NCBI RefSeq assembly: GCF_000518765.1
Contig: NZ_JAEF01000006.1
Span: 124,001 to 188,000 of the forward strand
Direction: 5' to 3'
Length of the DNA: 64,000 nucleotides
DNA from: Ruminococcus flavefaciens ATCC 19208
GTDB taxonomy: Bacteria > Bacillota > Clostridia > Oscillospirales > Ruminococcaceae
The position numbers and the translations under genes were made by a program. Of the stretch, positions 1-64,000 are shown one piece after another (the first letter of the stretch is position 1; each line of letters starts with the position of its first letter). The notes below the pieces were generated by a model, which saw nothing but the letters and a program-made list of their open reading frames with translations, searched no databases and had not been told where the DNA came from.

Positions 1-745
1 TATCATTTCCGCTGGGAAGTTCGTCACTGCTGCCGTTTCCGTCGCTTTGTACAAGATCGGCAGCAGTAAGGATCTCATTGCGTATATCATAAGTTACATC
101 GAGATCCACGGTCATATCCCTGCCGTAGATGATTTCGCCTGTTATAGGTGCTGCAGTGGTTGTGCTGACAGGCTGAGGAGATGGCTTTGTAGTTGAAGCA
201 GAATGCTGAGATTCACGGGAGTCTGTTGTTCTGACGGGTGTAGTTTTTGTGGTACGTGGTGTTGCAGTATCATTGTTAGGTCTGTTTGTTTTTGCAGTTA
301 CGCGCGGAGCTGTATTATCATCATCTTCATCAGGCGCTTTATCTGTGTCGGTAGTTTTTTCGGCCTGATCCTTTTGATCGGTAGAAACTGCCTTTGTAGT
401 CGCTGTTGTATTTTTGCCACCTTTATCGGCAGCAGTGGTAGTTACAGCTGATGAGGTATCTGCGGTAGTCTGAGCAGATACTTCAATAACTCTATTTTCC
501 GTAGTTGCAGCTATCTCGTCTGTATTCTGATACATATTCGGTTCTTGCTTTGGAAGTCGTGTTATTGCTGCGATGACCAGTGTGAGCATTGCAGCGGAAG
601 CTAAAGTCTTTATTACCAAAGGAAGCAAAGGCTTTCTCAGCTTTTCGGGTGTACGCTTCCTGAATTCGTCCGCAAACTGTTTTTTTCTGTCGGGGTCGGG
701 AATTTCAAAAGCTTCAAGCAGTTTTTCTTTTTCTTTATCTGTCAT
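1..745 (-). CDS. Thr-rich single-pass membrane protein, probable ECF anti-sigma partner (partial)
   Basis: The C-terminus lies beyond the left edge; about 248 residues are visible. The ATG at 743-745 follows a GGAGGAG ribosome site and overlaps the stop of the sigma-factor gene (ATGA), so the two are translationally coupled. The first ~45 residues are charged and cytosolic-looking (MTDKEKEKLLEAFEIPDPDR), followed by one hydrophobic segment at about residues 45-62 and then a long low-complexity Thr/Ser/Asp/Lys linker. A folded domain seems to begin near the window edge (GEIIYGRDMTVDLDVTYDI). The layout of a small cytosolic head, one TM helix and an extracytoplasmic part, directly downstream of an ECF sigma gene, is that of anti-sigma/RsgI-like sensors. 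I cannot see a recognised anti-sigma domain, so the role is inferred from context. Confidence 0.6.
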   Translation of the reverse strand, partial: MTDKEKEKLLEAFEIPDPDRKKQFADEFRKRTPEKLRKPLLPLVIKTLASAAMLTLVIAAITRLPKQEPNMYQNTDEIAATTENRVIEVSAQTTADTSSAVTTTAADKGGKNTTATTKAVSTDQKDQAEKTTDTDKAPDEDDDNTAPRVTAKTNRPNNDTATPRTTKTTPVRTTDSRESQHSASTTKPSPQPVSTTTAAPITGEIIYGRDMTVDLDVTYDIRNEILTAADLVQSDGNGSSDELPSGND

Positions 746-1203
746 ATTAACTCCTCCTTTCCCATGTACTCATTCAGCTGACCGAGGACACGGTTTATCC
801 TTCGGTTAAGTGCAAATCGTGAGATATTATAAAGCTTTGCCATTACATTTACAGGTACTCCGTTTATATACCTGAGGAGTATCAGCTCTCTGTCATCATC
901 TGAAAGTTTTTTAAGGGCGTTTTTCAGTTCCAGATCAGAGAGTACGTTTTCTTCAACATTTTCCGATGAAGCCTCTGTATCTGTAAGCTCATCGGTCTTA
1001 TGCTTTCTGAACTCATCTCTGCAAAGGTTGCCTGCGATAGTGTAGAGAAGCTGCAAAGTTTTGTCAATGCTGCTGTATTGAGGGTGTTCAAGGTAACGTA
1101 GGAAGGTCTCCTGAGTAATATCCTCAGCAGTCTCTTTGTGTTTTACTTTAATGTAGCAGTAGCGGTATATTTTATCGTATTGTTCGTCAATATCAAAAGC
1201 CAA
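742..1203 (-). CDS. ECF-type RNA polymerase sigma-70 factor
   Basis: This 153-residue protein has the two ECF regions. Region 2 covers about residues 5-70 (YDKIYRYCYIKVKHKETAED then ITQETFLRYLEH, the core and -10 binding helices). Region 4 covers about residues 95-145, with a helix-turn-helix around GVPVNVMAKLYNISRFALNR. The start is read as TTG at 1201-1203, seven bases after an AGGAGG site; no ATG gives a full region 2. The stop overlaps the ATG of the downstream Thr-rich membrane protein, which is likely its anti-sigma. Family knowledge: ECF factors direct RNA polymerase to stress or surface-sensing regulons. In cellulolytic clostridia similar pairs control polysaccharide-degradation genes. 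The target regulon here is unknown. Confidence 0.9.
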   Translation of the reverse strand: MAFDIDEQYDKIYRYCYIKVKHKETAEDITQETFLRYLEHPQYSSIDKTLQLLYTIAGNLCRDEFRKHKTDELTDTEASSENVEENVLSDLELKNALKKLSDDDRELILLRYINGVPVNVMAKLYNISRFALNRRINRVLGQLNEYMGKEELI

Positions 1204-1384
1204 AGAGACACCTCCTCATAAAAAATCATAGTATACATCATTACATTATATCACATAATAATGAAGAAAGCAACTAAGGAGAGAAAAATTTTTGAGCTTT
1301 TGTTATCGGAATAGAATATGCGGACGTATTTTCTGATGTTAACGCAGGTTAACAGACGGATAATTTTCCTATTTCTGAAAAACA
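1204..1384. other. Intergenic region between serpin gene and sigma gene
   Basis: This AT-rich stretch carries the sigma gene's AGGAGG site (minus strand, just above 1203) and presumably its promoter. I see no further gene or clear structure until the serpin terminator at 1385. Confidence 0.5.
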
Positions 1385-1408
1385 GGGGAACTTTGAATAA
1401 AGTCCCCC
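1385..1408 (-). terminator. Rho-independent terminator of serpin gene
   Basis: The arms are GGGG-A-ACTTT and AAAGT-CCCC around a GAAT loop. Read on the minus strand the stem is followed by TG and a run of five T, so it ends the serpin transcript. Confidence 0.7.
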
Positions 1409-1467
1409 TTTTGATTATCCCCCTTACAGGATATGTTTTATTGGAAGCTGCAAAGTGCAGTTACAGC

Positions 1468-2970
1468 TTATGAGAGTGAATTGAGTACACCGATGAAAAC
1501 AGGGATTGATGTCTGTGTATCTATGATACAGTAAACAAAAGGTCTGTCAAGGATAACTTTCTTCTGATCTTCGGGCTCGAATGCTTCGCCGTCGTTCATT
1601 GCAACAAGTGTTGCGGCAGCAGCCTTTGTGCCGTTTTCATCAAGGTCTATGAAGGTCTTGTGGACAACATAGCCTATGAAGATAGGGTGTACATCTGCTA
1701 TGGACGACATATTGGAGAAATCAGCTTTTTCATCACCCATGTTGAAAGCAGTGGGCATACCCATATTTATAAGGTAATCTGAAATGTTTTCTCCGTACTC
1801 ACATTTGAACTTAGGAAGCTTTACTTGGGCTTTTTCATATTTTTCTTTGTAGCTGCCGAGGATATTGCTGAGCTTTTCGGGAGTAAGATCTGTAACATAC
1901 TGTTCAACGGAAGTGCCTTCCTTGGGGAGAAGAGCAGCAAAGGCATATTTCCCGCCGCTGTAGTATTTCAGCATACCGTCGGTATCATCATCGCCGATAT
2001 AAACTTCGTCGCTGGAAAGCATTTTAGCTTCCTGCTCTGTACCGTCAGCAGCAGTGAACTTGCCATCTGCTATCTGGTATTTATCGTAAGGTCTCATCCA
2101 TTCTGCCTCGAAAGCAACTGCGTTAACAAGGTACATAACGTCGTCATCGCTGATCTGATTGAGGATACTCGGTATCATTTTGTTAGTTTTCTCGTTTACC
2201 CAGCCGTTTACATCTTCGAGTGTAGTATCATCAAAGGGAGCGATGTAGTATTCACTGTCGTAGTAGTCAACACACTTCTGTATAAACTCGGGGCGAGTTT
2301 GTATACGGTAAGGATTGTCGATAGCCCAGATAGAATTAGCTGTACTCATTGACCACTTGTTATATTCGGATTCATTGGGGTTAATTGTTCTTTTGCGCTG
2401 AGCAAGCAGATATTGGTCAAGCTCCTCTATGGACATACCGTTTCCAAGTACTTTTTCCATTTCTTCAAGTGTCTTGCCGTTTGCACCGTTGGCTGTCATT
2501 GCCAGTGCCTGCATTATGGAATAAGGAGATATCATGCTGTTCTCGCCCTGTTTTGTAGTGGCTTTCAGCATATCTACGGTGAATTTCATCTGGCTTTCGA
2601 TGAATTTTTCGTCAGCCTCTTTACCTTCTACAGCCGACTTGTTTATGCCTGCACAGAGATTTCTCGAATTCGGCGCATAGCTTGGCGTTGGAACACTGCT
2701 TATACATTCGATGAGCATTTTCCTCATTGCACTCAGATCGAAGATATCAAGCTCGCCGTCCTCGTTTACATCAGCATTGCTGATGTTTTTGAGCTCGCCG
2801 CTGCCATTGAGCCAGCGCTGGTACATTACTACGTCAGCAAGATTGAAGGAAGTGTCACCGTTTACGTCGCCTTTTACGGGTTCTTCAAGTGCGCTGACCG
2901 TTCCTGCAATACCTGACGGGATAGCGATACAAGCAGCTATAACTGCTGAGATGAGCTTTCTGAATTTCAT
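1468..2970 (-). CDS. Secreted serpin with N-terminal dockerin
   Basis: The 500 residues start with a signal peptide (about 1-27), then a dockerin at about 34-88 with two Ca-binding loops (GDVNGDTSFNLAD and ADVNEDGELDIFD), a short Pro/Ser linker, and a full serpin domain from about 105 to the end. The reactive-centre hinge is ENGTKAAAATLVAM. The run of small residues from P12 to P9 is the hallmark of inhibitory serpins that can insert the loop into sheet A. The loop to the DRPFVY strand is about five residues longer than in alpha-1-antitrypsin, so the P1 residue is uncertain. Dockerin-serpins are known from cellulosome producers and are thought to protect the complex from proteases. The start is supported by GAGGAGG upstream. 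It is divergent from the GH3 lipoprotein gene. Confidence 0.93.
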   Translation of the reverse strand: MKFRKLISAVIAACIAIPSGIAGTVSALEEPVKGDVNGDTSFNLADVVMYQRWLNGSGELKNISNADVNEDGELDIFDLSAMRKMLIECISSVPTPSYAPNSRNLCAGINKSAVEGKEADEKFIESQMKFTVDMLKATTKQGENSMISPYSIMQALAMTANGANGKTLEEMEKVLGNGMSIEELDQYLLAQRKRTINPNESEYNKWSMSTANSIWAIDNPYRIQTRPEFIQKCVDYYDSEYYIAPFDDTTLEDVNGWVNEKTNKMIPSILNQISDDDVMYLVNAVAFEAEWMRPYDKYQIADGKFTAADGTEQEAKMLSSDEVYIGDDDTDGMLKYYSGGKYAFAALLPKEGTSVEQYVTDLTPEKLSNILGSYKEKYEKAQVKLPKFKCEYGENISDYLINMGMPTAFNMGDEKADFSNMSSIADVHPIFIGYVVHKTFIDLDENGTKAAAATLVAMNDGEAFEPEDQKKVILDRPFVYCIIDTQTSIPVFIGVLNSLS

Positions 2971-3101
2971 AAAAAAACCTCCTCATATTTTAATTCTTAG
3001 CGAAGTCTTTCGCTTTTCATATACATTAACGGAAAAAAAGGGGAGATGTGCGGCTGGAAATGTAAACATTTTATGAATTGAAGCAGGTGGAACAGGGCGA
3101 T

Positions 3102-3130
3102 TTGACAAAAAAATCTTTAGATGTTATAAT
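3102..3130 (+). promoter_or_regulatory. Sigma-A promoter of GH3 gene
   Basis: TTGACA at 3102-3107 and TATAAT at 3125-3130 are separated by exactly 17 bp, both consensus. This sits 45 bp before the GH3 start codon. Confidence 0.85.
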
Positions 3131-3174
3131 GATTTTATTATTTTTACGTATTTAATAATGTAAAGGAGAAAGCT

Positions 3175-5133
3175 ATGAAAAAAGTCGTTTCAATATTGCT
3201 GTCACTTGCTATGATAACTGTTTTAGCATCATGTTCAGACAAAAAAAGTGAAAACAGTACTGAAAAAGCTGAAACAACAACCGAAACAACAACGGCTGCT
3301 GCCGCTACAACAGATAACAGCGTAAGCGAACAGTTTAAGTATGAAAAGTACGCTTCCATGACTCCCGAGGAAATAACTGCGCAGCTCAATCTTGAGCAGA
3401 AAGCAGCTCAGATGGTTCAGCCTGCTATATATATGGTGATAGATGAGCCCGAAGAGATAATGAAGGAGGAAGACTACGGCAGCGTTCTCGGTGAGCTTTC
3501 AGGTATGGAATTTACCTGTCAGGAGTGGCAGGAGACGATAGATGAGCTACAGAAGGGGGCTGTAAATTCAGAAGCAGGCATACCTTTTATATACGGAATG
3601 GATCATGCACACGGCGTTAACTATTGCCTTGATACAGTAATATTTCCGCATAATATCGGTATCGGAGCTGCCAACGATGAAGAGCTGACATATAAAATGG
3701 GACAAGTCGTTGCAGATGAAGCAAGGCTATGCCATATGCCGTGGAACTTTTTCCCTGTAGTAACTCCATCTGTTGACCCTCGCTGGGGACGTACATACGA
3801 GTGCTACAGTTCTGACCTTGATATTATATCAAAGCTTGGATCTTCATACATAAAGGGCTATATCGACGGCGGCGGAATAACCTGCGCCAAGCACTTCTTT
3901 GCTGAGGGAAGTGCTGCATACGGTACAGGCGAGGACTCAATGAACGGTGAGGAGTTCGTTGACAGACTCATAGATCGCGGTAACGCTGAACTTTCCGATG
4001 ATGAGATAAACAAGCTCCTTAAAGTATATCAGGATATGATAGATGCAGGTACACAGACTATAATGATAAGTCATGCTTCGCTTAACGGTGTAAAAATGCA
4101 TGAGAACAAGAAGTACATAATGATGCTCAAGGAAGAAATGGGCTTTGAGGGCTTTATCGTCAGCGACTGGGAGTCTATCCAGAATATTCCCGACAAGAGC
4201 TATGAGGAGCAGGTAGTTGCTGCCATAAATGCAGGTATAGATATGCTCATGGAGCCGAATAAATTTGATGAAGCAAAAGATGCTATCATTAATGCTGTAA
4301 AGAACGGTGATATCACTGAGGAGCGTGTCAACGATGCTGTTACACGTATAATCAAGGTCAAGAAGGAAAACGGTTATTTTGATGATCCGATGTTTGAGAA
4401 GTCGGCAACAAAGCAAAAGACAACAGGTTCAGACGAGTACAGGGAGATCGCTGAAAAGCTTGTTGAGGAAAGCCTTGTACTGCTGAAAAACGATAATAAT
4501 GTACTTCCTATAAAGAGCGGCTCTTCTGTTTATGTTATAGGTCCTGCTTCCGATGATGCAAGTGTACAGTGCGGCGGCTGGACTCTTGACTGGGCTGAGA
4601 GCTATACAAGGGTCATTCCAGGAGTAACTACAGTACTTGAAGCTTTCAAGGCATATGCCGAGTCATACGGTATAAAAGTTATCACCAATCCCGATGAGGC
4701 GAAAAATGCGGATATTGTTGTAAATGTTCTCGGCGAGCAGGTATATTCCGAGTGGAACGGCGACAGCGAGGATATGGAGCTTTGCGGCAAGCTCGGACTT
4801 GAAAAGAACCGTATGGCTATTGACGAAGCTAAGAAGCTTGGCAAGCCTACTGTTACCTGTATAGTTGCAGGCAGACAGGTGATACTTGACAAGGCTGACT
4901 ATGACAGCTGGGACAGCGTGGTAATGTGCTATCTCCCAGGCTCTGAGGGCAAGGGCATATCCGATGTGCTTTGCGGCTGTGCTGATTTCAAGGGCAAGCT
5001 CCCTTCACCGTGGTACAGCTCTGTAGATCAGATAGGTACTGATAAATGCTGGTTTGAAAAGGGCTACGGACTTTCATACGGTGACGGCTTCAAGCCTCTT
5101 GATGAGCCTGAACGCGTGAGTGCGGCTGAATAA
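3175..5133 (+). CDS. GH3-family glycoside hydrolase lipoprotein (beta-glucosidase-like)
   Basis: The 652-residue protein begins with a lipoprotein signal (lipobox VLASC, Cys20) and an acidic Thr-rich spacer, so it should sit on the outer face of the membrane. Residues about 55-400 form the GH3 TIM-barrel: PFIYGMDHAHGVNY, DPRWGR, KHFFAEG and the nucleophile motif GFIVSDWE, in which D331 is the expected catalytic nucleophile. Residues about 420-640 form the alpha/beta sandwich domain (VEESLVLLKNDNNVLPI). The C-terminal fibronectin-like domain of many beta-glucosidases is absent. Likely role: removing glucose or short beta-glucan ends from oligosaccharides released by cellulosomal enzymes. Exact substrate is not readable; beta-glucosidase, xylosidase and glucan exohydrolase activity all occur in GH3. 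It has its own consensus promoter and terminator. Confidence 0.92.
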   Translation: MKKVVSILLSLAMITVLASCSDKKSENSTEKAETTTETTTAAAATTDNSVSEQFKYEKYASMTPEEITAQLNLEQKAAQMVQPAIYMVIDEPEEIMKEEDYGSVLGELSGMEFTCQEWQETIDELQKGAVNSEAGIPFIYGMDHAHGVNYCLDTVIFPHNIGIGAANDEELTYKMGQVVADEARLCHMPWNFFPVVTPSVDPRWGRTYECYSSDLDIISKLGSSYIKGYIDGGGITCAKHFFAEGSAAYGTGEDSMNGEEFVDRLIDRGNAELSDDEINKLLKVYQDMIDAGTQTIMISHASLNGVKMHENKKYIMMLKEEMGFEGFIVSDWESIQNIPDKSYEEQVVAAINAGIDMLMEPNKFDEAKDAIINAVKNGDITEERVNDAVTRIIKVKKENGYFDDPMFEKSATKQKTTGSDEYREIAEKLVEESLVLLKNDNNVLPIKSGSSVYVIGPASDDASVQCGGWTLDWAESYTRVIPGVTTVLEAFKAYAESYGIKVITNPDEAKNADIVVNVLGEQVYSEWNGDSEDMELCGKLGLEKNRMAIDEAKKLGKPTVTCIVAGRQVILDKADYDSWDSVVMCYLPGSEGKGISDVLCGCADFKGKLPSPWYSSVDQIGTDKCWFEKGYGLSYGDGFKPLDEPERVSAAE

Positions 5134-5144
5134 ATTGTAAATAT

Positions 5145-5181
5145 GGCAGTATCCTGCATTGAAGGCGGGCTACTGCCTTTT
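5145..5181 (+). terminator. Terminator of GH3 gene
   Basis: GGCAGTA at 5145-5151 pairs with TACTGCC at 5171-5177, followed by TTTT. Confidence 0.65.
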
Positions 5182-5194
5182 ATGTTTATTATAC

Positions 5195-5223
5195 TTGACA
5201 AATCACTGTACGTATGTTACAAT
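5195..5223 (+). promoter_or_regulatory. Sigma-A promoter of ABC-F leader
   Basis: TTGACA at 5195-5200 and TACAAT at 5218-5223 have a 17 bp spacer. Transcription would start near 5230, about 270 bases before the ABC-F start codon, giving a long leader. Confidence 0.85.
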
Positions 5224-5251
5224 ATAAAAAAATCCAAAGAGAGGTGTCAGG

Positions 5252-5263
5252 ATGAAAAGATAA
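5252..5263 (+). CDS. Three-residue leader peptide MKR (upstream ORF)
   Basis: An AGAGAGGTG ribosome site six bases upstream is followed by ATG AAA AGA TAA, encoding Met-Lys-Arg-stop. The combination of a strong site and an immediate stop, right after the promoter of an antibiotic-resistance-type ABC-F gene, fits a ribosome-stalling regulatory ORF. It makes no useful protein; its role would be to sense ribosome-targeting drugs. This is inference from position and form. Confidence 0.6.
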   Translation: MKR

Positions 5264-5498
5264 TCTGCTTTTGAACACATGAATAATTACTTGACAGTGT
5301 GGAATTTGCCGTACTGTCTTATCATGTTGCCAAAAGTGGATTATGTTCTCATAACCTCTTTTTTGCGTATATATGTCACAATATAGGTGTATTGTGATGT
5401 TATCCCTCCGACCATGAGGTTATAAGTATGTAATGGAACTGTTTGGCAGCAAATGGTTCTGCTTTTTTGCATACAGGACCGTGGAAGGAGGAATTTTT
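5264..5498 (+). promoter_or_regulatory. Attenuator leader of the ABC-F gene
   Basis: About 235 non-coding bases contain several hairpins: GACAGT/ACTGTC (5293-5298 and 5313-5318), an intrinsic terminator at 5331-5364, a perfect TCACAATA/TATTGTGA hairpin (5376-5383 and 5390-5397), and near 5443-5465 a short GCAG/CTGC hairpin with six T. GAGGTTAT (about 5415) can pair with the terminator's ATAACCTC arm, and TTTGGCA (about 5442) with TGCCAAA (about 5328-5334), giving alternative folds. This is what a drug-responsive attenuator would need, but I have not computed the folds. Confidence 0.6.
5331..5364 (+). terminator. Leader terminator before ABC-F gene
   Basis: AAAAG-GG-TTATG (5332-5345, with one mismatch and one bulged A) pairs with CATAACC-CTCTTTT, loop TTCT, tail of six T at 5359-5364. 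It would stop transcription about 135 bases before the ABC-F start. Confidence 0.65.
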
Positions 5499-7025
5499 AT
5501 GTCACAGATCAGAGTTAACGATCTTACATTTTATTACGAAGGAAGCTATGACAATATATTCGAGAACGTATCCTTTTCAATTGATACCAACTGGAAGCTT
5601 GGTTTTATCGGCAGGAACGGAAAGGGGAAAACTACCTTCCTCAATCTTCTGCTTGGAAAATATCAGTACAGAGGCAGCATAGATTCTTCTGTAAAATTCG
5701 AGTATTTCCCGTATCATGTCAGCGATGCTCAGAGAGAAATGACAGGTTCTGAGCTGATTTACGAACTGAGGAACGAGTGCGAGGAATGGCGTGTGATATG
5801 CGAGCTTGAAAAGCTTGGAGAAACTGCGGAAATACTCTACAGAGGCTTTTGCACACTCAGTCTTGGTGAACAGACAAAGGTGCTGCTTGCAGTGCTTTTT
5901 TCTGGTGAGAATGAGTTCCTGCTAATAGACGAGCCTACAAATCACCTTGACTATGAAGCACGTGAAAAGGTAAAGGAGTATCTTTCGGGAAAGAAAGGCT
6001 TTATTCTTGTATCCCATGACCGAGACCTGCTTGATGCCTGCATCGACCATGTACTTGTGTTTAACCGTAAAAGTATAGAGGTGCAGAGCGGTAATTTCTC
6101 TGTGTGGTGGGAGAACAAACAGCGCAAAGAAAGCTTTGCGATCGCTGAAAACGAAAAGCATAAAAAAGAGATACGCAAGCTAAGACAGGCTGCGAAAAAA
6201 ACTTCTGATTGGGCTGATAAAAACGAGCGTACAAAAATAGGCTTTGATCCAATAAAGGAAAATGATCGCTGTATCTCTACGCGATCGTTTATAGGCGCTA
6301 AAACCAAGAAGATGCAGAGCAGAGTCAAGAATATCGAAAAGCGCATAGACCGTCAGATTGAGGAAAAAGAGGGACTTCTCAGCGATATCGAAAGAACTAA
6401 ACAGCTGAAGCTTGAAAAGCTTACCCATTACAGGAAAAATCTTATCAGCTTTGCAGATTACAGTCTGAGATACAATGATTCGGAGTCGGCTGTGCTTGAC
6501 GGCATAAGCTTTAATGTGGAGAGCGGTGAACGCATTGCACTGCACGGCAGTAACGGCTGCGGAAAGTCTACTCTTATAAAAGCGATACTGAATAAAGCGG
6601 GATACAACGATGTTATCAGCAATATAACCGAAAAGGGGACTTGCGATATCGCATCAGGGCTCATAATATCCTATATCGACCAGAATACAAGAGAACTTTG
6701 CGGAAGTATAGAGGATTACTGTGAGAAGCACGGACTTGACAGAAGTATGTTCTGCACTATTCTGCGCAATCTGAATCTTGAACGCGTACAGCTTTCAAAG
6801 GATATTTCAGAGTTTTCTGAGGGACAGAAAAAGAAGGTGCTTATTGCAGCAAGTCTGCTTACACCTGCACATATTTATATATGGGACGAACCTCTCAATT
6901 ATATTGATGTTTTTTCACGTATACAGCTTGAAGAACTGTTGCTTGAATATCAGCCTACTATGCTTTTTGTAGAGCATGATGTGAGATTTCGTGAGAAAAT
7001 ATGCACGCGCGCAATAGAGCTTTAG
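5499..7025 (+). CDS. ABC-F ribosomal protection protein, Lsa-type
   Basis: This 508-residue protein has two ABC ATPase domains and no membrane segments. NBD1 has Walker A GRNGKGKTT (about residues 38-46), signature LSLGEQ and Walker B FLLIDEP (about 140). A charged helical linker (about 215-310, interdomain arm) contacts the ribosome in this family. NBD2 has Walker A GSNGCGKST (about 349), signature FSEGQ and Walker B IYIWDEP. The TNWKLGFIGRNGKGKTT stretch is characteristic of the Lsa/clostridial CplR group. These proteins bind the ribosomal E site and displace lincosamides, pleuromutilins and streptogramin A. The ATG at 5499 is chosen for its GGAAGGAGG site; an in-frame ATG at 5433 lacks one. 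Regulation is likely by the leader upstream. Confidence 0.88.
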   Translation: MSQIRVNDLTFYYEGSYDNIFENVSFSIDTNWKLGFIGRNGKGKTTFLNLLLGKYQYRGSIDSSVKFEYFPYHVSDAQREMTGSELIYELRNECEEWRVICELEKLGETAEILYRGFCTLSLGEQTKVLLAVLFSGENEFLLIDEPTNHLDYEAREKVKEYLSGKKGFILVSHDRDLLDACIDHVLVFNRKSIEVQSGNFSVWWENKQRKESFAIAENEKHKKEIRKLRQAAKKTSDWADKNERTKIGFDPIKENDRCISTRSFIGAKTKKMQSRVKNIEKRIDRQIEEKEGLLSDIERTKQLKLEKLTHYRKNLISFADYSLRYNDSESAVLDGISFNVESGERIALHGSNGCGKSTLIKAILNKAGYNDVISNITEKGTCDIASGLIISYIDQNTRELCGSIEDYCEKHGLDRSMFCTILRNLNLERVQLSKDISEFSEGQKKKVLIAASLLTPAHIYIWDEPLNYIDVFSRIQLEELLLEYQPTMLFVEHDVRFREKICTRAIEL

Positions 7026-7036
7026 TAAAACAGGAA

Positions 7037-7066
7037 CCGCAGGATAAATACGTCCTGCGGCTCTTT
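7037..7066 (+). terminator. Terminator of ABC-F gene
   Basis: CCGCAGGA (7037-7044) and TCCTGCGG (7053-7060) form an 8 bp GC-rich stem followed by CTCTTTA. Confidence 0.7.
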
Positions 7067-7382
7067 ATATTTCCCTTTGGCACATCTTTTTTTACATATT
7101 ATACTATATTTGATTATTAAAATGAAATATACTAATTGTTTATAAGTGTGACCTGCATCGAACATAATATGTGGGCGAATGAAATGTCAGATTTTGTCTC
7201 TGAAATAGGCTAAAGCGACCGTATTATATGGTCGAGTGAACTTATATTAGTTTGATATTGATATCGGATATTCACTTCCTAAGAATATGGCATGAGGTAG
7301 ATATATATGAAAAATTTCATAGCTTTATAATTGCAGGGGCATAATATGAGGATATGGGTGCTTTATGCGGGTGAAGTGGTAA
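7067..7382. other. 316-base AT-rich intergenic region
   Basis: It holds no convincing gene. A short hairpin CGACC/GGTCG lies near 7217-7235. Two tiny ORFs with possible ribosome sites are present (MKNFIAL from about 7308; a 22-codon ORF from about 7347 that runs through the next promoter). I give neither gene status. Confidence 0.4.
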
Positions 7383-7411
7383 TTGACATTTTGAAAAATA
7401 TGATATATAAT
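7383..7411 (+). promoter_or_regulatory. Sigma-A promoter of the VWA operon
   Basis: TTGACA at 7383-7388, 17 bp spacer, TATAAT at 7406-7411; consensus in both boxes. Confidence 0.85.
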
Positions 7412-7435
7412 ATATAAAATGTAATTTTTAAAACC

Positions 7436-8131
7436 ATGATTACGGGGGGGATGACGTTGAAAAAATATTTAGGACAGATAATATTCAATGTGTGCGTTGC
7501 TGCAATATCGGTATTACTGTTCGGATGTACTGATCTTCTTGATTCTGCGATATTGTCGATAATAGTGATAATTGCCATGGTGGCACTTCTGTCATGGGGT
7601 AATTATTTTTTTATCAGAGCTGCCAGCCTTGGAAGAAAGGCTTTTCAGCGCGCGTATATAATAGATGAGCATACTTTTGAATCTTTGAATCAGCCTGAGG
7701 ATTATATCGAGGTAATGAAAGACCTGAAGGACTATGCTCCTTGCCGTCAGGAAGCTTCAAGGCTTATTGAACAGTGGGAAGCATTTCAGAAGAAATCTGT
7801 TACCCTTAATGCAATAAGTGACGGAGCAGGAGTTTATGAGCTTGTAAATCAGGATATACAGTCGGTAATGCTCAGCAATATGATGCTCTTTATGAAGCGA
7901 ACCGCTATAATACAGTCTGCTTCGCGCAACGGTGAACTCAATATGCACAAGGATTATCTTAGAATGCTTACAGGAAGAAACGAAAAGATACTTAACGATT
8001 ATACAAATCTGCTTATTGAGGTATCTCAGATGACGGACAGTGAAAGAAAGAATACCGAGATAAAATCGCTGAGACTTATAATAGAATCTATACATGATTA
8101 TAAGAAAGAAATGGAAAGTGAGGATATATAA
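7436..8131 (+). CDS. Uncharacterised membrane-anchored helical protein, partner of VWA protein
   Basis: Up to 231 residues. Two hydrophobic segments lie near the N-terminus (about 16-34 and 37-60), followed by a ~170-residue soluble, helix-rich, charged part with no motif that I recognise (SDGAGVYELVNQDIQSVML, RMLTGRNEKILNDYTNLLIE). The start is uncertain: ATG at 7436 has no ribosome site, ATG at 7451 abuts a run of G, and TTG at 7457 sits six bases after GGGGGG, which is the best spacing. The stop shares one base with the start of the VWA gene (TAATG), so both are made together. A membrane scaffold or partner for the VWA protein is likely, but that is context only. Confidence 0.75.
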   Translation: MITGGMTLKKYLGQIIFNVCVAAISVLLFGCTDLLDSAILSIIVIIAMVALLSWGNYFFIRAASLGRKAFQRAYIIDEHTFESLNQPEDYIEVMKDLKDYAPCRQEASRLIEQWEAFQKKSVTLNAISDGAGVYELVNQDIQSVMLSNMMLFMKRTAIIQSASRNGELNMHKDYLRMLTGRNEKILNDYTNLLIEVSQMTDSERKNTEIKSLRLIIESIHDYKKEMESEDI

Positions 8132-9825
8132 TGAATAAAAGTAAATCACCCGTTATAATTGCTGTTATCGGTGCATTGGTAACAATGATACTCATAATCG
8201 TAGTTATATACAACAATTCATCAAAGAAGGAAGAGAAAAAGACTCCTGTTCCGCAGAAGAATATTTCCCAGAGTCTTGAGTCATGCCTTAAAAATATAAA
8301 GGTAACGAGTGCGGAACTGATAAAGGGTAATGTTGATTACTCTGATAAGGGGGCAGCAAATCTGCCGAATATCAATACAAAGTATCCGCTTACTGTTGAA
8401 GGAAACGGAGATGTTGACATAGAGATATTCTCAACATCTGAAAAGGCAGGCAAGAATAACAACGGCTGGCTCAATGAGGTTGCTGAGGAATTCAACAGAC
8501 AAGGCAACCGTCTTTCAAACGGAAAGACAATTTCAGTAAGTGTAAGAAGCATTGCTTCAGGAGCTTCCTGCGATTATATTACAAATAATGTTTATATTCC
8601 ACAGGCTTATACTCCTTCAAACGAGCTTTTCGGTGAGCTTGCTTCCGAAAACGGTGCAAAGCTCAAGCTCGAAGCAGAGTCACTTGTATCAAATGTTGCA
8701 GGAATTGCAGTATCACGTACAGCTGCATCGACTCTTAAATCAAAGTACGGTGATGTATCATTTGAGACTGTAGTAGATGCTGTCGCAGCAGGCGAGCTGC
8801 AAATGGGATATACTTATCCTTATACATCGGCAACAGGTCTTAACTTCCTTGTTAATGCGCTCCAGCACTTTGACAGCAGTGATATGCTCAGCAGTGCTGC
8901 AATAGAGAAATTCCAGCAGCTCCAGAAGGGCATTCCTTTTGTATGCTATACTACAGATCAGATGGTAAACGCTATGCAGAGCGGAACTCTTCAGGCAGGC
9001 GTTGTTGAGTATCAGGCTTATACTAACAGTGCTGTATTAAAGGGCGGATATGATTTTGTACCTTTTGGCTACAAGCACAGCAATCCGCTTTACAGTGTAG
9101 GTGATCTTTCAGCAGACCAGCATGAAGCACTTTCTGCTTTCCTTAATTATGCACTCAGCGACGCTCCGCAGGCTCATGCAAGGGAATACGGATTTGATCC
9201 GGATAATTCATACAGCTACAATACTTCAAAGCTCAGCGGTGCTGACATAATCAGCGCTCAGCGTCTGTGGAAGCAGGAAAAGGATTCGGGCACACCTACA
9301 GTTGCTCTCTTTATTGCCGATGTTTCGGGAAGTATGGGCGGTGATCCTCTTGCAAGGCTTAAAGAGTCTCTTCTTGAGGCTTCAAAGAACATCAAGCCTG
9401 ATAACTATGTCGGACTTCTTTCATACAGCGATAATGTATCCATTGAGCTTCCTATAGCTCAGTTCACACTTGAACAGCAGTCCTATTTTGCAGGAGCTGT
9501 AGAGAGAATGAGAACAGGAGGAAATACAGCTACATACGATGCTCTGATGGTAGGCGTTGATCTTATCAATCAGTACAAGCAGAATGTTCCTGATGCAAAA
9601 GCTATGATATTCCTTCTCAGCGACGGACAGTGCAATGAGGGATATGATTACAGAACAGCGGCAGATATCGTTGATTACTACGGTATACCGATCTACACTA
9701 TCGGCTATAACGAGGATATCGACTCTCTGAAGGATCTTTCTTCAATAAACGAAGCAGTATACATTGACGCTGACAACGACGACGTTGTTTATGAGCTTGC
9801 TGCTCTCTTCAATGCACAGATGTAA
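8131..9825 (+). CDS. Membrane-anchored solute-binding-like protein with C-terminal VWA domain
   Basis: The 564 residues start with one TM helix (about 8-28) followed by a charged spacer. Residues about 70-370 look like a type-2 periplasmic-binding-protein fold (VDIEIFSTSEKAG, FNRQGNRLSNGKTISV, YTYPYTSATGLNFLVNAL). Residues about 388-564 form a von Willebrand A domain with an intact MIDAS: D397-x-S399-x-S401 in IADVSGSMGG, the TGGNTATYDAL threonine, and LLSDGQ. VWA domains bind partners through a metal ion. The combination suggests an extracytoplasmic ligand sensor or assembly factor anchored in the membrane. It is coupled by a one-base overlap to the preceding membrane gene. No transport ATPase or permease lies beside it, so classic uptake is unlikely. 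Confidence 0.85.
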   Translation: MNKSKSPVIIAVIGALVTMILIIVVIYNNSSKKEEKKTPVPQKNISQSLESCLKNIKVTSAELIKGNVDYSDKGAANLPNINTKYPLTVEGNGDVDIEIFSTSEKAGKNNNGWLNEVAEEFNRQGNRLSNGKTISVSVRSIASGASCDYITNNVYIPQAYTPSNELFGELASENGAKLKLEAESLVSNVAGIAVSRTAASTLKSKYGDVSFETVVDAVAAGELQMGYTYPYTSATGLNFLVNALQHFDSSDMLSSAAIEKFQQLQKGIPFVCYTTDQMVNAMQSGTLQAGVVEYQAYTNSAVLKGGYDFVPFGYKHSNPLYSVGDLSADQHEALSAFLNYALSDAPQAHAREYGFDPDNSYSYNTSKLSGADIISAQRLWKQEKDSGTPTVALFIADVSGSMGGDPLARLKESLLEASKNIKPDNYVGLLSYSDNVSIELPIAQFTLEQQSYFAGAVERMRTGGNTATYDALMVGVDLINQYKQNVPDAKAMIFLLSDGQCNEGYDYRTAADIVDYYGIPIYTIGYNEDIDSLKDLSSINEAVYIDADNDDVVYELAALFNAQM

Positions 9826-9832
9826 ATACAGA

Positions 9833-9858
9833 CAGCCTGACGAAAGTCAGGCTGTTTT
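9833..9858 (+). terminator. Terminator of VWA operon
   Basis: A perfect 9 bp stem, CAGCCTGAC/GTCAGGCTG, closed by a GAAA tetraloop and followed by TTTT. Confidence 0.9.
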
Positions 9859-9872
9859 CGTATCAGTATGAA

Positions 9873-9900
9873 AAAGCCGACAGCGTGAACTGTCGGCTTT
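9873..9900 (-). terminator. Terminator of the GNAT gene on the minus strand
   Basis: AAAGCCGACAG (9873-9883) pairs with CTGTCGGCTTT (9890-9900). Further A at 9871-9872 give a T tract in the minus direction. Confidence 0.75.
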
Positions 9901-9911
9901 GATGTTATTGC

Positions 9912-10568
9912 TTACCACGTTATAGTTGAATGGCTGTGGATATAGAATTCTTCCTGACTTGGCTGCCAGCCCTTTTCCTTGGGCGGGAACAGTTTGTCAA
10001 ATTCCTCTACTGCCTTCTCGTCATCGCATGGCTTGTCTACCTCACTTGGGTGATATAACCATTTGCGTCCGTCGAGAGCATCTTCCTTCAATACCTTTAC
10101 CAGCAGTGCAGCAGGGAATATATCACCTTCAAAGCATACATTATACTTCTTGCAGCTCTTGTAGCCTCTTGCAACGTAGTTGTCGGGGTTACCGAAGTTT
10201 ATGACCGTGTCATAGCCCATTTCTTCTGCAATTTTGAATGTATGTTCAAGAAGTGCCTTTCCGAAGCCCATACGCTGATACTCGGGGAGCACGCACAGCG
10301 GTCCCATAGTGACTACAGGCTTCACATTGCCCTGTTCATCTGTGAGAGTAGCCTTGCAATACATAACGTTTGCAATGACCTTACCGTCAAGCTCGATAAC
10401 ATAGTCAAGCTCCGGGATAAAGTCTGCATGATCTCTCATAATATGTATGAAGTAATGCTCATGGCAGCCCGGCTTGGTCATGTTCCAGAACGCTTCACGT
10501 GCGAGATTTTCGGTTTCGCGGTAGTCGTCTTTTGTTTCCTTACGAATGATGTAGTCATATTTATTCAT
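9912..10568 (-). CDS. GNAT-family N-acetyltransferase
   Basis: A 218-residue single-domain acetyltransferase of the YhbS-like group (COG3153-like). The core strand/loop GPLCVLPEYQRMGFGKALLE contains the acetyl-CoA pyrophosphate-binding R/Q-x-x-G-x-G/A signature. It is followed by GYDTVINFGNPDNYVARGY, typical of this group. The substrate cannot be read from sequence; small-molecule or protein amines are possible. The start is placed at 10566-10568 because an AGGAGG site lies eight bases before it; an in-frame ATG 33 bases upstream has no such site. It is alone in its transcript, with a terminator at 9873-9900. Confidence 0.88.
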   Translation of the reverse strand: MNKYDYIIRKETKDDYRETENLAREAFWNMTKPGCHEHYFIHIMRDHADFIPELDYVIELDGKVIANVMYCKATLTDEQGNVKPVVTMGPLCVLPEYQRMGFGKALLEHTFKIAEEMGYDTVINFGNPDNYVARGYKSCKKYNVCFEGDIFPAALLVKVLKEDALDGRKWLYHPSEVDKPCDDEKAVEEFDKLFPPKEKGWQPSQEEFYIHSHSTITW

Positions 10569-10763
10569 TATTTTTTCCTCCTGAATCAGCTGACAAGACA
10601 CGGGAGGTTTGTGTGAGACAGTATTCGCAAACCACCCGTTTACGCTGCTATCTCAGGTCTGTTATTATTTTTCAAACAACTTCTCCTTAAAAATAAATTA
10701 CGAAATACTATATATGTATTTCTGATTGTATTATACACCTTTCAGAAAGCGGTGTCAATACTT

Positions 10764-11249
10764 TCATCTGAATTTAGTGCAGTAATACCTGCCTTTGTAT
10801 TCGTACACCGTACATTTTTTACTGACAAGTTCGTAGTAATTGTTGAACATATATTTTTCCGTCTTTATAATACGTCCGTCGGGCAGCTTGACTTTGTAGG
10901 AGTAATATCTCGAACGTGTCCCCAGCTTTGATACATAATCAAAATCTATCAGTTCAGCTTCCTTATGTAGCTTGCCGTTTTTTATTATGATATTACGGCG
11001 TATCTTATAGATCATCCATGTAATAAGACAATACAGACCTACAATAGTGAATGCCCAGATGTAGGGTGAGCCATGTCTGATAGAGAATAATCCAAGCAGA
11101 GAGTTTAACGGCAGATCACGCTTTTTACAGAGGTATATACAATAAATGATAGCTAAAGCATCAAATCCCAGCATGACGAAAAATCCGTAAATACGTCCGT
11201 CATTGTATGAGGTGAACGGAGACTTTCGTTTTTCTTCACGTTTTTTCAT
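10764..11249 (-). CDS. Uncharacterised two-TM membrane protein
   Basis: A 161-residue protein with a basic N-terminus, TM helices at about 20-41 and 64-84, and a soluble tail rich in Tyr (AELIDFDYVSKLGTRSRYYS, KVKLPDGRIIKTEKYMF). The tail resembles the small beta domain seen in DUF3592-type membrane proteins, but I cannot assign it. Its start lies one base past the stop of the HAD gene, so it is the last gene of a three-gene minus-strand operon (dehydrogenase, HAD, this). No catalytic motif is visible. Confidence 0.75.
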   Translation of the reverse strand: MKKREEKRKSPFTSYNDGRIYGFFVMLGFDALAIIYCIYLCKKRDLPLNSLLGLFSIRHGSPYIWAFTIVGLYCLITWMIYKIRRNIIIKNGKLHKEAELIDFDYVSKLGTRSRYYSYKVKLPDGRIIKTEKYMFNNYYELVSKKCTVYEYKGRYYCTKFR

Positions 11250-11250
11250 A

Positions 11251-11883
11251 TCATTGCAGTGTTTCCATCAGTTCGGGAAGATCGCTGAATTGTGCAAGTT
11301 CGGGAACAGTTTGTTTTATTTTTCCGAAGCCGTAAGCTGCATGGATAAAGTCAAGACCTGCCTGCATAGTGGCGTCATAGTCTCCCTGTATATCGCCAAC
11401 ATACCATGCTTTTTCAAGTTTGTTCCTCTTTACGACGAGAGCGATATTGTCACCCTTGCCTTTGAGGTTGTTGCCGTAGCATTCTATATCATCGAAGTAC
11501 TTCCCGAAGCCGTAGTGCTCGAGAAAAGCTTCTATATAACCTTTCTGGCAGTTGCTGACTATATAGAGATGATATTTTGTTTTCAAGCGTTTGAGAGTTT
11601 TTTCAAGGTCGGGATAAAGTACGCCGCCGTGTTGAAGCAGATAGGTGTTTTCTTTTTCACAGCAGATGTCAAGGAGCTCCATGCGTTTGTCTTTCGGTAG
11701 AGTACCGAATAGCTTATCTGCGATCTTATCCATTGTAAGTCCCATTACGCCCATAACATCTTTCTGAGATATATCGGGGAGATCGTATTCGGACTTGCGG
11801 ACTGCCTCAGTCCACGATGCGGCTACATTTGCTGAGGAGTCCCAGAGAGTGCCGTCCATATCAAAAATAATGCCTTTTTTCAT
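11251..11883 (-). CDS. HAD-superfamily phosphatase (phosphoglycolate-phosphatase-like)
   Basis: The 210 residues have all four HAD motifs: motif I FDMDGTLWD (nucleophile D8, acid D10), motif II YIVSN, motif III lysine around ECYGNNLKGKGDN, and motif IV WYVGDIQGDYDA. The helical cap between residues about 15-85 is of the Gph/PGMB type. The likely reaction is hydrolysis of a small phosphorylated metabolite. The ATG overlaps the stop of the upstream dehydrogenase gene (ATGA), suggesting the two act in sequence on glycerol-phosphate-like substrates, but this is inference. Confidence 0.9.
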   Translation of the reverse strand: MKKGIIFDMDGTLWDSSANVAASWTEAVRKSEYDLPDISQKDVMGVMGLTMDKIADKLFGTLPKDKRMELLDICCEKENTYLLQHGGVLYPDLEKTLKRLKTKYHLYIVSNCQKGYIEAFLEHYGFGKYFDDIECYGNNLKGKGDNIALVVKRNKLEKAWYVGDIQGDYDATMQAGLDFIHAAYGFGKIKQTVPELAQFSDLPELMETLQ

Positions 11884-12944
11884 TTTCCTTCCACCATTCT
11901 GCTGTATATTTCATTGAGCTGTACTCTGTCATGCTTTACGTCATCGAGTATTGTTATCCTGCCTGTTCTGACTGTGCGAGCCTTTTCCCATATATCCGCA
12001 AACATATCCTCGGTGATGCCGTAGGACTTTGGGTTGATGTCAAGCTTATATGTCCTGAAAAAGTCAAGAAGTCCCTGCGGAGTCTGTCCCTGGAATATGC
12101 AGGCAGGTATGCTGCCGAGTGCAACTGCAAGTCCGTGGGATATTTTTATATCTGGATAGTATTCCTCGATAGCATGGGCGAAAAGGTGTTCGCTGCCACT
12201 GCACGGACGGGAAGAGCCTGCTATTTCCATTGCAAGGCCGCCCATAACAAGTGCTCGTGAAAGGATGCGAATAAATACGCGGCTTTTCATGTCTTTTTCG
12301 TCGCAGTGATAAACCGAATCATAGCTCATACGGCTTAGGGCGTAGGCAAAGTCGTCAACACGGGAATTGGTCTTTGACGCGGAAAGCTTCCAGTCGAAAA
12401 GTGCAGTATGCTTTGCGATAGTATCGCCTATGCCCGATAGTGTCTGACTTTCGGGAGCGTTCGTTATCATATTGGTATCGACGATTATTGCAGTAGGTAT
12501 CTTGCATTCAATAGTTTTTCGTGCTTTGCCTTCGGTCTCAAGGACTGAGAACGGAGAAGCAAGAGAGTCATTGCTGAGAGAAGTTGGCATACATATATAT
12601 ACCGCCTTGCTGATATGAGCGGCATACTTTGCGGTATCGAGTACTCTGCCGCCTCCGATACCGATTATCACTTTTATATCTTCGATACAGACTTTCTTTG
12701 CAATAGTAACAGCTTCATCAAAGCTTGCATTTTTTATTGCAAATATTTCTGCATTGCCGAAATCATTGCTTATATCCGTTATTTTTTCCTTGTATATGCC
12801 GATGAGAAATTCCTCGGATATTATGATAGTCTTTTGTCCGATTATATCGGGAATGTATCTCTTGACTATCTCATCGGAGTGAAAGAATGCGTCCTCTTCG
12901 ACTGCAAGACATATGGGAAGATTAAATCTTGTATGCTGGTTCAT
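11880..12944 (-). CDS. Iron/zinc-type glycerol-1-phosphate dehydrogenase-like protein
   Basis: A 354-residue member of the iron-containing alcohol dehydrogenase superfamily, closest in pattern to sn-glycerol-1-phosphate dehydrogenases (EgsA/AraM). The NAD(P)-binding part has VIIGIGGGRVLDTAKYAA and MPTSLSNDSLASPF. Metal ligands are expected from SGIGDTIAKH (Asp), GSEHLFAHAIEE (His) and ISHGLAVALG (His). Family reaction: dihydroxyacetone phosphate to sn-glycerol-1-phosphate. In Bacillus, AraM feeds heptaprenylglyceryl lipid synthesis, but no PcrB-like prenyltransferase gene is present here. AGGGGG precedes the start. It opens an operon with the HAD phosphatase and a 2-TM protein, divergent from the NAD-salvage operon. 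Confidence 0.87.
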   Translation of the reverse strand: MNQHTRFNLPICLAVEEDAFFHSDEIVKRYIPDIIGQKTIIISEEFLIGIYKEKITDISNDFGNAEIFAIKNASFDEAVTIAKKVCIEDIKVIIGIGGGRVLDTAKYAAHISKAVYICMPTSLSNDSLASPFSVLETEGKARKTIECKIPTAIIVDTNMITNAPESQTLSGIGDTIAKHTALFDWKLSASKTNSRVDDFAYALSRMSYDSVYHCDEKDMKSRVFIRILSRALVMGGLAMEIAGSSRPCSGSEHLFAHAIEEYYPDIKISHGLAVALGSIPACIFQGQTPQGLLDFFRTYKLDINPKSYGITEDMFADIWEKARTVRTGRITILDDVKHDRVQLNEIYSRMVEGK

Positions 12945-13026
12945 ATGATTACCCCCTAAAATAATGTTATAATTATTTTACCACATTCCGTAAAAATATG
13001 CAATATCGGCAGAGAAAAAGGCTTCA

Positions 13027-13037
13027 TGATAATATCA
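13027..13037. promoter_or_regulatory. Upstream candidate NrtR-type operator TGATAATATCA
   Basis: An 11 bp perfect palindrome TGATA-A-TATCA, matching the core of the operator at 13088-13098 (TGATATTATCA). It is centred 61 bp upstream of that one and lies between the divergent dehydrogenase and NAD-salvage operons. Confidence 0.5.
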
Positions 13038-13067
13038 CAAAAAATCCGAAATTTTTTTCAAAAACAC

Positions 13068-13096
13068 TTGACATCTTATTATTTTTATGATATTAT
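13068..13096 (+). promoter_or_regulatory. Sigma-A promoter of NAD-salvage operon
   Basis: TTGACA at 13068-13073, 17 bp spacer, TATTAT at 13091-13096. The -10 box lies inside the palindrome at 13085-13101. Confidence 0.85.
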
Positions 13097-13101
13097 CATA
13101 A
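13085..13101. promoter_or_regulatory. Palindromic operator over the -10 box
   Basis: TTATGATA-T-TATCATAA is a perfect 17 bp inverted repeat covering the -10 box of the nrtR-pncA-pncB promoter. A repressor bound there would block transcription. The adjacent NrtR-like gene is the obvious candidate regulator. Confidence 0.7.
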
Positions 13102-13128
13102 TAGAAATAACTAAGGAGGCGATCCGCA

Positions 13129-13944
13129 ATGGACAGCGAGAAGGAATTTCTGAAAAACTATAACATAAAGGACTACGAAAGACCGTCCGTAACGGCTGAT
13201 GTGGCGGCTTTTATGGTAAGCTCGGAGGATAAGACCAGTTATCGGAAAAATCCCGAAAATAAGCTCCTGCTTCTGCTGATAAAAAGGGGAGGGCATCCGT
13301 TCAAGGGAATGTGGGCTCTGCCCGGAGGCTTTTTGCAGAAGGGTGAGACTATCGAGGAATGTGCTCTCAGGGAGACAAAGGAAGAGACTAATGTCATGCC
13401 GACTGCACTTATGCCTGTGGGAGTTTTCAGCAAGCCTGACCGTGATCCGCGAGGCTGGATAATCTCAAATGCATATGTCTCTGTAATAAGTGAAGAGGCG
13501 GTAAAACAGGTAGGCAGCGATGACGCTTCCGATGCACAGTGGTTCAGCGTAAGCTTTGAGCGCGATGACAGCGGAAAATACGAGCTTACTCTGAAATATG
13601 AAGATACTGAACTGAAAGCAGTGCTTACAGAGGAGAAAACAAGCTTCGGACGCACTGAATTCCGTATAGTTGACAGCAGCAGTCTTGCATTTGACCATGC
13701 TGCAATAATCGCTGCAGCTCTTACAGCTCTCCGGAATGCGGCAAGAAATTACGATACTATATTTGATTTTCTGCCCGAAAAGTTCACTCTGACATCTTTT
13801 CAGAAGGTGCAGGAAACTATAATGAACATATCAATACTTCCTGCGAATTTTCGCCGTATGGTAAGCGGCTATGTTGAGGAGACAGACGAATATGTAAGAG
13901 GAGAGGGGCATCGTCCGGCAAAGCTCTATAAACGCAAGGCGTAA
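13129..13944 (+). CDS. nrtR: NrtR-like Nudix/winged-helix regulator of NAD metabolism
   Basis: The 271 residues contain an N-terminal Nudix domain (about 20-150) and a C-terminal winged-helix part (about 190-265; EKFTLTSFQKVQETIMNIS and RMVSGYVEETDEYV). This two-domain order is that of NrtR, which represses NAD genes and releases DNA on binding ADP-ribose. The Nudix box is fully intact (G67-x5-E73-x7-R81-E82-x2-E85-E86), whereas many pure repressors have a decayed box, so hydrolase activity on ADP-ribose-like compounds is possible. An AGGAGG site precedes the ATG. The following genes are nicotinamidase and nicotinate phosphoribosyltransferase, which strongly supports the role. A self-regulated operon is likely given the operator over its own promoter. 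Confidence 0.85.
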   Translation: MDSEKEFLKNYNIKDYERPSVTADVAAFMVSSEDKTSYRKNPENKLLLLLIKRGGHPFKGMWALPGGFLQKGETIEECALRETKEETNVMPTALMPVGVFSKPDRDPRGWIISNAYVSVISEEAVKQVGSDDASDAQWFSVSFERDDSGKYELTLKYEDTELKAVLTEEKTSFGRTEFRIVDSSSLAFDHAAIIAAALTALRNAARNYDTIFDFLPEKFTLTSFQKVQETIMNISILPANFRRMVSGYVEETDEYVRGEGHRPAKLYKRKA

Positions 13945-13969
13945 AACGGATCAGGCATAAAAATTATGC

Positions 13970-13999
13970 TTGACTCTTGCATAAGTACTGAGGTATAAT
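13970..13999 (+). promoter_or_regulatory. Possible internal promoter before pncA
   Basis: TTGACT at 13970-13975, 18 bp spacer, TATAAT at 13994-13999, between nrtR and the nicotinamidase gene. A weak GCATAA/TTATGC hairpin sits just upstream. Confidence 0.55.
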
Positions 14000-14037
14000 T
14001 GATTTATAATACTTTTATCATAGGAGGATATGAGGTT

Positions 14038-14562
14038 ATGAAAAAGTTTTTGATCGTTGTTGATATGCAGAAGGATTTCATAGATGGAGCTCTCGGTTCA
14101 AAAGAGGCTTGTGCCATAGTACCTGCTGCTGCCGAAAAGATAGCAGGCTTTGACGGCGAGATCTTTGCAACATATGATACTCATTTTGACGATTATATGG
14201 ATACGGCAGAGGGCAAAAAGCTACCTGTGCCTCACTGCATAAAAGGCACTGAGGGCTGGCAGCTGAACAAGGATATCTCTGCTGCTTTGAAAAGCAGAAA
14301 GTTTACTCCTGTAGAGAAATATACATTTGGTTCGGTCAAGCTTCCCGAGCTTATAAGAAAGGCAGCAGGCAGCGATGAATTCAGCATTGAGCTTATCGGT
14401 CTTTGCACGGATATATGTGTTGTAAGCAATGCGCTTTTATTAAAGGCAAGCTTCCCCGAAGCTCCAATTGCAGTAGTCGAAAAGTGCTGTGCAGGTGTAA
14501 CTCCCGAGAAGCACGCTGCTGCAATAGAAACAATGAGAAGCTGCCAGATAGATATTTTATAA
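14038..14562 (+). CDS. pncA: Nicotinamidase (isochorismatase-like cysteine hydrolase)
   Basis: A 174-residue cysteine hydrolase. The catalytic Asp is D9 in VVDMQKDF, the metal-binding region is TYDTHFDDY with downstream PVPHCIKGTEG, and the nucleophile is C127 in GLCTDICVVSNA, in the usual TDxCV context. The expected reaction is nicotinamide to nicotinate plus ammonia. The next gene, 18 bases on, converts nicotinate to its mononucleotide, so this is the first step of the Preiss-Handler salvage route. The start at 14038 is the first sensible Met; AGGAGG lies 10 bases upstream with GAGG nearer. Other isochorismatase-fold activities are possible but context argues for PncA. Confidence 0.92.
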   Translation: MKKFLIVVDMQKDFIDGALGSKEACAIVPAAAEKIAGFDGEIFATYDTHFDDYMDTAEGKKLPVPHCIKGTEGWQLNKDISAALKSRKFTPVEKYTFGSVKLPELIRKAAGSDEFSIELIGLCTDICVVSNALLLKASFPEAPIAVVEKCCAGVTPEKHAAAIETMRSCQIDIL

Positions 14563-14580
14563 TATGGAAAGGAGAAAGCT

Positions 14581-15780
14581 ATGAAACTCGAACCGATCGT
14601 TATTTCACTTCTTGATACAGATCTCTATAAATTCAATATGGATCAGGTCATCTTCCACAAGCATACAGATCTCTGCGGACAGTATTTCTTCAAGTGCCGC
14701 AACAAGGACGTTGTTTTTACTCCCGAAATGGTTCAGGAAATAAATGAACAGATAGATCACCTTTGCTCACTTACCTTCAAAAAAGAGGAGCTTGATTATC
14801 TGCGTTCCATACGCTTCATAAAGAATGACTACGTTGAATTCCTGAGACTGTGGAGACCTATCCGTGATTACGTTACAGTTGAACTTAAAGACGGCGAACT
14901 CAATATCGAAGTAAACGGTCCTCTTTTCTCGGCTATGCAGTTCGAGATATATCTGCTTGAAATCGTAAACGAAGTATACTTCCGTATGAAATATGATTAC
15001 GAGAAGCTGAGAAAGTCGGCTGAGGAACGTCTTGACGCTAAGATAAAGGCTATGAACGATGGTACTTATACATTCAAGTTCGCTGAATTCGGCTGCCGCA
15101 GAAGACTTTCCCGTGAGTGGGAGGACGTTGTTGTAAAAAGACTGGTTACTGAAACTAAAAACTGCGTAGGTACTTCAAATGTATACCTTGCAATGAAGTA
15201 TAACGTAACTCCTATCGGTACTTATGCACATGAATTCGTGCAGATGTATCAGGGAATAGATTCTATCCCGCTTGCTTATACCAACCACTACGCAATGAAG
15301 GACTGGTATGACGAGTACGACGGCGATAACGGTACTGCACTTACGGATACAGTCACAACAGACCTGTTCCTCCTTGATTTCAACCGCTCTATGGTCAATA
15401 ACTATACAGGAGTTCGTCATGACAGCGGCGACCCTTATGAGTGGGGAGAAAAGATGATCGCTCATTACAAAAAGTACGGAGTTGACCCGAAAACAAAGCT
15501 CCTGCTTTTCAGTGACAGCCTCGACTTTGACAGAGCACAGAAGCTGCATGATTACTTCTGTGACAAGACAAAGGTATCCTTTGGTATAGGCACGTTCTGT
15601 TCCAATGATACAGAGGAAAAAGCACTTAATATAGTTATTAAGCTCCAGTATGTAAACGGCAGACCCGTTGCAAAGCTGTCTGACGACATAGGGAAGGCTA
15701 TGTGCAGAGATGACGAGTATCTCGGCTATCTCAAGCGTTCGGTAGAATTCAGACTTAAAAGAGAAACAGAATATATTTAA
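14581..15780 (+). CDS. pncB: Nicotinate phosphoribosyltransferase
   Basis: A 399-residue protein of normal PncB length. Recognisable parts are LLDTDLYKFNMDQVIF at the N-terminus, EFGCRRRLSREWEDVV, TYAHEFVQMYQG, GVRHDSGDPYEWGEKMI (phosphoribose site) and FSDSLDFDRAQKL. It joins nicotinate and PRPP, with ATP hydrolysis, to nicotinate mononucleotide for NAD synthesis in the cytoplasm. GAAAGGAG lies before the ATG. It follows pncA closely and is presumably under the same NrtR-type control. Confidence 0.95.
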   Translation: MKLEPIVISLLDTDLYKFNMDQVIFHKHTDLCGQYFFKCRNKDVVFTPEMVQEINEQIDHLCSLTFKKEELDYLRSIRFIKNDYVEFLRLWRPIRDYVTVELKDGELNIEVNGPLFSAMQFEIYLLEIVNEVYFRMKYDYEKLRKSAEERLDAKIKAMNDGTYTFKFAEFGCRRRLSREWEDVVVKRLVTETKNCVGTSNVYLAMKYNVTPIGTYAHEFVQMYQGIDSIPLAYTNHYAMKDWYDEYDGDNGTALTDTVTTDLFLLDFNRSMVNNYTGVRHDSGDPYEWGEKMIAHYKKYGVDPKTKLLLFSDSLDFDRAQKLHDYFCDKTKVSFGIGTFCSNDTEEKALNIVIKLQYVNGRPVAKLSDDIGKAMCRDDEYLGYLKRSVEFRLKRETEYI

Positions 15781-15800
15781 TGCTCAGGAGGACGTAACAA

Positions 15801-16532
15801 GTGGAGACATTGTTTTCAGTCATAATACCTGCGCATAATGAAGAAAAGTATATAGGAAAATGTCTGCGTTCAATAAAACGTGCTGAAAAGGAAGTAAACG
15901 ACAGAGTACAGATCGTGGTAGTGGCTAACCGCTGTACTGACAGGACTGCCGATGTGGCGAGACATTACGGAGCTTTAGTTGTGCCTAATGAGGACAGATG
16001 TATCAGCAGCATCAGAAACGCAGGAGTAAGAGCTTCAAACGGAAAAATAATCGTAACTATCGACGCTGACAGCGTTATGACAAAGTGTTCACTGGCTGAG
16101 ATAAAAAAGATGCTTTTCTCGGGAAAATATATCGGCGGCGGTGCAATGCCGAAATTTGACCGTATGTCGCTGGGAATTGCAGTTTCTACTGCATATGTTG
16201 CATTAAATCTGATACCTGTTATGATAAAGAGCGGCGGTATGCTGTCTGGAACTATGTTCTGGTGCAGGCGTAAGGATTTTGACAGGATAGGCGGTTTTGA
16301 TGAGAGTCTTGTGAGCCTTGAGGATATGGATTTCGCAAGAAGGCTGAAAGCTCTCGGAAAGAAATTCGGTAAGAAATACGGCACTCTGAAGAAGTCGAGG
16401 GTCATAACTTCAAGCCGTAAATTCGATGAATTCGGGGACTGGTATCTGCTCAAAGACCGTAAAATGACAAAGGCTATTTTTACGGGAAGGGACAGAAAAG
16501 CTGCCGATAAATTCTATTATGATGTAAGATAA
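15801..16532 (+). CDS. Family 2 glycosyltransferase
   Basis: The 243 residues form a GT-A fold: FSVIIPAHNEEKYIGKCL at the N-terminus, VVVANRCTDRTADVA, and the metal-binding DADS motif in VTIDADSVM. FDESLVSLEDMDFARRLKAL follows, containing an ED motif of the expected acceptor-site base. The start is GTG at 15801, behind AGGAGG. A short hydrophobic stretch (about 125-150) may associate with the membrane. The sugar donor and acceptor are unknown. It is 20 bases after pncB and shares its terminator, but has no evident link to NAD metabolism. Confidence 0.87.
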   Translation: METLFSVIIPAHNEEKYIGKCLRSIKRAEKEVNDRVQIVVVANRCTDRTADVARHYGALVVPNEDRCISSIRNAGVRASNGKIIVTIDADSVMTKCSLAEIKKMLFSGKYIGGGAMPKFDRMSLGIAVSTAYVALNLIPVMIKSGGMLSGTMFWCRRKDFDRIGGFDESLVSLEDMDFARRLKALGKKFGKKYGTLKKSRVITSSRKFDEFGDWYLLKDRKMTKAIFTGRDRKAADKFYYDVR

Positions 16533-16568
16533 AAAAGGCTGTGTAACAATTAAGTTACGCAGCCTTTT
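16533..16568 (+). terminator. Terminator of the NAD-salvage operon
   Basis: AAAAGGCTG-GTAAC and GTTAC-CAGCCTTTT form a long stem with a short AATTAA loop and T tract. Confidence 0.85.
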
Positions 16569-16600
16569 CTTCTGTATGCAATGCAGTTTTTTTAGAAACA

Positions 16601-16626
16601 AAAAACGCCGAATATTCGACGTTTCA
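16601..16626 (-). terminator. Terminator after the tRNA pair (minus strand)
   Basis: ACG-CGAATATTCG-CGT forms an imperfect hairpin whose minus-strand 3' side runs into six T. It lies just beyond the 3' end of tRNA-Leu. Confidence 0.65.
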
Positions 16627-16633
16627 TAAACAG

Positions 16634-16717
16634 TGCCGCTGACCGGACTTGAACCGGTACGATATTGCTACCGAGGGATTTTAAGTCCCTTGTGTCTGCC
16701 AATTCCACCACAGCGGC
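16634..16717 (-). tRNA. tRNA-Leu (UAA)
   Basis: An 84-base class II tRNA. The acceptor arms are GCCGCTG/CAGCGGC, discriminator A. The anticodon loop on the minus strand is in GGGACTTAAAATCCC with anticodon TAA. There is an extra variable arm and a GGTTCAAGTCC T-loop. CCA is not encoded. Confidence 0.95.
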
Positions 16718-16762
16718 AAAATATACAGCGGTACGACTTTTTAGGGTTATACCGCTTTTTGG

Positions 16763-16836
16763 TCGAGGTGACAGGATTTGAACCTGCGGCCCCTACGTCC
16801 CGAACGTAGTACTCTACCAAACTGAGCCACACCTCG
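16763..16836 (-). tRNA. tRNA-Pro (CGG)
   Basis: A 74-base tRNA with acceptor arms CGAGGTG/CACCTCG and discriminator A. The anticodon stem-loop is CTACG-TTCGGGA-CGTAG, anticodon CGG, and the T-loop is GGTTCAAATCC. CCA is not encoded. Confidence 0.95.
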
Positions 16837-16930
16837 GACAGCATTAATATTATACATCAAATGAGCGGCGATGTCAAGTAAAAATATCAATAAAATAATA
16901 ATTTTATTTTTTTACAATTTTATTATCATA

Positions 16931-16958
16931 AAAAAGAGCAGCCCGAAAGCTGCTCTTT
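16931..16958 (-). terminator. Terminator of clostripain gene
   Basis: AAAGAGCAGC (16933-16942) and GCTGCTCTTT (16949-16958) form a perfect 10 bp stem. The minus-strand product ends in a T tract. Confidence 0.85.
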
Positions 16959-16964
16959 AACATT

Positions 16965-19313
16965 TTATTTGATAACGATTGGTTCTGACCAGTAATCCTG
17001 ATTGTAAATATCAGAGAAGCGATAAAGGATATGGCAGGCGCCTGATCCTACGTCTGTATTGCTTATGGTCATATTATCGGAAACTGTTACCTGATCACCG
17101 ATCATGTAGCTGTCCTGATAATTCATATCGTAATCATAATAATCACAGATGAAATCAAGCTTGTCGCCAACATTGAGCTCTGTAAGGTTCTTTGCTACAG
17201 CGTTTGTCTCGCCGTTAACGTAATCTGTGGAAGCTCCTGCGATAAAGCCGTTTGGATTAGCGTTGTTGAATACGATTATAAGGTTTACACGCTCACCGTT
17301 CAGTAAAGCAGGTACATATCCTGTGATTATCGTATCATCACCGCTGTTTGTTGTATCTGTGTGATAGTATGCTACAACGTTTCCGTTGATCGAGAGCCAG
17401 TTCTTTTCAGTATCAGCAATAAGGTCTCCCTCTTCTGTCCAGTCGTAGATATTGTCAAGTCCGAGGTCGATGTAGCCCTGACCGTCGTCGTAGAACATAT
17501 TAAGGTCGAGCTTGTGTACCATTTCCCACTGATTGTCAGCAAGCTTCATAGTATATGAATCATTCTGCTTTTCCCATGTGAGCTTTGATGCGTCAAAGTA
17601 GTGAGTTGAAAGATATTCAGCTGTGTCGTCAACATCTGTATCCTGCATAAATGCAGTATTTGAATCATCGAGACCTGCTATGCTTCTTCCGCCGCCGCCG
17701 AGGAAGCTGGAGAGAAGTGACCCGATCATATCAGAGCTGCCTGATGAGCTTGATGAACCGCCGAGTCCGAAGAGTGAGCTAAGGGCGGAACCTGTGCCGC
17801 CTGCTGCGATCTGTCCTCCTGTTTCAAGCTTTGCAAACTGCTTGATGCACTTGGAGTACTCAGAGTCCATACCGATCTGGTTGTAAGTATTGCAGGCTGT
17901 ATCTACGTATGATGTACGCTGATACGGGAAATAAATTGATACTCCGTATGCGTTTGTCATGTTTGTAGATGTGCGGTTGTACTTGACTGCCTTTTTAAGA
18001 GTTTCAGCAAGTGCCTTACCCTCGGGAGTTCCAATATTTTCAGCAAGGTTTACGAGGTCTACCTGATCTATGCGAGAGCTTTCTGCAAACTCACGGGTAG
18101 AGTATCTTGCGTTTGAAATGTCCTTGTACTCATCGTTTGAAATCTTTGTGCTGACAGACTTAGCAAATGCATTGAGATCCTTTGGTACAGTATTTGAGAA
18201 TTCAGCAAGGTCGATAACGGAAAGTGTTGTTTTCTGACCTCTGCACTTCTTTGCGCACTCGGAAACGAAATCGTCAACAATGTTCTTGCCGATGTCAAGT
18301 GTTGCCATAGAAGTGTTGCTGCCAAGCTTTGTGAGCCAGTTTGTGTAGTACCAGCCGATACCGGGTTCTGTTTCCTCAGAAGCGATGAGATAATCAGCGT
18401 GTTCGTTGAGCATGAGTGCTGTTTCTGCTGTTGCCATAAGGCAGGCGTCAAAGCCGATGAAGTCAAATTTTACTCCGCCGCTCTTGAGTGCCTGATTAAC
18501 ACCTGCAAGGCTCATAGATCCGCTGCTCTTGTTCTTTTCGTCGTAGCCGTAGCCTGTAACTGATCCGCCGCCGTGATCCCAGAGGATAAGCTCGTTTCTG
18601 TTAGCAGGGAAGTTCTTGGAGCAGTACTGTATAAATGATGCAAGGTTGTTAGGATCGGTCATTGCCTTTGAGCCAGCATCTTCAACAAGTCTGCCCACCT
18701 GACCGTTCTTTATCTGATATATCTGGTTGACTTTATTGCTTATGCCTGTTGACTTCCACTTTGAGCAGCCTCCTGTGAATACGATTACGTTTACGTTGTC
18801 ACCGTAGGAAGCACCTGCCATTTCCTGCATATCGGAAGAAGCCATGCCGTATTTTGATTCAAGGTCGGTACCGCACATATATACCATGATAGTTACAACG
18901 TCCTCGTTGTTGCCCTTGATAACTGTACGCTTTTCACGTGAACCTGTGGCAACAGATGTATCTACTGATGTATCACTGGTAGCACTGCCTGATGCTGTAT
19001 CCTCAGTGCTGAAATCAAAGCCCGACGGTGCTGAACCGCCGCCTAAGAGTGAGCCGAGGAGATTTCCTGCACCGCCGCCTGCACCGCTGCCCATAAATTT
19101 AAATAAAAGGAAACCGATTATAAGGAGCGTCATTATTCCGCCGCCGCCGGCAGCTGCTCTCTTTACGCCGCCTCCGCCGCCTGTTGATCCGCCTGAATAG
19201 CTTCCTGAACCGACAGGACCTGTGCCAAGTCCATCGCCGCGTCTATGTGCTCCACTTCCGCCGGATGTGACGTTTTTACGTCTGTTCTGCGGTCTGTTTT
19301 GTCTTGGATCCAT
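16965..19313 (-). CDS. Membrane-anchored clostripain-like cysteine peptidase (family C11)
   Basis: The 782 residues begin with a ~59-residue Gly/Arg/Ser-rich cytosolic tail, then one TM helix (MTLLIIGFLLFKFM) and a Gly/Ser/Thr spacer. The C11 catalytic domain spans about 130-500: VTIMVYMCGTDLES, the catalytic His H247 in LWDHGGGS and the nucleophile C291 in FIGFDACLMATAE. After another Gly/Ser-rich insert, about residues 560-782 are an all-beta C-terminal region (DNQWEMVHKLDLNMFYDD). Clostripains cut after Arg or Lys and mature by self-cleavage. Unlike secreted clostripain this one seems tethered, without a cleavable signal peptide, its catalytic part facing outward. It may process surface proteins; the target is unknown. 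Confidence 0.88.
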   Translation of the reverse strand: MDPRQNRPQNRRKNVTSGGSGAHRRGDGLGTGPVGSGSYSGGSTGGGGGVKRAAAGGGGIMTLLIIGFLLFKFMGSGAGGGAGNLLGSLLGGGSAPSGFDFSTEDTASGSATSDTSVDTSVATGSREKRTVIKGNNEDVVTIMVYMCGTDLESKYGMASSDMQEMAGASYGDNVNVIVFTGGCSKWKSTGISNKVNQIYQIKNGQVGRLVEDAGSKAMTDPNNLASFIQYCSKNFPANRNELILWDHGGGSVTGYGYDEKNKSSGSMSLAGVNQALKSGGVKFDFIGFDACLMATAETALMLNEHADYLIASEETEPGIGWYYTNWLTKLGSNTSMATLDIGKNIVDDFVSECAKKCRGQKTTLSVIDLAEFSNTVPKDLNAFAKSVSTKISNDEYKDISNARYSTREFAESSRIDQVDLVNLAENIGTPEGKALAETLKKAVKYNRTSTNMTNAYGVSIYFPYQRTSYVDTACNTYNQIGMDSEYSKCIKQFAKLETGGQIAAGGTGSALSSLFGLGGSSSSSGSSDMIGSLLSSFLGGGGRSIAGLDDSNTAFMQDTDVDDTAEYLSTHYFDASKLTWEKQNDSYTMKLADNQWEMVHKLDLNMFYDDGQGYIDLGLDNIYDWTEEGDLIADTEKNWLSINGNVVAYYHTDTTNSGDDTIITGYVPALLNGERVNLIIVFNNANPNGFIAGASTDYVNGETNAVAKNLTELNVGDKLDFICDYYDYDMNYQDSYMIGDQVTVSDNMTISNTDVGSGACHILYRFSDIYNQDYWSEPIVIK

Positions 19314-19432
19314 ATTAACCTCCGTAATTTTTTCTCTTTAGCAGGTCAAATAGACCTACTTATTAATATTTTACACACTTTCACATAGAATGTCAAGTTA
19401 AAATGAATTATTTGTATTTTGTCGAAAAAACA

Positions 19433-19472
19433 AGCGCAGCGGCAAGTTTATGGCTTGCAGCTGCGCTGATGA
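19433..19472 (-). terminator. Terminator of GH43 gene
   Basis: AGCGCAGC-GCAAG pairs with CTTGC-GCTGCGCT, with one internal mismatch. Six T follow on the minus strand at 19425-19430. Confidence 0.75.
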
Positions 19473-19475
19473 ATG

Positions 19476-22211
19476 TTATTTGCTTATGAGAAGCTTTCTG
19501 AGTCCGATACTGTCGAAGATGTCAATAACTCCGTCATAGTTGATATCTGCATATGCCGAGCTTGTTACAGGTTCGTTTTTCAGCAGGAATTTCTGTAGCA
19601 TTACAAGGTCTGCAACAGTTACGTCTGTATCAAAATTTACATCGCCTGTACGCGCTTTTTCGGGAGTGAGTATTATTTTCTGATTCTTTGTACCGTTATA
19701 ATCTTCAAGACGGCAGGAGAGGATATAGTTGTTGTCGCTGCCGCTGTTGATGACTGTAACGCATTTTTCATTCTGCACAAGGGAATACGAGCCGTCTTTA
19801 TTGCAGGTGACTCTGAATTTCTGTGAGCTGTCGGCTGTGTATTCCTTTGCAGTGATATTTCCTGCACTGTCAGATGTGAGTGCGTCGCCGTACTTGTTTA
19901 TAATTGTATAGCTGCCGTCATCAAGTTTGTTGAATTTCCAGATATGGTCGTCTGCGTGATTTAATGAGTCGCCGTTTATTTGATGTATCTGCATATAGCT
20001 GTCTAAATTGAGGTTCCTTTCGGCTGAATTGTACAGCCAATCTGAGAAAATATCGCGCATTGAATATGTACCGTCAGTTACGGTTGGGTGAACAGCTTCA
20101 AGGCTGAACAGCTGGCAGTCATCGCCTCTGTATTCCCACTGGTTGATGTTTCCACCGTTCTCTTTTGACCATTCATATACGTCAAATCCGCTTTTGTCAT
20201 TGGACGAAGCGGTAACTATACCGTAGTATGAGCCTTGCTTTTTTATCATGAACTTCTGATTTTCTGCGCCTGTGAACTCCTGTAATTCAATGTTTACGCC
20301 GTCGCTGCCTGAATTTTCTGCAAGACCGATGCATTTGTGCTCATCGCCTGCGGAGAGGATACAGAAGTATTTTTCGTCAATAGACGTGAGTTTCCACTGC
20401 TGTGCCCAGCTTCCGTTGAATTCCCATTGCTGTATGTTAGTCCCGATATCAAGGCTGCCGTTGGGTAGGTCTACAGCCTTACCGCTGTTACGGTTGATGA
20501 TGTAATATGATACATCGGAGTGAAGGTCGGTACCTGAAATATAGGGAGTATAGCTGCTTGGCAGCAGAAAATCTGTGGAATATACTATCTTTGAGTCTTT
20601 GTCAGTGTAATCTGGAATGCCTGTTTTACGCTCTGAGCCGTTGTATTCCTTTGTCTGCACACCCCATACGGTCTGGTTGTTGCTGCCTACAGCGGTAAAG
20701 GACATTACCTTTTTGCCGTTTTCGTCCTTGGCTGCAAGGAAGTAACCGCTGTATTTCTGACCGCCTATTGTTATCTCAGCAGCCGCGCTCTCCTGCGACT
20801 GTGACCATTTACCTGTGACTGCACCGCTTATTGTACCGTCGGAATTGAGTTTTATGCTGCTGTAGTTTATTATCTTTCCGTCTGTGGAGGTGCCGTGGTT
20901 GATGAATTCATAGTCGCCGATAATATCGGAGTCATCGTAGCCAGATGCAGATATCTCGTCGCCTGCATATTCGTATGGGGCTACAACAGGCCAGCCTTCA
21001 TCGTTGAAGTACATGGAGTGTACACGAACCTCGTGGAATTCTGCTCCGTCGTCAAAACGTGTGTGATATACAAGATACCATTTGCCGTCATCGTCACGGA
21101 GTACGGAGTTATGTCCGCAAGCCATATATGCCTTGCTAAGTGAGCTGAATTTGTAGTTGCCCATTACCTTCAGACCAGTGGAGTCGAGGTTGGGATTTGT
21201 GGGGAGAACTGCCTGTCTGCCTGCGGGATCGGTAAACGGTCCGAGAGGCGATGCGGAACGGAATACACGCATATTATACCCGCCTGTTGAGGTGAGTCCG
21301 CCGAATGTTACCCATAAGTAATAGTAGCCTGTATCGGCATTGTATTCGATGAAGGGACCTTCACCTGATTTGCCGTAGCCCCCCGATATCTTTGTGCCGA
21401 AGTAGCTGTCCACCATTCTGCCGTCAGAGGTAGTGCCTGTTTTCGGGTGTATGCACTGTCCGGTTTTCGGATCTATCTCAAGGGTGAATATACCGCCTGA
21501 CCATGAGCCGTAGCACATATACATCTTTCCGCTGGTGTCATAGTATATGGTAGGGTCGATGGCGTTTGGGAAGAGCTGATTGTTGAAGTCGTTGTTTCTG
21601 AACCAGCTGTTGTTGAAGCTTACCTGTCCTGCGGCAATAAGCTCGTCTATGTTCGTGGAGGTGTACTTCTTGTTCACGTTTTTTGTTGAACTCTTTACAT
21701 ATGTGTCATTGTTTGTGAAGCCTGAATAAATGAGAGTATCCACAAATGTGTACGGTCCTTCAATGTTCTTTGCTGCGGCATAAGCTATTACCGAGCGCAT
21801 ATATGTTGAGGAGGTGCAGAAGTACATGAGGTACGCACCTTTGCTGCCGTCGGAGTTGATATAGTCTGCGTCCCAAACAACATCGGGTGCCCATACTGCA
21901 AAGCCGCCTGCGCAGTCCTCAAGGTCTTCGCCTGCCCATGCAAAGGCTTTTTGCAGATTTTGTGAAAGGCTGCCGAATTCAACATTATTTGTGGTGGCAT
22001 AGCCGTTTGAAAAACGTTTCCAGTTACGCAGATCAGTGGTCTTTGCAGCTTCGATATGTGAACCGAATACATAATATGTACCGTTATCCTTGACTATAGA
22101 AGGATCGTGTACGGATACGCGCTGATTTGCTGCAAAAGCACTAAGTCCCGTGAATGCCGATAAAAATATGCAACCTGAGACAGCTGCTGATATTAGCTTT
22201 TTCAATTTCAT
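19476..22211 (-). CDS. GH43 arabinanase/xylosidase-like enzyme with ricin-B lectin and dockerin
   Basis: The 911-residue protein has a signal peptide (1-28). The five-bladed GH43 domain runs to about residue 420, with catalytic residues readable as D36 (VHDPSI), D219 (IDPTIYY) and E284 (GEGPFIEY). A small beta domain (about 430-535) follows. CBM13/ricin-B-like repeats lie at about 550-850 (NRNSGKAVDLPNG, IQQWEFNGSWAQQWKL). The C-terminal dockerin has GDVNFDTDVTVADLV and ADINYDGVIDIFD. Layout and catalytic-domain motifs favour action on arabinan or arabinoxylan side chains, but GH43 specificity cannot be settled by eye. The dockerin would attach it to a scaffoldin. Its dockerin is of the same style as that of the serpin. 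Confidence 0.92.
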   Translation of the reverse strand: MKLKKLISAAVSGCIFLSAFTGLSAFAANQRVSVHDPSIVKDNGTYYVFGSHIEAAKTTDLRNWKRFSNGYATTNNVEFGSLSQNLQKAFAWAGEDLEDCAGGFAVWAPDVVWDADYINSDGSKGAYLMYFCTSSTYMRSVIAYAAAKNIEGPYTFVDTLIYSGFTNNDTYVKSSTKNVNKKYTSTNIDELIAAGQVSFNNSWFRNNDFNNQLFPNAIDPTIYYDTSGKMYMCYGSWSGGIFTLEIDPKTGQCIHPKTGTTSDGRMVDSYFGTKISGGYGKSGEGPFIEYNADTGYYYLWVTFGGLTSTGGYNMRVFRSASPLGPFTDPAGRQAVLPTNPNLDSTGLKVMGNYKFSSLSKAYMACGHNSVLRDDDGKWYLVYHTRFDDGAEFHEVRVHSMYFNDEGWPVVAPYEYAGDEISASGYDDSDIIGDYEFINHGTSTDGKIINYSSIKLNSDGTISGAVTGKWSQSQESAAAEITIGGQKYSGYFLAAKDENGKKVMSFTAVGSNNQTVWGVQTKEYNGSERKTGIPDYTDKDSKIVYSTDFLLPSSYTPYISGTDLHSDVSYYIINRNSGKAVDLPNGSLDIGTNIQQWEFNGSWAQQWKLTSIDEKYFCILSAGDEHKCIGLAENSGSDGVNIELQEFTGAENQKFMIKKQGSYYGIVTASSNDKSGFDVYEWSKENGGNINQWEYRGDDCQLFSLEAVHPTVTDGTYSMRDIFSDWLYNSAERNLNLDSYMQIHQINGDSLNHADDHIWKFNKLDDGSYTIINKYGDALTSDSAGNITAKEYTADSSQKFRVTCNKDGSYSLVQNEKCVTVINSGSDNNYILSCRLEDYNGTKNQKIILTPEKARTGDVNFDTDVTVADLVMLQKFLLKNEPVTSSAYADINYDGVIDIFDSIGLRKLLISK

Positions 22212-22406
22212 TTTAATATCCTCCGAATATAGAATACTTTATATAATTATATCTCTTTTTTGTTGAAAATGTCAATAGATTTTGTGTGCACAAAAGTATT
22301 CTTGCTGTTACATATAGTGTAAAAATCTATATAACGCTTCTTATATAGATTTTTTTATGAAAGAAAGAATTATTTTTGTCAAATGTTCCGATTTTTGGCT
22401 GAACTA

Positions 22407-22435
22407 TTGGAAATATGTGAAATCTGTGCTATAAT
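22407..22435 (+). promoter_or_regulatory. Promoter of the cobalamin operon
   Basis: TTGGAA at 22407-22412, 17 bp spacer, TATAAT at 22430-22435 with an extended TGnTATAAT. Confidence 0.8.
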
Positions 22436-22474
22436 ACACTTGTATTCATGGATATTTTAAATCAATGAAGATAA

Positions 22475-22660
22475 ACGGTGCCTTTCGGCTGATGCCGCAA
22501 AGGTTAAAAGGGAAGCAGGTGCGATGCCTGCACGATCTCGTCACTGTGATCGGGCAGCATTTTTTCACGTACATCGTACAGCCACTGTGTAAAAACGGGA
22601 AGGCGGAAAAATGTGCTATTGCCTGTAAGTCAGGAAACCTGCCGCTTATCGGTACATGGG
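22475..22660 (+). ncRNA. Cobalamin (AdoCbl) riboswitch
   Basis: The element has the ordered signatures of the class: GGTGCC near its 5' end, AAAAGGGAAGCAGGTGCGA, GCCACTG, GGGAAGGC, and the B12 box AAGTCAGGAAACCTGCC at 22627-22643. The terminator at 22730-22756 is the expression platform, so bound cobalamin should switch off the operon. It lies before a CbiK-type gene and BtuFCD-type genes, consistent with B12 control. Confidence 0.95.
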
Positions 22661-22729
22661 ATAATTCCCAAGATCACGAGGCATTGATCGTACCATTGGC
22701 GCCCGTAAAAAGACGGGTTTATTGTGATG

Positions 22730-22756
22730 CCTTCTGCCTGAGCGGAAGGTCTTTTT
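22730..22756 (+). terminator. Riboswitch terminator
   Basis: CCTTC-GC and GC-GAAGG arms around CTGA, then TCTTTTT. A second hairpin CCCGT/ACGGG at 22702-22717 lies just upstream and could be part of the switch. Confidence 0.8.
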
Positions 22757-22798
22757 GCGCACGACCTATGTCTCCTGAAAAAACAGGAGGAAAAGAAA

Positions 22799-23845
22799 AT
22801 GAAAATGAGAAAAATGATCGCAGCCGCTGCTGCACTTACACTTACTGCTGCCTGCTTCAATTCATGCGGCGACAGCGAGAAGAAGGACGGCAATGATTCA
22901 ACTGCAACTGAAGCAACTACAACTGCTGTAACAACTGAGGCTGATACAACCGAAGCAACAGAAGCTGAAATAACTACTGAGGCTGAGGAAGACGATGAAG
23001 AGAACTACGATACAGGTGATGCTTCTCTCGATAATATCAGAAATCAGGACGAGATCGGTGACAATGAGCTCCTCGTTATAAGCTTCGGTACAAGCTTCAA
23101 CGACAGCCGCCGTCTTACTATAGGTGCGATCGAGAACGCTCTCGAAAAGGCATTCCCTGATTACTCGGTTCGCCGCGGATTTACTGCAAATATCGTTATA
23201 GACCATGTTAACAAGAGAGACGGCGTTCTCATTGATGATATCGACGCTGCTCTTAAAAGAGCTGTTGACAACGAAGTAAAGACTCTCGTTGTTCAGCCTA
23301 CCCACCTTATGAACGGTCTTGAGTATGAGGAGCTTACAGACAAGATCGCTGAGTACTCAGATGCTTTTGATAAGGTTGTTATCGGTGAGCCTCTCCTCAC
23401 AAGCGATGATGACTTTGCTAAGGTAGAAAAGGCTATTACTGAGTGGACAAAGGAGTATGATGACGGCGAGACAGCTATCTGCTTCATGGGTCATGGTACT
23501 GAGGCTGAGTCAAATGAAGTATACCAGAAGATTCAGGATCTGCTCACAAACGACGGCTTCAAGAATTACTATGTAGGCACTGTTGAAGCTACCCCTTCTT
23601 TAGATGACGTTATTGCAAAGGTAAAGGAAGGAAACTATAAGAAGGTCATTCTTGAGCCTCTTATGGTAGTTGCAGGTGATCACGCCAATAACGACATGGC
23701 AGGCGATGACGAAGATTCATGGAAGTCTGCATTCCTTGCTGAGGGCTATGACGTTGAGTGCTTACTGAGAGGTCTCGGTGAGAACGAGGATATCCAGAAG
23801 CTCTACGTTGAGCACGCTCAGAAGGCAATTGACTCTGTAAAGTAA
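22799..23845 (+). CDS. cbiK: Surface lipoprotein with CbiK-type (sirohydrochlorin cobaltochelatase) domain
   Basis: The 348 residues have a lipoprotein-type signal with two candidate lipid Cys (C19 in LTAAC, C23 in FNSC), an acidic Thr/Glu spacer to about 75, and then a complete class II chelatase domain. It opens with LLVISFGTSFNDSR. Expected metal/tetrapyrrole histidines are all kept: H169 (VQPTHLMNG), H232 (FMGHGTEAE) and H295 (AGDHANNDMAGDD). Cytosolic CbiK inserts Co2+ into sirohydrochlorin, but this copy should be outside the membrane, like the periplasmic CbiK-P known in Desulfovibrio. Placement behind a B12 riboswitch and before an uptake system suggests corrinoid or metal handling at the surface, rather than de novo synthesis. 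No other cobalamin biosynthesis gene is in the window. AGGAGG lies seven bases upstream. Confidence 0.88.
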   Translation: MKMRKMIAAAAALTLTAACFNSCGDSEKKDGNDSTATEATTTAVTTEADTTEATEAEITTEAEEDDEENYDTGDASLDNIRNQDEIGDNELLVISFGTSFNDSRRLTIGAIENALEKAFPDYSVRRGFTANIVIDHVNKRDGVLIDDIDAALKRAVDNEVKTLVVQPTHLMNGLEYEELTDKIAEYSDAFDKVVIGEPLLTSDDDFAKVEKAITEWTKEYDDGETAICFMGHGTEAESNEVYQKIQDLLTNDGFKNYYVGTVEATPSLDDVIAKVKEGNYKKVILEPLMVVAGDHANNDMAGDDEDSWKSAFLAEGYDVECLLRGLGENEDIQKLYVEHAQKAIDSVK

Positions 23846-23861
23846 AAAAAAAATTGAAATT

Positions 23862-23884
23862 GCAGCCGGCTTTATGTCGGCTGC
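23862..23884 (+). terminator. Intercistronic hairpin, possible partial terminator
   Basis: GCAGCCG and CGGCTGC arms with a nine-base loop, followed by TTCATT. The weak T tract suggests partial termination or RNA processing between the first and second genes. Confidence 0.45.
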
Positions 23885-23904
23885 TTCATTAAGAGGTAAT
23901 TAAT

Positions 23905-24837
23905 ATGTATAAAAAACTTGCTGTAGTATCACTTTTATTAACCGCTGCTGTACTGACTTCATGCGGCAATAAGAATAATTCATCTGAGTCTGAGGCAAAG
24001 ACTACAACTGCTTCTGTTGAGACTACAACAGAAGCTGAAACAACTACCGCTGCCGAGACCGAAGCAGAAACAACTACCGAACAGGTCACTGCACCTCAGC
24101 AGGAGGTCGGTTACGAGGGCATGGTGGCTGTTGCAGCTGATAAGCTCAAAGACGGTGAATACGATATAAACGTTGATTCAAGCTCTTCAATGTTCAAGAT
24201 AACCGAATGTAAGCTTACAGTTGCAGACGGCAAAATGACTGCAAAGATAACAATGAGCGGAAGCGGCTACGAATATCTGTTCATGGGTACTGGTGAAGAT
24301 GCATCAAAGGCTTCCGAAGATGATCTTATCAAGGCTGAGGAAAGCGGAGATGTGGTTTCTTTCACTGTGCCTGTTGAAGCTCTTGACAAGGAGATCGACT
24401 GTGCTGCTTACAGCAAGCGCAAGGGAATGTGGTATGACAGAACCCTTGTGTTCCGTGCCGATTCATTGTCTGATGAAGCTTTTACAGAAAGCAGATATAA
24501 TACCGCTGAGTCTCTCGCTCTCAAGGACGGAGAATACGATATTGATATTAAGCTCGAAGGCGGCTCGGGAAAAGCCTCTGTTGTTTCGCCGGCAAAGCTT
24601 ACTGTCAAAGACGGAAAGGCTTCTGCCGAAATAATCTGGAGCAGCAACAAATATGATTATATGGTAGTTGAAGATGAGAAGATAATGCCTGTAAGTACAG
24701 AAGAATTCTCAATATTCGAGATACCTGTTACGGGCTTTGATTATAAGATGCCGGTTAAGGCTGATACTACGGCTATGAGTACACCCCATGAGATAGATTA
24801 TACTATCTTCTTTGATTCTTCTACAATTACCGAATAA
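23905..24837 (+). CDS. Lipoprotein with two tandem beta-rich domains, B12-regulated
   Basis: A 310-residue protein with a lipobox (VLTSC, Cys20) and a Thr/Glu-rich spacer to about 70. Two related domains follow: about 78-195 (KLKDGEYDINVDSSSSMF, KLTVADGKMTAKI, YLFMGTGEDA, KEIDCAAYSKRKGMWYD) and about 205-308 (ALKDGEYDIDIKLEG, KLTVKDGKASAEI). The second lacks the Tyr/Arg/Lys-rich SKRKGMWYDR segment. The shape recalls small surface ligand-binding domains such as NEAT, but I cannot confirm this. It sits in the riboswitch-controlled operon, between the chelatase and the binding protein, so a surface receptor or relay for corrinoids or haem-like rings is a reasonable guess. No function is established. 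Confidence 0.8.
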   Translation: MYKKLAVVSLLLTAAVLTSCGNKNNSSESEAKTTTASVETTTEAETTTAAETEAETTTEQVTAPQQEVGYEGMVAVAADKLKDGEYDINVDSSSSMFKITECKLTVADGKMTAKITMSGSGYEYLFMGTGEDASKASEDDLIKAEESGDVVSFTVPVEALDKEIDCAAYSKRKGMWYDRTLVFRADSLSDEAFTESRYNTAESLALKDGEYDIDIKLEGGSGKASVVSPAKLTVKDGKASAEIIWSSNKYDYMVVEDEKIMPVSTEEFSIFEIPVTGFDYKMPVKADTTAMSTPHEIDYTIFFDSSTITE

Positions 24838-24838
24838 T

Positions 24839-25951
24839 ATGCTTAAACGTGTATTCTTTGCAGCGGCTGCACTTGTTCTGATCGTTGGCTGTGCCGACAG
24901 GAAAAGTACAGCCTATGTTTCTCAGGGCGGAAAAATGCTTGAGCTGAAATACGCTCAGCAATTTTCGGCGGAGTATATCGACAATGACTGTGTGCTTCTG
25001 ACTATAGGTGAGGATAAGTATGTTGTAGTCCCCGAAAATGGTGAAGCTCCCAAGTCGGCAGGTGACGCCGTTGTTATACAGCAGCCGCTGAATAACGTAT
25101 ACAATGCAGCTTCATCTGCTATGGATCTCATTGACGGAGCAGGCGCGCTGGCTGATGTCACCATGACTTCCACAAAGTATGATGACTGGAGCTTGCAGAA
25201 TATCCGTGACAGGATAGACAGCGGAGATATTACATATATCGGCAAGTACAGCGCTCCCGATTATGAGGCTCTTCTTGAAGAGGAATGCGGACTTGCAATT
25301 GAGTCTACCATGATATATCACAGTCCAGAGGTCAAGGAGCAGATAGAAGCTCTCGGCATACCTGTGCTGGTAGAGAGATCAAGCTACGAAAAAGACCCTC
25401 TCGGCAGAATGGAATGGATAAAGCTTTACGGTATCCTGTTCGACTGCGAGGAACAGGCGCAGAAGCTCTTTGATGAGAAAACAAAGCAGATAGAAGATAT
25501 ACTCACTGAGGAAAACACAGGTAAAAAAGCAGCTTTTTTCTATATCAACTCCGCAGGCGGTGTGGTAGTCCGCAAGCCAGCGGATTACGTTCCCGAAATG
25601 ATGAGAATGGCAGGTGGAGAGTACATCTTTTCAAATGACGACCTGAAAACCGATGAGAATGCCCTTTCTTCCATGACTATTCAGCCTGAGTCCTTTTATG
25701 AGAAGGCATGGGACGCTGATATAATTTTCTATAACAGCGATATAACAGGCGGTGTAAGCAGTATAGATGATATCACAGCGAAATATCCTCTCATAAAAGA
25801 TTTTACTGCCGTAAAAAACGGTGAGGTCTGGTGTACGGAAAAAAATGTATTTCAGCAGACTACAGGTGCTGCTGATATGATAAAGGAGTTTCACAGCGTT
25901 TTCAAGGGTGAAGCCGATGACAATATGAATTTTATGTATCGTCTGGAGTGA
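24839..25951 (+). CDS. Cobalamin/iron-type ABC transporter substrate-binding lipoprotein (BtuF-like)
   Basis: The 370 residues start at the ATG one base after the previous stop; an upstream in-frame ATG lies inside the preceding gene and is rejected. The lipobox is IVGC (Cys18). The class III binding fold follows: VVIQQPLNNVYNAASSAMDL, DITYIGKYSAPDYEALLEE, GIPVLVERSSYEKDPLGRMEW (with helical backbone), and AVKNGEVWCTEKNVFQQT. Binding proteins of this group carry B12, haem or siderophores to a FecCD-type permease. The upstream cobalamin riboswitch makes a corrinoid the most likely ligand. The downstream permease gene begins at its stop codon. Confidence 0.88.
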   Translation: MLKRVFFAAAALVLIVGCADRKSTAYVSQGGKMLELKYAQQFSAEYIDNDCVLLTIGEDKYVVVPENGEAPKSAGDAVVIQQPLNNVYNAASSAMDLIDGAGALADVTMTSTKYDDWSLQNIRDRIDSGDITYIGKYSAPDYEALLEEECGLAIESTMIYHSPEVKEQIEALGIPVLVERSSYEKDPLGRMEWIKLYGILFDCEEQAQKLFDEKTKQIEDILTEENTGKKAAFFYINSAGGVVVRKPADYVPEMMRMAGGEYIFSNDDLKTDENALSSMTIQPESFYEKAWDADIIFYNSDITGGVSSIDDITAKYPLIKDFTAVKNGEVWCTEKNVFQQTTGAADMIKEFHSVFKGEADDNMNFMYRLE

Positions 25952-25953
25952 TA

Positions 25954-26970
25954 ATGATGAAAGCACAGCGGCAGCGAATTATACTTGGATATATCTTGTT
26001 ACTTGTAATGCTCGTATTGCTTGCGGTTATTAATATCTGTGCAGGAAGTGCTGATATATCCGTTCACAGAATGATAAATGCACTTCAGCACCCCGAGTCT
26101 GACAAGGCTGCGTACAATATAATAACAGGACTGAGACTTCCTCGTACCGCTGCGGCTGTTATCCTCGGAGGAGCATTGTCTGTTTCGGGATTTTTACTTC
26201 AGAATTTCTTTGCAAATCCTATTGCGGGTCCTTATATCCTCGGTATATCATCAGGTGCAAAGCTTATGGTGGCGCTGCTTATGGTGTTTTCATTGTCACG
26301 GGGCTTTGCTGTGAATTCATTCGGCATGGTAACTGTGGCTTTTATAGGTTCAATGATATCAATGGGTATCATTCTGCTCATATCGGGCAAGGTCAAACGT
26401 ATGTCGGTGCTTATAGTCTGCGGTGTTATGATAGGATATATATGCTCTGCTGTTACTGAGCTTGTGGTGAATTTTTCCGACGACTCCAACATCGTGAACC
26501 TGCATAACTGGTCAATGGGAAGCTTTTCGGGTATCGGAAAGGGCGACGTACTTACTTCGGCAGCTATAGTTTTTCCTGCCTGTATCCTTGCTTTCATGCT
26601 TTCAAAGCCTATGAACGCTTATCAGCTCGGTGAAGAATATGCAGTAAATTCGGGAGTACATATAAAAGCCTTCAGAGCTTCGCTGATACTGCTTTCAAGT
26701 GTGCTTTCAGCCTGCGTTACGGCTTTTGCAGGTCCTGTTTCCTTTGTGGGGGTTGCAGTGCCCCATATCATAAAAAGCGGATTCGGTACGGCAAAGCCTA
26801 TTCGTATTCTTCCTGCCTGCTTTCTCGGAGGTGCGGTGTTCTGTCTGCTGTGCGACCTGATAACGCGAACGCTTTTTGCTCCTACGGAGCTGAGTATAAG
26901 TACGGTAACGGCTGTATTCGGTGCGCCTGTGGTCATATATATGCTTCTTCACAAAGAAAGGAGAGGCTGA
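25954..26970 (+). CDS. FecCD/BtuC-type ABC transporter permease
   Basis: About 338 residues with roughly nine to ten TM helices. FecCD marks are present: GLRLPRTAAAVILGGALSVS, GFLLQNFFANPIAGPYILGI, and FAGPVSFVGVAVPHI near the C-terminal coupling region. It moves the ligand delivered by the BtuF-like lipoprotein. GTG at 25948 and ATG at 25954 or 25957 are all possible starts; GGAG at 25945 favours one of the ATGs. It is tightly packed between the binding protein (overlap) and the ATPase (one base gap). Confidence 0.92.
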   Translation: MMKAQRQRIILGYILLLVMLVLLAVINICAGSADISVHRMINALQHPESDKAAYNIITGLRLPRTAAAVILGGALSVSGFLLQNFFANPIAGPYILGISSGAKLMVALLMVFSLSRGFAVNSFGMVTVAFIGSMISMGIILLISGKVKRMSVLIVCGVMIGYICSAVTELVVNFSDDSNIVNLHNWSMGSFSGIGKGDVLTSAAIVFPACILAFMLSKPMNAYQLGEEYAVNSGVHIKAFRASLILLSSVLSACVTAFAGPVSFVGVAVPHIIKSGFGTAKPIRILPACFLGGAVFCLLCDLITRTLFAPTELSISTVTAVFGAPVVIYMLLHKERRG

Positions 26971-26971
26971 A

Positions 26972-28084
26972 ATGAACGGGATAATGCTTAGCACAAAGGC
27001 TCTTTCGGCAGGCTACGGCAAAAAGGTCATAGTTGAGGGCGTTGAGATAAATGCGGAGCAGGGGAAGATACTGACTCTCATAGGTCCTAACGGTGCTGGA
27101 AAGTCCACTGTGCTGAAAACTATCTGCCGACAGCTAAGACCTCTTGGCGGCGCTGTTTATATTGGAAAAGAAAAGCTCGATGATCTGAGCGGCAATCAGC
27201 TTGCAAGGTCGGTATCGGTGCTTCTTACAGGCAGGGTAAAGGCCGAATATATGCGCTGCATAGACGTTGTTGAGACAGGACGTTACCCCTATACGGGCAG
27301 GCTGGGAGTGTTGTCCGACAAGGACAGGGAAAAGGTAAGGGAAGCGCTCAGGCTCGTTGATGCTGAGGATATTGCGGAATGTGACTTCGACAGGATAAGC
27401 GACGGTCAGCGTCAGAGGATAATGCTTGCAGGAGCTATATGCCGTGAGCCTGATATCCTTATACTCGATGAGCCGACAACTTTTCTTGACATAAAGTACA
27501 AGCTTGAACTTATGAATATACTGAAAAAGCTTGCCTCTGAGCGGCATATAGCTGTTATAATGTCCCTTCATGAGCTGGAGCTTGCTCAGCGTGTTTCAGA
27601 TACTATCATCTGTATAAAAGGAAACGGCATTTACCGCACAGGTACTCCAAAGGAAATATTCTCGGGAAGCTGCATAGAGGAGCTTTACGGAGTAGAAAAG
27701 GGAAGCTTCTGTAAAGCCTATGGTTCGCCCGAGCTTGGAAGGCTTAATTCCGCTCCCGAGGTGTTTATAATCGGTGGCGGCGGAAGTGCAGTAGCTTTGT
27801 ATCGAAGTCTCCGCTGTAATGGTATAGCCTTTGCGGCAGGTATCATACATGAGAATGATATCGAATATCCTGTTGCTGCTGCTCTTGCATCAAAGCTTGT
27901 TTCGGAGCAGGCTTTCGAGCCTGTTTCAGATGAGAAATATGAAGAAGCACTGCAGCTTATGAGAAGTTGTGGAAATGCTGTTTGTACCATTGAAAGCTTT
28001 GGCACTATGAATGAGAAATGCAGGCAGCTCATGTTGGAAGCTGAGAAAATGGGGATTTTAAGAGGTATAGAGTCATATGAGTGA
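26972..28084 (+). CDS. BtuD/FecE-type ABC ATPase with extra C-terminal domain
   Basis: The 370 residues start at the ATG after AAAGGAGAGG. The first ~250 are a normal importer ATPase: Walker A IGPNGAGKST, signature ISDGQRQR (SDGQ instead of SGGQ), Walker B ILILDEPT, and switch His in MSLHELELA. About 110 more residues follow that typical FecE/BtuD proteins lack: a Rossmann-like start EVFIIGGGGSAVALYRSLR, then AAALASKLVSEQAFEPVSD and CTIESFGTMNEKCRQLMLEA. The extension may bind a nucleotide or a corrinoid-related ligand and regulate transport; that is inference. It is the energy unit for the permease upstream. Confidence 0.9.
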   Translation: MNGIMLSTKALSAGYGKKVIVEGVEINAEQGKILTLIGPNGAGKSTVLKTICRQLRPLGGAVYIGKEKLDDLSGNQLARSVSVLLTGRVKAEYMRCIDVVETGRYPYTGRLGVLSDKDREKVREALRLVDAEDIAECDFDRISDGQRQRIMLAGAICREPDILILDEPTTFLDIKYKLELMNILKKLASERHIAVIMSLHELELAQRVSDTIICIKGNGIYRTGTPKEIFSGSCIEELYGVEKGSFCKAYGSPELGRLNSAPEVFIIGGGGSAVALYRSLRCNGIAFAAGIIHENDIEYPVAAALASKLVSEQAFEPVSDEKYEEALQLMRSCGNAVCTIESFGTMNEKCRQLMLEAEKMGILRGIESYE

Positions 28085-29024
28085 TAAGTCGTTGCTTACT
28101 AAGAAAATAGTTGTGCTGCCGCTGACCATGCTTTGCTGTCTGCTGTGGGGAAGTGCTTTCCCGTGCATAAAGCTTGGCTGCGGATATTCGCATATAGCCT
28201 CTGATGATACCTATACCCAGATATTGTATGCAGGACTAAGATTTACTCTTGCAGGCATTCTTGCTGTTCTTATTGGCAGTATCATTCAGAGAAAGCTGCT
28301 TATACCGAGGAAAGAAACGATACCCAAAGCTGCAAAGCTGTCGCTTTTTCAGACTATACTGCAATATACATTCTTCTATATCGGACTTTCAAGAAGTACG
28401 GGCATGAAAAGCTCTGTAATTACGGCTTCAAATGTGTTTCTTTCCATAATCGTTGCTGCTGTTGTTTTCCGTACCGAAAAGCTTACTGTAAAAAAAATAG
28501 CAGGCTGCCTGATCGGATTTTCAGGTGTGGTACTCATTAATCTCAGCGGTATCGGCGGTGGCTTCAGGCTTACGGGAGAAGGTTTTGTGTTTTTGTCCGC
28601 GCTGTCTTATGCCTTTTCGGCAGGACTTATAAAACGTTATTCTCACACTGAGGATACGGTGCTTCTCAGCGGCTGGCAGTTTATCATAGGCGGTATTGTT
28701 ATGACTGTTTTCGGGTGTATTACAGGTGGGAGGATCACTGTGATCAATACAAAAGGGATATTCATGCTGCTTTACCTTGCCTTTGTTTCTGCGGCTGCGT
28801 TCTCAATATGGGGCGTACTTCTGAAACACAATCCTGTTTCCATGATTTCTGTTTTCGGCTTTATGAATCCTGTTTTCGGAGTTATTCTTTCGTATCTTCT
28901 TCTGTCGGAGAGAAGCGAGGCAGGTCCGTACAGGGTGGCAGCTGCGCTTTTACTTGTGGCAGCAGGCATTATTATTGTAAATTTTGCTCCCAGAACAAAT
29001 AAACTAAGTAAAAAAACAGTATAA
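28077..29024 (+). CDS. EamA/DMT-family permease
   Basis: A 315-residue protein with about ten TM helices in two EamA repeats (LPLTMLCCLLWGSAFPCIKL; the second around LSALSYAFSAGLIKRYS and SIWGVLLKHNPVSMIS). The ATG overlaps the end of the ATPase gene by eight bases, so it belongs to the B12 operon. EamA proteins export or import small metabolites, amino acids or nucleosides; which one cannot be read here. Being under the riboswitch suggests a cobalamin-linked substrate such as a lower-ligand precursor or a breakdown product, but it could be a passenger. Confidence 0.9.
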   Translation: MSDKSLLTKKIVVLPLTMLCCLLWGSAFPCIKLGCGYSHIASDDTYTQILYAGLRFTLAGILAVLIGSIIQRKLLIPRKETIPKAAKLSLFQTILQYTFFYIGLSRSTGMKSSVITASNVFLSIIVAAVVFRTEKLTVKKIAGCLIGFSGVVLINLSGIGGGFRLTGEGFVFLSALSYAFSAGLIKRYSHTEDTVLLSGWQFIIGGIVMTVFGCITGGRITVINTKGIFMLLYLAFVSAAAFSIWGVLLKHNPVSMISVFGFMNPVFGVILSYLLLSERSEAGPYRVAAALLLVAAGIIIVNFAPRTNKLSKKTV

Positions 29025-29128
29025 AATCCGGAATGGCAAGGCTGTTTTTTTACGCGTATGAGCTATAGCAAAGAAAAAACGATTCTTTTTGCTCATAAAA
29101 TATGTGAACTGTCACACTAAAGTTATAT

Positions 29129-29163
29129 AAAAAGGAATCCCGACATTGTCGGGATTCCTTTTT
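29129..29163 (+). terminator. Terminator of the cobalamin operon
   Basis: GGAATCCCGAC (29134-29144) and GTCGGGATTCC (29148-29158), a perfect 11 bp stem flanked by A5 and T5. Confidence 0.9.
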
Positions 29164-29371
29164 GTGTGTATCTTCATAGATACTTCAAAATGACAAGACT
29201 AAGGAATACGTTGCTTAATTGATTTAGCGTAAACACTTGACCACAGTTTTTAACTATGCTATAATGGGTAAAGTGTTATGCAATTGAATATATAGCATAA
29301 CTTTTTTGGATAATAATTATTTTTTCGCCTATTAATTATTTGAAGAAAAAATTTATAATGGAGGATCGTTT
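29164..29371 (+). promoter_or_regulatory. Promoter and leader of LRR-dockerin gene
   Basis: TTGACC at 29237-29242, 17 bp spacer, extended TGcTATAAT with the -10 at 29260-29265. The expected start of transcription is near 29272. The very first transcribed bases form GTTATGC (29275-29281)/GCATAAC (29295-29301), followed by TTTTTT: a terminator-like hairpin at the 5' end. GGAGG lies before the start codon at 29372. Confidence 0.75.
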
Positions 29372-32300
29372 ATGAAACTAAAAAAAGCAATAGCAACACT
29401 TTCTGCTGCTGTACTGACTGTTTCAGCATCTCTTGCTTATTTCCCTTCAAAACCGATAAGCAAACACATACTGACAGCAAACGCAGAAACGTCTGCCCCG
29501 ATTTCCATAGAAGGTAATATAATATGGGAACCGATCAAGGCAGAAGACATCAAAGAAACTGAAGACGGCTGGCTGTACACCGAAAGTGATGATGAAATAA
29601 CCATCACAGGCTATAAAGGCTCGGATACCGAGCTGAAAGTACCGTCAACCATTGACCAGAAAACAGTAACAGCGATCAGCAATGAAGCTTTCAGCGGCAA
29701 TTCAAAACTTGTAAGCATTGATCTCGGAACTGTTAAGAAGCTCGGAAATTACTTATTTAAGGATTGTCCTGAACTTAAAGAGATCACGATACCTAAAACT
29801 GTTGCCTATGGCGGAAGCGACAAGGGTGGTGCTCTTAAAGGAAGCAGCGTAGAAAAAGTGATATTTGAATCAGGAATACAGTCTGTACCTGATTATATCT
29901 GTAACGGTGCTGAAATGCTTGATACAGTGGAATTTCCTACAATTAAGGCGACAAAGAACGGATTTACCATTGGAAAATATGCTTTTGCAGACACATCATT
30001 ATCAAGTATTGAGATTCCTGAAAATGTAACTGAGCTTGGCGAATCAGCTTTTATGGGCTGCTCTATACTGAAAAATATCATTCTTCCTGAGTCACTAAAA
30101 ATAATAAGTGAATTCTGTTTCAGCGGCTGTGAATTATTGACCGAACTCAAACTTGGTACGAATGTTACTACTGTTGGAAGAAATATGATCGAAAAATGCA
30201 GCAAGATCAAGGAACTCACTATCCCTGCATCTGTTACTGCGATAAGAACAGATGCAGTATGTAACGGCTGCCTTTACGGAAGCAGCGTTAAAAAGGTAAT
30301 ATTTGAGGACGGAACGAGAAACATCGTTAGCTTCATTTGTCGTGATTCTTCTGAGCTTGAAACTATCGTTCTGCCGGAAAGTGTAGAAAATATCGGTGAA
30401 AGTTCATTCAGAAACTGTCCAAGGATCAAAACCATATCTCTTCCGGAAAATGTTGAAAGTATAGGTAACAGTTGTTTCAGTGACTGTACTGCTCTTGAAA
30501 GCTTTACATTCAACAAGAATGTCAAAAACCTCGGACATGATCTTTTCAACGGCTGTAAAAAGCTCAAGGAATTAACCATCCCTGCAAGTGTTGAAAATGT
30601 TGATAGTAAATTTGATCTTTACGGTTGTCTTGCAGGATGCGGTGTAGAGACTGTTATATTTGAAGAGGGAATAAGGAGCATACCCCATTGCATTTGTGCA
30701 GGTGCAACACAGCTTAAGACTGTAATAATTCCCGAAGCTCCTTCAAAAACGTTGGAAGGCTTTTCTATTGGTTCGAGCGCATTTGAAGGAACTGCTATTG
30801 AATCTATAGAGCTGCCTGCAAGCCTTACAAATATTGGTGCGTCCGCATTTGAAGGCTGTTCGCTTCTTAAATCAATTTCACTTCCTGACGGACTTAAAAC
30901 CCTTGAAAAAGAATGCTTCAAGGATTGTGTCCTGCTTACAGAGCTTGAAATACCGAGCAGCGTTACAACTCTTGGTGAGAAAATGATAAGCGGCTGTAAT
31001 AAGATCAAATACCTCGATATCCCAGCAGGCGTTACTAATGTAAGCGGCGAGACTGGAATTGTTGGTGGAAACAGAGTTGATACAGGAGTTATTGCAGGAA
31101 GCGGTGTTGAATATCTCAGCTTTGGAAACGGCATGAAAAAAGTTCCCGAGTATATCGCAAAAGATGCTCAGGAATTAAAGACCGTAATACTTCCCGATAC
31201 TGTTACAGAGATCGGCAATCACGCTTTTGAGAACTGCACAGCTCTTAAAAAAGTTGAATCTTCAAACTCATCTCTGAAATTCAGTTCAAATACATTTATG
31301 GGCTGTGAAAGCCTCAACGATAAGCGTTTAACTGTATTTGATCCTAAAAATACATACTTCATTGCCAATACAGAGCGAGGAAGTGTAAACGGTATCATAA
31401 ACTATAAGCTCAAATATGATCTGCTCCCTTCTGTTATAAGCGACGCACAGAGCATGAAGCTGAATATCAATGTACCCGATGGTTTAACACTTATGCTCGA
31501 TACTATCCGAAGCAAGAATATGAATATCAATACAGATGACATTCAGGAGGGTGTTATCCCTGTAAATTCAAGAAGCGGAGAGATGGAATTCTCAGTACGT
31601 GTTACAGATATCGGCAATTACAAGATAACAGCTTCTCTTACATTTGAGTCCAACAAGACAAAATGGGATCAGCCTATAGGAAGTGTATATGTTGATTGTC
31701 CTGATATCACTATCGGTGCACCAACAGTAGTTAATAGTTATGAAGCAGAAGTGTACGGCGTATCACAGCGCGATCACGATGTTGAGATATTCGTGAACGA
31801 CAAGAGTGCAGGTGTATTCAGAACAAATAAGTCTACAGGAAAATATCACGGAACTATTTCTCTTCCTGAATCGCCTGATGGTTCGGTTTATACTCTTTAT
31901 GCAAAATGCGGAAGTCTGAAGAGCGATGAGATAAAAGTTGAATACTCCGCAGGCAGACCTTCTGTAAAAAAGGTCGTTTTTAAATACGGTGTTCACGGCA
32001 ATAAATATGAAGAACTTGATATTACTGATGTATTTACAAAGGGTGCAACACCTGTTGTTGAATATCATTCTAATCTCGGCTTTGATATAACTACTGTAAA
32101 CACAGATCAAATTGACAGACTGTTTGTTACAAGCCAGAAGGGCAATGACATCAAATACATAGAAGCGTTTTATAATCCTGAAAAAGACTTATGGAGCACT
32201 GAAGGAAACTTCGATGAAAATGATCCGCACTACGTCCCCGGTACTCTGAATATATTCATTCTTGAAAAAGAAAAATCCCCTTCATACGAAGATCTTATGT

Positions 32301-33997
32301 CTTTAACAACAGGTTTTGAAAATGTTCCGCAGGAATTCTATGACAACAGCAATGTCGAACTGCTTGCTAAAGATGATGCTTCCAAAGCATTTTGTGTAAA
32401 AATAAATATTTCAGACGGCAAAACAAGTAATTCGTTTGATTTTTATTACAACGAAAATGCAAGTGGAGCTTATATTAATGGCACGTATTATACATTAGAA
32501 GAAATATCTCAAAATTATAAATCACTTGGTCTTTACGATCCGGGTATAACATTAATTGAAAATAATAAAAAAGTAAAATATTATATTGCCGATTCAAATC
32601 CTGATGTTATTTTAGGTGATATAAAAGCAAACAGAAAGAATGTACCTTCAATATTTGCAAGTAATAAGGTCAAAGCAGAATCCGACGATAATGTATTTGA
32701 TGTAATAGGCGATATATACAATGTGTCTGCCGGTGAAATGTCAGGAACCACATGGTTTAAATGCATTGAAGGAAAAGATGCAGATCATCCTGTATTCCAG
32801 ATAATCAATCAATATGCGTCTAAGGGATATATGGACTGCATGAAGAGCATGTGGGGCTCTGACTACGGCGATATTGTAAAAGGATTATCAGTTGCCAGTG
32901 ATACTTGGAACTGGGCTTCACAAATGTATAGAGCAGGCAATAACCAAAATTACAAGGATTGGGCTACAGCTATATATGCTTTAAAATGTATAAAAACATT
33001 TGGTGGAGCATATATATTAGGAGCATTAGGAGTTCCGCCAATTTTAATTCCAGTTGCATCATGGTGCCTCGGTCAAGCGATTAAAACAATGGAAGATTAT
33101 CTTGAGCAATGTATGAAAAATGGTGAAGATCCATCATTTAAAGGTTTCTTACAATATATTACCCCAGCTCATCTCAAATGGATATGGGATCCAAGCGGTG
33201 CAGTCTATGATGCCGACAGCGGAGAACCAATAAAGGATGCAACTGTCACGCTCTATTACCTTGATCCCGAAACGGGGGAGAGTGTAAAATGGAATGCGGA
33301 GGACTACGATCAGATGAATCCTCTTAATACCGACAGCGACGGAAACTACTTATGGGACGTTCCAGAGGGAAAGTGGAAGGTTGTTTGCCATAAGGACGGA
33401 TATGAAGATGCAGAGTCAGAATGGCTTGAAGTTCCTCCTATAAGAACAAATGTTAATATTACTATGAAAGCAAGCAACAAAGCAAGTACAACAAGTACTG
33501 CAACTGCTACAACTACAGTTACTACCACAACGAGCAAAGCTTCGACAACTACTACAACTAAACCTGCAACAACCACAACATCAACTACTACAACTAAATC
33601 TGCAACAACCGCAACATCAACTACTACAACTAAATCTGCAATAACCACTACATCAGCACTTAAAACATCTACTAATACATCGACTACTACAAAGGTAACA
33701 ACTACATCTGTTACTACAACAACAGTTTCATCTCCAACTGATTATATGCTAGGTGATGTTAATAATGATAAACTGATAAATGCAGTTGATGCTTCTTCGA
33801 TACTTAAATATTATGCCCTGGTTTCGACTAATAAAGATGGCGGATATAATGATAATCAGAAGCTTGCAGCCGACGTTGACCATGACGGTATGATAAACGC
33901 TGTTGATGCGTCGAATATCCTTGCATACTATGCGTATGCTTCAACAACGGAAGAAAATGTTATATCACTTGAAGCATTTATGAAAAAAGCAAGTTAA
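29372..33997 (+). CDS. Giant secreted BspA-type leucine-rich-repeat protein with C-terminal dockerin
   Basis: The 1541 residues have a signal peptide (about 1-38). An LRR_5/BspA region at about 80-650 has repeats such as ELTIPASVTAIRTDAV and ESIGNSCFSDCTALESFTF, arranged in larger ~120-145-residue blocks. Beta-rich modules follow (about 690-900). The segment at about 1000-1270 has a different, more AT-rich coding style and a hydrophobic stretch (YILGALGVPPILIPVASW). A carboxypeptidase-regulatory-like domain follows at about 1275-1360 (GAVYDADSGEPIKDATVTL), then a Thr linker and a dockerin (GDVNNDKLINAVDASSILKY, ADVDHDGMINAVDASNIL). Such proteins usually bind surfaces, polysaccharides or host/partner cells. 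No enzyme motif is seen. Own promoter and terminator. Confidence 0.9.
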   Translation: MKLKKAIATLSAAVLTVSASLAYFPSKPISKHILTANAETSAPISIEGNIIWEPIKAEDIKETEDGWLYTESDDEITITGYKGSDTELKVPSTIDQKTVTAISNEAFSGNSKLVSIDLGTVKKLGNYLFKDCPELKEITIPKTVAYGGSDKGGALKGSSVEKVIFESGIQSVPDYICNGAEMLDTVEFPTIKATKNGFTIGKYAFADTSLSSIEIPENVTELGESAFMGCSILKNIILPESLKIISEFCFSGCELLTELKLGTNVTTVGRNMIEKCSKIKELTIPASVTAIRTDAVCNGCLYGSSVKKVIFEDGTRNIVSFICRDSSELETIVLPESVENIGESSFRNCPRIKTISLPENVESIGNSCFSDCTALESFTFNKNVKNLGHDLFNGCKKLKELTIPASVENVDSKFDLYGCLAGCGVETVIFEEGIRSIPHCICAGATQLKTVIIPEAPSKTLEGFSIGSSAFEGTAIESIELPASLTNIGASAFEGCSLLKSISLPDGLKTLEKECFKDCVLLTELEIPSSVTTLGEKMISGCNKIKYLDIPAGVTNVSGETGIVGGNRVDTGVIAGSGVEYLSFGNGMKKVPEYIAKDAQELKTVILPDTVTEIGNHAFENCTALKKVESSNSSLKFSSNTFMGCESLNDKRLTVFDPKNTYFIANTERGSVNGIINYKLKYDLLPSVISDAQSMKLNINVPDGLTLMLDTIRSKNMNINTDDIQEGVIPVNSRSGEMEFSVRVTDIGNYKITASLTFESNKTKWDQPIGSVYVDCPDITIGAPTVVNSYEAEVYGVSQRDHDVEIFVNDKSAGVFRTNKSTGKYHGTISLPESPDGSVYTLYAKCGSLKSDEIKVEYSAGRPSVKKVVFKYGVHGNKYEELDITDVFTKGATPVVEYHSNLGFDITTVNTDQIDRLFVTSQKGNDIKYIEAFYNPEKDLWSTEGNFDENDPHYVPGTLNIFILEKEKSPSYEDLMSLTTGFENVPQEFYDNSNVELLAKDDASKAFCVKINISDGKTSNSFDFYYNENASGAYINGTYYTLEEISQNYKSLGLYDPGITLIENNKKVKYYIADSNPDVILGDIKANRKNVPSIFASNKVKAESDDNVFDVIGDIYNVSAGEMSGTTWFKCIEGKDADHPVFQIINQYASKGYMDCMKSMWGSDYGDIVKGLSVASDTWNWASQMYRAGNNQNYKDWATAIYALKCIKTFGGAYILGALGVPPILIPVASWCLGQAIKTMEDYLEQCMKNGEDPSFKGFLQYITPAHLKWIWDPSGAVYDADSGEPIKDATVTLYYLDPETGESVKWNAEDYDQMNPLNTDSDGNYLWDVPEGKWKVVCHKDGYEDAESEWLEVPPIRTNVNITMKASNKASTTSTATATTTVTTTTSKASTTTTTKPATTTTSTTTTKSATTATSTTTTKSAITTTSALKTSTNTSTTTKVTTTSVTTTTVSSPTDYMLGDVNNDKLINAVDASSILKYYALVSTNKDGGYNDNQKLAADVDHDGMINAVDASNILAYYAYASTTEENVISLEAFMKKAS

Positions 33998-34002
33998 TAA
34001 AA

Positions 34003-34037
34003 AATAATGAGCCTGTAATTGCAGGCTCATTATTTTT
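34003..34037 (+). terminator. Terminator of LRR-dockerin gene
   Basis: AATAATGAGCCTG (34003-34015) pairs with CAGGCTCATTATT (34022-34034), ending in TTTTT. Confidence 0.9.
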
Positions 34038-34254
34038 AAGTTTAATCTGTCAGAATTTAATTTGCGGACAAATACTTGAGGTTTGATTAACACACTCACT
34101 GTCTGTTCAGACTGTTATTTTTATGCATATTATAGCGTAAATACAGTAAGTTTTCAACTGAAAAAGCTGTATTTGCAATAATGTAATTATTGCCTTTATA
34201 ATATGATGAAAAGAAAGGTTTCTTGCAAACATATCTACTATCTCTGATGCGAAT
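34038..34254. other. AT-rich intergenic region, no gene seen
   Basis: About 217 bases with stops in all frames and no clear promoter or repeat; borders the gene fragment at 34255. Confidence 0.4.
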
Positions 34255-34377
34255 ATGCGATTGCTTGTGGGGAGGATAATTTTTCACGAAAACGATGACG
34301 GCAGCCTTGATGTAAACCTTGAATTCAATGGCGACTTCAAGGACTCGAGTACGGTGTGCTTTGAGATCAATGAATAG
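34255..34377 (+). pseudogene. Short ORF, probable remnant of a gene 3' end
   Basis: A 40-codon ORF ends ENDDGSLDVNLEFNGDF then KDSSTVCFEINE-stop. The composition is protein-like (acidic, GC richer than its surroundings), while its first codons (MRLLVGRIIF) look unlike a signal or domain start. GGGGAGG lies inside the ORF rather than before it. It is best read as the C-terminal leftover of a lost gene. A genuine small protein cannot be excluded. Confidence 0.35.
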
Positions 34378-34385
34378 GTATATAA

Positions 34386-34408
34386 AAAGCCGCAGGGAGA
34401 CCTGCGGC
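34386..34408 (-). terminator. Second terminator after tRNA-Leu (minus strand)
   Basis: GCCGCAGG/CCTGCGGC with GAGA loop. The A5 before it becomes a T tract on the minus strand. Confidence 0.65.
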
Positions 34409-34493
34409 TATTCCATTTGTCGGAATACACATGAAATACACGTTTTGTGTCTCATTACCTGGTACCAAGATAGGAATAGAAGAGAGCAAAAGA

Positions 34494-34519
34494 AAAAAGC
34501 CCGAATAATCGGACTTTTT
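34494..34519 (-). terminator. Terminator directly after tRNA-Leu(UAG)
   Basis: AAAAAG-CCGA and TCGG-CTTTTT arms with ATAA loop, four bases beyond the tRNA 3' end. Confidence 0.75.
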
Positions 34520-34522
34520 GAA

Positions 34523-34607
34523 TGGTGCGGATGACAGGACTTGAACCTGCACACCTCTCGGTATTAGAACCTAAATCTAACGTGTCTGCCAGTTTCACCA
34601 CATCCGC
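34523..34607 (-). tRNA. tRNA-Leu (UAG), CCA encoded
   Basis: A class II tRNA with acceptor arms GCGGATG/CATCCGC, discriminator A and an encoded CCA. The anticodon stem-loop is TTAGA-TTTAGGT-TCTAA, anticodon TAG. It has a variable arm and GGTTCAAGTCC T-loop. It begins seven bases after the stop of the 34614 gene and may be cotranscribed with it. Confidence 0.95.
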
Positions 34608-34613
34608 ATTTTA

Positions 34614-35075
34614 TTAATTACAATAAATTATTGCCTGTTTGACGTAGCTGTATATATAGTTTTCACCTTTGAGGACACAATGTGCCCAACGTGGAGAAGT
34701 AAAGTCGTAACCGCTTATTTTGACTTTTTTATCGGTTTCGTTTCGCATAGCATCAACAAGTTCTCTGACCTTATCAGATATGCTTTTTTTGCAAATCACA
34801 CCAAAATCTATGACATCTAACTGATCTGTTGGATCTTTGTAAAGGTCAAAGACTATGCAATTGTTTGCATGATCACCATATACTAATATATCGCCTTTAT
34901 CGCAAGGTGTATTGTCATATATGGAATTTATTTCTTTTATATCAATGCTTAATCCGAGGATTTCCATGATCTTTGAAAGATTAGGATTTATATCTGATGG
35001 ATCCGGGTAACCATGCAATATTATCCAAATAGGAGATGCGATCCCGAATGTACATATTTTATCTATACCAAACAT
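34614..35075 (-). CDS. Uncharacterised 153-residue soluble protein
   Basis: I do not recognise the family. The protein has no signal peptide or TM helix and contains several Asp/Ile-rich strands (GDILVYGDHANNCIVFDLYK) and ISGYDFTSPRWAHCVLKG. A GTGAGG site precedes the ATG. It lies 90 bases downstream of the multi-TM gene on the same strand and seven bases before tRNA-Leu. Coding composition is more AT-rich than its neighbours, so it may be an accessory gene. Nothing indicates a function. Confidence 0.7.
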   Translation of the reverse strand: MFGIDKICTFGIASPIWIILHGYPDPSDINPNLSKIMEILGLSIDIKEINSIYDNTPCDKGDILVYGDHANNCIVFDLYKDPTDQLDVIDFGVICKKSISDKVRELVDAMRNETDKKVKISGYDFTSPRWAHCVLKGENYIYSYVKQAIIYCN

Positions 35076-35168
35076 ATGAACCTCACATGGTCAAAGCGGT
35101 TAAAAAACAATGATATTTCGATTCGTAACATCAGCGTATAAGCTATTGATCTGGAAGAAAGAGTAATA

Positions 35169-35675
35169 TCATAATTCGTCCATATCGCCTGAATTATTGT
35201 AACGTTTTTTTATTTCCTCATAATTCTGCTGATACGGATCCTTGATATTCCATTGTACACGGTCAAGCTCCTGATCTCTGAATCTTGTATTGAAATAAGG
35301 GAAACCGTCCTGCTGTTCAAGCCATTTATATTTTCTGTTGACTATTATTGTAAAAACAGAAAAGATGATGACTAAAGGTGTGAAAACAGGTGCGAATCTT
35401 GAACAAAACAAGTCTATTAGTGCAAGAGAGGACGCTGCTACAGGAAGGATATTATTCTTCAGGTATACGCTCAGAAATCCTGTGGCAAGAATTACAATAT
35501 TAATGAATATCAGTTTTAAATAAACAAGATCAAACAGCGCAAGTATCATGAAATACACAGAAGTAAAAATTGAAAAGCCATATGCAACAATATAAAATAC
35601 AGATGCCATATTATAAAACCTTTTGCATTTCTTGAGCATCATTCTGTTATGACTGCATTCCTGTTCGTAATTCAT
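35169..35675 (-). CDS. Uncharacterised multi-TM membrane protein
   Basis: A 168-residue protein with about four hydrophobic helices between residues 25 and 115 (FYIVAYGFSIFTSVYFMIL, LIFINIVILATGFLSVYL, and a pair further on). The acidic/Asn-rich cytosolic tail includes QQDGFPYFNTRFRDQELD. An amphipathic Cys-containing N-terminus precedes the helices. The start is taken at 35673-35675, six bases after GGAGG; an in-frame ATG 42 bases upstream has no site. The family is not recognised. Confidence 0.75.
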   Translation of the reverse strand: MNYEQECSHNRMMLKKCKRFYNMASVFYIVAYGFSIFTSVYFMILALFDLVYLKLIFINIVILATGFLSVYLKNNILPVAASSLALIDLFCSRFAPVFTPLVIIFSVFTIIVNRKYKWLEQQDGFPYFNTRFRDQELDRVQWNIKDPYQQNYEEIKKRYNNSGDMDEL

Positions 35676-35775
35676 GATGTGCCTCCAAAAAGAAACTGTG
35701 ATCTTTCCAACAGACAAGTAATATTATAACCTGTAAACTGTTTTTTGTCAAGTAAAAATGGAAGAAATGATTAAT

Positions 35776-35806
35776 AAAAAGAGGAGCGCGGTAAACACTC
35801 CTCTTT
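35776..35806 (-). terminator. Terminator of the Ala/Gln-rich protein gene
   Basis: AAAGAGGAG (35778-35786) and CTCCTCTTT (35798-35806); minus-strand T tract. Confidence 0.7.
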
Positions 35807-35816
35807 ATAACTTCTA

Positions 35817-36452
35817 TTATTTCTGATTATTTGCAGATGCTTGCTGAGCAGCCTGAGCAGCTTGTTGTGCTGCCTGCTGAGCAGCCTGAAGAGCTGTTTG
35901 CTGGACCTGTTGCTGAGGAGCAGCCTGTGCAGCTGTCGGAGCTTCCTTTTTCTCAGGGGTTGGAGCAGGAGTTTCATCAGCTTTTTTAGATGCCTGTTCT
36001 TTATTTTCAGCAGGTGCAGCTTCCTTCTTCTCAGCATTCTGAGGCTTTGGAGCTTCAGGCTGTTTAGCTGTGTCTGTATTCTTGGAAGGCTCTGCTTTTT
36101 TTTCGGACTCAGCCTGTTTAGCAGGAGCAGCCTGCTTCTTGTCGTTTTTCTGCTTTTCATTGTTTGTCTGTTTTTCTGCTTCTTCTTTTTCCGAGCGATC
36201 GCCCTTTGACTCTATATAAAGGTCATCGTCGGCGATACTTCCGACAAATCTAAGCTGTTTAACAGGTATTCTCTTTAATGGAGAATAGATAAATGCTTTG
36301 CAGGAATAGTTCTGTTCAACAAGGCCCTTTTTTTCACACAGTACCCTGTTTCCGTCCTTTGTTCTTTTTCCGTACATACAGTAATCACATTTAGGGTCGA
36401 TCTTTTTATCGAAATATTTAGCTCCACCCTGGAAAAATGAGAATAAACCCAT
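35817..36452 (-). CDS. Cys-rich head with long Ala/Lys/Glu/Gln low-complexity tail
   Basis: 211 residues. The first ~80 form a compact head with four Cys (DPKCDYCMYGKR, NRVLCEKKGLVEQNYSCKAF), plausibly a small metal-binding domain. From about residue 85 it is Lys/Glu/Ala/Pro-rich and ends in an almost pure Ala-Gln repeat (AAQQAAQQAAQAAQQASANN). The tail looks like a disordered or coiled spacer. There is no signal peptide, so it should be cytosolic. A conserved Cys head of this kind is widespread in Clostridiales as an uncharacterised protein; the function is unknown. It has its own terminator. Confidence 0.75.
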   Translation of the reverse strand: MGLFSFFQGGAKYFDKKIDPKCDYCMYGKRTKDGNRVLCEKKGLVEQNYSCKAFIYSPLKRIPVKQLRFVGSIADDDLYIESKGDRSEKEEAEKQTNNEKQKNDKKQAAPAKQAESEKKAEPSKNTDTAKQPEAPKPQNAEKKEAAPAENKEQASKKADETPAPTPEKKEAPTAAQAAPQQQVQQTALQAAQQAAQQAAQAAQQASANNQK

Positions 36453-36673
36453 TAATAATCACCTCAAAAATAAATCTATAAATTAGTATATCACAAATAA
36501 AAGAATTTGTCCAGTGATTTTTGAAAAATTATATATTTTTTTGAAATAATAGCGATTTCATTGTTTGAAATGCACAAATATCGGACAATAAGCGTCAATA
36601 TGATATTAATATCTGCAACAAAAAGCAATATAGAAACTAATTAACAGTCTTAGCAGATACTAACAATCATAAA
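36453..36673. other. AT-rich divergent intergenic region
   Basis: It carries the minus-strand promoter region of the 35817 gene; no gene or repeat seen. Together with the leader below it makes 428 bases without a gene. Confidence 0.4.
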
Positions 36674-36702
36674 TTGACAATAATGTAACAATGTGTTAGA
36701 AT
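36674..36702 (+). promoter_or_regulatory. Sigma-A promoter of hydrogenase-maturation cluster
   Basis: TTGACA at 36674-36679, 17 bp spacer, TAGAAT at 36697-36702. Confidence 0.8.
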
Positions 36703-36708
36703 GATATC

Positions 36709-36820
36709 AGCGGAATGCAGGATTTATTCTGTTTTTGGCTGTAAAATAATTTTGTTTTCGGGCATCAGGGTGAAAACTCTGTTATCGGATGGCAGTTTGT
36801 ATTATACTATGCAGATATTC
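36709..36820 (+). ncRNA. Unidentified structured-looking leader before hydrogenase-maturation genes
   Basis: About 110 transcribed bases precede an intrinsic terminator, a typical riboswitch or attenuator layout. GAAT/ATTC pair near its 5' end, and CAGGG...CTCTG around 36765-36785. I do not recognise any known riboswitch class. A stand-alone small RNA is the alternative. Confidence 0.4.
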
Positions 36821-36845
36821 TCCGTCCATGCTGGGCGGATTTTTT
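36821..36845 (+). terminator. Leader terminator
   Basis: TCCGTCC (36821-36827) pairs with GGGCGGA (36833-36839), one G-U pair, loop ATGCT, followed by six T, 35 bases before the first gene. Confidence 0.75.
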
Positions 36846-36880
36846 ATTAACTGCTTTTCCTGCCTTTAAAGGAGGAGAGA

Positions 36881-37129
36881 ATGGAAAACAAACGTATAGC
36901 AGTAGCGGCGATAGTTATTGATGAACAGTCGGCAGCTGTAGAAGTCAATAACGTGCTCCATGACTACAGCGATATAATTATCGGACGCATGGGGATACCT
37001 TATAAGGAACGCGGTATATCACTGATATCTGTTGCACTTGATGCAGAGCCTGATGTTATAAGCAGTCTCACAGGCAGGCTCGGACAGATTAACGGTGTTT
37101 CGGTCAAAGCCGCAATATCAAAGAAGTAA
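36881..37129 (+). CDS. TM1266-type iron-only hydrogenase system putative regulator
   Basis: An 82-residue ACT-like single domain (beta-alpha-beta-beta-alpha-beta), starting ENKRIAVAAIVIDEQSAAVE. IIIGRMGIPYKERGISLIS and the C-terminal GQINGVSVKAAISKK are diagnostic of the family. These proteins consistently sit with hydE/hydF/hydG and resemble the NikR ligand-binding domain without a DNA-binding part. Function is presumed regulatory but not shown. AAAGGAGGAG precedes the ATG. It heads the small operon ending in hydG. Confidence 0.88.
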   Translation: MENKRIAVAAIVIDEQSAAVEVNNVLHDYSDIIIGRMGIPYKERGISLISVALDAEPDVISSLTGRLGQINGVSVKAAISKK

Positions 37130-37142
37130 AATGGAGTTACAT

Positions 37143-37610
37143 ATGAGACGAGCTGACAGAGAAATAACCGATAAAAAAGCAATAGAGGAATTCATCTCGA
37201 AAGAGAAGATAATACGTATAGGCTTCTGTGATAATGGTGTAGTTTACATAGTTCCTGTGAACTATGGTTACTCTGATGACAGTGGAGAATATACCTTTTA
37301 TTTTCACGGAGCTGTTGCAGGCAGAAAGTATGAGCTTGCAAAGTCAGCCCCCTCAGTAGGATTTGAGATCGACGGTAACCATGAGCTTTTGGGAGCTGAG
37401 ACAGCTTGCGGACACTCTGCTAAGTATATGAGCGTAATCGGAAACGGAATACTATCTATCATAGAAGGTAATGATGAAAAGAAGGCTGCTCTTGAATTAA
37501 TAATGAAGCAGGCAGCAGGCAGGGCAGGACTTGAGTATGACAATAATGTACTCGGACGTACTGCCGTGTTTAAACTTAATGTAAAAAAGATGTCTTGTAA
37601 GGCAAAATAA
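37143..37610 (+). CDS. Pyridoxamine 5'-phosphate oxidase-like flavin-binding protein
   Basis: A 155-residue split-barrel protein: ADREITDKKAIEEFISKE, VYIVPVNYGYSDDSGEYTFY, FHGAVAGRKYELAKSAPSVG and FEIDGNHEL. These are marks of the small PPOX/NimA-like group that binds FMN or haem. The ATG at 37143 follows GGAG by six bases; alternative ATG at 37131 has no good site. It sits between the hydrogenase regulator and hydG, so a redox or maturation-linked role is possible, though this group also includes 5-nitroimidazole reductases. Confidence 0.85.
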   Translation: MRRADREITDKKAIEEFISKEKIIRIGFCDNGVVYIVPVNYGYSDDSGEYTFYFHGAVAGRKYELAKSAPSVGFEIDGNHELLGAETACGHSAKYMSVIGNGILSIIEGNDEKKAALELIMKQAAGRAGLEYDNNVLGRTAVFKLNVKKMSCKAK

Positions 37611-37627
37611 AACTGGAGGAAATAAAT

Positions 37628-39079
37628 ATGTATGATGTAAAGTCTATGAATGCGGACGATTTTATAAATGATGAGGAAATAAAGGCTACTCTTGAATATG
37701 CCGAGCAGAATAAGCACAATCGTGAGCTTATCGAGCAGATACTCGAAAAGGCAAAGCCGAGAAAGACAGGCAGGGGAGTAGAATGTTCGGGACTTTCACA
37801 CCGTGAGGCAAGCGTACTTCTTGCCTGCGATATTCCTGAGATGACAGAAAAAATGTATGACCTTGCCCGTGAGATAAAGGAAGCTTTCTACGGCAACAGA
37901 ATAGTTATGTTCGCACCTCTTTATCTCTCAAATTACTGTGTTAACAAGTGCGTTTACTGTCCTTATCATTTCCAGAATAAAGAGATACCACGTAAAAAGC
38001 TGACACAGGAGGAAGTACGACAGGAGGTTATCGCACTTCAGGATATGGGACACAAGAGACTTGCTATCGAGTCAGGCGAGGACCCTGTAAACAATCCTAT
38101 CGAGTATATCCTTGAATGTATCAAGACTATCTACTCAATAAAGCACAAGAACGGTGCTATCCGCCGTGTAAACGTTAATATTGCGGCTACTACTGTTGAG
38201 AACTACCGCAAGCTCAAGGAAGCAGGCATCGGAACTTATATCCTTTTCCAGGAGACATATCACAAAGAGAGCTACGAGGTACTTCACCCGGCAGGACCAA
38301 AGCACAACTACGCATACCACACAGAGGCTATGGACAGAGCTATGGAGGGCGGTATAGACGATGTAGGTCTCGGAGTTCTTTTCGGACTTGACAAGTACAG
38401 ATACGAGTTTGCAGGACTTCTTATGCACGCAGAGCACCTCGAAGCTGTACACGGCGTAGGACCTCATACTATCAGTGTGCCTCGTTTAAGAAGGGCTTCG
38501 GACATTGACCCCGATGTATTTGACAATGGTATCGACGATGATACATTTGCTAAGATAGTAGCTTGTATCCGTATCGCTGTTCCGTACACAGGCATGATAA
38601 TCTCTACACGTGAGAGCGAGGAATGTCGTGCAAAGGTGCTTGAACTTGGTGTATCACAGATATCAGGCGGTTCAAGAACATCTGTAGGCGGCTATGCAGG
38701 ATATACTGCTGAAGAGCGCCCTCATGATACAGAGCAGTTCGACGTATCAGACCAGCGTTCACTTGATGAAGTTGTAAAGTGGCTCATGGATCAGGGGCAT
38801 ATCCCGTCATTCTGTACAGCCTGCTACCGTGAAGGACGTACAGGTGACCGTTTCATGGCTCTCTGCAAGGTGGGACAGATACAGAACTGCTGTCACCCTA
38901 ATGCACTTATGACACTTCAGGAATATCTCAGCGACTATGCATCACCAGAGACCAAAAAGGTTGGCGAAGCACTTATTTCTAAGGAGATTCTGAATGTACC
39001 TGATGAAAAGCGCAGACAGCGTGCTATGGAATATCTTGACGAGATAAAGAACGGCGGCAAGCGAGATTTCAGATTCTGA
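37628..39079 (+). CDS. hydG: [FeFe]-hydrogenase maturation radical SAM protein HydG
   Basis: A 483-residue radical SAM tyrosine lyase. The SAM [4Fe-4S] motif is CX3CX2C at C104, C108 and C111 (NYCVNKCVYCPYHF). The C-terminal auxiliary cluster region has FCTACYREGRTGDRF and CKVGQIQNCCHP. HydG splits tyrosine into p-cresol and dehydroglycine and turns the latter into the CO and CN ligands of the H-cluster. Its target here is the HydA encoded at 61.2-63.0 kb. HydE and HydF are not in this window. TGGAGG lies before the ATG; a strong terminator follows. Confidence 0.97.
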   Translation: MYDVKSMNADDFINDEEIKATLEYAEQNKHNRELIEQILEKAKPRKTGRGVECSGLSHREASVLLACDIPEMTEKMYDLAREIKEAFYGNRIVMFAPLYLSNYCVNKCVYCPYHFQNKEIPRKKLTQEEVRQEVIALQDMGHKRLAIESGEDPVNNPIEYILECIKTIYSIKHKNGAIRRVNVNIAATTVENYRKLKEAGIGTYILFQETYHKESYEVLHPAGPKHNYAYHTEAMDRAMEGGIDDVGLGVLFGLDKYRYEFAGLLMHAEHLEAVHGVGPHTISVPRLRRASDIDPDVFDNGIDDDTFAKIVACIRIAVPYTGMIISTRESEECRAKVLELGVSQISGGSRTSVGGYAGYTAEERPHDTEQFDVSDQRSLDEVVKWLMDQGHIPSFCTACYREGRTGDRFMALCKVGQIQNCCHPNALMTLQEYLSDYASPETKKVGEALISKEILNVPDEKRRQRAMEYLDEIKNGGKRDFRF

Positions 39080-39083
39080 TGAT

Positions 39084-39110
39084 AAAAGCCCTGCATAATG
39101 CAGGGCTTTT
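39084..39110 (+). terminator. Terminator of hydG
   Basis: AAAAGCCCTGCA and TGCAGGGCTTTT, a perfect 12 bp stem with a three-base loop. Confidence 0.9.
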
Positions 39111-39113
39111 CAT

Positions 39114-39142
39114 TTGACAAAGCTTTGATACTGTGATACAAT
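39114..39142 (+). promoter_or_regulatory. Sigma-A promoter
   Basis: TTGACA at 39114-39119, 17 bp spacer, TACAAT at 39137-39142, 38 bp before the small membrane protein gene. Confidence 0.85.
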
Positions 39143-39180
39143 ATGAAAGTATTTTACCATATAAAAAGGAGGACAATATA

Positions 39181-39348
39181 ATGATAAATACTTTAATGCT
39201 TATTGCAGCAAATACACCGAAAACAGGAGATACATTCCCGAGAGGCATTATTTTTGTTATAATCATCGCAGCTGTTATCCTTGCAGTAGGTACAGCGGTA
39301 TTCGCTAAGAAAAAAGGCGGCAATGACGATGAAGACGATGATGAATAA
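39181..39348 (+). CDS. 55-residue membrane protein with PKTGD motif and acidic tail
   Basis: The ATG at 39181 follows AGGAGGACAATATA. A short N-terminus (MINTLMLIAANTPKTGDTF) is followed by one TM helix (IIFVIIIAAVILAVGTAVFA), a KKK stop-transfer and an Asp/Glu tail (GGNDDEDDDE). NTPKTGD before the TM helix recalls a sortase sorting signal, but the protein has almost nothing in front of it and the acidic tail is unusual. The last 26 bases overlap the start of the LRR-dockerin gene, so the two are probably coupled. Function unknown. Confidence 0.7.
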   Translation: MINTLMLIAANTPKTGDTFPRGIIFVIIIAAVILAVGTAVFAKKKGGNDDEDDDE

Positions 39349-40348
39349 GAAAATTGCAGCGATTTTTACAGCTATAGCAGCCTTATTCTGTTCTGTTCCT
39401 GTAAGGGCTAATGCAGAATTAATGACTGAAAATGATGTTGTTTATGATGTGGACGATGAAAGCGGCACTTGTTCCGTCGCAAAATATAACGGTAATGCTT
39501 CAATAGTAGAAATACCAGCCGCTTTGGGCAGATATAAAGTTGTAAGTATTGCTGATGAGGCGTTTCGCGGTAATCCTGATATCAAGTATGTTACCTTACC
39601 CTCAACTATCAGTAAAATAGATGAATCGGCTTTTAGTGAATGCAAAAATCTTAAAAGCATCAATTTTCCATCGTCACTTGAAAGTATCGGTGGATATGCT
39701 TTCAATACCAACCATTCTCTTGATGGTATAAAGCTTAACAGCGGGCTCAGGAAAATAAAAAATGACACATTTCAGCTTTGTATATCTGTAAAAGCGTTAA
39801 CTATACCTCCTCTTGTTGAAACGATTTGTGATCACGCTCTGCATGGAATGCACAGTATGGAAACGCTGCGCTTTTGTGAAGGAGTGAAAAAAATCGAGAA
39901 AACTGCGGCGTTGAATTCATATAAGATTTCGAGGATTATAATCCCTCCTTCTGTTGAAGAAATACAGGAATACGCTGTAGGGTATCGTTACTATTCACCT
40001 GATTATAACCTTTGTTCCAATGTGGAAATATATGGCAAAAAAGGTACTGAGGCGGAACGATATGCAAAAGATAACGACATCCCGTTCAACGAATTTGATT
40101 TCAGGTACGGTGATGTGAATAGTGACGGAAAAGTAGATTCTGTTGATGCATCGGCAGTGCTTGCAGAGTATTCGAGAAGATCTACTGAAGACGGAAAATC
40201 GAAATTTTCTAAAACCGATGATGTTAAAGCAGATGTTAATGATGATCTTATTGTTGATGCTGTTGATGCATCACTGATCCTTTCGTATTACTCACACGCT
40301 TCAAGCGGTGATATGAGAACTCCCGAGGAATACTTTTTCCTTGCATGA
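39323..40348 (+). CDS. Secreted BspA-type LRR protein with C-terminal dockerin
   Basis: Up to 341 residues. The signal peptide is around MNKKIAAIFTAIAALFCSVP. LRR_5 repeats span about 60-255 (SIADEAFRGNPDIKYVTLP, SKIDESAFSECKNLKSINFP). The dockerin spans about 263-340 (YGDVNSDGKVDSVDASAVL, KADVNDDLIVDAVDASLIL). The dockerin shares the VDAS style with the 1541-residue LRR protein and differs from the serpin and GH43 dockerins. Start is uncertain: 39323 lies inside the preceding gene, and Met codons at 39329, 39338 and 39341 are also in frame. A surface binding role is likely; no catalytic motif. Confidence 0.87.
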   Translation: MTMKTMMNKKIAAIFTAIAALFCSVPVRANAELMTENDVVYDVDDESGTCSVAKYNGNASIVEIPAALGRYKVVSIADEAFRGNPDIKYVTLPSTISKIDESAFSECKNLKSINFPSSLESIGGYAFNTNHSLDGIKLNSGLRKIKNDTFQLCISVKALTIPPLVETICDHALHGMHSMETLRFCEGVKKIEKTAALNSYKISRIIIPPSVEEIQEYAVGYRYYSPDYNLCSNVEIYGKKGTEAERYAKDNDIPFNEFDFRYGDVNSDGKVDSVDASAVLAEYSRRSTEDGKSKFSKTDDVKADVNDDLIVDAVDASLILSYYSHASSGDMRTPEEYFFLA

Positions 40349-40387
40349 TACAATATAATATATAAATCAATCATGTGAGGTGATGAT

Positions 40388-40687
40388 ATGCTTCTGAGCT
40401 TTGAAGAGCTGTGCAGGAAGGAAGTCATAGATATCGCAACAGGAGAAAGACTCGGATTTATAGACGATATAGAAGTCGATATAGAAAGCGGCAGTGTAAG
40501 ATCACTTATCATTTACGGCTGTGCAAAGCTTTTCGGACTGTTTGGCAGGGAAGATGATACTATCATTTCCTGTAAGGATATAAAGGTCGTAGGAGAAGAC
40601 GTGGTGCTTGTTGAACGTGATAAGTCGGCGGGAAGTGCACAATTAACAAAATATAAAAAAAACAGTTTTTTAAGTTTGTTGAAATAG
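40388..40687 (+). CDS. YlmC/YmxH-family PRC-barrel protein
   Basis: A 99-residue PRC-barrel protein: LLSFEELCRKEVIDIATGER, LGFIDDIEVDIESGSVRSLI and DDTIISCKDIKVVGEDVVLV. The family is common in spore-forming Firmicutes (YlmC/YmxH) and its molecular role is unclear; a sporulation link is from family naming only. GTGAGGTGAT provides the ribosome site. It stands alone between the LRR-dockerin gene and rpsB. Confidence 0.88.
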   Translation: MLLSFEELCRKEVIDIATGERLGFIDDIEVDIESGSVRSLIIYGCAKLFGLFGREDDTIISCKDIKVVGEDVVLVERDKSAGSAQLTKYKKNSFLSLLK

Positions 40688-40702
40688 CGGCTGCAAAAAG
40701 TC

Positions 40703-40731
40703 TTGCAAAAGTTGACAGAAAATGATATAAT
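40703..40731 (+). promoter_or_regulatory. Promoter of rpsB
   Basis: TTGCAA at 40703-40708, 17 bp spacer, TATAAT at 40726-40731 with extended TGa. The TTGACA at 40712 is only eight bases from the -10 and is not used in this reading. Confidence 0.75.
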
Positions 40732-40737
40732 ATTAAG

Positions 40738-40847
40738 GCAATTCGCACGCCTGTACTTTCGGCGGTTGGTGCGCAGATGTCTGCGTTGCTGCTGAGTTAA
40801 GTCTGGCGGAGGATTAATAATAACCAATTTTTAAGGAGGACTACACC
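40738..40847 (+). promoter_or_regulatory. Structured 5' leader of rpsB
   Basis: CGCAC-GCC (40744-40751) pairs with GGC and GTGCG (40761-40773). The CGCAGA/TCTGCG hairpin (40772-40785) shares bases with the first stem, so the two are alternatives. Ribosomal-protein leaders in Firmicutes often carry autoregulatory structures; S2 autoregulation is inferred only. AAGGAGG at the end is the ribosome site. Confidence 0.5.
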
Positions 40848-41594
40848 ATGGGAGTAGTATCAATGAAGCAGCTTCTTGAGGCTGGCGTACACTTCGGACA
40901 CCAGACAAGAAGATGGAACCCGAAAATGGCACCATACATTTTCACAGAAAGAAACGGAATTTACATCATCGACCTTCAGAAGACAGTTAAGAAGCTCGAA
41001 GAAGCTTATATGTTCGTTCGTGACATTGCAGCTCAGGGCGGCGAAGTTCTTTTCGTAGGTACAAAGAAGCAGGCTGGAGACTCTGTTAAGGAAGAGGCTA
41101 CAAGAGCTGGTGCACACTATGTAAATGCAAGATGGCTCGGCGGTATGCTCACAAACTTCAAGACAATCCAGACAAGAATAAAGAGACTTGAGCAGCTCCA
41201 CACAATGGAGGAAGACGGTACATTCGCACTTCTCCCTAAGAAGGAAGTTGTAAAGCTCAACCTCGAGATCGAAAAGCTTGAGAAGTTCCTCGGCGGTATC
41301 AAGACAATGAAGAAGCTCCCCGCAGCACTCTTCATCGTTGACCCACGCAAGGAAAAGATCGCTGTAGCAGAAGCTAAGAAACTCAACATCCCGATCGTTG
41401 CTATCGTTGATACAAACTGCGATCCTGATGAAGTTGATTATGTTATCCCTGGTAACGATGACGCTATCAGAGCTGTAAAGCTTATCGCTGGTTCTATCGC
41501 TAACGCTGTTATCGAAGGCAGACAGGGCGATGACGCTATAGCTGCTGAGGCAGAAGTGGAAACAGCTGAGGCTGCTGAGGCAGAGGCTGAATAA
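40848..41594 (+). CDS. rpsB: 30S ribosomal protein S2
   Basis: A 248-residue S2 protein: [67 protein letters not shown] and [20 protein letters not shown]. The C-terminus adds an acidic Ala/Glu tail beyond about residue 228. It binds 16S rRNA and helps recruit S1-like functions on the small subunit. The standard order rpsB-tsf is kept, with a terminator between them that must be read through or compensated. Confidence 0.98.
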
Positions 41595-41620
41595 TCATAA
41601 TACAAACATTGAAAACAATC

Positions 41621-41649
41621 AAAAACCCGAACTAACCCTTCGGGTTTTT
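41621..41649 (+). terminator. Terminator between rpsB and tsf
   Basis: AAAAACCCGAA (41621-41631) and TTCGGGTTTTT (41639-41649). It probably lowers tsf relative to rpsB. Confidence 0.85.
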
Positions 41650-41680
41650 GCGGATTAATACATTATAGGAGGTAATTACA

Positions 41681-42598
41681 ATGGGTAAGGTATCCGTTGC
41701 TGAAATCAAAGAACTCATGAAGTCCACAGGCGTTGGTATGATGGACTGCAAGAAGGCTCTCGAAGAGAACGATGGCGATATGGACAAGGCTATCGAGTTC
41801 CTCAGAGAAAAAGGTCTCGCTACACAGGCTAAGAAGAGCGGCAGAGCTGCTGCTGAAGGCGTAGTTACTGCTGTAGTTAACGGTGAAGTTGGTGTTCTTC
41901 TCGAAGTAAACACTGAAACAGACTTTGCTGCAAACACAGATGATATCAGAAACTTCGTTGCTAATGTAGCAAACACAATCATTGAAAAGAACCCTGCTGA
42001 TGTTGAGGCTCTCAAGGCTATGCAGATCAGCGGCGGCAGCAATACAGTAGGCGAAGTTCTTACAGAACTCGCTGGCATGAAGATCAGAGAAAACATCGTT
42101 ATCCGTCGTTTCGTAAGACTCGAGGGCAAGCTTGCTTCTTATATCCACAATGGCGGCAGCATCGGCGTTCTCGTAAAGATGGACACAGATCTTTCTGCTG
42201 ATCAGGTCGCAGTTATCGGTAAGGACGTTGCTATGCAGTCAGCAGCTCTTAATGCTCCATATCTCTGCCGTGAGCAGGTTCCTGCTGAGGTTCTCGAGAA
42301 GGAGAAGGAGATCATGCTCGCTCAGATGTCTGAGGATCCTAAGATGGCATCAAAGCCTGAGCAGGTTCGCGTAAAGATCGTTGAAGGTAAGGTTGGTAAG
42401 TACTACAGCGAGAACTGCCTCCTTGAGCAGGCATTCGTTAAGGATGACAAGCTCACAGTTCAGGGTTATGTTGACGCAGAGGCTAAGAAGCTCGGCGGCT
42501 CTATCAAGGTAACTGATGTTATCCGTTACGAGCGCGGCGAAGGTGTTGAGAAGAAGGAAGACAACCTCGCTGACGAAGTAGCTAAGATGATCAAGTAA
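41681..42598 (+). CDS. tsf: Translation elongation factor Ts
   Basis: A 305-residue EF-Ts with the N-terminal UBA-like domain VSVAEIKELMKSTGVGMMD CKKALEE and the core NTETDFAANTDDIRNF (contacts EF-Tu), followed by the two subdomains and a C-terminal DVIRYERGEGVEKK. It exchanges GDP for GTP on EF-Tu. Codon use shows strong bias (GCT, CTC, AAG), as expected for a highly expressed gene. AGGAGG precedes the ATG. Confidence 0.98.
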   Translation: MGKVSVAEIKELMKSTGVGMMDCKKALEENDGDMDKAIEFLREKGLATQAKKSGRAAAEGVVTAVVNGEVGVLLEVNTETDFAANTDDIRNFVANVANTIIEKNPADVEALKAMQISGGSNTVGEVLTELAGMKIRENIVIRRFVRLEGKLASYIHNGGSIGVLVKMDTDLSADQVAVIGKDVAMQSAALNAPYLCREQVPAEVLEKEKEIMLAQMSEDPKMASKPEQVRVKIVEGKVGKYYSENCLLEQAFVKDDKLTVQGYVDAEAKKLGGSIKVTDVIRYERGEGVEKKEDNLADEVAKMIK

Positions 42599-42614
42599 TC
42601 AATGTTCAATATAT

Positions 42615-42647
42615 GCGGCAGTCCCTTTTTATGGCTGCCGCTTTTTT
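42615..42647 (+). terminator. Terminator of tsf
   Basis: GCGGCAG (42615-42621) and CTGCCGC (42635-42641) followed by six T. Confidence 0.85.
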
Positions 42648-42665
42648 ATTAAAAGGGTGATGTAT

Positions 42666-43358
42666 ATGAAAAAAAGTATTATATATAAGATTTTAGCTGT
42701 TGTTTTGGGTATCGCTGTTGTAGTTGTTGGAATGAAAGATGTACAATTATACCTCAGCGGCAAGGTACTCGACCTTAATACAGCAACAATGGACGATTTT
42801 GGCAAGGAGATCGTTGTTGAAGGTGATATAAATTACGTTGTTGGCTGCTTTGCTGTTTATGAGGAGAAGGATAAGACTCTCGGCATCACAACAAGCAAGC
42901 GTGAGACTAACTATTACATAGTTGAAAACCTTTCAATGGATGTTTTGAAAAAATGGTTTACAGAGGATGAGGATTTCGAAGAGCCTGATAACTATTTCGC
43001 ATACGTTGTTTCAGCAGGTTCTGATGAAATGAAGGCAGCACTTGATGCTAACGCTAACGGCTGGGTCAAATATTTTGACGGTAAGACAGATACTATGCCC
43101 GAGCCTGTTCATTTTGAAGGAAAGCTCTGGAGACAGCCGACAGAGGAAAAGTATAAGAATTATAAGAAAGAGGCTCTTGATGAATGGGGCTTTGATGAAT
43201 CTGAGATAGCCGAGCTCAAGGCTATGGACAACAGACCTGACAAAACATCAATTATAGTAGTTGCTATCGGAGCGCTTATAGCTCTTGGCGGACTCGCTTT
43301 TCTTATTGTTCCTTTTATCCTCGGAAGAAAAAAGAAAAATGATGTTGATTATTATTGA
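42666..43358 (+). CDS. Uncharacterised two-TM membrane protein
   Basis: About 230 residues with a TM helix near each end (KILAVVLGIAVVVVGMKDV at about 7-25; TSIIVVAIGALIALGGLAF near 200-225) and a KKK stop signal. The middle ~170 residues are an acidic soluble domain facing outward, starting DLNTATMDDFGKEIVVEGDI, with YIVENLSMDVLKKWF and PVHFEGKLWRQPTEE. This topology occurs in a common uncharacterised Clostridiales family. ATG at 42666 is preferred, eight bases after AGGG; 42657 and 42660 are alternatives. It has its own strong terminator. Confidence 0.8.
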   Translation: MKKSIIYKILAVVLGIAVVVVGMKDVQLYLSGKVLDLNTATMDDFGKEIVVEGDINYVVGCFAVYEEKDKTLGITTSKRETNYYIVENLSMDVLKKWFTEDEDFEEPDNYFAYVVSAGSDEMKAALDANANGWVKYFDGKTDTMPEPVHFEGKLWRQPTEEKYKNYKKEALDEWGFDESEIAELKAMDNRPDKTSIIVVAIGALIALGGLAFLIVPFILGRKKKNDVDYY

Positions 43359-43393
43359 TAACAATTAATTGGACAAATATTCCACAGAATTGA

Positions 43394-43436
43394 ACCTGTA
43401 TTATTGTAAGATGTTACAATAATACAGGTCTTTTTT
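43394..43436 (+). terminator. Strong terminator
   Basis: ACCTGTATTATTGTAA (43394-43409) and TTACAATAATACAGGT (43414-43429), a perfect 16 bp stem with a GATG loop and six T. Confidence 0.95.
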
Positions 43437-43450
43437 CGTATGGTTTTCCC

Positions 43451-43479
43451 TTGAAGTAATTTGGAAAATATGTTATAAT
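43451..43479 (+). promoter_or_regulatory. Promoter of the MoxR operon
   Basis: TTGAAG at 43451-43456, 17 bp spacer, TATAAT at 43474-43479 with extended TGt. Confidence 0.75.
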
Positions 43480-43525
43480 AGTTTTAATTGAATGATATTG
43501 TTCAGAATAATGAGGTAAAGGATTT

Positions 43526-44461
43526 ATGAATAGTAATATCAGTAAACTTGCAGGCTCTGTTGGGAGAGTTATTGTCGGTAAGAAGGATACTGTTATAAAG
43601 CTTATTGCTGCCCTTCTCTGTGAGGGTCATGTACTTCTTGAAGATGTTCCGGGCGTTGGAAAGACTCAGCTCATAACGGCTCTTTCACGCTCTATAGGCG
43701 GAAAATTCAACCGTATCCAGCTTACTCCCGATGTAATGCCTTCAGATATCGCAGGCTTTACTATGCTTGATTCGAGCAGAGGGGATTTTGTTTACCGTGA
43801 CGGTGCGGTAATGTGTAATTTTTTGTTGGCTGACGAGATAAACCGTGCTTCGCCGAAGGTACAGTCGGCACTTCTTGAGGCTATGGAGGAGCGCCAGATA
43901 AGTCTTGACGGTGTTACACATAAGCTGCCTCGTCCGTTCCTTGTAATGGCAACCCAGAACCCTGTTGAAACTTATGGTACATTCCATCTTCCCGAAGCTC
44001 AGATGGACAGATTCTTTATGAAGCTGTCTATGGGCTATCCTTCATTGGATGAGGAATTTGAGATACTCGGCAGGACAGAGGATCACAATCCTATCGCAAA
44101 TATAACCGAACCTGTAATGACTGTTGACGATATTGCCGCTATGCAGGAGGCTGTAAAGCGTGTTAAGGTCACTGACAGTGTAAAGCAGTATATAATAAAT
44201 ATCGTTTCATCTACCCGTCAGGACAGAAATACCGTTCTCGGTATAAGTCCGCGTGGAAGCATTGCGCTGTTCAAGGCAGCAAAGGCATATGCTTACATCT
44301 ATGAGCGTGACTATGTTACTCCCGATGATGTAAAAAATACAGCTGTATCTGTACTTGCGCACAGAATTATCCTTTCTCCGCAGGGCAAAACGACTTTTGT
44401 CACAGGTGAGGCGTATATAGAAAATGTCATCAGGAACTGTCCTGTTCCTGCAATGGGCTGA
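43526..44461 (+). CDS. MoxR-family AAA+ ATPase
   Basis: A 311-residue AAA+ protein: Walker A DVPGVGKTQL, then RIQLTPDVMPSDIAGF, Walker B LLADEINRASPKVQ with the sensor-type SALLEAMEERQ, FLVMATQNPVE, and the C-terminal lid ISPRGSIALFKAAKAYA. MoxR proteins act as chaperone-like ATPases for partner complexes, often with DUF58 and VWA or transglutaminase proteins. The partners follow directly: the DUF58 gene overlaps its stop by one base. Confidence 0.95.
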   Translation: MNSNISKLAGSVGRVIVGKKDTVIKLIAALLCEGHVLLEDVPGVGKTQLITALSRSIGGKFNRIQLTPDVMPSDIAGFTMLDSSRGDFVYRDGAVMCNFLLADEINRASPKVQSALLEAMEERQISLDGVTHKLPRPFLVMATQNPVETYGTFHLPEAQMDRFFMKLSMGYPSLDEEFEILGRTEDHNPIANITEPVMTVDDIAAMQEAVKRVKVTDSVKQYIINIVSSTRQDRNTVLGISPRGSIALFKAAKAYAYIYERDYVTPDDVKNTAVSVLAHRIILSPQGKTTFVTGEAYIENVIRNCPVPAMG

Positions 44462-45633
44462 TGGCTAAGCATATAAAAAGCATCGTAAGTGTTATCGCTG
44501 TTGCTTTTCTTGTATATATTTTCACATTCTATATAGACGGCGAAATGGGCGTTATCCTGCTTGCATTCGTTGTTTTTGCACCTCTTGTATCTCTTTTCTT
44601 TGCGCTTTATGCTCGGAAGAGAGTCAGGGTTACGTTTAACTGTGATGCATATGTACAGAAGGGCAGCTATCTCGAAGTAGAAGTTACTGTCAGAAAAAAC
44701 GGAGGCTTTCCGCTTGCTATACTTGAAATATGTCCGTATGCAAGCGATGTGTTCGGACAGAGGGTAAAAAAACGCAAGCTTACGATGTTTAATGAAGAAA
44801 AGAGAACTTTTACCTTCAGTCTTGATGCTTTGATCGGCGGAAACGGCGAAGTAGGCATATATGCTGTATATTCATGCGGATTTCTCGGATTTATGAGATT
44901 TCCTGTTAAGACAAAGCTTCCCGAGCCTGCCTCTGTAGGAGTTATTCCGCAGATACCCGATATAAAATCTTCTTCACAGCTTTTCCGTTCTATAGCAAAT
45001 GTGGTGCATACCAGTGATGAGGAAGAAGAAAATGATACAAGTATGCTTTTTTCTTCCAATACATCTCCCGGATATGAGCACCGTGAATATGAGCACGGCG
45101 ATCCGCTGAAGCGTATAAACTGGAAGCTGTCGTCTAAAAAGTCAAAGCTTATGGTCAGACTCGACGAAGCTGTAGCTTCGGTGCAGCCTGTTATCGTACT
45201 TGACCTGTTCCGCAGAAGCAGTGTTCCTGCTGAAAACGCAGTCAGGGGAGAGGAGCAGCTCATTCGCTCGGTCTTCGGACTTCTTTTCCTGCTGGTAAAG
45301 CAGGGAATAGCCTGCAACTTTGTATATCGCAATTCTTCGGGCGACAGTGTTGTTGAAAGCGTGGATAATCCCGATTATCCCAATCAGCTTCTTCTGAAAG
45401 TTCTTTCGACAAGAGTTGTGACTGATAAAAGAGTAGACCTTTCGGGGCTTGGAGCCTCCGTCTGTGCCTGTGTTATTGCAACTACAGACGCAGGAGCTGG
45501 CTTCTCTGCTGTGACAGATCAGATAGAAAGTAATGAAAATGTAAGTATAATCGGTCTTTCCGTAGCGTCTGCGAATTCCACATCGCTGCCGCTGTGGTAT
45601 CTTGACGAGGAAAACAACTTTAAATTGGTATAA
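44461..45633 (+). CDS. DUF58 membrane protein
   Basis: The 390 residues begin with two close TM helices (about 6-45: IVSVIAVAFLVYIFTFYI and IGVILLAFVVFAPLVSLFFA-like), then a beta-rich extracytoplasmic or cytosolic part. The DUF58 core is SPGYEHREYEHGDPLKRINW followed by KLSSKKSKLMVRLDEA, with a degenerate VWA-like remainder (PVIVLDLFRRSS). DUF58 proteins are regular partners of MoxR ATPases. The start shares a base with the MoxR stop (TGATG), which implies coupled translation. Confidence 0.92.
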   Translation: MAKHIKSIVSVIAVAFLVYIFTFYIDGEMGVILLAFVVFAPLVSLFFALYARKRVRVTFNCDAYVQKGSYLEVEVTVRKNGGFPLAILEICPYASDVFGQRVKKRKLTMFNEEKRTFTFSLDALIGGNGEVGIYAVYSCGFLGFMRFPVKTKLPEPASVGVIPQIPDIKSSSQLFRSIANVVHTSDEEEENDTSMLFSSNTSPGYEHREYEHGDPLKRINWKLSSKKSKLMVRLDEAVASVQPVIVLDLFRRSSVPAENAVRGEEQLIRSVFGLLFLLVKQGIACNFVYRNSSGDSVVESVDNPDYPNQLLLKVLSTRVVTDKRVDLSGLGASVCACVIATTDAGAGFSAVTDQIESNENVSIIGLSVASANSTSLPLWYLDEENNFKLV

Positions 45634-45636
45634 ATA

Positions 45637-47970
45637 ATGAATGAAATCAAAAAGACAAATTTCAGTCTTGGATCATTTCTGCTGAGGACTCTCCTCGATC
45701 CCGTACTTTGGTATACAGTGTTTATAATGACTGCTTTGATGTACCATTACCGTGATCGTACCGATGAGGACCTTGAAAGCTACCTTTTTGCTATAGGCTG
45801 GGGAGTTGCAACGTATTTGATCGGCTGGCTGGTTTTCAGGATATTCGATTATATGCAGAAGCATCATATTATCGGCTTCGTTATATATTCGATGCTTGCG
45901 GCTGTTTTCGGTTTTATAGTACGTTCTGCTATTGACAAGGGACATGAAAACTATCCTATCTCATGGCTGCTCTGGTTCCTTACTCCTCAGGATTCAGTTG
46001 ATTACAACAGATGGTATACGATCGGCTTTTTCATATTATTCTTCTTATTTATGGCTTCGGTAATATATTATTTCACTCATGTGAGATACAGGATATTTAT
46101 GAATTTCCTGATATTTATAATACCGTTTGCTATTTATGGTAAGGAATATGAGAAAATGCCGACGCTGTTCATAATATTCCTTGCAGTCGGATATATACTG
46201 CTTATGGTATATTACAGGCAGCTGAAGGACAGTGAGAATACAGAGTTTATTGACAGAAAGCGTTCATGGAAGGTAATTGCGTCATATGCTGTAGCATTTG
46301 CGTCCATAGCAGCGATCTTTCCAAAGCCGAATATTACGGCAAACAGAACATATATCGAAACCCTTATCAATGCTGAACAGCTCACTGACAGACTCGATGC
46401 TATGCTTAATGCATTCAGAGATACAACCTCGGGACAGCAGTTCAGATCAAATCAGAACTGGGGGGTATATGATGCTGTTGCAAGTGAGCCGCTGCGTATA
46501 AAGACTCAGACTTTTTCAACCTATAGTTTTGAAAATGATCAGTGGAGCCTGAAGCGGATTGATAATTATTACTATGACAGGACAGTAACAGATTCTGCTC
46601 CTATGGATCTATGTCCAAGAATGGGGCTTGCTGATGCTTTCCTTGAAGCAGCAAGGCTTGACAGTGATTTCGCAGAGCGATACGGTCTTACGGAATATGT
46701 CAGCGAAGGACTTGATGTTCCTGCGCTCAGACACGTAAAGTTTTACAGTATGGGCGGAATCATTGGTGTTTCAAACGGCGCTGAAACCGCTCCTGTTCCG
46801 CAGTTCGCTGTCAGAATGACAGACTGCACGAGAAAGGGTCTTATGGTAAGATACCATGGCGGTGTTATTGGAGCTGTAAGGCAGTCAGGAGATAAAAACA
46901 GGTGGGACGAGTTTTCAACTACCGAGCGCTTTGAATTTGATTACAGTGCGGATACCTTCTTCCTCAGCAATAAGAATCTTGGTTTTATTGCTCAGCTCAA
47001 TAAATATGACTATAAGACTTTGCTTGATGATACAGATGATGTCTTGAGCGAACACTATGATGATACTGATAAGAGCGAAGATTTCGATCTTATCTATGAT
47101 TATTTCAATGTTCAGTACTATTTCTACGGTGATTTTTATGATTATCTCCTTGATTACGGTGATAAATCGAATATAAAGGAGCTTGCACAGCAGATAACCG
47201 CAGGCTGTGAAACAGATTATGAAAAAGCACAGAAGCTTGAAATGTATTTTTATGACAACGATTATAAGTACGATCTGGGTTATAGAAAGAAAAAGGGCGA
47301 AAATGCCGAGGATTTCCTTTTTGACACAAAAACAGGCGTATGCTATGAATATGCTACCTCCATGGTGCTTCTTGCAAGATCACTCGGAATACCTGCAAGG
47401 TACTGTGAAGGCTATAATATGAACAGGCAGGACGATGAACTGACGTTCAAAGATGCGAATTATTATATCACCACTCAGGATGCTCACGGTTTCCCTGAGC
47501 TCTACATCAGAGGATACGGTTGGGTAAGCTTTGAACCTACGGTTACAGATAGTGTGGTTGAAACAACAAATAAGAACTCTGCAACAGCAATGCTCTCAAA
47601 GGCTGGCCTCGGAATTCTTTTAGCGGGATTGCTTGCACTTCTTTTCCTGTTTGTATATCCGTGGCTGTCACATAAGATATTCGTATACAGAAGCAGGAAG
47701 CGTTCGCCAAAGGAGCTTGTAAGGGCTGTAATGCACAGGATTTGCAAGATATACGACATCGAGGACGTTAATACGTCGCAGGAGGTCTGTGATCTCGTAC
47801 ATGAGACAACAGGTGCGGATATCGCAGAGACCGCAGTTATTTTCGATAAGTCCGTTTACGGTGACAAGCCTGTAGATGAATACGAAAAAGAAAGAGCTCT
47901 GACGGAATACATAAAGGCGTATGAAGCGTTCAGAGAATACAAAAAAAGAAAGGGCATAACAAACCGATAG
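45637..47970 (+). CDS. Transglutaminase-like membrane protein
   Basis: 777 residues with about six N-terminal TM helices (to about 215), a large extracytoplasmic part with a papain-like transglutaminase core, one more TM helix (about 655-680: GLGILLAGLLALLFLFVYP) and a cytosolic C-terminal helical domain. The catalytic triad is visible: C569 (TGVCYEYATSM), H617 (DAHGFPEL) and the acidic partner in GWVSFEPT. This is the third member of the MoxR-DUF58-transglutaminase set found across bacteria. The role is presumed in cell-envelope protein modification or maturation, not shown experimentally for this subgroup as far as I know. Confidence 0.92.
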   Translation: MNEIKKTNFSLGSFLLRTLLDPVLWYTVFIMTALMYHYRDRTDEDLESYLFAIGWGVATYLIGWLVFRIFDYMQKHHIIGFVIYSMLAAVFGFIVRSAIDKGHENYPISWLLWFLTPQDSVDYNRWYTIGFFILFFLFMASVIYYFTHVRYRIFMNFLIFIIPFAIYGKEYEKMPTLFIIFLAVGYILLMVYYRQLKDSENTEFIDRKRSWKVIASYAVAFASIAAIFPKPNITANRTYIETLINAEQLTDRLDAMLNAFRDTTSGQQFRSNQNWGVYDAVASEPLRIKTQTFSTYSFENDQWSLKRIDNYYYDRTVTDSAPMDLCPRMGLADAFLEAARLDSDFAERYGLTEYVSEGLDVPALRHVKFYSMGGIIGVSNGAETAPVPQFAVRMTDCTRKGLMVRYHGGVIGAVRQSGDKNRWDEFSTTERFEFDYSADTFFLSNKNLGFIAQLNKYDYKTLLDDTDDVLSEHYDDTDKSEDFDLIYDYFNVQYYFYGDFYDYLLDYGDKSNIKELAQQITAGCETDYEKAQKLEMYFYDNDYKYDLGYRKKKGENAEDFLFDTKTGVCYEYATSMVLLARSLGIPARYCEGYNMNRQDDELTFKDANYYITTQDAHGFPELYIRGYGWVSFEPTVTDSVVETTNKNSATAMLSKAGLGILLAGLLALLFLFVYPWLSHKIFVYRSRKRSPKELVRAVMHRICKIYDIEDVNTSQEVCDLVHETTGADIAETAVIFDKSVYGDKPVDEYEKERALTEYIKAYEAFREYKKRKGITNR

Positions 47971-47989
47971 TCTGAACGGAGGTTTTATT

Positions 47990-49228
47990 ATGCAAAAGGC
48001 AAAAGCAAAAGGAATACTATGTTTCTTGCTTACACTTCTTATGTTTGCAGGAGTGTTTGCAGGAGTGTTCACCCCTCGAAAGTATGCCTTGGCGGCAGAA
48101 GATTTCCGTATGTGGCGTCAGCTTGACGATCGCTGGGGAAATACTGCTATGGGCGGTACGACTGTACGCAGGTCAGGCTGTTATATCACTTCTATAGCAA
48201 TGGTTGCAGTGGCTTCGGGCGCTCGTGATACAGACAGCTTTGATCCCGGAGTGTTTGCAAAGCAGCTCAATGATATGGGAGCTTTCAGCAGCGGCGGTGC
48301 GCTTATAGCATGGGCATCAGTAAACAAGGCTATTCCCGAGATAAGCATTGCAACAGCAAACATCAGCTTCAAATCGGGAGATCAGAAGGGAAAAGCGGCC
48401 GAAATGAAGGAATACCTTGATAAAGGTATGTATGTTATATGCAATGTCGGCGGACATTGGGTATATGTAGACGGCATCATAGGCGATGACGTTTATATGG
48501 CTGATCCCGCAAAGGACGATATTCTTATGTTTGAAGCCTATAATAATGCAGGAATCAACTGTTATCAGGCTTTGAAGGGCAAGAATCCATACAGCGGCTT
48601 TACTCCGCTTAAGACAAATACCGCAGAGGTAGCGACTTCAGCTTCATCGTCAACTGCAACTACTGCAACGACAGTAACTGCTGCTTCAACAACAAAGGCT
48701 GCGGTTTCAACTGTAAAGACTTCGGCAGCAACAAGTACATCGGTTGCTAAAACCACTGTAACTTCTGCGAAAACAACCGTTGCTGCAAGCACCTCAAAGG
48801 CTGCTCCAAAGGAGTACAAAACAGGCGAGTATTACTGTACGTCAGATGAAAAAATTGATATCTATGCCGATATCAAAGACACAAAGTCTGTTATCGCTGC
48901 TCTTGAATACGGTAACGTGGTGAATATCATCAGTGTTAACGGCAGCTATGGCGAAGTCAGTATAGACGGTAAAAAAGGCTGGATAAGTCTTGATAAGCTT
49001 GAATATGCAGACAGTGACAAGAAGCTTTCAGCAGGTGATATAAACGGAGACGGTTCGGCTGATGCTTACGACCTTGCGCTTTTGAATGAATATATCATAA
49101 GCCGTGAAAAGCTGCCCGAGGGTATTTCAGTACTTACAAGTCAGGAAATAAAGGCTGCTGATCTTAGCGGCGATGAAATAATAAATAATACAGATGTGCT
49201 GTTATATCTCATGCTCATCTGCAATTAA
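47990..49228 (+). CDS. Secreted C39-like peptidase-fold protein with SH3 domain and dockerin
   Basis: 412 residues: signal peptide (about 1-34), a C39_2/papain-like domain (36-200) with putative Cys C64 (RRSGCYITSIAM), His H156 (VGGHWVYVDG) and Asp in MADPAKDD, a long Ala/Thr/Ser linker (205-275), a bacterial SH3 domain (about 280-340, KIDIYADIKDTKSVIAAL and GEVSIDGKKGWISLDKL), and a dockerin (GDINGDGSADAYDLALLNEY, ADLSGDEIINNTDVLLYL). It is probably a cell-wall or protein-targeting cysteine hydrolase attached to the scaffold. It follows the MoxR set by 19 bases, so it may be part of that operon, and could be one of its clients. Confidence 0.87.
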   Translation: MQKAKAKGILCFLLTLLMFAGVFAGVFTPRKYALAAEDFRMWRQLDDRWGNTAMGGTTVRRSGCYITSIAMVAVASGARDTDSFDPGVFAKQLNDMGAFSSGGALIAWASVNKAIPEISIATANISFKSGDQKGKAAEMKEYLDKGMYVICNVGGHWVYVDGIIGDDVYMADPAKDDILMFEAYNNAGINCYQALKGKNPYSGFTPLKTNTAEVATSASSSTATTATTVTAASTTKAAVSTVKTSAATSTSVAKTTVTSAKTTVAASTSKAAPKEYKTGEYYCTSDEKIDIYADIKDTKSVIAALEYGNVVNIISVNGSYGEVSIDGKKGWISLDKLEYADSDKKLSAGDINGDGSADAYDLALLNEYIISREKLPEGISVLTSQEIKAADLSGDEIINNTDVLLYLMLICN

Positions 49229-49243
49229 GGAGAAATATTATTA

Positions 49244-50209
49244 ATGGAATGGACAGAAGTCAATATTTACACTACCACCGAAGGAATAGAACTGCTTTGC
49301 TCAAAGCTGACCGATATAGGCATAAAGGGCTTTTCTATCAAGGACTCTGAAGATTTCAAGGAGTTTCTTGAAAACAAGAACGGTCAGTGGGACTACATAG
49401 ATGATGATCTTATGGGGCTGTCGGAATGTGAGACCTGTATAACAGTTTATATACCTTCAAACGGACAGGGAGCAGAAATGCTGCTTGCAATAAAGTCTAT
49501 GCTTTCTGACATGAAGGCGAATGACAAGGACGGAGTTTACGGTCGCCTTGAAGCAGAAATGACAAGTATCCGCGAGGAGGACTGGGCTAACAACTGGAAG
49601 CAGTATTTCAAGCCCTTCAAGGTAGGCGAAAAGCTTGTTATCAAGCCTTCATGGGAGGACTACGATAATACTGACGGCAGGATAATCCTTGAAATTGATC
49701 CTGCATCAAGCTTTGGTACAGGCAAGCATCATACCACAAGACTTTGTCTTGAGGTACTTGAGAAATATCTCAATAAGGGCGACAAGCTGCTCGATATGGG
49801 TTGCGGAAGCGGTATCCTTTCAATAGGTGCCATGCTTCTGGGAGCAAAGAGCGCTGTAGCTGTGGATATTGAAGAGAACGCTGCTGTTACTGCTCTTGAA
49901 AATGCAGTGAAGAATCACATCTCACCTGATGTATACAAGACGTATTTCGGTAATATACTCACTGACAGCGAGCTTGCTGACAGGATAGATGATAAGTACG
50001 ATATCATTGCAGCAAATATAGTTGCAGATGTGCTTATCGCTATGAAGGACAGCTTCCGCAGATACCTTAAAGAAGGAGGCATACTCATAGTTTCGGGTAT
50101 CATTGAGGAGCGTATGGACGAGGTCATAGATGCTCTTGTTTCGGCAGGCTTCAAGGAGCCGGAGCCTGAGGTAAGAGAAGGCTGGGCAGCCGTTAAATTA
50201 ACAGTTTAA
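49244..50209 (+). CDS. prmA: Ribosomal protein L11 methyltransferase
   Basis: 321 residues with the N-terminal L11-recognition domain (WTEVNIYTTTEGIELLCSKL) and a class I SAM methyltransferase domain: IDPASSFGTGKHHTTRLCLE, then LLDMGCGSGILSIGAMLLGA and NIVADVLIAM. It trimethylates L11. AAGGAG lies nine bases before the ATG. It directly follows the C39-like dockerin gene (15 bases). Confidence 0.96.
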   Translation: MEWTEVNIYTTTEGIELLCSKLTDIGIKGFSIKDSEDFKEFLENKNGQWDYIDDDLMGLSECETCITVYIPSNGQGAEMLLAIKSMLSDMKANDKDGVYGRLEAEMTSIREEDWANNWKQYFKPFKVGEKLVIKPSWEDYDNTDGRIILEIDPASSFGTGKHHTTRLCLEVLEKYLNKGDKLLDMGCGSGILSIGAMLLGAKSAVAVDIEENAAVTALENAVKNHISPDVYKTYFGNILTDSELADRIDDKYDIIAANIVADVLIAMKDSFRRYLKEGGILIVSGIIEERMDEVIDALVSAGFKEPEPEVREGWAAVKLTV

Positions 50210-50256
50210 TATTATGCAGAGCATATATTGATAATTATTATTAAGGAGAATAGAAA

Positions 50257-51453
50257 ATGGGAATTTTTAAGAAGAAGAACAATCAGAAGGAAGAAAACAT
50301 ACCTGCTGCTGATCCAAAAGCTGCAATAAAGCAGATGGTTCTTGAAGGTCTTAATGCAAAGCTTAACGGTACTCTTTATGATGATTGTGTTATCATGCCA
50401 AAGGGCTTTACAATAGACGTTCAGATAGGCAGAATGGAAGAAAATGAAGGTATAAAGATCCTTCAGACTATCTTCGTTATAACAAACGACGACTTTGACG
50501 AGCCTATCATCGAGCCTGTTGACTCACAGGGACAGACTGATGAAGAGGCTGCAAATATGGCTGTTGAGATCTTTAACGGTGGTGTATGGCATCCTCTCGA
50601 TCAGTCAATGACTAAGAAGAACCCTCAGCATATCTCTGTTGACTTCCTCAGACAGCATTACGATTTCGATATGTATGCTCAGTCAGTTGTAAGAATAGGA
50701 GTAAAGAACAAGCAGCCTACAATGCTCATAAACTTTATCAGAAACGAGATACCTAAGTATCTCGGTTCAAAGAAGTATTACTGGCTGAGAGTTTATCTTG
50801 CAAAATATAAGGAAAAGAAGATAATAGAGGTACGTATAAATGGTTCTGTGTGCGTAGAACTTCCTAAGTATTTCGAGGAATATGTTGAAAAGGAAATGGA
50901 CGCAGAACAGACATTCGTATCGGAAAAGCAGTATGCTATATTTGTTCAGCGCGAGGACGACCAGTGTCCGTTCAAGAAGGATCTGGTTATGAATGCTTCA
51001 AGGGAAACTATAAAGCTTATGTCAAATATCAAGTCCGCTGAGGAATATCAGGATATGCTCAAAAAGCTTCAGGAGCTTACTGAAGGCGACATGAATCTCG
51101 CTTCAGAGATAAGAGTATTTATACCTGAGATATTTGCTAAGCTCACACTTGGCTACAAAGAAGGCGACAGCCTCTTCCTTCTCGAAGGCGAAGGCGAGGA
51201 GCAGCAGAGCATAGAGTTCAAGAAAACTCAGCTCCGTTCATATTTCTATATGCAGCAGGCTGTTCTTGAATATCTCGGTGGAAAGCCCACTCAGGAGGAG
51301 GTATCACGCATAGTTACTAACAGCGTGGCATTCCGAGAGCTCAGAAATGCTATCGAGACTGCTAAGGAGCAGGGAAAGGAGATCAAACCTGATGATCTTT
51401 TCGTTCCCGGTACTTCTTACAAGATCGGTCACGAAGGCTACAGAGTCTGGTAA
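50257..51453 (+). CDS. Uncharacterised 398-residue cytosolic protein
   Basis: No signal peptide or TM helices. The first half is a strand-rich part with NAKLNGTLYDDCVIMPKGFT and DVQIGRMEENEGIKI, the second half helical and acidic (MNLASEIRVFIPEIFAKLT, EGDSLFLLEGEGEEQQSIEF). The C-terminal ~100 residues (PTQEEVSRIVTNSVAFRELR) look like a four-helix segment. It may belong to an uncharacterised DUF family common in gut Firmicutes; I cannot name it with confidence. AAGGAG precedes the ATG. It has its own terminator, and lies between prmA and the L21 operon. Confidence 0.8.
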   Translation: MGIFKKKNNQKEENIPAADPKAAIKQMVLEGLNAKLNGTLYDDCVIMPKGFTIDVQIGRMEENEGIKILQTIFVITNDDFDEPIIEPVDSQGQTDEEAANMAVEIFNGGVWHPLDQSMTKKNPQHISVDFLRQHYDFDMYAQSVVRIGVKNKQPTMLINFIRNEIPKYLGSKKYYWLRVYLAKYKEKKIIEVRINGSVCVELPKYFEEYVEKEMDAEQTFVSEKQYAIFVQREDDQCPFKKDLVMNASRETIKLMSNIKSAEEYQDMLKKLQELTEGDMNLASEIRVFIPEIFAKLTLGYKEGDSLFLLEGEGEEQQSIEFKKTQLRSYFYMQQAVLEYLGGKPTQEEVSRIVTNSVAFRELRNAIETAKEQGKEIKPDDLFVPGTSYKIGHEGYRVW

Positions 51454-51462
51454 AAGAAATAT

Positions 51463-51493
51463 CTTCCCCTGTGTGCAGCAGGGGAAGTTTTTT
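51463..51493 (+). terminator. Terminator before the L21 operon
   Basis: CTTCCCCTG (51463-51471) and CAGGGGAAG (51479-51487), then six T. Confidence 0.9.
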
Positions 51494-51514
51494 AGGATTT
51501 ATTGCAAAAAATGC

Positions 51515-51543
51515 TTGACAAAGAGCTATGTTTGTGATAAAAT
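51515..51543 (+). promoter_or_regulatory. Promoter of rplU operon
   Basis: TTGACA at 51515-51520, 17 bp spacer, TAAAAT at 51538-51543. Confidence 0.8.
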
Positions 51544-51548
51544 ATTAT

Positions 51549-51627
51549 TGCCGCTTGTAAACAGGCTTTAAAGTTGTGCCTACAACGCCTGTAACAGCGA
51601 GTTTATTGAAAAGGCAGGTGCCACAAT
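51549..51627 (+). ncRNA. L21 ribosomal protein leader
   Basis: The leader before rplU has the ordered short pairings of the Firmicute L21 leader: ACAGGC(51560s)/GCCTGT and the GTTGTGCCTACAAC hairpin, ending in AGGCAGGTGCC just before the start. It is thought to be an autoregulatory element bound by L21 or a partner. Confidence 0.75.
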
Positions 51628-51939
51628 ATGTACGCAGTTATTGAAACCGGCGGAAAGCAGTATCAGGTAAACGAGGGAGATATCATCTTCATCGAGAAGC
51701 TCGCAGTTGAGGCTGATGAGACAGTTACTTTTGACAAGGTAGTTGCTCTCGGAGCAGACGATGGTCTTAAGATCGGTACACCTTATGTTGATGGTGCAGC
51801 TGTAAGCGCAAAGGTTCTGAAGAACGGCAAGGCTAAGAAGATCACTGTTTTCACTTACAAGCCTAAGAAGGGTGAGAAGAAGAAGCAGGGTCACAGACAG
51901 CCTTACACTCAGGTAAAGATCGAAGCTATCAAGGCTTGA
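51628..51939 (+). CDS. rplU: 50S ribosomal protein L21
   Basis: 103 residues: [40 protein letters not shown] and [18 protein letters not shown] are diagnostic. It binds 23S rRNA. GGCAGGTGCCAC supplies the ribosome site within the leader. First gene of the classic rplU-prp-rpmA operon. Confidence 0.98.
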
Positions 51940-51941
51940 TC

Positions 51942-52253
51942 ATGATCCGCGCAGATTTTTTTAGATCGAAAGGGATTCTTAACGGCTTTGAATTCAGCGG
52001 ACATTCAGGCTATGCGGAAGCAGGCGAGGATATCGCTTGTGCGGCAGTTTCATCAGCGGTACAGCTTGCCGTGAATATTCTTGACAGTCTTGGTTTTGAG
52101 CCGGATGTCAGTGTTGGTGATAACATTATCCGCTGTGTCGTAAAACGACCTGATGATGCTTCAGGTGTTATACTTGAACAGCTCAGACTTCATTTTGAAG
52201 CTATACTTGAGGAATTCCCGAACACAATCAATATCACTATTTCGGAGGTGTAA
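51942..52253 (+). CDS. prp: Ribosomal-processing cysteine protease Prp
   Basis: A 103-residue protein with the Prp active-site stretch [20 protein letters not shown], where H21 and C33 form the catalytic dyad. Prp removes the N-terminal extension of L27, which is the next gene product and carries that extension. The ATG at 51942 is chosen; the gene starts two bases after the rplU stop. Confidence 0.93.
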
Positions 52254-52255
52254 GT

Positions 52256-52540
52256 ATGTTAAAGATCAGTATGCAGTTCTTCGCTCATAAGAAGGGTGTT
52301 GGTTCTACTAAGAACGGTCGTGATTCTGAGGCTAAGAGACTCGGTGTCAAGAGAGCTGACGGTCAGTTCGTTAAGGCAGGCAATATCCTCGTTCGTCAGA
52401 GAGGTACACATATCCATCCCGGTAACGGTGTAGGTATCGGTTCAGATGATACATTATTCGCAACAGTAAGCGGTAAGGTTAAGTTTGAGCGTTACGGCCG
52501 TGACCGTAAGAAGGTTTCTGTTTACGAGATTGAGCAGTAA
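52256..52540 (+). CDS. rpmA: 50S ribosomal protein L27 with Prp-cleavable N-terminus
   Basis: 94 residues. [20 protein letters not shown] shows the Firmicute N-terminal extension ending in QFF, which Prp cleaves before AHKKG so that the mature N-terminus can reach the peptidyl-transferase centre. The remainder ([36 protein letters not shown]) is standard L27. Two bases separate it from prp. Confidence 0.98.
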
Positions 52541-52558
52541 CAGCCATAACGTGACAAT

Positions 52559-52586
52559 AAATCCCGAGCATATGCTTGGGATTTTT
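52559..52586 (+). terminator. Terminator of rplU-prp-rpmA
   Basis: AAATCCC-AGCATATGCT-GGGATTT with one G/T mismatch and T tail. Confidence 0.75.
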
Positions 52587-52592
52587 CATTAG

Positions 52593-53885
<1,293 letters not shown>

Positions 53886-53886
53886 T

Positions 53887-54303
53887 ATGAGTACAGAAAA
53901 ACTTACAGAGCGTGAAGCTAATTCATATAGTCCGCTGACACTTGCATTTTTAGGTGACAGCGTTTACGATACTCTTGTGAGAGAGTATCTGCTCCGACAG
54001 GCTAATATGCCTGTTGCGAAGCTTCATTCCGCAAAGATAAAGCTTGTATGTGCCGAGTTTCAGTCAAAGGCATATGACCTTGTGGCTGAGCAGCTCAGTG
54101 AGCATGAGCTTGCGGTGCTGAAAAGAGGCAGGAATGCTACGGGAAATACAGTGCCAAAGCACGCTGATGCTGCGGAATACCGCAGGGCAACAGCTTTAGA
54201 GTGCCTTTTCGGCTATCTTTATCTTACAGGCGGAAACGACCGTATAAGTGAACTTTTTGAACTTATTATAAATTCTGATATCAATGAACAGATAGGAGTG
54301 TAA
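53887..54303 (+). CDS. mrnC: Mini-ribonuclease III
   Basis: 138 residues, an RNase III domain without a dsRNA-binding domain: LAFLGDSVYDTLVREYLL (catalytic acidic residues), KLHSAKIKLVCAEFQSKAYD and YRRATALECLFGYLYLTGG. It matures 23S rRNA in Firmicutes. The start is the ATG one base after the obg stop. Typical neighbours (Obg, YebC) support the call. Confidence 0.94.
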   Translation: MSTEKLTEREANSYSPLTLAFLGDSVYDTLVREYLLRQANMPVAKLHSAKIKLVCAEFQSKAYDLVAEQLSEHELAVLKRGRNATGNTVPKHADAAEYRRATALECLFGYLYLTGGNDRISELFELIINSDINEQIGV

Positions 54304-54308
54304 AAATA

Positions 54309-55043
54309 ATGTCAGGTCATTCAAAATGGAATAACATCAAGCGTAAGAAGGAAGCTACCGACGCTGCAAAGGGTAAGATCTTTACAAAAATCGGACGTGA
54401 GATCACTGTTGTTGTAAAGGAAGGCGGTCCTGATCCTAACAACAATGCAAAGCTTCGTGATCTTATCGCAAAGGCGAAGGCAAACAATGTGCCTAATGAT
54501 AATATTGATCGTATCATCAAAAAGGCAGCAGGCGACGGCGACAAGAACAACTACGAGAATATCACTTACGAGGGATATGGTCCTAACGGTGTAGCAGTTA
54601 TCGTTGAGTGTCTTACAGACAACAGAAACAGAACAGCAGGCGAGGTACGTCACTATTTCGATAAGTTCGGCGGCAACCTTGGTACTATCGGCTGCGTATC
54701 CTTTATGTTCACTAATAAGGGCGTAGTTATCCTTGAGAATACAGGACTCGATGAGGATAAGGTAATGGAAGACGTATTCGAGTTCGGCGGCGAGGACTTC
54801 GATATCAATGATGAAACAGTTGAGATCGAGTGCGCTCCTGAGAGCGTTCATGCTCTTCGTGAAGGACTTACAGAAAAGGGCTACAATGTAATTTCTGCTG
54901 AGTCTGAGATGATCCCTTCAACATATACAACTCTTACAGACGAAGATCACATCAAGAAGATGAATCTTCTCCTTGAGCACCTCGAAGAAAACGACGACGT
55001 TCAGAACGTTTATCACAACTGGGAAATGCCCGACGAAGAATAA
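54309..55043 (+). CDS. yebC: YebC/PmpR-family protein
   Basis: 244 residues starting SGHSKWNNIKRKKEATDAAK, the family hallmark, with KANNVPNDNIDRIIKKAAGD and YEGYGPNGVAVIVECLTDN. Long annotated as a transcription regulator; recent work points to a role in translation of difficult (for example proline-rich) stretches. It lies five bases after mrnC. Confidence 0.97.
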   Translation: MSGHSKWNNIKRKKEATDAAKGKIFTKIGREITVVVKEGGPDPNNNAKLRDLIAKAKANNVPNDNIDRIIKKAAGDGDKNNYENITYEGYGPNGVAVIVECLTDNRNRTAGEVRHYFDKFGGNLGTIGCVSFMFTNKGVVILENTGLDEDKVMEDVFEFGGEDFDINDETVEIECAPESVHALREGLTEKGYNVISAESEMIPSTYTTLTDEDHIKKMNLLLEHLEENDDVQNVYHNWEMPDEE

Positions 55044-55054
55044 TGACAGACAAT

Positions 55055-55089
55055 GGAGAATAGAGGGAATATCTATTCTCCATTTTTTT
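55055..55089 (+). terminator. Terminator of obg-mrnC-yebC
   Basis: GGAGAATAGA (55055-55064) and TCTATTCTCC (55072-55081) followed by ATTTTTTT. Confidence 0.9.
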
Positions 55090-55102
55090 AAGGAGAAAAT
55101 AT

Positions 55103-55603
55103 ATGGCTGTGACAATAAACAAGGTGAGCAGTAATGCGGAGCTGAAGGAAGTTGCTGTACTGGCTGACAGCATATGGCATGAGTGTTTTGTTGATATAAT
55201 AAGTGAAGGTCAGATAGATTATATGGTGGAAAAATTCCAGTCATATGAAGCTATGACAGATCAGATAAGCGAACAGGATTACAGCTATTATGCAGTTCGT
55301 GATGAGGGTGAGCTCTGCGGATATATTGGCATGAAGCCCGAAAAAGATGAGCGCTTTTTCCTTAGCAAGCTGTATCTCAGAAGTGACAAACGCGGAAATG
55401 GAATAGCTTCCAAAATGCTTAAGAAGGTATTTGAAGAGGCGAGAGCCTGCGGTAAGAAACAGGTCTATCTAACTGTAAACAAGCATAACGATCACGCAAT
55501 TGCTGTATATAAAAAGGTTGGTTTCAAGATCATAGATGAAGTCGTTACCGATATCGGAAACGGCTATGTCATGGACGATTATATCTTCGGATATGATCTA
55601 TAA
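55103..55603 (+). CDS. GNAT-family N-acetyltransferase
   Basis: 166 residues with the acetyl-CoA motif KLYLRSDKRGNGIASKMLKK (R-G-x-G-x-A) and VYLTVNKHNDHAIAVYKKVG near the C-terminus, typical of ribosomal-protein or small-amine acetyltransferases. The substrate is unknown. AAGGAG precedes the ATG. It stands between the yebC terminator and the Mn2+ riboswitch. Confidence 0.9.
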   Translation: MAVTINKVSSNAELKEVAVLADSIWHECFVDIISEGQIDYMVEKFQSYEAMTDQISEQDYSYYAVRDEGELCGYIGMKPEKDERFFLSKLYLRSDKRGNGIASKMLKKVFEEARACGKKQVYLTVNKHNDHAIAVYKKVGFKIIDEVVTDIGNGYVMDDYIFGYDL

Positions 55604-55629
55604 TGTTTTATAGAGCTAACAGAAATATA

Positions 55630-55658
55630 TTGACTTAATACTCGGTATAATGTATAAT
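55630..55658 (+). promoter_or_regulatory. Promoter of mntP
   Basis: TTGACT at 55630-55635, 17 bp spacer, TATAAT at 55653-55658. Confidence 0.8.
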
Positions 55659-55667
55659 AAAGTCTGT

Positions 55668-55760
55668 TATATGAGGGAGTAGTTAACATACGATGTATGC
55701 GGCAAGCCGACATACTGACCGAAGCGGTCCGGTTTTGCCTTAAATAATGAGACTCATGTA
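55668..55760 (+). ncRNA. yybP-ykoY (Mn2+) riboswitch
   Basis: The P1 helix TATATGAG (55668-55675)/CTCATGTA (55753-55760) encloses the conserved GGGAGTAG loop, an inner helical arm (GACCGAAGCGGTC) and a second conserved loop GCCTTAAATAATGAGA. A terminator follows at 55787. It sits directly before mntP. Mn2+ binding should prevent termination and allow export. Confidence 0.88.
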
Positions 55761-55786
55761 CGGCTTTTTTGCTGTACCTGAGTGTA

Positions 55787-55818
55787 AGTTCGGGTACGCA
55801 GGTATCCGAATTTTTTTT
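55787..55818 (+). terminator. Riboswitch terminator before mntP
   Basis: TTCGGGTAC and GTATCCGAA arms (one G-U) around GCAG, then eight T. The hairpin GTACGGC/GCTGTAC at 55757-55777 lies between and may be the alternative fold. Confidence 0.8.
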
Positions 55819-55834
55819 ATGAGAGGACGTTTTT

Positions 55835-56404
55835 ATGACATTAACAGAACTTCTATTGATCTCCGTTGGACTTGCGATGGACGCATTTGCTGTATCGGTC
55901 TGTAAGGGACTGAGCATGAAAAAAATAGACCTGAAAGGCGGAGTGGTCACAGCTTTGTTTTTCGGTGTGTTTCAGGGAGTAATGCCTGCTATAGGCTATT
56001 TTCTCGGAAGCCGTTTTGCCAATGTGATCAGCTCGTTCAGCCACTGGATCTCATTCGTTCTTCTTGCATTTATCGGCGGCAAGATGGTATTTGAAGCCAT
56101 AAAGGGCGATGACGAGGCTGAATGCGGGAAAGAATACAGACTTGATATAAAGGAACTTGTATTGCTTGCGATCGCTACAAGTATTGATGCTCTGGCAGTA
56201 GGTATAGTATTTGCTGCGGAAAAGACAGACTTATTCTTCTCCGTGACTATGATAGGTGTTATAACATTTGCACTTTCACTGGCGGGAGTATTTATCGGAC
56301 ACAAGTTCGGAAGCAAATACGAAAAGGGCGCGGAGATAGCAGGAGGTCTGATACTCATAAGTATAGGCGTAAAGCTTCTGCTTGAAGGTCTCGGAGTTAT
56401 ATAA
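55835..56404 (+). CDS. mntP: MntP/YebN manganese efflux pump
   Basis: 189 residues with six TM helices in two repeats: ELLLISVGLAMDAFAVSVCK and the second-half LLAIATSIDALAVGIVFAAE, both with the conserved D in the helix, plus the central acidic loop (GDDEAECGKEY). It exports Mn2+ across the membrane. A Mn2+ riboswitch precedes it. GAGAGGACG is the ribosome site. Confidence 0.95.
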   Translation: MTLTELLLISVGLAMDAFAVSVCKGLSMKKIDLKGGVVTALFFGVFQGVMPAIGYFLGSRFANVISSFSHWISFVLLAFIGGKMVFEAIKGDDEAECGKEYRLDIKELVLLAIATSIDALAVGIVFAAEKTDLFFSVTMIGVITFALSLAGVFIGHKFGSKYEKGAEIAGGLILISIGVKLLLEGLGVI

Positions 56405-56407
56405 AAG

Positions 56408-56436
56408 AAAAAGGACTGCTTTTGCAGTCCTTTTAT
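56408..56436. terminator. Bidirectional terminator
   Basis: AAAAGGACTGC/GCAGTCCTTTT with TTTT loop, between convergent mntP and the InlB-repeat dockerin gene. Confidence 0.85.
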
Positions 56437-56439
56437 ATT

Positions 56440-57948
56440 TTATTCTGGAATTGGAGAAACAGTAACTTCAGCTGTTATCTCACAAAGGCCGAGGAGATAT
56501 TTCTGTATGTGGAGTGCGTCTTGTGTTGTAACACCGTCGCCTGTATTCCATACATCGGCATTCTTTCTGCCAATAGCAGTTATAGCGTTTATATCACTTC
56601 CGCCTACGTCATATTTGTTTGGATTTGCAAGTGCCTGCATTATAAGAACTACGTCAGACATATCAATAGTTCCGTCACAGTTAGCATCGCCGTATTTGAC
56701 TTCCGTTGGATAAGATGAAGTTACTGTAGAAACAATTGTGGAAGAAGCAGGCGGAGTTGATGTTGATGTTGTGCTTGAAGATGAAGATACTGATGAAGAA
56801 ACTGTAGAAGTTACGGTAGTTGTTGAAGTAGCAGTAGTCGTTGAAGTTGTGGTAGTTGTAGTAGTGGTTTCACCGTTGTCAGGAGTCCATACAGCCTTGA
56901 ATGAGATACCCAGACCGGGCTCAGCGCCGGGTATAACGTATTCTTCACCGGGCTGTATAATAAGGTCATCTCGCTGCCAGCCGCTGAATTTGTAACCCGG
57001 ATTTACGTAATCGCACTCAGGAGCAACGATAGCAGTATCTGTATAGCCTGATACTTTAATATTATCGGAAGCCTTTGAGCTTGGCTTGAAGTTTATAGTG
57101 TAACGGATAGGATCCCATACAGGAGTCATGACTACGTCACTGCCCGGCATTACAAAATAAGCATCAGATGTATAATCCTTACCGTCAGTTTCACAATGCC
57201 ATTTTAAATTTCTGAAGCCGTTTCTCGAAAATCTGGAAGTGTTCTGGATATTTGTGGAATCTCCCTCGGCAATTTCAAATTCGAGCTTTGTAATACCGTT
57301 TATTCTGTCGGCATCGCCAACAGTATAAATAAGGTTGTAAATTTTCTTGTAGTTAGGATATAAGGTCATATCCTCGTCGTGTACAACGAGTTTTGTTTCG
57401 GGAAGGAACTCGTTAACACCGTCTGTCCAGCCTCTTTGCTTATAGCCGGGATTGGTAAAAACATCAAGCGGAACTTTAAAAATACGGCCTGCAAGCATTT
57501 TTTTATCAGGAACTCTGAGTTTTGCATCTTCGTCCTCTACTCCGTTGATTATAACTTTGTAGGAAACAGTGTGGAATTCCTTATCGTCCTTATTCACCCA
57601 TACAGGGTGGAGAGTTACATCATCCTCCAGTACGCGGAATACATCAAGTGATTCATATCCGCGTATATTGTCAGCTGTCCAGCCTGAGAAGGAATAGCCC
57701 TCCTTTTCGGGGATTATGTCTGTTATTATAATGCTTGAATTAGGTGAAACGGTCGTATCCTTAAGTTCGGGAACATTTCCGTCTTCATCTGCGGGGATTA
57801 TAACGCATTCTTCACTTAGATCATAATGAACTGTGCAGGAAGTTTTCTCCTCTGTATCGGCTGCTGTTACGAGCCCCGATGTCATAGAGCAGACAGCTAT
57901 CGCTGCGGAAGCTGTTACTGCCGATAGAGATTTTAATAATTGTTTCAT
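56440..57948 (-). CDS. Secreted InlB-repeat (Listeria-Bacteroides repeat) protein with dockerin
   Basis: About 502 residues. Signal peptide (1-~30), then four InlB_B/Listeria-Bacteroides repeats of about 75-80 residues (EGYSFSGWTADN, NPGYKQRGWTDGV, SRFSRNGFRNLKWHCET, NPGYKFSGWQRDD), a Thr/Ser linker, and a dockerin at about 425-495 (YGDANCDGTIDMSDVVLIMQ and GDGVTTQDALHIQKYLLG). Such repeats are spacers or adhesive modules. The dockerin is of the SDVVLIMQALANPNKY style, different from the others in this window. The ATG at 57946-57948 follows GGGAGGG; an in-frame ATG 27 bases upstream does not. Confidence 0.9.
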   Translation of the reverse strand: MKQLLKSLSAVTASAAIAVCSMTSGLVTAADTEEKTSCTVHYDLSEECVIIPADEDGNVPELKDTTVSPNSSIIITDIIPEKEGYSFSGWTADNIRGYESLDVFRVLEDDVTLHPVWVNKDDKEFHTVSYKVIINGVEDEDAKLRVPDKKMLAGRIFKVPLDVFTNPGYKQRGWTDGVNEFLPETKLVVHDEDMTLYPNYKKIYNLIYTVGDADRINGITKLEFEIAEGDSTNIQNTSRFSRNGFRNLKWHCETDGKDYTSDAYFVMPGSDVVMTPVWDPIRYTINFKPSSKASDNIKVSGYTDTAIVAPECDYVNPGYKFSGWQRDDLIIQPGEEYVIPGAEPGLGISFKAVWTPDNGETTTTTTTTSTTTATSTTTVTSTVSSSVSSSSSTTSTSTPPASSTIVSTVTSSYPTEVKYGDANCDGTIDMSDVVLIMQALANPNKYDVGGSDINAITAIGRKNADVWNTGDGVTTQDALHIQKYLLGLCEITAEVTVSPIPE

Positions 57949-58000
57949 AGTGCCCTCCCATCGATGCGTGAGCATCGCTCTGTATCCATGTCAATGGATA

Positions 58001-58177
58001 CTATCTGAATGAATTGGTTTTTGGATCATAGACATAACCGATCCTGTTCAGTTTTGAACGGATATCCTCCTCAGAGGTGCAGAGACTCTTGCAGAGTTCC
58101 TCAAATGTCGCATACTCATCACGAAGAAGAGTATTGATATAGCTAAGTAAGATCACGGGGTCGTTAGGTAAACTCAT
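58001..58177 (-). CDS. Small DUF4250-family protein
   Basis: A 58-residue protein, SLPNDPVILLSYINTLLRDE then YATFEELCKSLCTSEEDIRS, ending in RIGYVYDPKTNSFR, which is the whole of the DUF4250 pattern. Small helical, probably cytosolic, function unknown. The ATG at 58175-58177 follows AAAGGAG; an upstream in-frame ATG gives an unlikely N-terminus. Confidence 0.88.
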   Translation of the reverse strand: MSLPNDPVILLSYINTLLRDEYATFEELCKSLCTSEEDIRSKLNRIGYVYDPKTNSFR

Positions 58178-58570
58178 ATTTTCTCCTTTGCCGCAATGGC
58201 GGTGATATCGTTCGGAATGCAGTGCAGGACATCCCATGAACTGTACGGAAACAGCGCTTTTTCGCTGATTATGTATATGTTATAAAAATAATATACAATA
58301 ATAATTTCGATTTGTCAATAAATATTCAAAAATATCAAATGTGAATTTTATGTAAATAAGTATTATCAGATTAAATGTAAAGATGCCAGAAAAACATAAC
58401 AATAAATGCACAGCCTATAACGGAAAAAGGGGATAAAAGGGTAGTCTGATGACAAAAAATAATGAAAAATATTTTAAATAAGTTATAATTCATTAAAAAC
58501 TTGACATGATATTATTTGATGCGCCCAAACAACTATACCTATACGTATGCTCGGAGCATTGACAGTTGTA

Positions 58571-58615
58571 AATGTTAAGAAATACAAACATTGTTCCACT
58601 ATGCACAATTGTGCA
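58571..58615. promoter_or_regulatory. Cluster of inverted repeats upstream of hydCBA
   Basis: AATGTT-N10-AACATT (58571-58592), ATTGT-N10-ACAAT (58590-58609) and the perfect 14 bp palindrome TGCACAATTGTGCA (58602-58615) overlap or adjoin, about 65-110 bp upstream of the presumed -10. They look like operators for dimeric regulators; the regulator is unknown. Confidence 0.5.
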
Positions 58616-58677
58616 AAATAGACAGTAAAGTTACGACTAATTAGGCTAAAATGGAGATGGAAATTTGCATTTATATA

Positions 58678-58686
58678 TGATATAAT
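58678..58686 (+). promoter_or_regulatory. Extended -10 promoter of hydCBA
   Basis: TGaTATAAT at 58678-58686 without a good -35 box; start expected near 58693, about 85 bases before hydC. Confidence 0.55.
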
Positions 58687-58777
58687 ATTTAGGATATGTG
58701 AGGTGTGGTATGTCATCTCATAATTTTATGCGTGACATTGTTACATTTTTCACAGATAAAATAAGGAGGTCCATTTA

Positions 58778-59272
58778 ATGAATTCAGCTAAATCAACTGT
58801 TCCCTTTAAGGGTACTCCCGAGCAGGAGGCTGAGCTCCTCAAGGTGATCGAAGAAAAGAAGAACGATAAGGGTTCTCTTATGCCGATCCTTCAGAAGGCT
58901 CAGGAGATCTACGGTTACCTTCCGATCGAGGTTCAGGCAATTATTTCCGACAATACAGGTATCCCTCTCGAAAAGATATACGGTGTTGTTACCTTCTACG
59001 CTCAGTTCTCTCTTTATCCAAAGGGTGAATACACAATTTCTGTCTGTCTTGGTACAGCTTGCTATGTAAAGGGTTCCGGAGATATCTACAATAAGCTCCA
59101 GGAAAAGCTTGGAATAGGCGGAGGCGAGTGCACTCCCGATGGTAAGTTCTCACTTGACGCTTGCCGCTGCATCGGTGCTTGCGGACTTGCACCTGTACTT
59201 ACTGTCAACGAGGACGTTTACGGACGTCTCACAGTAGATGACGTTGACAAGATCATCGAAAAATACGCTTAA
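58778..59272 (+). CDS. hydC: NuoE-like [2Fe-2S] subunit of electron-bifurcating hydrogenase (HydC)
   Basis: 164 residues of the thioredoxin-like NuoE fold with a helical N-terminus (GSLMPILQKAQEIYGYLPIE). The four cluster Cys lie in SVCLGTACYVKGSG and CRCIGACGLAPVL. It passes electrons between the NADH-binding HydB and the catalytic HydA. Gene order hydC-hydB-hydA and close spacing make one operon; AAGGAGG precedes the ATG. Confidence 0.95.
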   Translation: MNSAKSTVPFKGTPEQEAELLKVIEEKKNDKGSLMPILQKAQEIYGYLPIEVQAIISDNTGIPLEKIYGVVTFYAQFSLYPKGEYTISVCLGTACYVKGSGDIYNKLQEKLGIGGGECTPDGKFSLDACRCIGACGLAPVLTVNEDVYGRLTVDDVDKIIEKYA

Positions 59273-59303
59273 TTCCAAACATTACCATTTAGGAGGTTAA
59301 CTT

Positions 59304-61205
59304 ATGAAGACTCTTGAAGAACTCAAGGTTGTCAGAGACAGCATGAAGGGCGAAGTTGCTCTCAGAACTAAGGATGGCAATGCTTCTTCAAAATATGAAA
59401 GACACGTTCTTGTCTGCGGCGGTACAGGCTGTACTTCTTCAGGCTCACCAAAGATCATTGAAGAGCTTGAGAAGCAGTTCGCAGAAAAAGGACTTACAGA
59501 TAAAGTACAGATCGTTAAGACCGGATGCTTCGGACTTTGCGAGCGTGGTCCTATCATGATCGTATATCCTGAGGGTTCATTCTACTCACGTGTTAAGGTA
59601 GAAGAGATCCCACGTATCGTTGACGAGCACCTTATCGGCGGCAACCCTGTTAAGGAATTCCTCTATGAGGAAACAGTTGTCGGCGACGAGATCAAGTCAC
59701 TTGACGATACATCATTCTACAAAAAGCAGCACCGTGTTGCTCTCAGAAACTGCGGTGTTATCAATCCTGAGAATATCAACGAATACATAGGACGTGACGG
59801 TTATGAGGCTCTCGGTAAGGTCCTCACAACTATGACACCTGAGGACGTTATCCAGACTATCCTCGATTCTGGTCTCCGTGGACGCGGAGGCGGTGGATTC
59901 CCAACAGGTATGAAGTGGAAGCTCGCAAGAAACATAGTTCCAAATGCAGATCAGAAGTATGTTTGCTGTAACGCTGACGAGGGTGACCCGGGTGCATTCA
60001 TGGACCGTTCAGTTCTCGAAGGTGACCCACACGTTGTACTCGAAGCTATGACTATCGCAGGTTATGCTATCGGTGCTTCACAGGGTTATATCTACGTTCG
60101 TGCAGAGTATCCTATCGCTGTTGAGAGACTTAACATTGCTATCAAGCAGGCTCGTGAAGCAGGTATGCTCGGCAAGAACATCTTCGGTACAGATTTCTGC
60201 TTCGATATCGATCTCCGTCTCGGTGCAGGTGCATTCGTTTGCGGTGAGGAAACTGCTCTTATGACTTCTATCGAAGGCAACCGCGGTGAGCCTCGTCCAA
60301 GACCTCCTTTCCCTGCTGAAAAAGGTCTTTTCCAGAAGCCAACTATCCTCAACAATGTTGAGACATATGCTAATATCCCACAGATCATCCTCAATGGTGC
60401 ACAGTGGTTCGCATCAATGGGTACTGAGAAGTCAAAGGGTACTAAGGTATTCGCTCTCGGCGGTAAGATAAAGAATACAGGTCTCGTTGAAGTTCCTATG
60501 GGAACAACTCTCCGTGAAGTTATCGAAGAGATCGGCGGCGGTATCCCGAACGGCAAGAAGTTCAAGGCTGCTCAGACAGGTGGTCCTTCAGGCGGATGTA
60601 TCGATCCTTCAAACTTCGATATCCCGATCGACTATGATAACCTCATCGGTATCGGTTCAATGATGGGTTCAGGCGGACTTATCGTTATGGACGAAGACAA
60701 CTGTATGGTTGATATTGCTAAGTTCTTCCTCGAATTTACTGTTGACGAGTCATGCGGTAAGTGTACACCATGCCGTATCGGTACTAAGAGAATGTGGGAG
60801 ATCCTTGACAAGATCACAAAGGGCAAGGGAACTCTTGAGGATCTCGACAAGCTCGAAGAACTCGCTTACCACATCAAGGCTAACTCACTCTGCGGACTTG
60901 GACAGACAGCTCCTAACCCTGTTCTCTCTACACTCAGATGCTTCCGTGACGAGTATATCGCTCACGTTGTTGATAAGAAGTGTCCTGCTGGCGTATGTAA
61001 GGACCTCCTCAGCTTCGAGATTGAAAAGGATAAGTGTATCGGCTGCGGTATGTGTGCTAAGCAGTGTCCTGCTTCCGCTATCACAAGAACTGACTATATC
61101 GCTCCAGGCAAGAAGCTTGCTGCAATGGAGATCGACAAGACTAAGTGCGTGAAGTGCGGTGCTTGTATCGCTACATGTAAGTTCAAGGCAATCATCAAGA
61201 AGTAA
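59304..61205 (+). CDS. hydB: NuoF-like flavin subunit of electron-bifurcating hydrogenase (HydB)
   Basis: 633 residues. The N-terminal thioredoxin-like [2Fe-2S] domain has VLVCGGTGCTSSGSP and KTGCFGLCERGPI. The FMN/NADH domain has GLRGRGGGGFPTGMKW and CNADEGDPGAFMDR. SLBB follows, then the C-terminal 4Fe-4S site ESCGKCTPCRIG and SLCGLGQTAPNP. Two ferredoxin-type clusters (CIGCGMCAKQCP, CVKCGACIATCK) close it. This is the HydB layout that bifurcates electrons between ferredoxin and NAD(H). Confidence 0.96.
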   Translation: MKTLEELKVVRDSMKGEVALRTKDGNASSKYERHVLVCGGTGCTSSGSPKIIEELEKQFAEKGLTDKVQIVKTGCFGLCERGPIMIVYPEGSFYSRVKVEEIPRIVDEHLIGGNPVKEFLYEETVVGDEIKSLDDTSFYKKQHRVALRNCGVINPENINEYIGRDGYEALGKVLTTMTPEDVIQTILDSGLRGRGGGGFPTGMKWKLARNIVPNADQKYVCCNADEGDPGAFMDRSVLEGDPHVVLEAMTIAGYAIGASQGYIYVRAEYPIAVERLNIAIKQAREAGMLGKNIFGTDFCFDIDLRLGAGAFVCGEETALMTSIEGNRGEPRPRPPFPAEKGLFQKPTILNNVETYANIPQIILNGAQWFASMGTEKSKGTKVFALGGKIKNTGLVEVPMGTTLREVIEEIGGGIPNGKKFKAAQTGGPSGGCIDPSNFDIPIDYDNLIGIGSMMGSGGLIVMDEDNCMVDIAKFFLEFTVDESCGKCTPCRIGTKRMWEILDKITKGKGTLEDLDKLEELAYHIKANSLCGLGQTAPNPVLSTLRCFRDEYIAHVVDKKCPAGVCKDLLSFEIEKDKCIGCGMCAKQCPASAITRTDYIAPGKKLAAMEIDKTKCVKCGACIATCKFKAIIKK

Positions 61206-61219
61206 GCGGAGGATTAGTA

Positions 61220-62968
61220 ATGGAAAATATTACAGTAAAAATCAACGGTGTTGAATTAGAAGTCCCCAAGGGCACTACTGTTCTTGAAGCTGCTCACATG
61301 GCTGGATTTGAAATTCCTACACTTTGCTATATGAAGGAGATCAACGAGATCGGTGCCTGCCGTATCTGCGTTACAGAAGTCAACGAGGGCAGAGGCTTCC
61401 GTCTTGTAGCAGGCTGCGTATATCCATGTTCAAACAATATGGAGATACTCACAAGCTCACCAAAGGTTATCGCTGCAAGAAAGAAGACACTTGAGCTTAT
61501 CCTTTCAACACATGACAGAAAGTGTCTCTCATGCGTAAGAAGCGGTAACTGTGAGCTCCAGAAGCTTGCTAAGGACTACGGCGTTGAAGACGCTACAGTT
61601 TATGACGGCGTAAAGAACGAGTATGAGGTTGACAATTCTGCTCCTCATATGTATCGTGACAACAATAAGTGTATCCTTTGCCGCCGCTGCGTAGCAGTGT
61701 GTGCAAAGACACAGGGCATCGGCGTTATCGGTGCTAACGAGAGAGGCTTTAAGACATATATCGGTTCTGCATTTGACATGGGACTTGGCGAAACAAGCTG
61801 TGTATCATGTGGTCAGTGTATTGCAGTATGTCCTGTCGGCGCACTCTCTGAAAAGGATTATACTAAGGAAGTTATGGCAGCTATCGCTGATCCTGAGAAG
61901 ACAGTTCTCGTTCAGACAGCTCCTGCTGTACGTGCTGGTCTTGCTGAGTGCTTCGGCAATCCTATCGGCACAAATGCAGAAGGCAAAATGGCAGCTGCTC
62001 TCAGAAGACTTGGCTTTGACAAGGTATTCGATACAGACTTTGCTGCTGATCTTACTATCATGGAAGAGGCTAACGAGTTCCTCGATCGTTTCTCAAACGG
62101 CGGAACACTTCCTCTTATCACATCATGCTCACCTGGATGGGTTAAGTTCTGTGAGCACTACTATCCTGATCTTCTCGATCACCTTTCAAGCTGTAAGTCA
62201 CCACAGCAGATGTTCGGTGCAACAGCTAAGACATACTATGCTCAGAAGATGGGCATCGATCCAAAGAACATTGTTATGGTATCTATCATGCCATGTACAG
62301 CTAAGAAGTTCGAGATCGGCAGACCTGATCAGAGCGCAGCTGGCGTTCCTGACGTTGACTATGCACTTACAACTCGTGAACTCGGCAGAATGATCGAGCG
62401 CGCTGGTATCCTCTTCAACTCACTTCCTGAGGAGAAGTTCGATGATCCGCTCGGAATCTCAACAGGTGCCGGTGTTATCTTCGGTGCTACAGGCGGTGTT
62501 ATGGAAGCTGCTCTCAGAACAGCTGTATATACACTCACAGGCGAGAACGTAACAGATCTCCCGGAGGTTCGTGGTACAAAGGATATCAAGGAAGCAACAT
62601 ACGATGTTGCAGGCAATAAGGTCAAGGTTATCGTAACAAGCGGTCTTGCTAATGCAAGAAAGGTTCTTGACGATATCAGAGCAGGCAAGTGCGACGCTCA
62701 GTTCATCGAGATCATGGCTTGTCCCGGCGGCTGTGTAAACGGCGGCGGTCAGCCACAGGTTCCAATGGGCGTTAGAAACTTCGTTGACATCAGAGAAGAG
62801 AGAGCTAAGGTTCTCTACAACCTCGACAAGTCAATGCCTATCAGACAGTCTCATGAAAACCCAGCTATCAAGAAGGTTTACGAAGAATTCTTCGAGAAGC
62901 CGGGCAGCCACAAGGCACATGAGGTTCTCCATACAACATATGTAAAGAGAAAAGTTAATGAAATATAA
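61220..62968 (+). CDS. hydA: [FeFe]-hydrogenase catalytic subunit HydA
   Basis: 582 residues. N-terminal plant-type [2Fe-2S] (PTLCYMKEINEIGACRICV), His/Cys [4Fe-4S] (HDRKCLSCVRSGNCEL), and two [4Fe-4S] clusters (CILCRRCVAVC, CVSCGQCIAVCPVGAL). The H-cluster motifs are L1 TSCSPGW with C303, L2 MPCTAKK with C359 and L3 MACPGGCVNGGGQP with C501/C505. It evolves H2, using electrons from NADH and reduced ferredoxin together with HydB/HydC. Its maturation needs HydG, encoded about 22 kb upstream, plus HydE and HydF from outside the window. Confidence 0.97.
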   Translation: MENITVKINGVELEVPKGTTVLEAAHMAGFEIPTLCYMKEINEIGACRICVTEVNEGRGFRLVAGCVYPCSNNMEILTSSPKVIAARKKTLELILSTHDRKCLSCVRSGNCELQKLAKDYGVEDATVYDGVKNEYEVDNSAPHMYRDNNKCILCRRCVAVCAKTQGIGVIGANERGFKTYIGSAFDMGLGETSCVSCGQCIAVCPVGALSEKDYTKEVMAAIADPEKTVLVQTAPAVRAGLAECFGNPIGTNAEGKMAAALRRLGFDKVFDTDFAADLTIMEEANEFLDRFSNGGTLPLITSCSPGWVKFCEHYYPDLLDHLSSCKSPQQMFGATAKTYYAQKMGIDPKNIVMVSIMPCTAKKFEIGRPDQSAAGVPDVDYALTTRELGRMIERAGILFNSLPEEKFDDPLGISTGAGVIFGATGGVMEAALRTAVYTLTGENVTDLPEVRGTKDIKEATYDVAGNKVKVIVTSGLANARKVLDDIRAGKCDAQFIEIMACPGGCVNGGGQPQVPMGVRNFVDIREERAKVLYNLDKSMPIRQSHENPAIKKVYEEFFEKPGSHKAHEVLHTTYVKRKVNEI

Positions 62969-62987
62969 TGAATAGCTGAATTCATTG

Positions 62988-63015
62988 AGAGCGGACTGTA
63001 TGTCCGCTCTTTTTA
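62988..63015 (+). terminator. Terminator of hydCBA
   Basis: AGAGCGGAC and GTCCGCTCT arms with TGTAT loop, then TTTTT. Confidence 0.9.
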
Positions 63016-63027
63016 TGCGAGTTTTGT

Positions 63028-63056
63028 TGACATAAACAGAATAAAGTGATATAATT
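63028..63056 (+). promoter_or_regulatory. Sigma-A promoter
   Basis: TTGACA at 63028-63033, 17 bp spacer, TATAAT at 63051-63056 with extended TGa. Confidence 0.88.
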
Positions 63057-63085
63057 AGGTATAATAAAAAAATGGGGGGAAGTAC

Positions 63086-63307
63086 ATGGATAAGGTGTGT
63101 GAATTCTGTGCCGCTAAAGTGGTAACAGGAATACTGACAACTCCATATGCAGTTCAGTTTTATCCTGAGGGCGAGGAGAAAAAATTAAAGCCTAAAAGAA
63201 GTCAGGTCATCTGTGATGCATGCCCGCAGTGTGGACATATTCAGAATATTCGTCTGAAAGATCCTGAGAATATTATGAAGTATCGTTATACTATCCTTGA
63301 TGACTGA
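63086..63307 (+). CDS. Small zinc-ribbon protein
   Basis: 73 residues with two CxxC pairs, CEFCAAKVV near the start and CDACPQCGH in the second half; a single zinc ribbon is likely. GGGGGGAAG precedes the ATG. The family is not named; small cytosolic proteins like this occur widely. It precedes rubrerythrin on the same strand by 83 bases with no terminator seen, so the two may be cotranscribed. Confidence 0.8.
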   Translation: MDKVCEFCAAKVVTGILTTPYAVQFYPEGEEKKLKPKRSQVICDACPQCGHIQNIRLKDPENIMKYRYTILDD

Positions 63308-63390
63308 TACGAAAGATTCAGCGGAAAAGTATGGTGCGTGAATAAAATACGTCTGCGTGAGCATAATACTTCCAAAAGGAGGTAATATTC

Positions 63391-64000
63391 ATGCAGACAA
63401 GTTTTAATGACAGTCAGACAAAAGTAAATCTCATGCGGGCCTTTGCAGGTGAATGCCAGTCCCGTCAGCGTTATTATCAGGCGGCGCTGAAAGCACAGCA
63501 GCAGAAGTTTGTGGGGCTTGAGAGAATGTTCCGCTTTACTGCCGAACAGGAGGAACGTCATGCGCTGGTATTCTGGAAACTGATGAAGGAAGCAGCAGGT
63601 CAGAGCATTGATATAAGTGCAGGATTTCCTGCGGACGTATTCGATGAGGTTCAGCAGCTTCTTGATGCATCCGGTAAGGAAGAGGAAAAGGAGTTTTCTG
63701 TGGTTTATCCTGATTTTGCACGTATTGCAGCGAGTGAAGGATATCAAGATACAGCCTCTAAATTCAGAATGATTGCAGAGATCGAGGACAGTCACCGCAA
63801 ACGTTTTGCTTATTATGCCAAGCTTTACCGTGAGGATAAGCTTTTCCGCAGCGACGATACTCAGCAGCGATGGATATGTCTTAATTGCGGGCATATCCAC
63901 ACGGGTACAGAGCCTCCGAAGGATTGTCCCGTATGCAATGTACAGCAAGGATATTTCATACGTGAAACGGAAGCGGCTTTTACGTCATGTGATATCATAG
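63391..64000 (+). CDS. Rubrerythrin (C-terminus beyond window)
   Basis: 203 residues visible, still open at the edge. The diiron ferritin-like part has FAGECQSRQRYYQAALKAQQ, EQEERHALVFWKLMKEA, ASEGYQDTASKFRMIAEIED and SHRKRFAYYAKLYRED, giving the expected E/ExxH ligands twice. The rubredoxin-like Fe(SCys)4 site is WICLNCGHIHTG and CPVCNVQQGYF. Rubrerythrins reduce hydrogen peroxide in anaerobes, which suits an oxygen-sensitive hydrogenase next door. AAAAGGAGG precedes the ATG. The protein is near its normal end but the stop lies outside. Confidence 0.95.
   Translation, partial: MQTSFNDSQTKVNLMRAFAGECQSRQRYYQAALKAQQQKFVGLERMFRFTAEQEERHALVFWKLMKEAAGQSIDISAGFPADVFDEVQQLLDASGKEEEKEFSVVYPDFARIAASEGYQDTASKFRMIAEIEDSHRKRFAYYAKLYREDKLFRSDDTQQRWICLNCGHIHTGTEPPKDCPVCNVQQGYFIRETEAAFTSCDII

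What the first reader, a model, noticed from the sequence alone, without database searches (positions are those of the whole stretch)
22407..29163. B12-riboswitch operon with a surface-anchored CbiK chelatase and uptake system
A textbook cobalamin riboswitch controls six genes: CbiK-type lipoprotein, two-domain lipoprotein, BtuF-like lipoprotein, BtuC-like permease, BtuD-like ATPase with an extra domain, and an EamA permease. The chelatase keeps all three catalytic histidines but carries a lipoprotein signal and a charged spacer, so it should work outside the cell. No other corrin-synthesis gene is present. This suggests surface metal or tetrapyrrole handling linked to corrinoid uptake, possibly a cobalt-insertion or haem/corrin relay step, instead of de novo synthesis. 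A periplasmic CbiK is known in Desulfovibrio; the Gram-positive surface version in a transport operon seems little described.
Basis: partly seen in the sequence, partly recalled or inferred. Interest (0 to 1): 0.72.

Follow-up and report, generated by a model that had tools for sequence, protein, structure and literature searches.

The report
Surface cobalt insertion feeding B12 synthesis
A rumen-type bacterium with the genes for late vitamin B12 synthesis, but with none found for making the starting ring, appears to keep its only cobalt-inserting enzyme on the outside of the cell beside a B12-controlled importer, so the first committed step of B12 synthesis may happen outside the cell.

Summary
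The operon is real: an Rfam cobalamin riboswitch (the genome's only one) precedes a CbiK-type lipoprotein, a tandem-NEAT lipoprotein, a heme-type binding lipoprotein, FecCD permease, ABC ATPase and EamA. HemB, HemC and SirC were not found, so no route to sirohydrochlorin is visible. In a family sample, 14 genomes carry the lipoprotein: 14 have CbiD (29 of 105 others do), 0 have the CbiM cobalt importer (12 of 25 with cytosolic chelatase), 8 have it beside cbi/cob genes; so do 43 of 80 named loci. Catalytic His/Glu are kept in 80 of 80. Best reading: the cell captures sirohydrochlorin-type rings, inserts cobalt at the surface and imports cobalt-sirohydrochlorin for CbiL, under B12 feedback. Substrate, direction and activity are inferred. 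Main rival: the lipoprotein only binds or de-metallates the ring. "Tetrapyrrole precursor salvagers" were predicted before; I found no uptake route in my searches. P. gingivalis, with a related surface CbiK and a corrin pathway lacking early steps, may be a parallel.

The parts
22407..22435 (+). promoter-like site (TTGGAA-17-TATAAT) ahead of the riboswitch
   Evidence: consensus scan only; 19 such sites in the region against 13.1 (sd 3.8) in shuffles
22459..22660 (+). cobalamin riboswitch aptamer RF00174, sole copy found in the genome
   Evidence: cmscan 99 bits, E 1.6e-23; whole-genome search 1 match
22729..22750 (+). terminator-like hairpin followed by CTTTTT, probable expression platform
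   Evidence: 8 such sites against 5.3, sd 2.9, in shuffles; read directly
22799..23845 (+). exported CbiK-type cobaltochelatase, lipoprotein with acidic/Thr-rich spacer
   Evidence: PF06180 1.4e-82; Foldseek to 1qgo TMt 0.94; H232, H295, E175, E263 invariant in 55 aligned sequences
23905..24837 (+). lipoprotein with two NEAT domains (heme/porphyrin-binding fold)
   Evidence: PF05031 9.7e-9 on residues 80-170, 45 of 64 aligned members match; model pLDDT 87; VIA Z 13.0 to IsdX1 for residues 204-309
24839..25951 (+). substrate-binding lipoprotein of the BtuF/IsdE kind (ATG start chosen)
   Evidence: PF01497 4.6e-31; only PDB sequence match Lmo2184, 5joq, E 1.3e-4
25948..26970 (+). FecCD/BtuC-type permease
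   Evidence: PF01032 2.8e-78
26969..28084 (+). ABC ATPase with C-terminal extension (start chosen at 26969)
   Evidence: PF00005 9.3e-26; best NCBIfam match corrinoid ABC ATPase NF007082 over residues 6-353, 206 bits against a cut-off of 537
28077..29024 (+). EamA-family permease, lineage-specific, not part of the conserved core
   Evidence: PF00892; 4 of 80 loci

Best explanation
The operon is the front end of the cell's corrin (B12) pathway rather than a B12 uptake system. Sirohydrochlorin-type tetrapyrrole made by other organisms is captured at the surface; the CbiK lipoprotein inserts cobalt there; the tandem-NEAT lipoprotein and the heme-type binding lipoprotein pass the planar cobalt ring to the FecCD/ABC importer; inside, CbiL (on another contig) begins corrin synthesis from cobalt-factor II. 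The B12 riboswitch closes the system when B12 is plentiful. Shown: gene content and order, riboswitch, export signals, active-site conservation, NEAT fold, no HemB/HemC/SirC found, no second CbiK/CbiX found, no CbiM found, linkage to cbi genes in relatives. Inferred: the substrate, catalysis outside, the order of hand-over, the direction of transport.
For: Own genome (98.5% complete): CbiK and CbiX searches ring only at the lipoprotein; corrin cluster on C2; HemC not found, HemB not found, best PF13241 match 3.1e-5 in a 466-aa frame, while same-genus G019 has 3.9e-36; CbiM not found. Family sample of 119 genomes: lipoprotein type in 14; 14 of 14 have CbiD against 29 of 105 others; CbiM 0 of 14 against 12 of 25 with cytosolic CbiK/CbiX, Fisher p 0.0026. 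No separate CbiX in any of the 14, a cytosolic CbiK besides only in G012. HemB not found in 11 of the 14, nor in 38 of 48 genomes behind the named loci. Linkage to cbi/cob genes: 8 of 14 genomes in the stretches fetched, 43 of 80 loci, in several with cbiP next upstream. His145, His207 and Glu89 equivalents kept in 80 of 80. Where cytosolic-CbiK genomes lack both HemC and SirC, a FecCD permease gene lies within 4 kb of cbiK in 5 of 7, against 0 of 15 others (noticed afterwards, p 0.0008).
Against: No biochemistry. HemB, HemC and SirC are all present in G019, G118 and G005 (3 of 14), and HemB in 10 of 48 named-locus genomes, so scavenging foreign rings is not the only use; in G019 the SirC protein matches the CysG N-terminal domain (160.6 bits, cut-off 62.3) and might insert cobalt inside. 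Seven cytosolic-CbiK genomes also lack HemC and SirC, so loss of ring synthesis does not by itself call for a surface chelatase. Thirteen of 25 cytosolic-chelatase genomes lack CbiM too, other cobalt carriers were not searched, and the genomes are related, so p-values overstate independence; counting signal-anchored G006 as exported gives CbiM 1 of 15, p 0.013. G067 shows no NEAT gene in the stretch fetched and G005 and G111 have a different order. HemA, HemL, HemD, SUMT and CobN-type chelatases were not searched in G000. NCBIfam's CbiK equivalog cut-off is not reached (232 of 400 bits). NEAT domains and the Lmo2184-like binding protein point to heme at least as readily as to sirohydrochlorin.
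Confidence: 0.57

Rival explanations
1. The ring is imported by this operon for corrin synthesis, but the CbiK lipoprotein is only a binding or de-metallating protein (for example taking iron out of siroheme); cobalt is already in the ring or enters inside by an unrecognised or non-enzymatic route.
For: FetB of P. gingivalis, a surface CbiK homologue, is deposited as a heme-binding protein; IhtB is thought to remove iron from heme (passage).
Against: Catalytic His pair and Glu kept in 80 of 80; no second CbiK/CbiX found in 13 of 14 genomes; a review passage says uncatalysed Co insertion is negligible at buffered Co.
Confidence: 0.21
2. The operon imports finished corrinoids (cobalamin, cobinamide) and the CbiK domain is a corrinoid-binding surface protein.
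For: B12 riboswitch; BtuC and corrinoid-ATPase models are the best NCBIfam matches of permease and ATPase.
Against: In the family sample found only in genomes with CbiD (14 of 14); linked to cbi genes; NEAT is a porphyrin-binding fold; active site conserved; BtuC cut-off not reached.
Confidence: 0.12
3. It is a heme or iron scavenging system like Isd or Iht that has come under B12 control.
For: Tandem NEAT domains; binding protein nearest to listerial Lmo2184; FetB homology.
Against: The genome's only cobalamin riboswitch lies here; co-occurrence and linkage with corrin genes. A Fur-type box was not searched.
Confidence: 0.07
4. The lipoprotein is retained in part in the cytosol and simply serves as an ordinary chelatase there.
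For: It is the only CbiK/CbiX found in a corrin-making genome.
Against: An export signal by my rule in 79 of 80 homologues, the other cut by its contig end; conserved order with two further lipoproteins and an importer.
Confidence: 0.03

Closest known systems
Salmonella CbiK, class II sirohydrochlorin cobaltochelatase (PDB 1qgo)
   Same: 35% identity over 257 columns, TMt 0.94; His145, His207, Glu89 kept
   Different: cytosolic (recalled); here exported, in an importer operon, and the genome's only copy found
Iht system of Porphyromonas gingivalis (IhtB; that PDB FetB, 9b86, is the same protein is recalled)
   Same: CbiK-like lipoprotein with binding protein, permease and ATPase (passage); FetB 35% identity, TMt 0.88; its host lacks the steps to precorrin-2 yet a functional corrin pathway is reported (passage and reference title)
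   Different: has a TonB receptor; no NEAT protein in the described set; proposed role is iron removal from heme; FetB groups with Desulfovibrio CbiKP, not with this clade (long branches)
Desulfovibrio vulgaris CbiKP (PDB 2xvx/2xvz)
   Same: exported CbiK, 29% identity; a cobalamin riboswitch is reported near cbiKP of Oleidesulfovibrio alaskensis, D. vulgaris being cited for the same (passage)
   Different: that organism has two functional CbiKs (title in a reference list); separate branch of the tree
Tetrapyrrole precursor salvagers of Shelton et al. (PMC6461909)
   Same: complete corrin steps, missing early tetrapyrrole genes (passages)
   Different: that work gives a metabolic class and ALA dependence of three species; the passages I saw name no importer or surface chelatase
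Isd/Hbp NEAT hemophores
   Same: NEAT fold, VIA Z 13.0 to IsdX1; two-domain matches to IsdH and IsdB
   Different: B12-riboswitch operon, lipoprotein anchor, paired with a chelatase

Membership tests
CbiK class II cobaltochelatase | PF06180 domain over its gathering score | tested here: met
   277.4 bits against 26.2
CbiK class II cobaltochelatase | NCBIfam sirohydrochlorin cobaltochelatase equivalog cut-off | tested here: not met
   232.1 bits against 400; so a CbiK-fold relative that may work like one, not a certified equivalog
CbiK class II cobaltochelatase | catalytic His145, His207 and Glu89 | tested here: met
CbiK class II cobaltochelatase | Co insertion into sirohydrochlorin | not testable with these tools
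   needs an enzyme assay
NEAT protein | NEAT fold and PF05031 over its cut-off | tested here: met
   36.1 bits against 32.8 for the whole protein, but 23.5, below cut-off, in the six-frame genome search; 45 of 64 aligned members match at E 0.001; NEAT structures are the best fold matches
NEAT protein | heme ligand Tyr and heme binding | not tested
   several Tyr are invariant in 64 members but the ligand was not mapped
BtuCDF corrinoid importer | BtuC equivalog cut-off | tested here: not met
   206.4 bits against 334
BtuCDF corrinoid importer | corrinoid binding and transport | not testable with these tools
   needs binding and uptake assays
Cobalamin riboswitch RF00174 | covariance model over gathering score | tested here: met
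   99 bits against 31.5; also in 7 of 7 further loci scanned
Iht system (P. gingivalis) | CbiK-like lipoprotein + binding protein + permease + ATPase | tested here: met
   Iht composition from a passage of PMC10913741
Iht system (P. gingivalis) | common descent of the exported CbiK | tested here: inconclusive
   FetB falls outside the clade, but on long branches
Tetrapyrrole precursor salvager | corrin ring and loop genes present | tested here: met
   several single models fall short of NCBIfam cut-offs (CobS, CbiG, CbiC, CobD, CobC, CobU) while the best match is the expected family
Tetrapyrrole precursor salvager | all genes upstream of the precursor missing | tested here: inconclusive
   HemB, HemC, SirC not found; HemA, HemL, HemD, SUMT not searched

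The most novel reading that the evidence does not exclude
In relatives that do make sirohydrochlorin (G019 has hemA-sirC-hemC-cobA/hemD-hemB-hemL; also G118, G005) the only CbiK/CbiX found is still the exported one. If their SirC does not insert cobalt, these cells must send sirohydrochlorin out, load cobalt outside and take it back: an out-and-back step in the middle of a biosynthetic pathway, which would spare them a cobalt importer. Loss of ring synthesis in R. flavefaciens-type strains would then be a later turn to scavenging other cells' rings.
Probability: 0.15. Interest if true: 0.92.

Novelty: new variant of a known kind. Interest (0 to 1): 0.8.

Why it matters
It gives a candidate answer to two open questions: how predicted tetrapyrrole precursor salvagers obtain their ring, and how P. 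gingivalis can have a functional corrin pathway without making precorrin-2 (the 'enigma' paper of 2000, known to me by its title and by Shelton's sentence). It would put a committed step of B12 synthesis outside the membrane, explain a B12 maker without the CbiM cobalt importer, and define a metabolite (sirohydrochlorin) shared between gut microbes. It also warns annotators: in the genomes examined this CbiK+Btu operon goes with B12 synthesis, not with lack of it.

Tried and rejected
Rejected: corrinoid uptake in place of synthesis (co-occurrence and linkage with corrin genes). Rejected: EamA as a general exporter (4 of 80 loci). Led nowhere: the riboswitch regex was wrong and found one site; corrected. 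A profile search of the NEAT alignment against PDB sequences gave nothing significant; the fold search did. Paper searches: NEAT domain + cobalamin + riboswitch (0 papers); any two of CbiK, NEAT domain, cobalamin riboswitch (9 papers, none with NEAT domain); CbiK + lipoprotein + heme + chelatase (2); sirohydrochlorin uptake (16); others. They showed me no account of this system, but only the open-access library was searched, most hits were seen as listings, and passages were read in nine papers.

Rows dropped before counts: of 45 genomes over the CbiK cut-off, six with partial or short matches (G052, G085, G109, G049, G017, G099) were not fetched; G069 and G054 (no CbiD) and G006 (signal anchor, no lipobox) are in neither group; G011, G026, G053 have CbiD but no CbiK/CbiX was found. 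The comparison group of 25 is 22 genomes with cytosolic CbiK and three with CbiX (G010, G045, G116). Thresholds for true SirC (E below 1e-19) and true CbiM (below 1e-50) were set by me at gaps in the lists. One search used 13 lipoprotein genomes; G005 was added after its N-terminus was read, and one search uses 14. One search was given 48 of the 80 loci and 30 G genomes. The tree left out eight rows that one search had listed as long, and used 9 named loci in place of 21. The FecCD count leaves out the three CbiX genomes, whose loci were not fetched. L128 (G118) was fetched but not read.
Full report
OBSERVATION. The window holds a cobalamin riboswitch at 22459-22660 (99 bits), followed by a terminator-like hairpin and six ORFs to 29024. 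Pfam assigns CbiK, NEAT, Peripla_BP_2, FecCD, ABC_tran and EamA. In the 3.59-Mb genome it is the only cobalamin riboswitch, the only CbiK and the only NEAT match, the last at 23.5 bits, below the cut-off, in the six-frame search. No corrin gene lies in the window.

NOT AN UPTAKE-ONLY GENOME. CbiD was found on contig C2. The genes around it match, as best NCBIfam families, CbiL, D, F, G, H, J, ET, A, P, B, C and CobT, U, S, C, D; some single models fall short of their cut-offs (CobS, CbiG, CbiC, CobD, CobC, CobU), and one 129-aa ORF has no match. No chelatase is among them, and CbiX matches only the lipoprotein itself. HemC, HemB and a convincing SirC/Met8 were not found in this genome, while same-genus G019 has all three. 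So the steps after cobalt insertion are there, none of the three searched steps before it is, and the one chelatase carries a lipoprotein signal. HemA, HemL, HemD and SUMT were not searched.

HOW GENERAL. CbiK-NEAT-BtuF-BtuC-BtuD stand in this order in 57 of 80; 13 contigs end within 5.5 kb of the cbiK start; in the other 10 one or two of the genes were not recognised, in some of which a neighbour is unusually long. A riboswitch core motif lies near the start of cbiK in 64 of 73 loci with 500 bases upstream (regex); Rfam confirmed it in 7 of 7 loci scanned. 43 of 80 have corrin genes within the fetched flanks, many of which are cut by contig ends.

FAMILY SAMPLE. In 119 genomes of 118 genera, 45 pass the CbiK cut-off; I fetched 38 of these besides the window's own and classed them by N-terminus and neighbours. 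Fourteen have the lipoprotein type: G000, G005, G012, G019, G028, G035, G038, G061, G067, G075, G080, G096, G111, G118. In G067 no NEAT gene was recognised and in G005 and G111 the order differs. All 14 have CbiD, against 29 of the other 105; cytosolic CbiK is tied to CbiD nearly as tightly (22 of 24 fetched), so the lipoprotein behaves like a synthesis gene. By a riboswitch lies 329-574 bases before the CbiK domain in 11 of 14, 2.2-3.8 kb before it on the same strand in two (G067, G005), and none on the contig of G080. CbiM: 0 of 14 against 12 of 25 (p 0.0026); with signal-anchored G006 added, 1 of 15 (p 0.013). HemC: 4 of 14 (one a partial match, G012, which lacks HemB) against 16 of 25. SirC: 4 of 14 against 18 of 25. 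Nine of 14 lack both HemC and SirC (all). Kinship makes these p-values optimistic. G012, the only one of the 14 with a cytosolic CbiK too, has a lipoprotein almost identical to that of G038, another genus, and may be a mixed bin.

HEMB. HemB was not found in 38 of 48 genomes behind named loci, including R. flavefaciens Y1, ND2009, FD-1 and YL228; 28 of the 38 have corrin genes beside the operon. Many are MAGs of unstated completeness.

A SECOND ARCHITECTURE. Seven genomes with cytosolic CbiK also lack HemC and SirC; in five of them a FecCD permease gene lies within 4 kb of cbiK, in none of 15 others. This was noticed after the fact and some stretches are short, but it fits the idea that FecCD importers stand in for lost ring synthesis, with the chelatase either inside or outside.

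ACTIVE SITE, FOLD, DESCENT. Residues equivalent to Salmonella His145, His207 and Glu89 are kept in all 80 (seven loci that missed a regex were read). The model matches 1qgo, FetB 9b86 and CbiKP 2xvz (TMt 0.94, 0.88, 0.90). The NEAT lipoprotein models well (pLDDT 87) and matches NEAT structures. With G005 labelled as a lipoprotein, lipoprotein CbiKs form one clade (99/93) within clostridial cytosolic CbiKs, with signal-anchored G006 next to it; FetB and CbiKP sit elsewhere, on long branches (one search had G005 mislabelled). So a surface CbiK seems to have arisen more than once.

MECHANISM AND LIMITS. The most economical reading is surface capture and cobalt loading of sirohydrochlorin, import as cobalt-sirohydrochlorin, and B12 feedback. 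The ring's identity is inferred from the enzymes not found and from what CbiL needs (pathway knowledge). A binding or iron-removing role for the lipoprotein, with cobalt entering otherwise, is the main rival. In G019, G118 and G005 a cytosolic SirC is present; that of G019 matches the CysG N-terminal domain and might insert cobalt inside.

LITERATURE. Shelton et al. (PMC6461909; passages) predict tetrapyrrole precursor salvagers and cite P. gingivalis as lacking the steps to precorrin-2; of the 2000 paper I saw only the title. PMC10913741 (passages) describes Iht and says IhtB is not regulated by PgFur. PMC6460266 (passages) reports, as unpublished data, that disrupting a B. fragilis CbiK gene did not affect use of heme iron. 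PMC11124144 (passages) reports a cobalamin riboswitch near cbiKP. My searches (open-access library, mostly listings) showed no account of a surface chelatase as the source of cobalt-sirohydrochlorin for corrin synthesis.

Noticed in passing
G012 (L113) and G038 (L115): Lipoprotein CbiK sequences almost identical between two genera (end branches 0.003 and 0.009); either a mixed bin or recent transfer.
   Followed up: no
G011, G026, G053: CbiD present but no CbiK or CbiX found: corrin makers without a recognised chelatase.
   Followed up: no
L104, L109, L112, L119, L123 (G002, G048, G051, G088, G084): FecCD permease genes beside cytosolic cbiK in genomes lacking HemC and SirC; possible sirohydrochlorin importers of a second kind.
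   Followed up: partly
L090 (G006): CbiK with a signal-anchor-like N-terminus but no lipobox, next to the lipoprotein clade, in a genome that keeps CbiM, HemB and HemC: a possible intermediate.
   Followed up: partly
window 19476-22211 (-) and 29372-33997 (+): Flanking genes encode large secreted proteins with dockerin-like C-termini (my reading of the translations), as in cellulosome-forming ruminococci.
   Followed up: no
window 26969-28084: C-terminal extension of the ABC ATPase has no Pfam match; NF007082 covers part of it.
   Followed up: no
L065, L073, L077, L079: No separate NEAT gene recognised and a 620-691-aa binding-protein ORF, as if the NEAT and binding lipoproteins were fused.
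   Followed up: no
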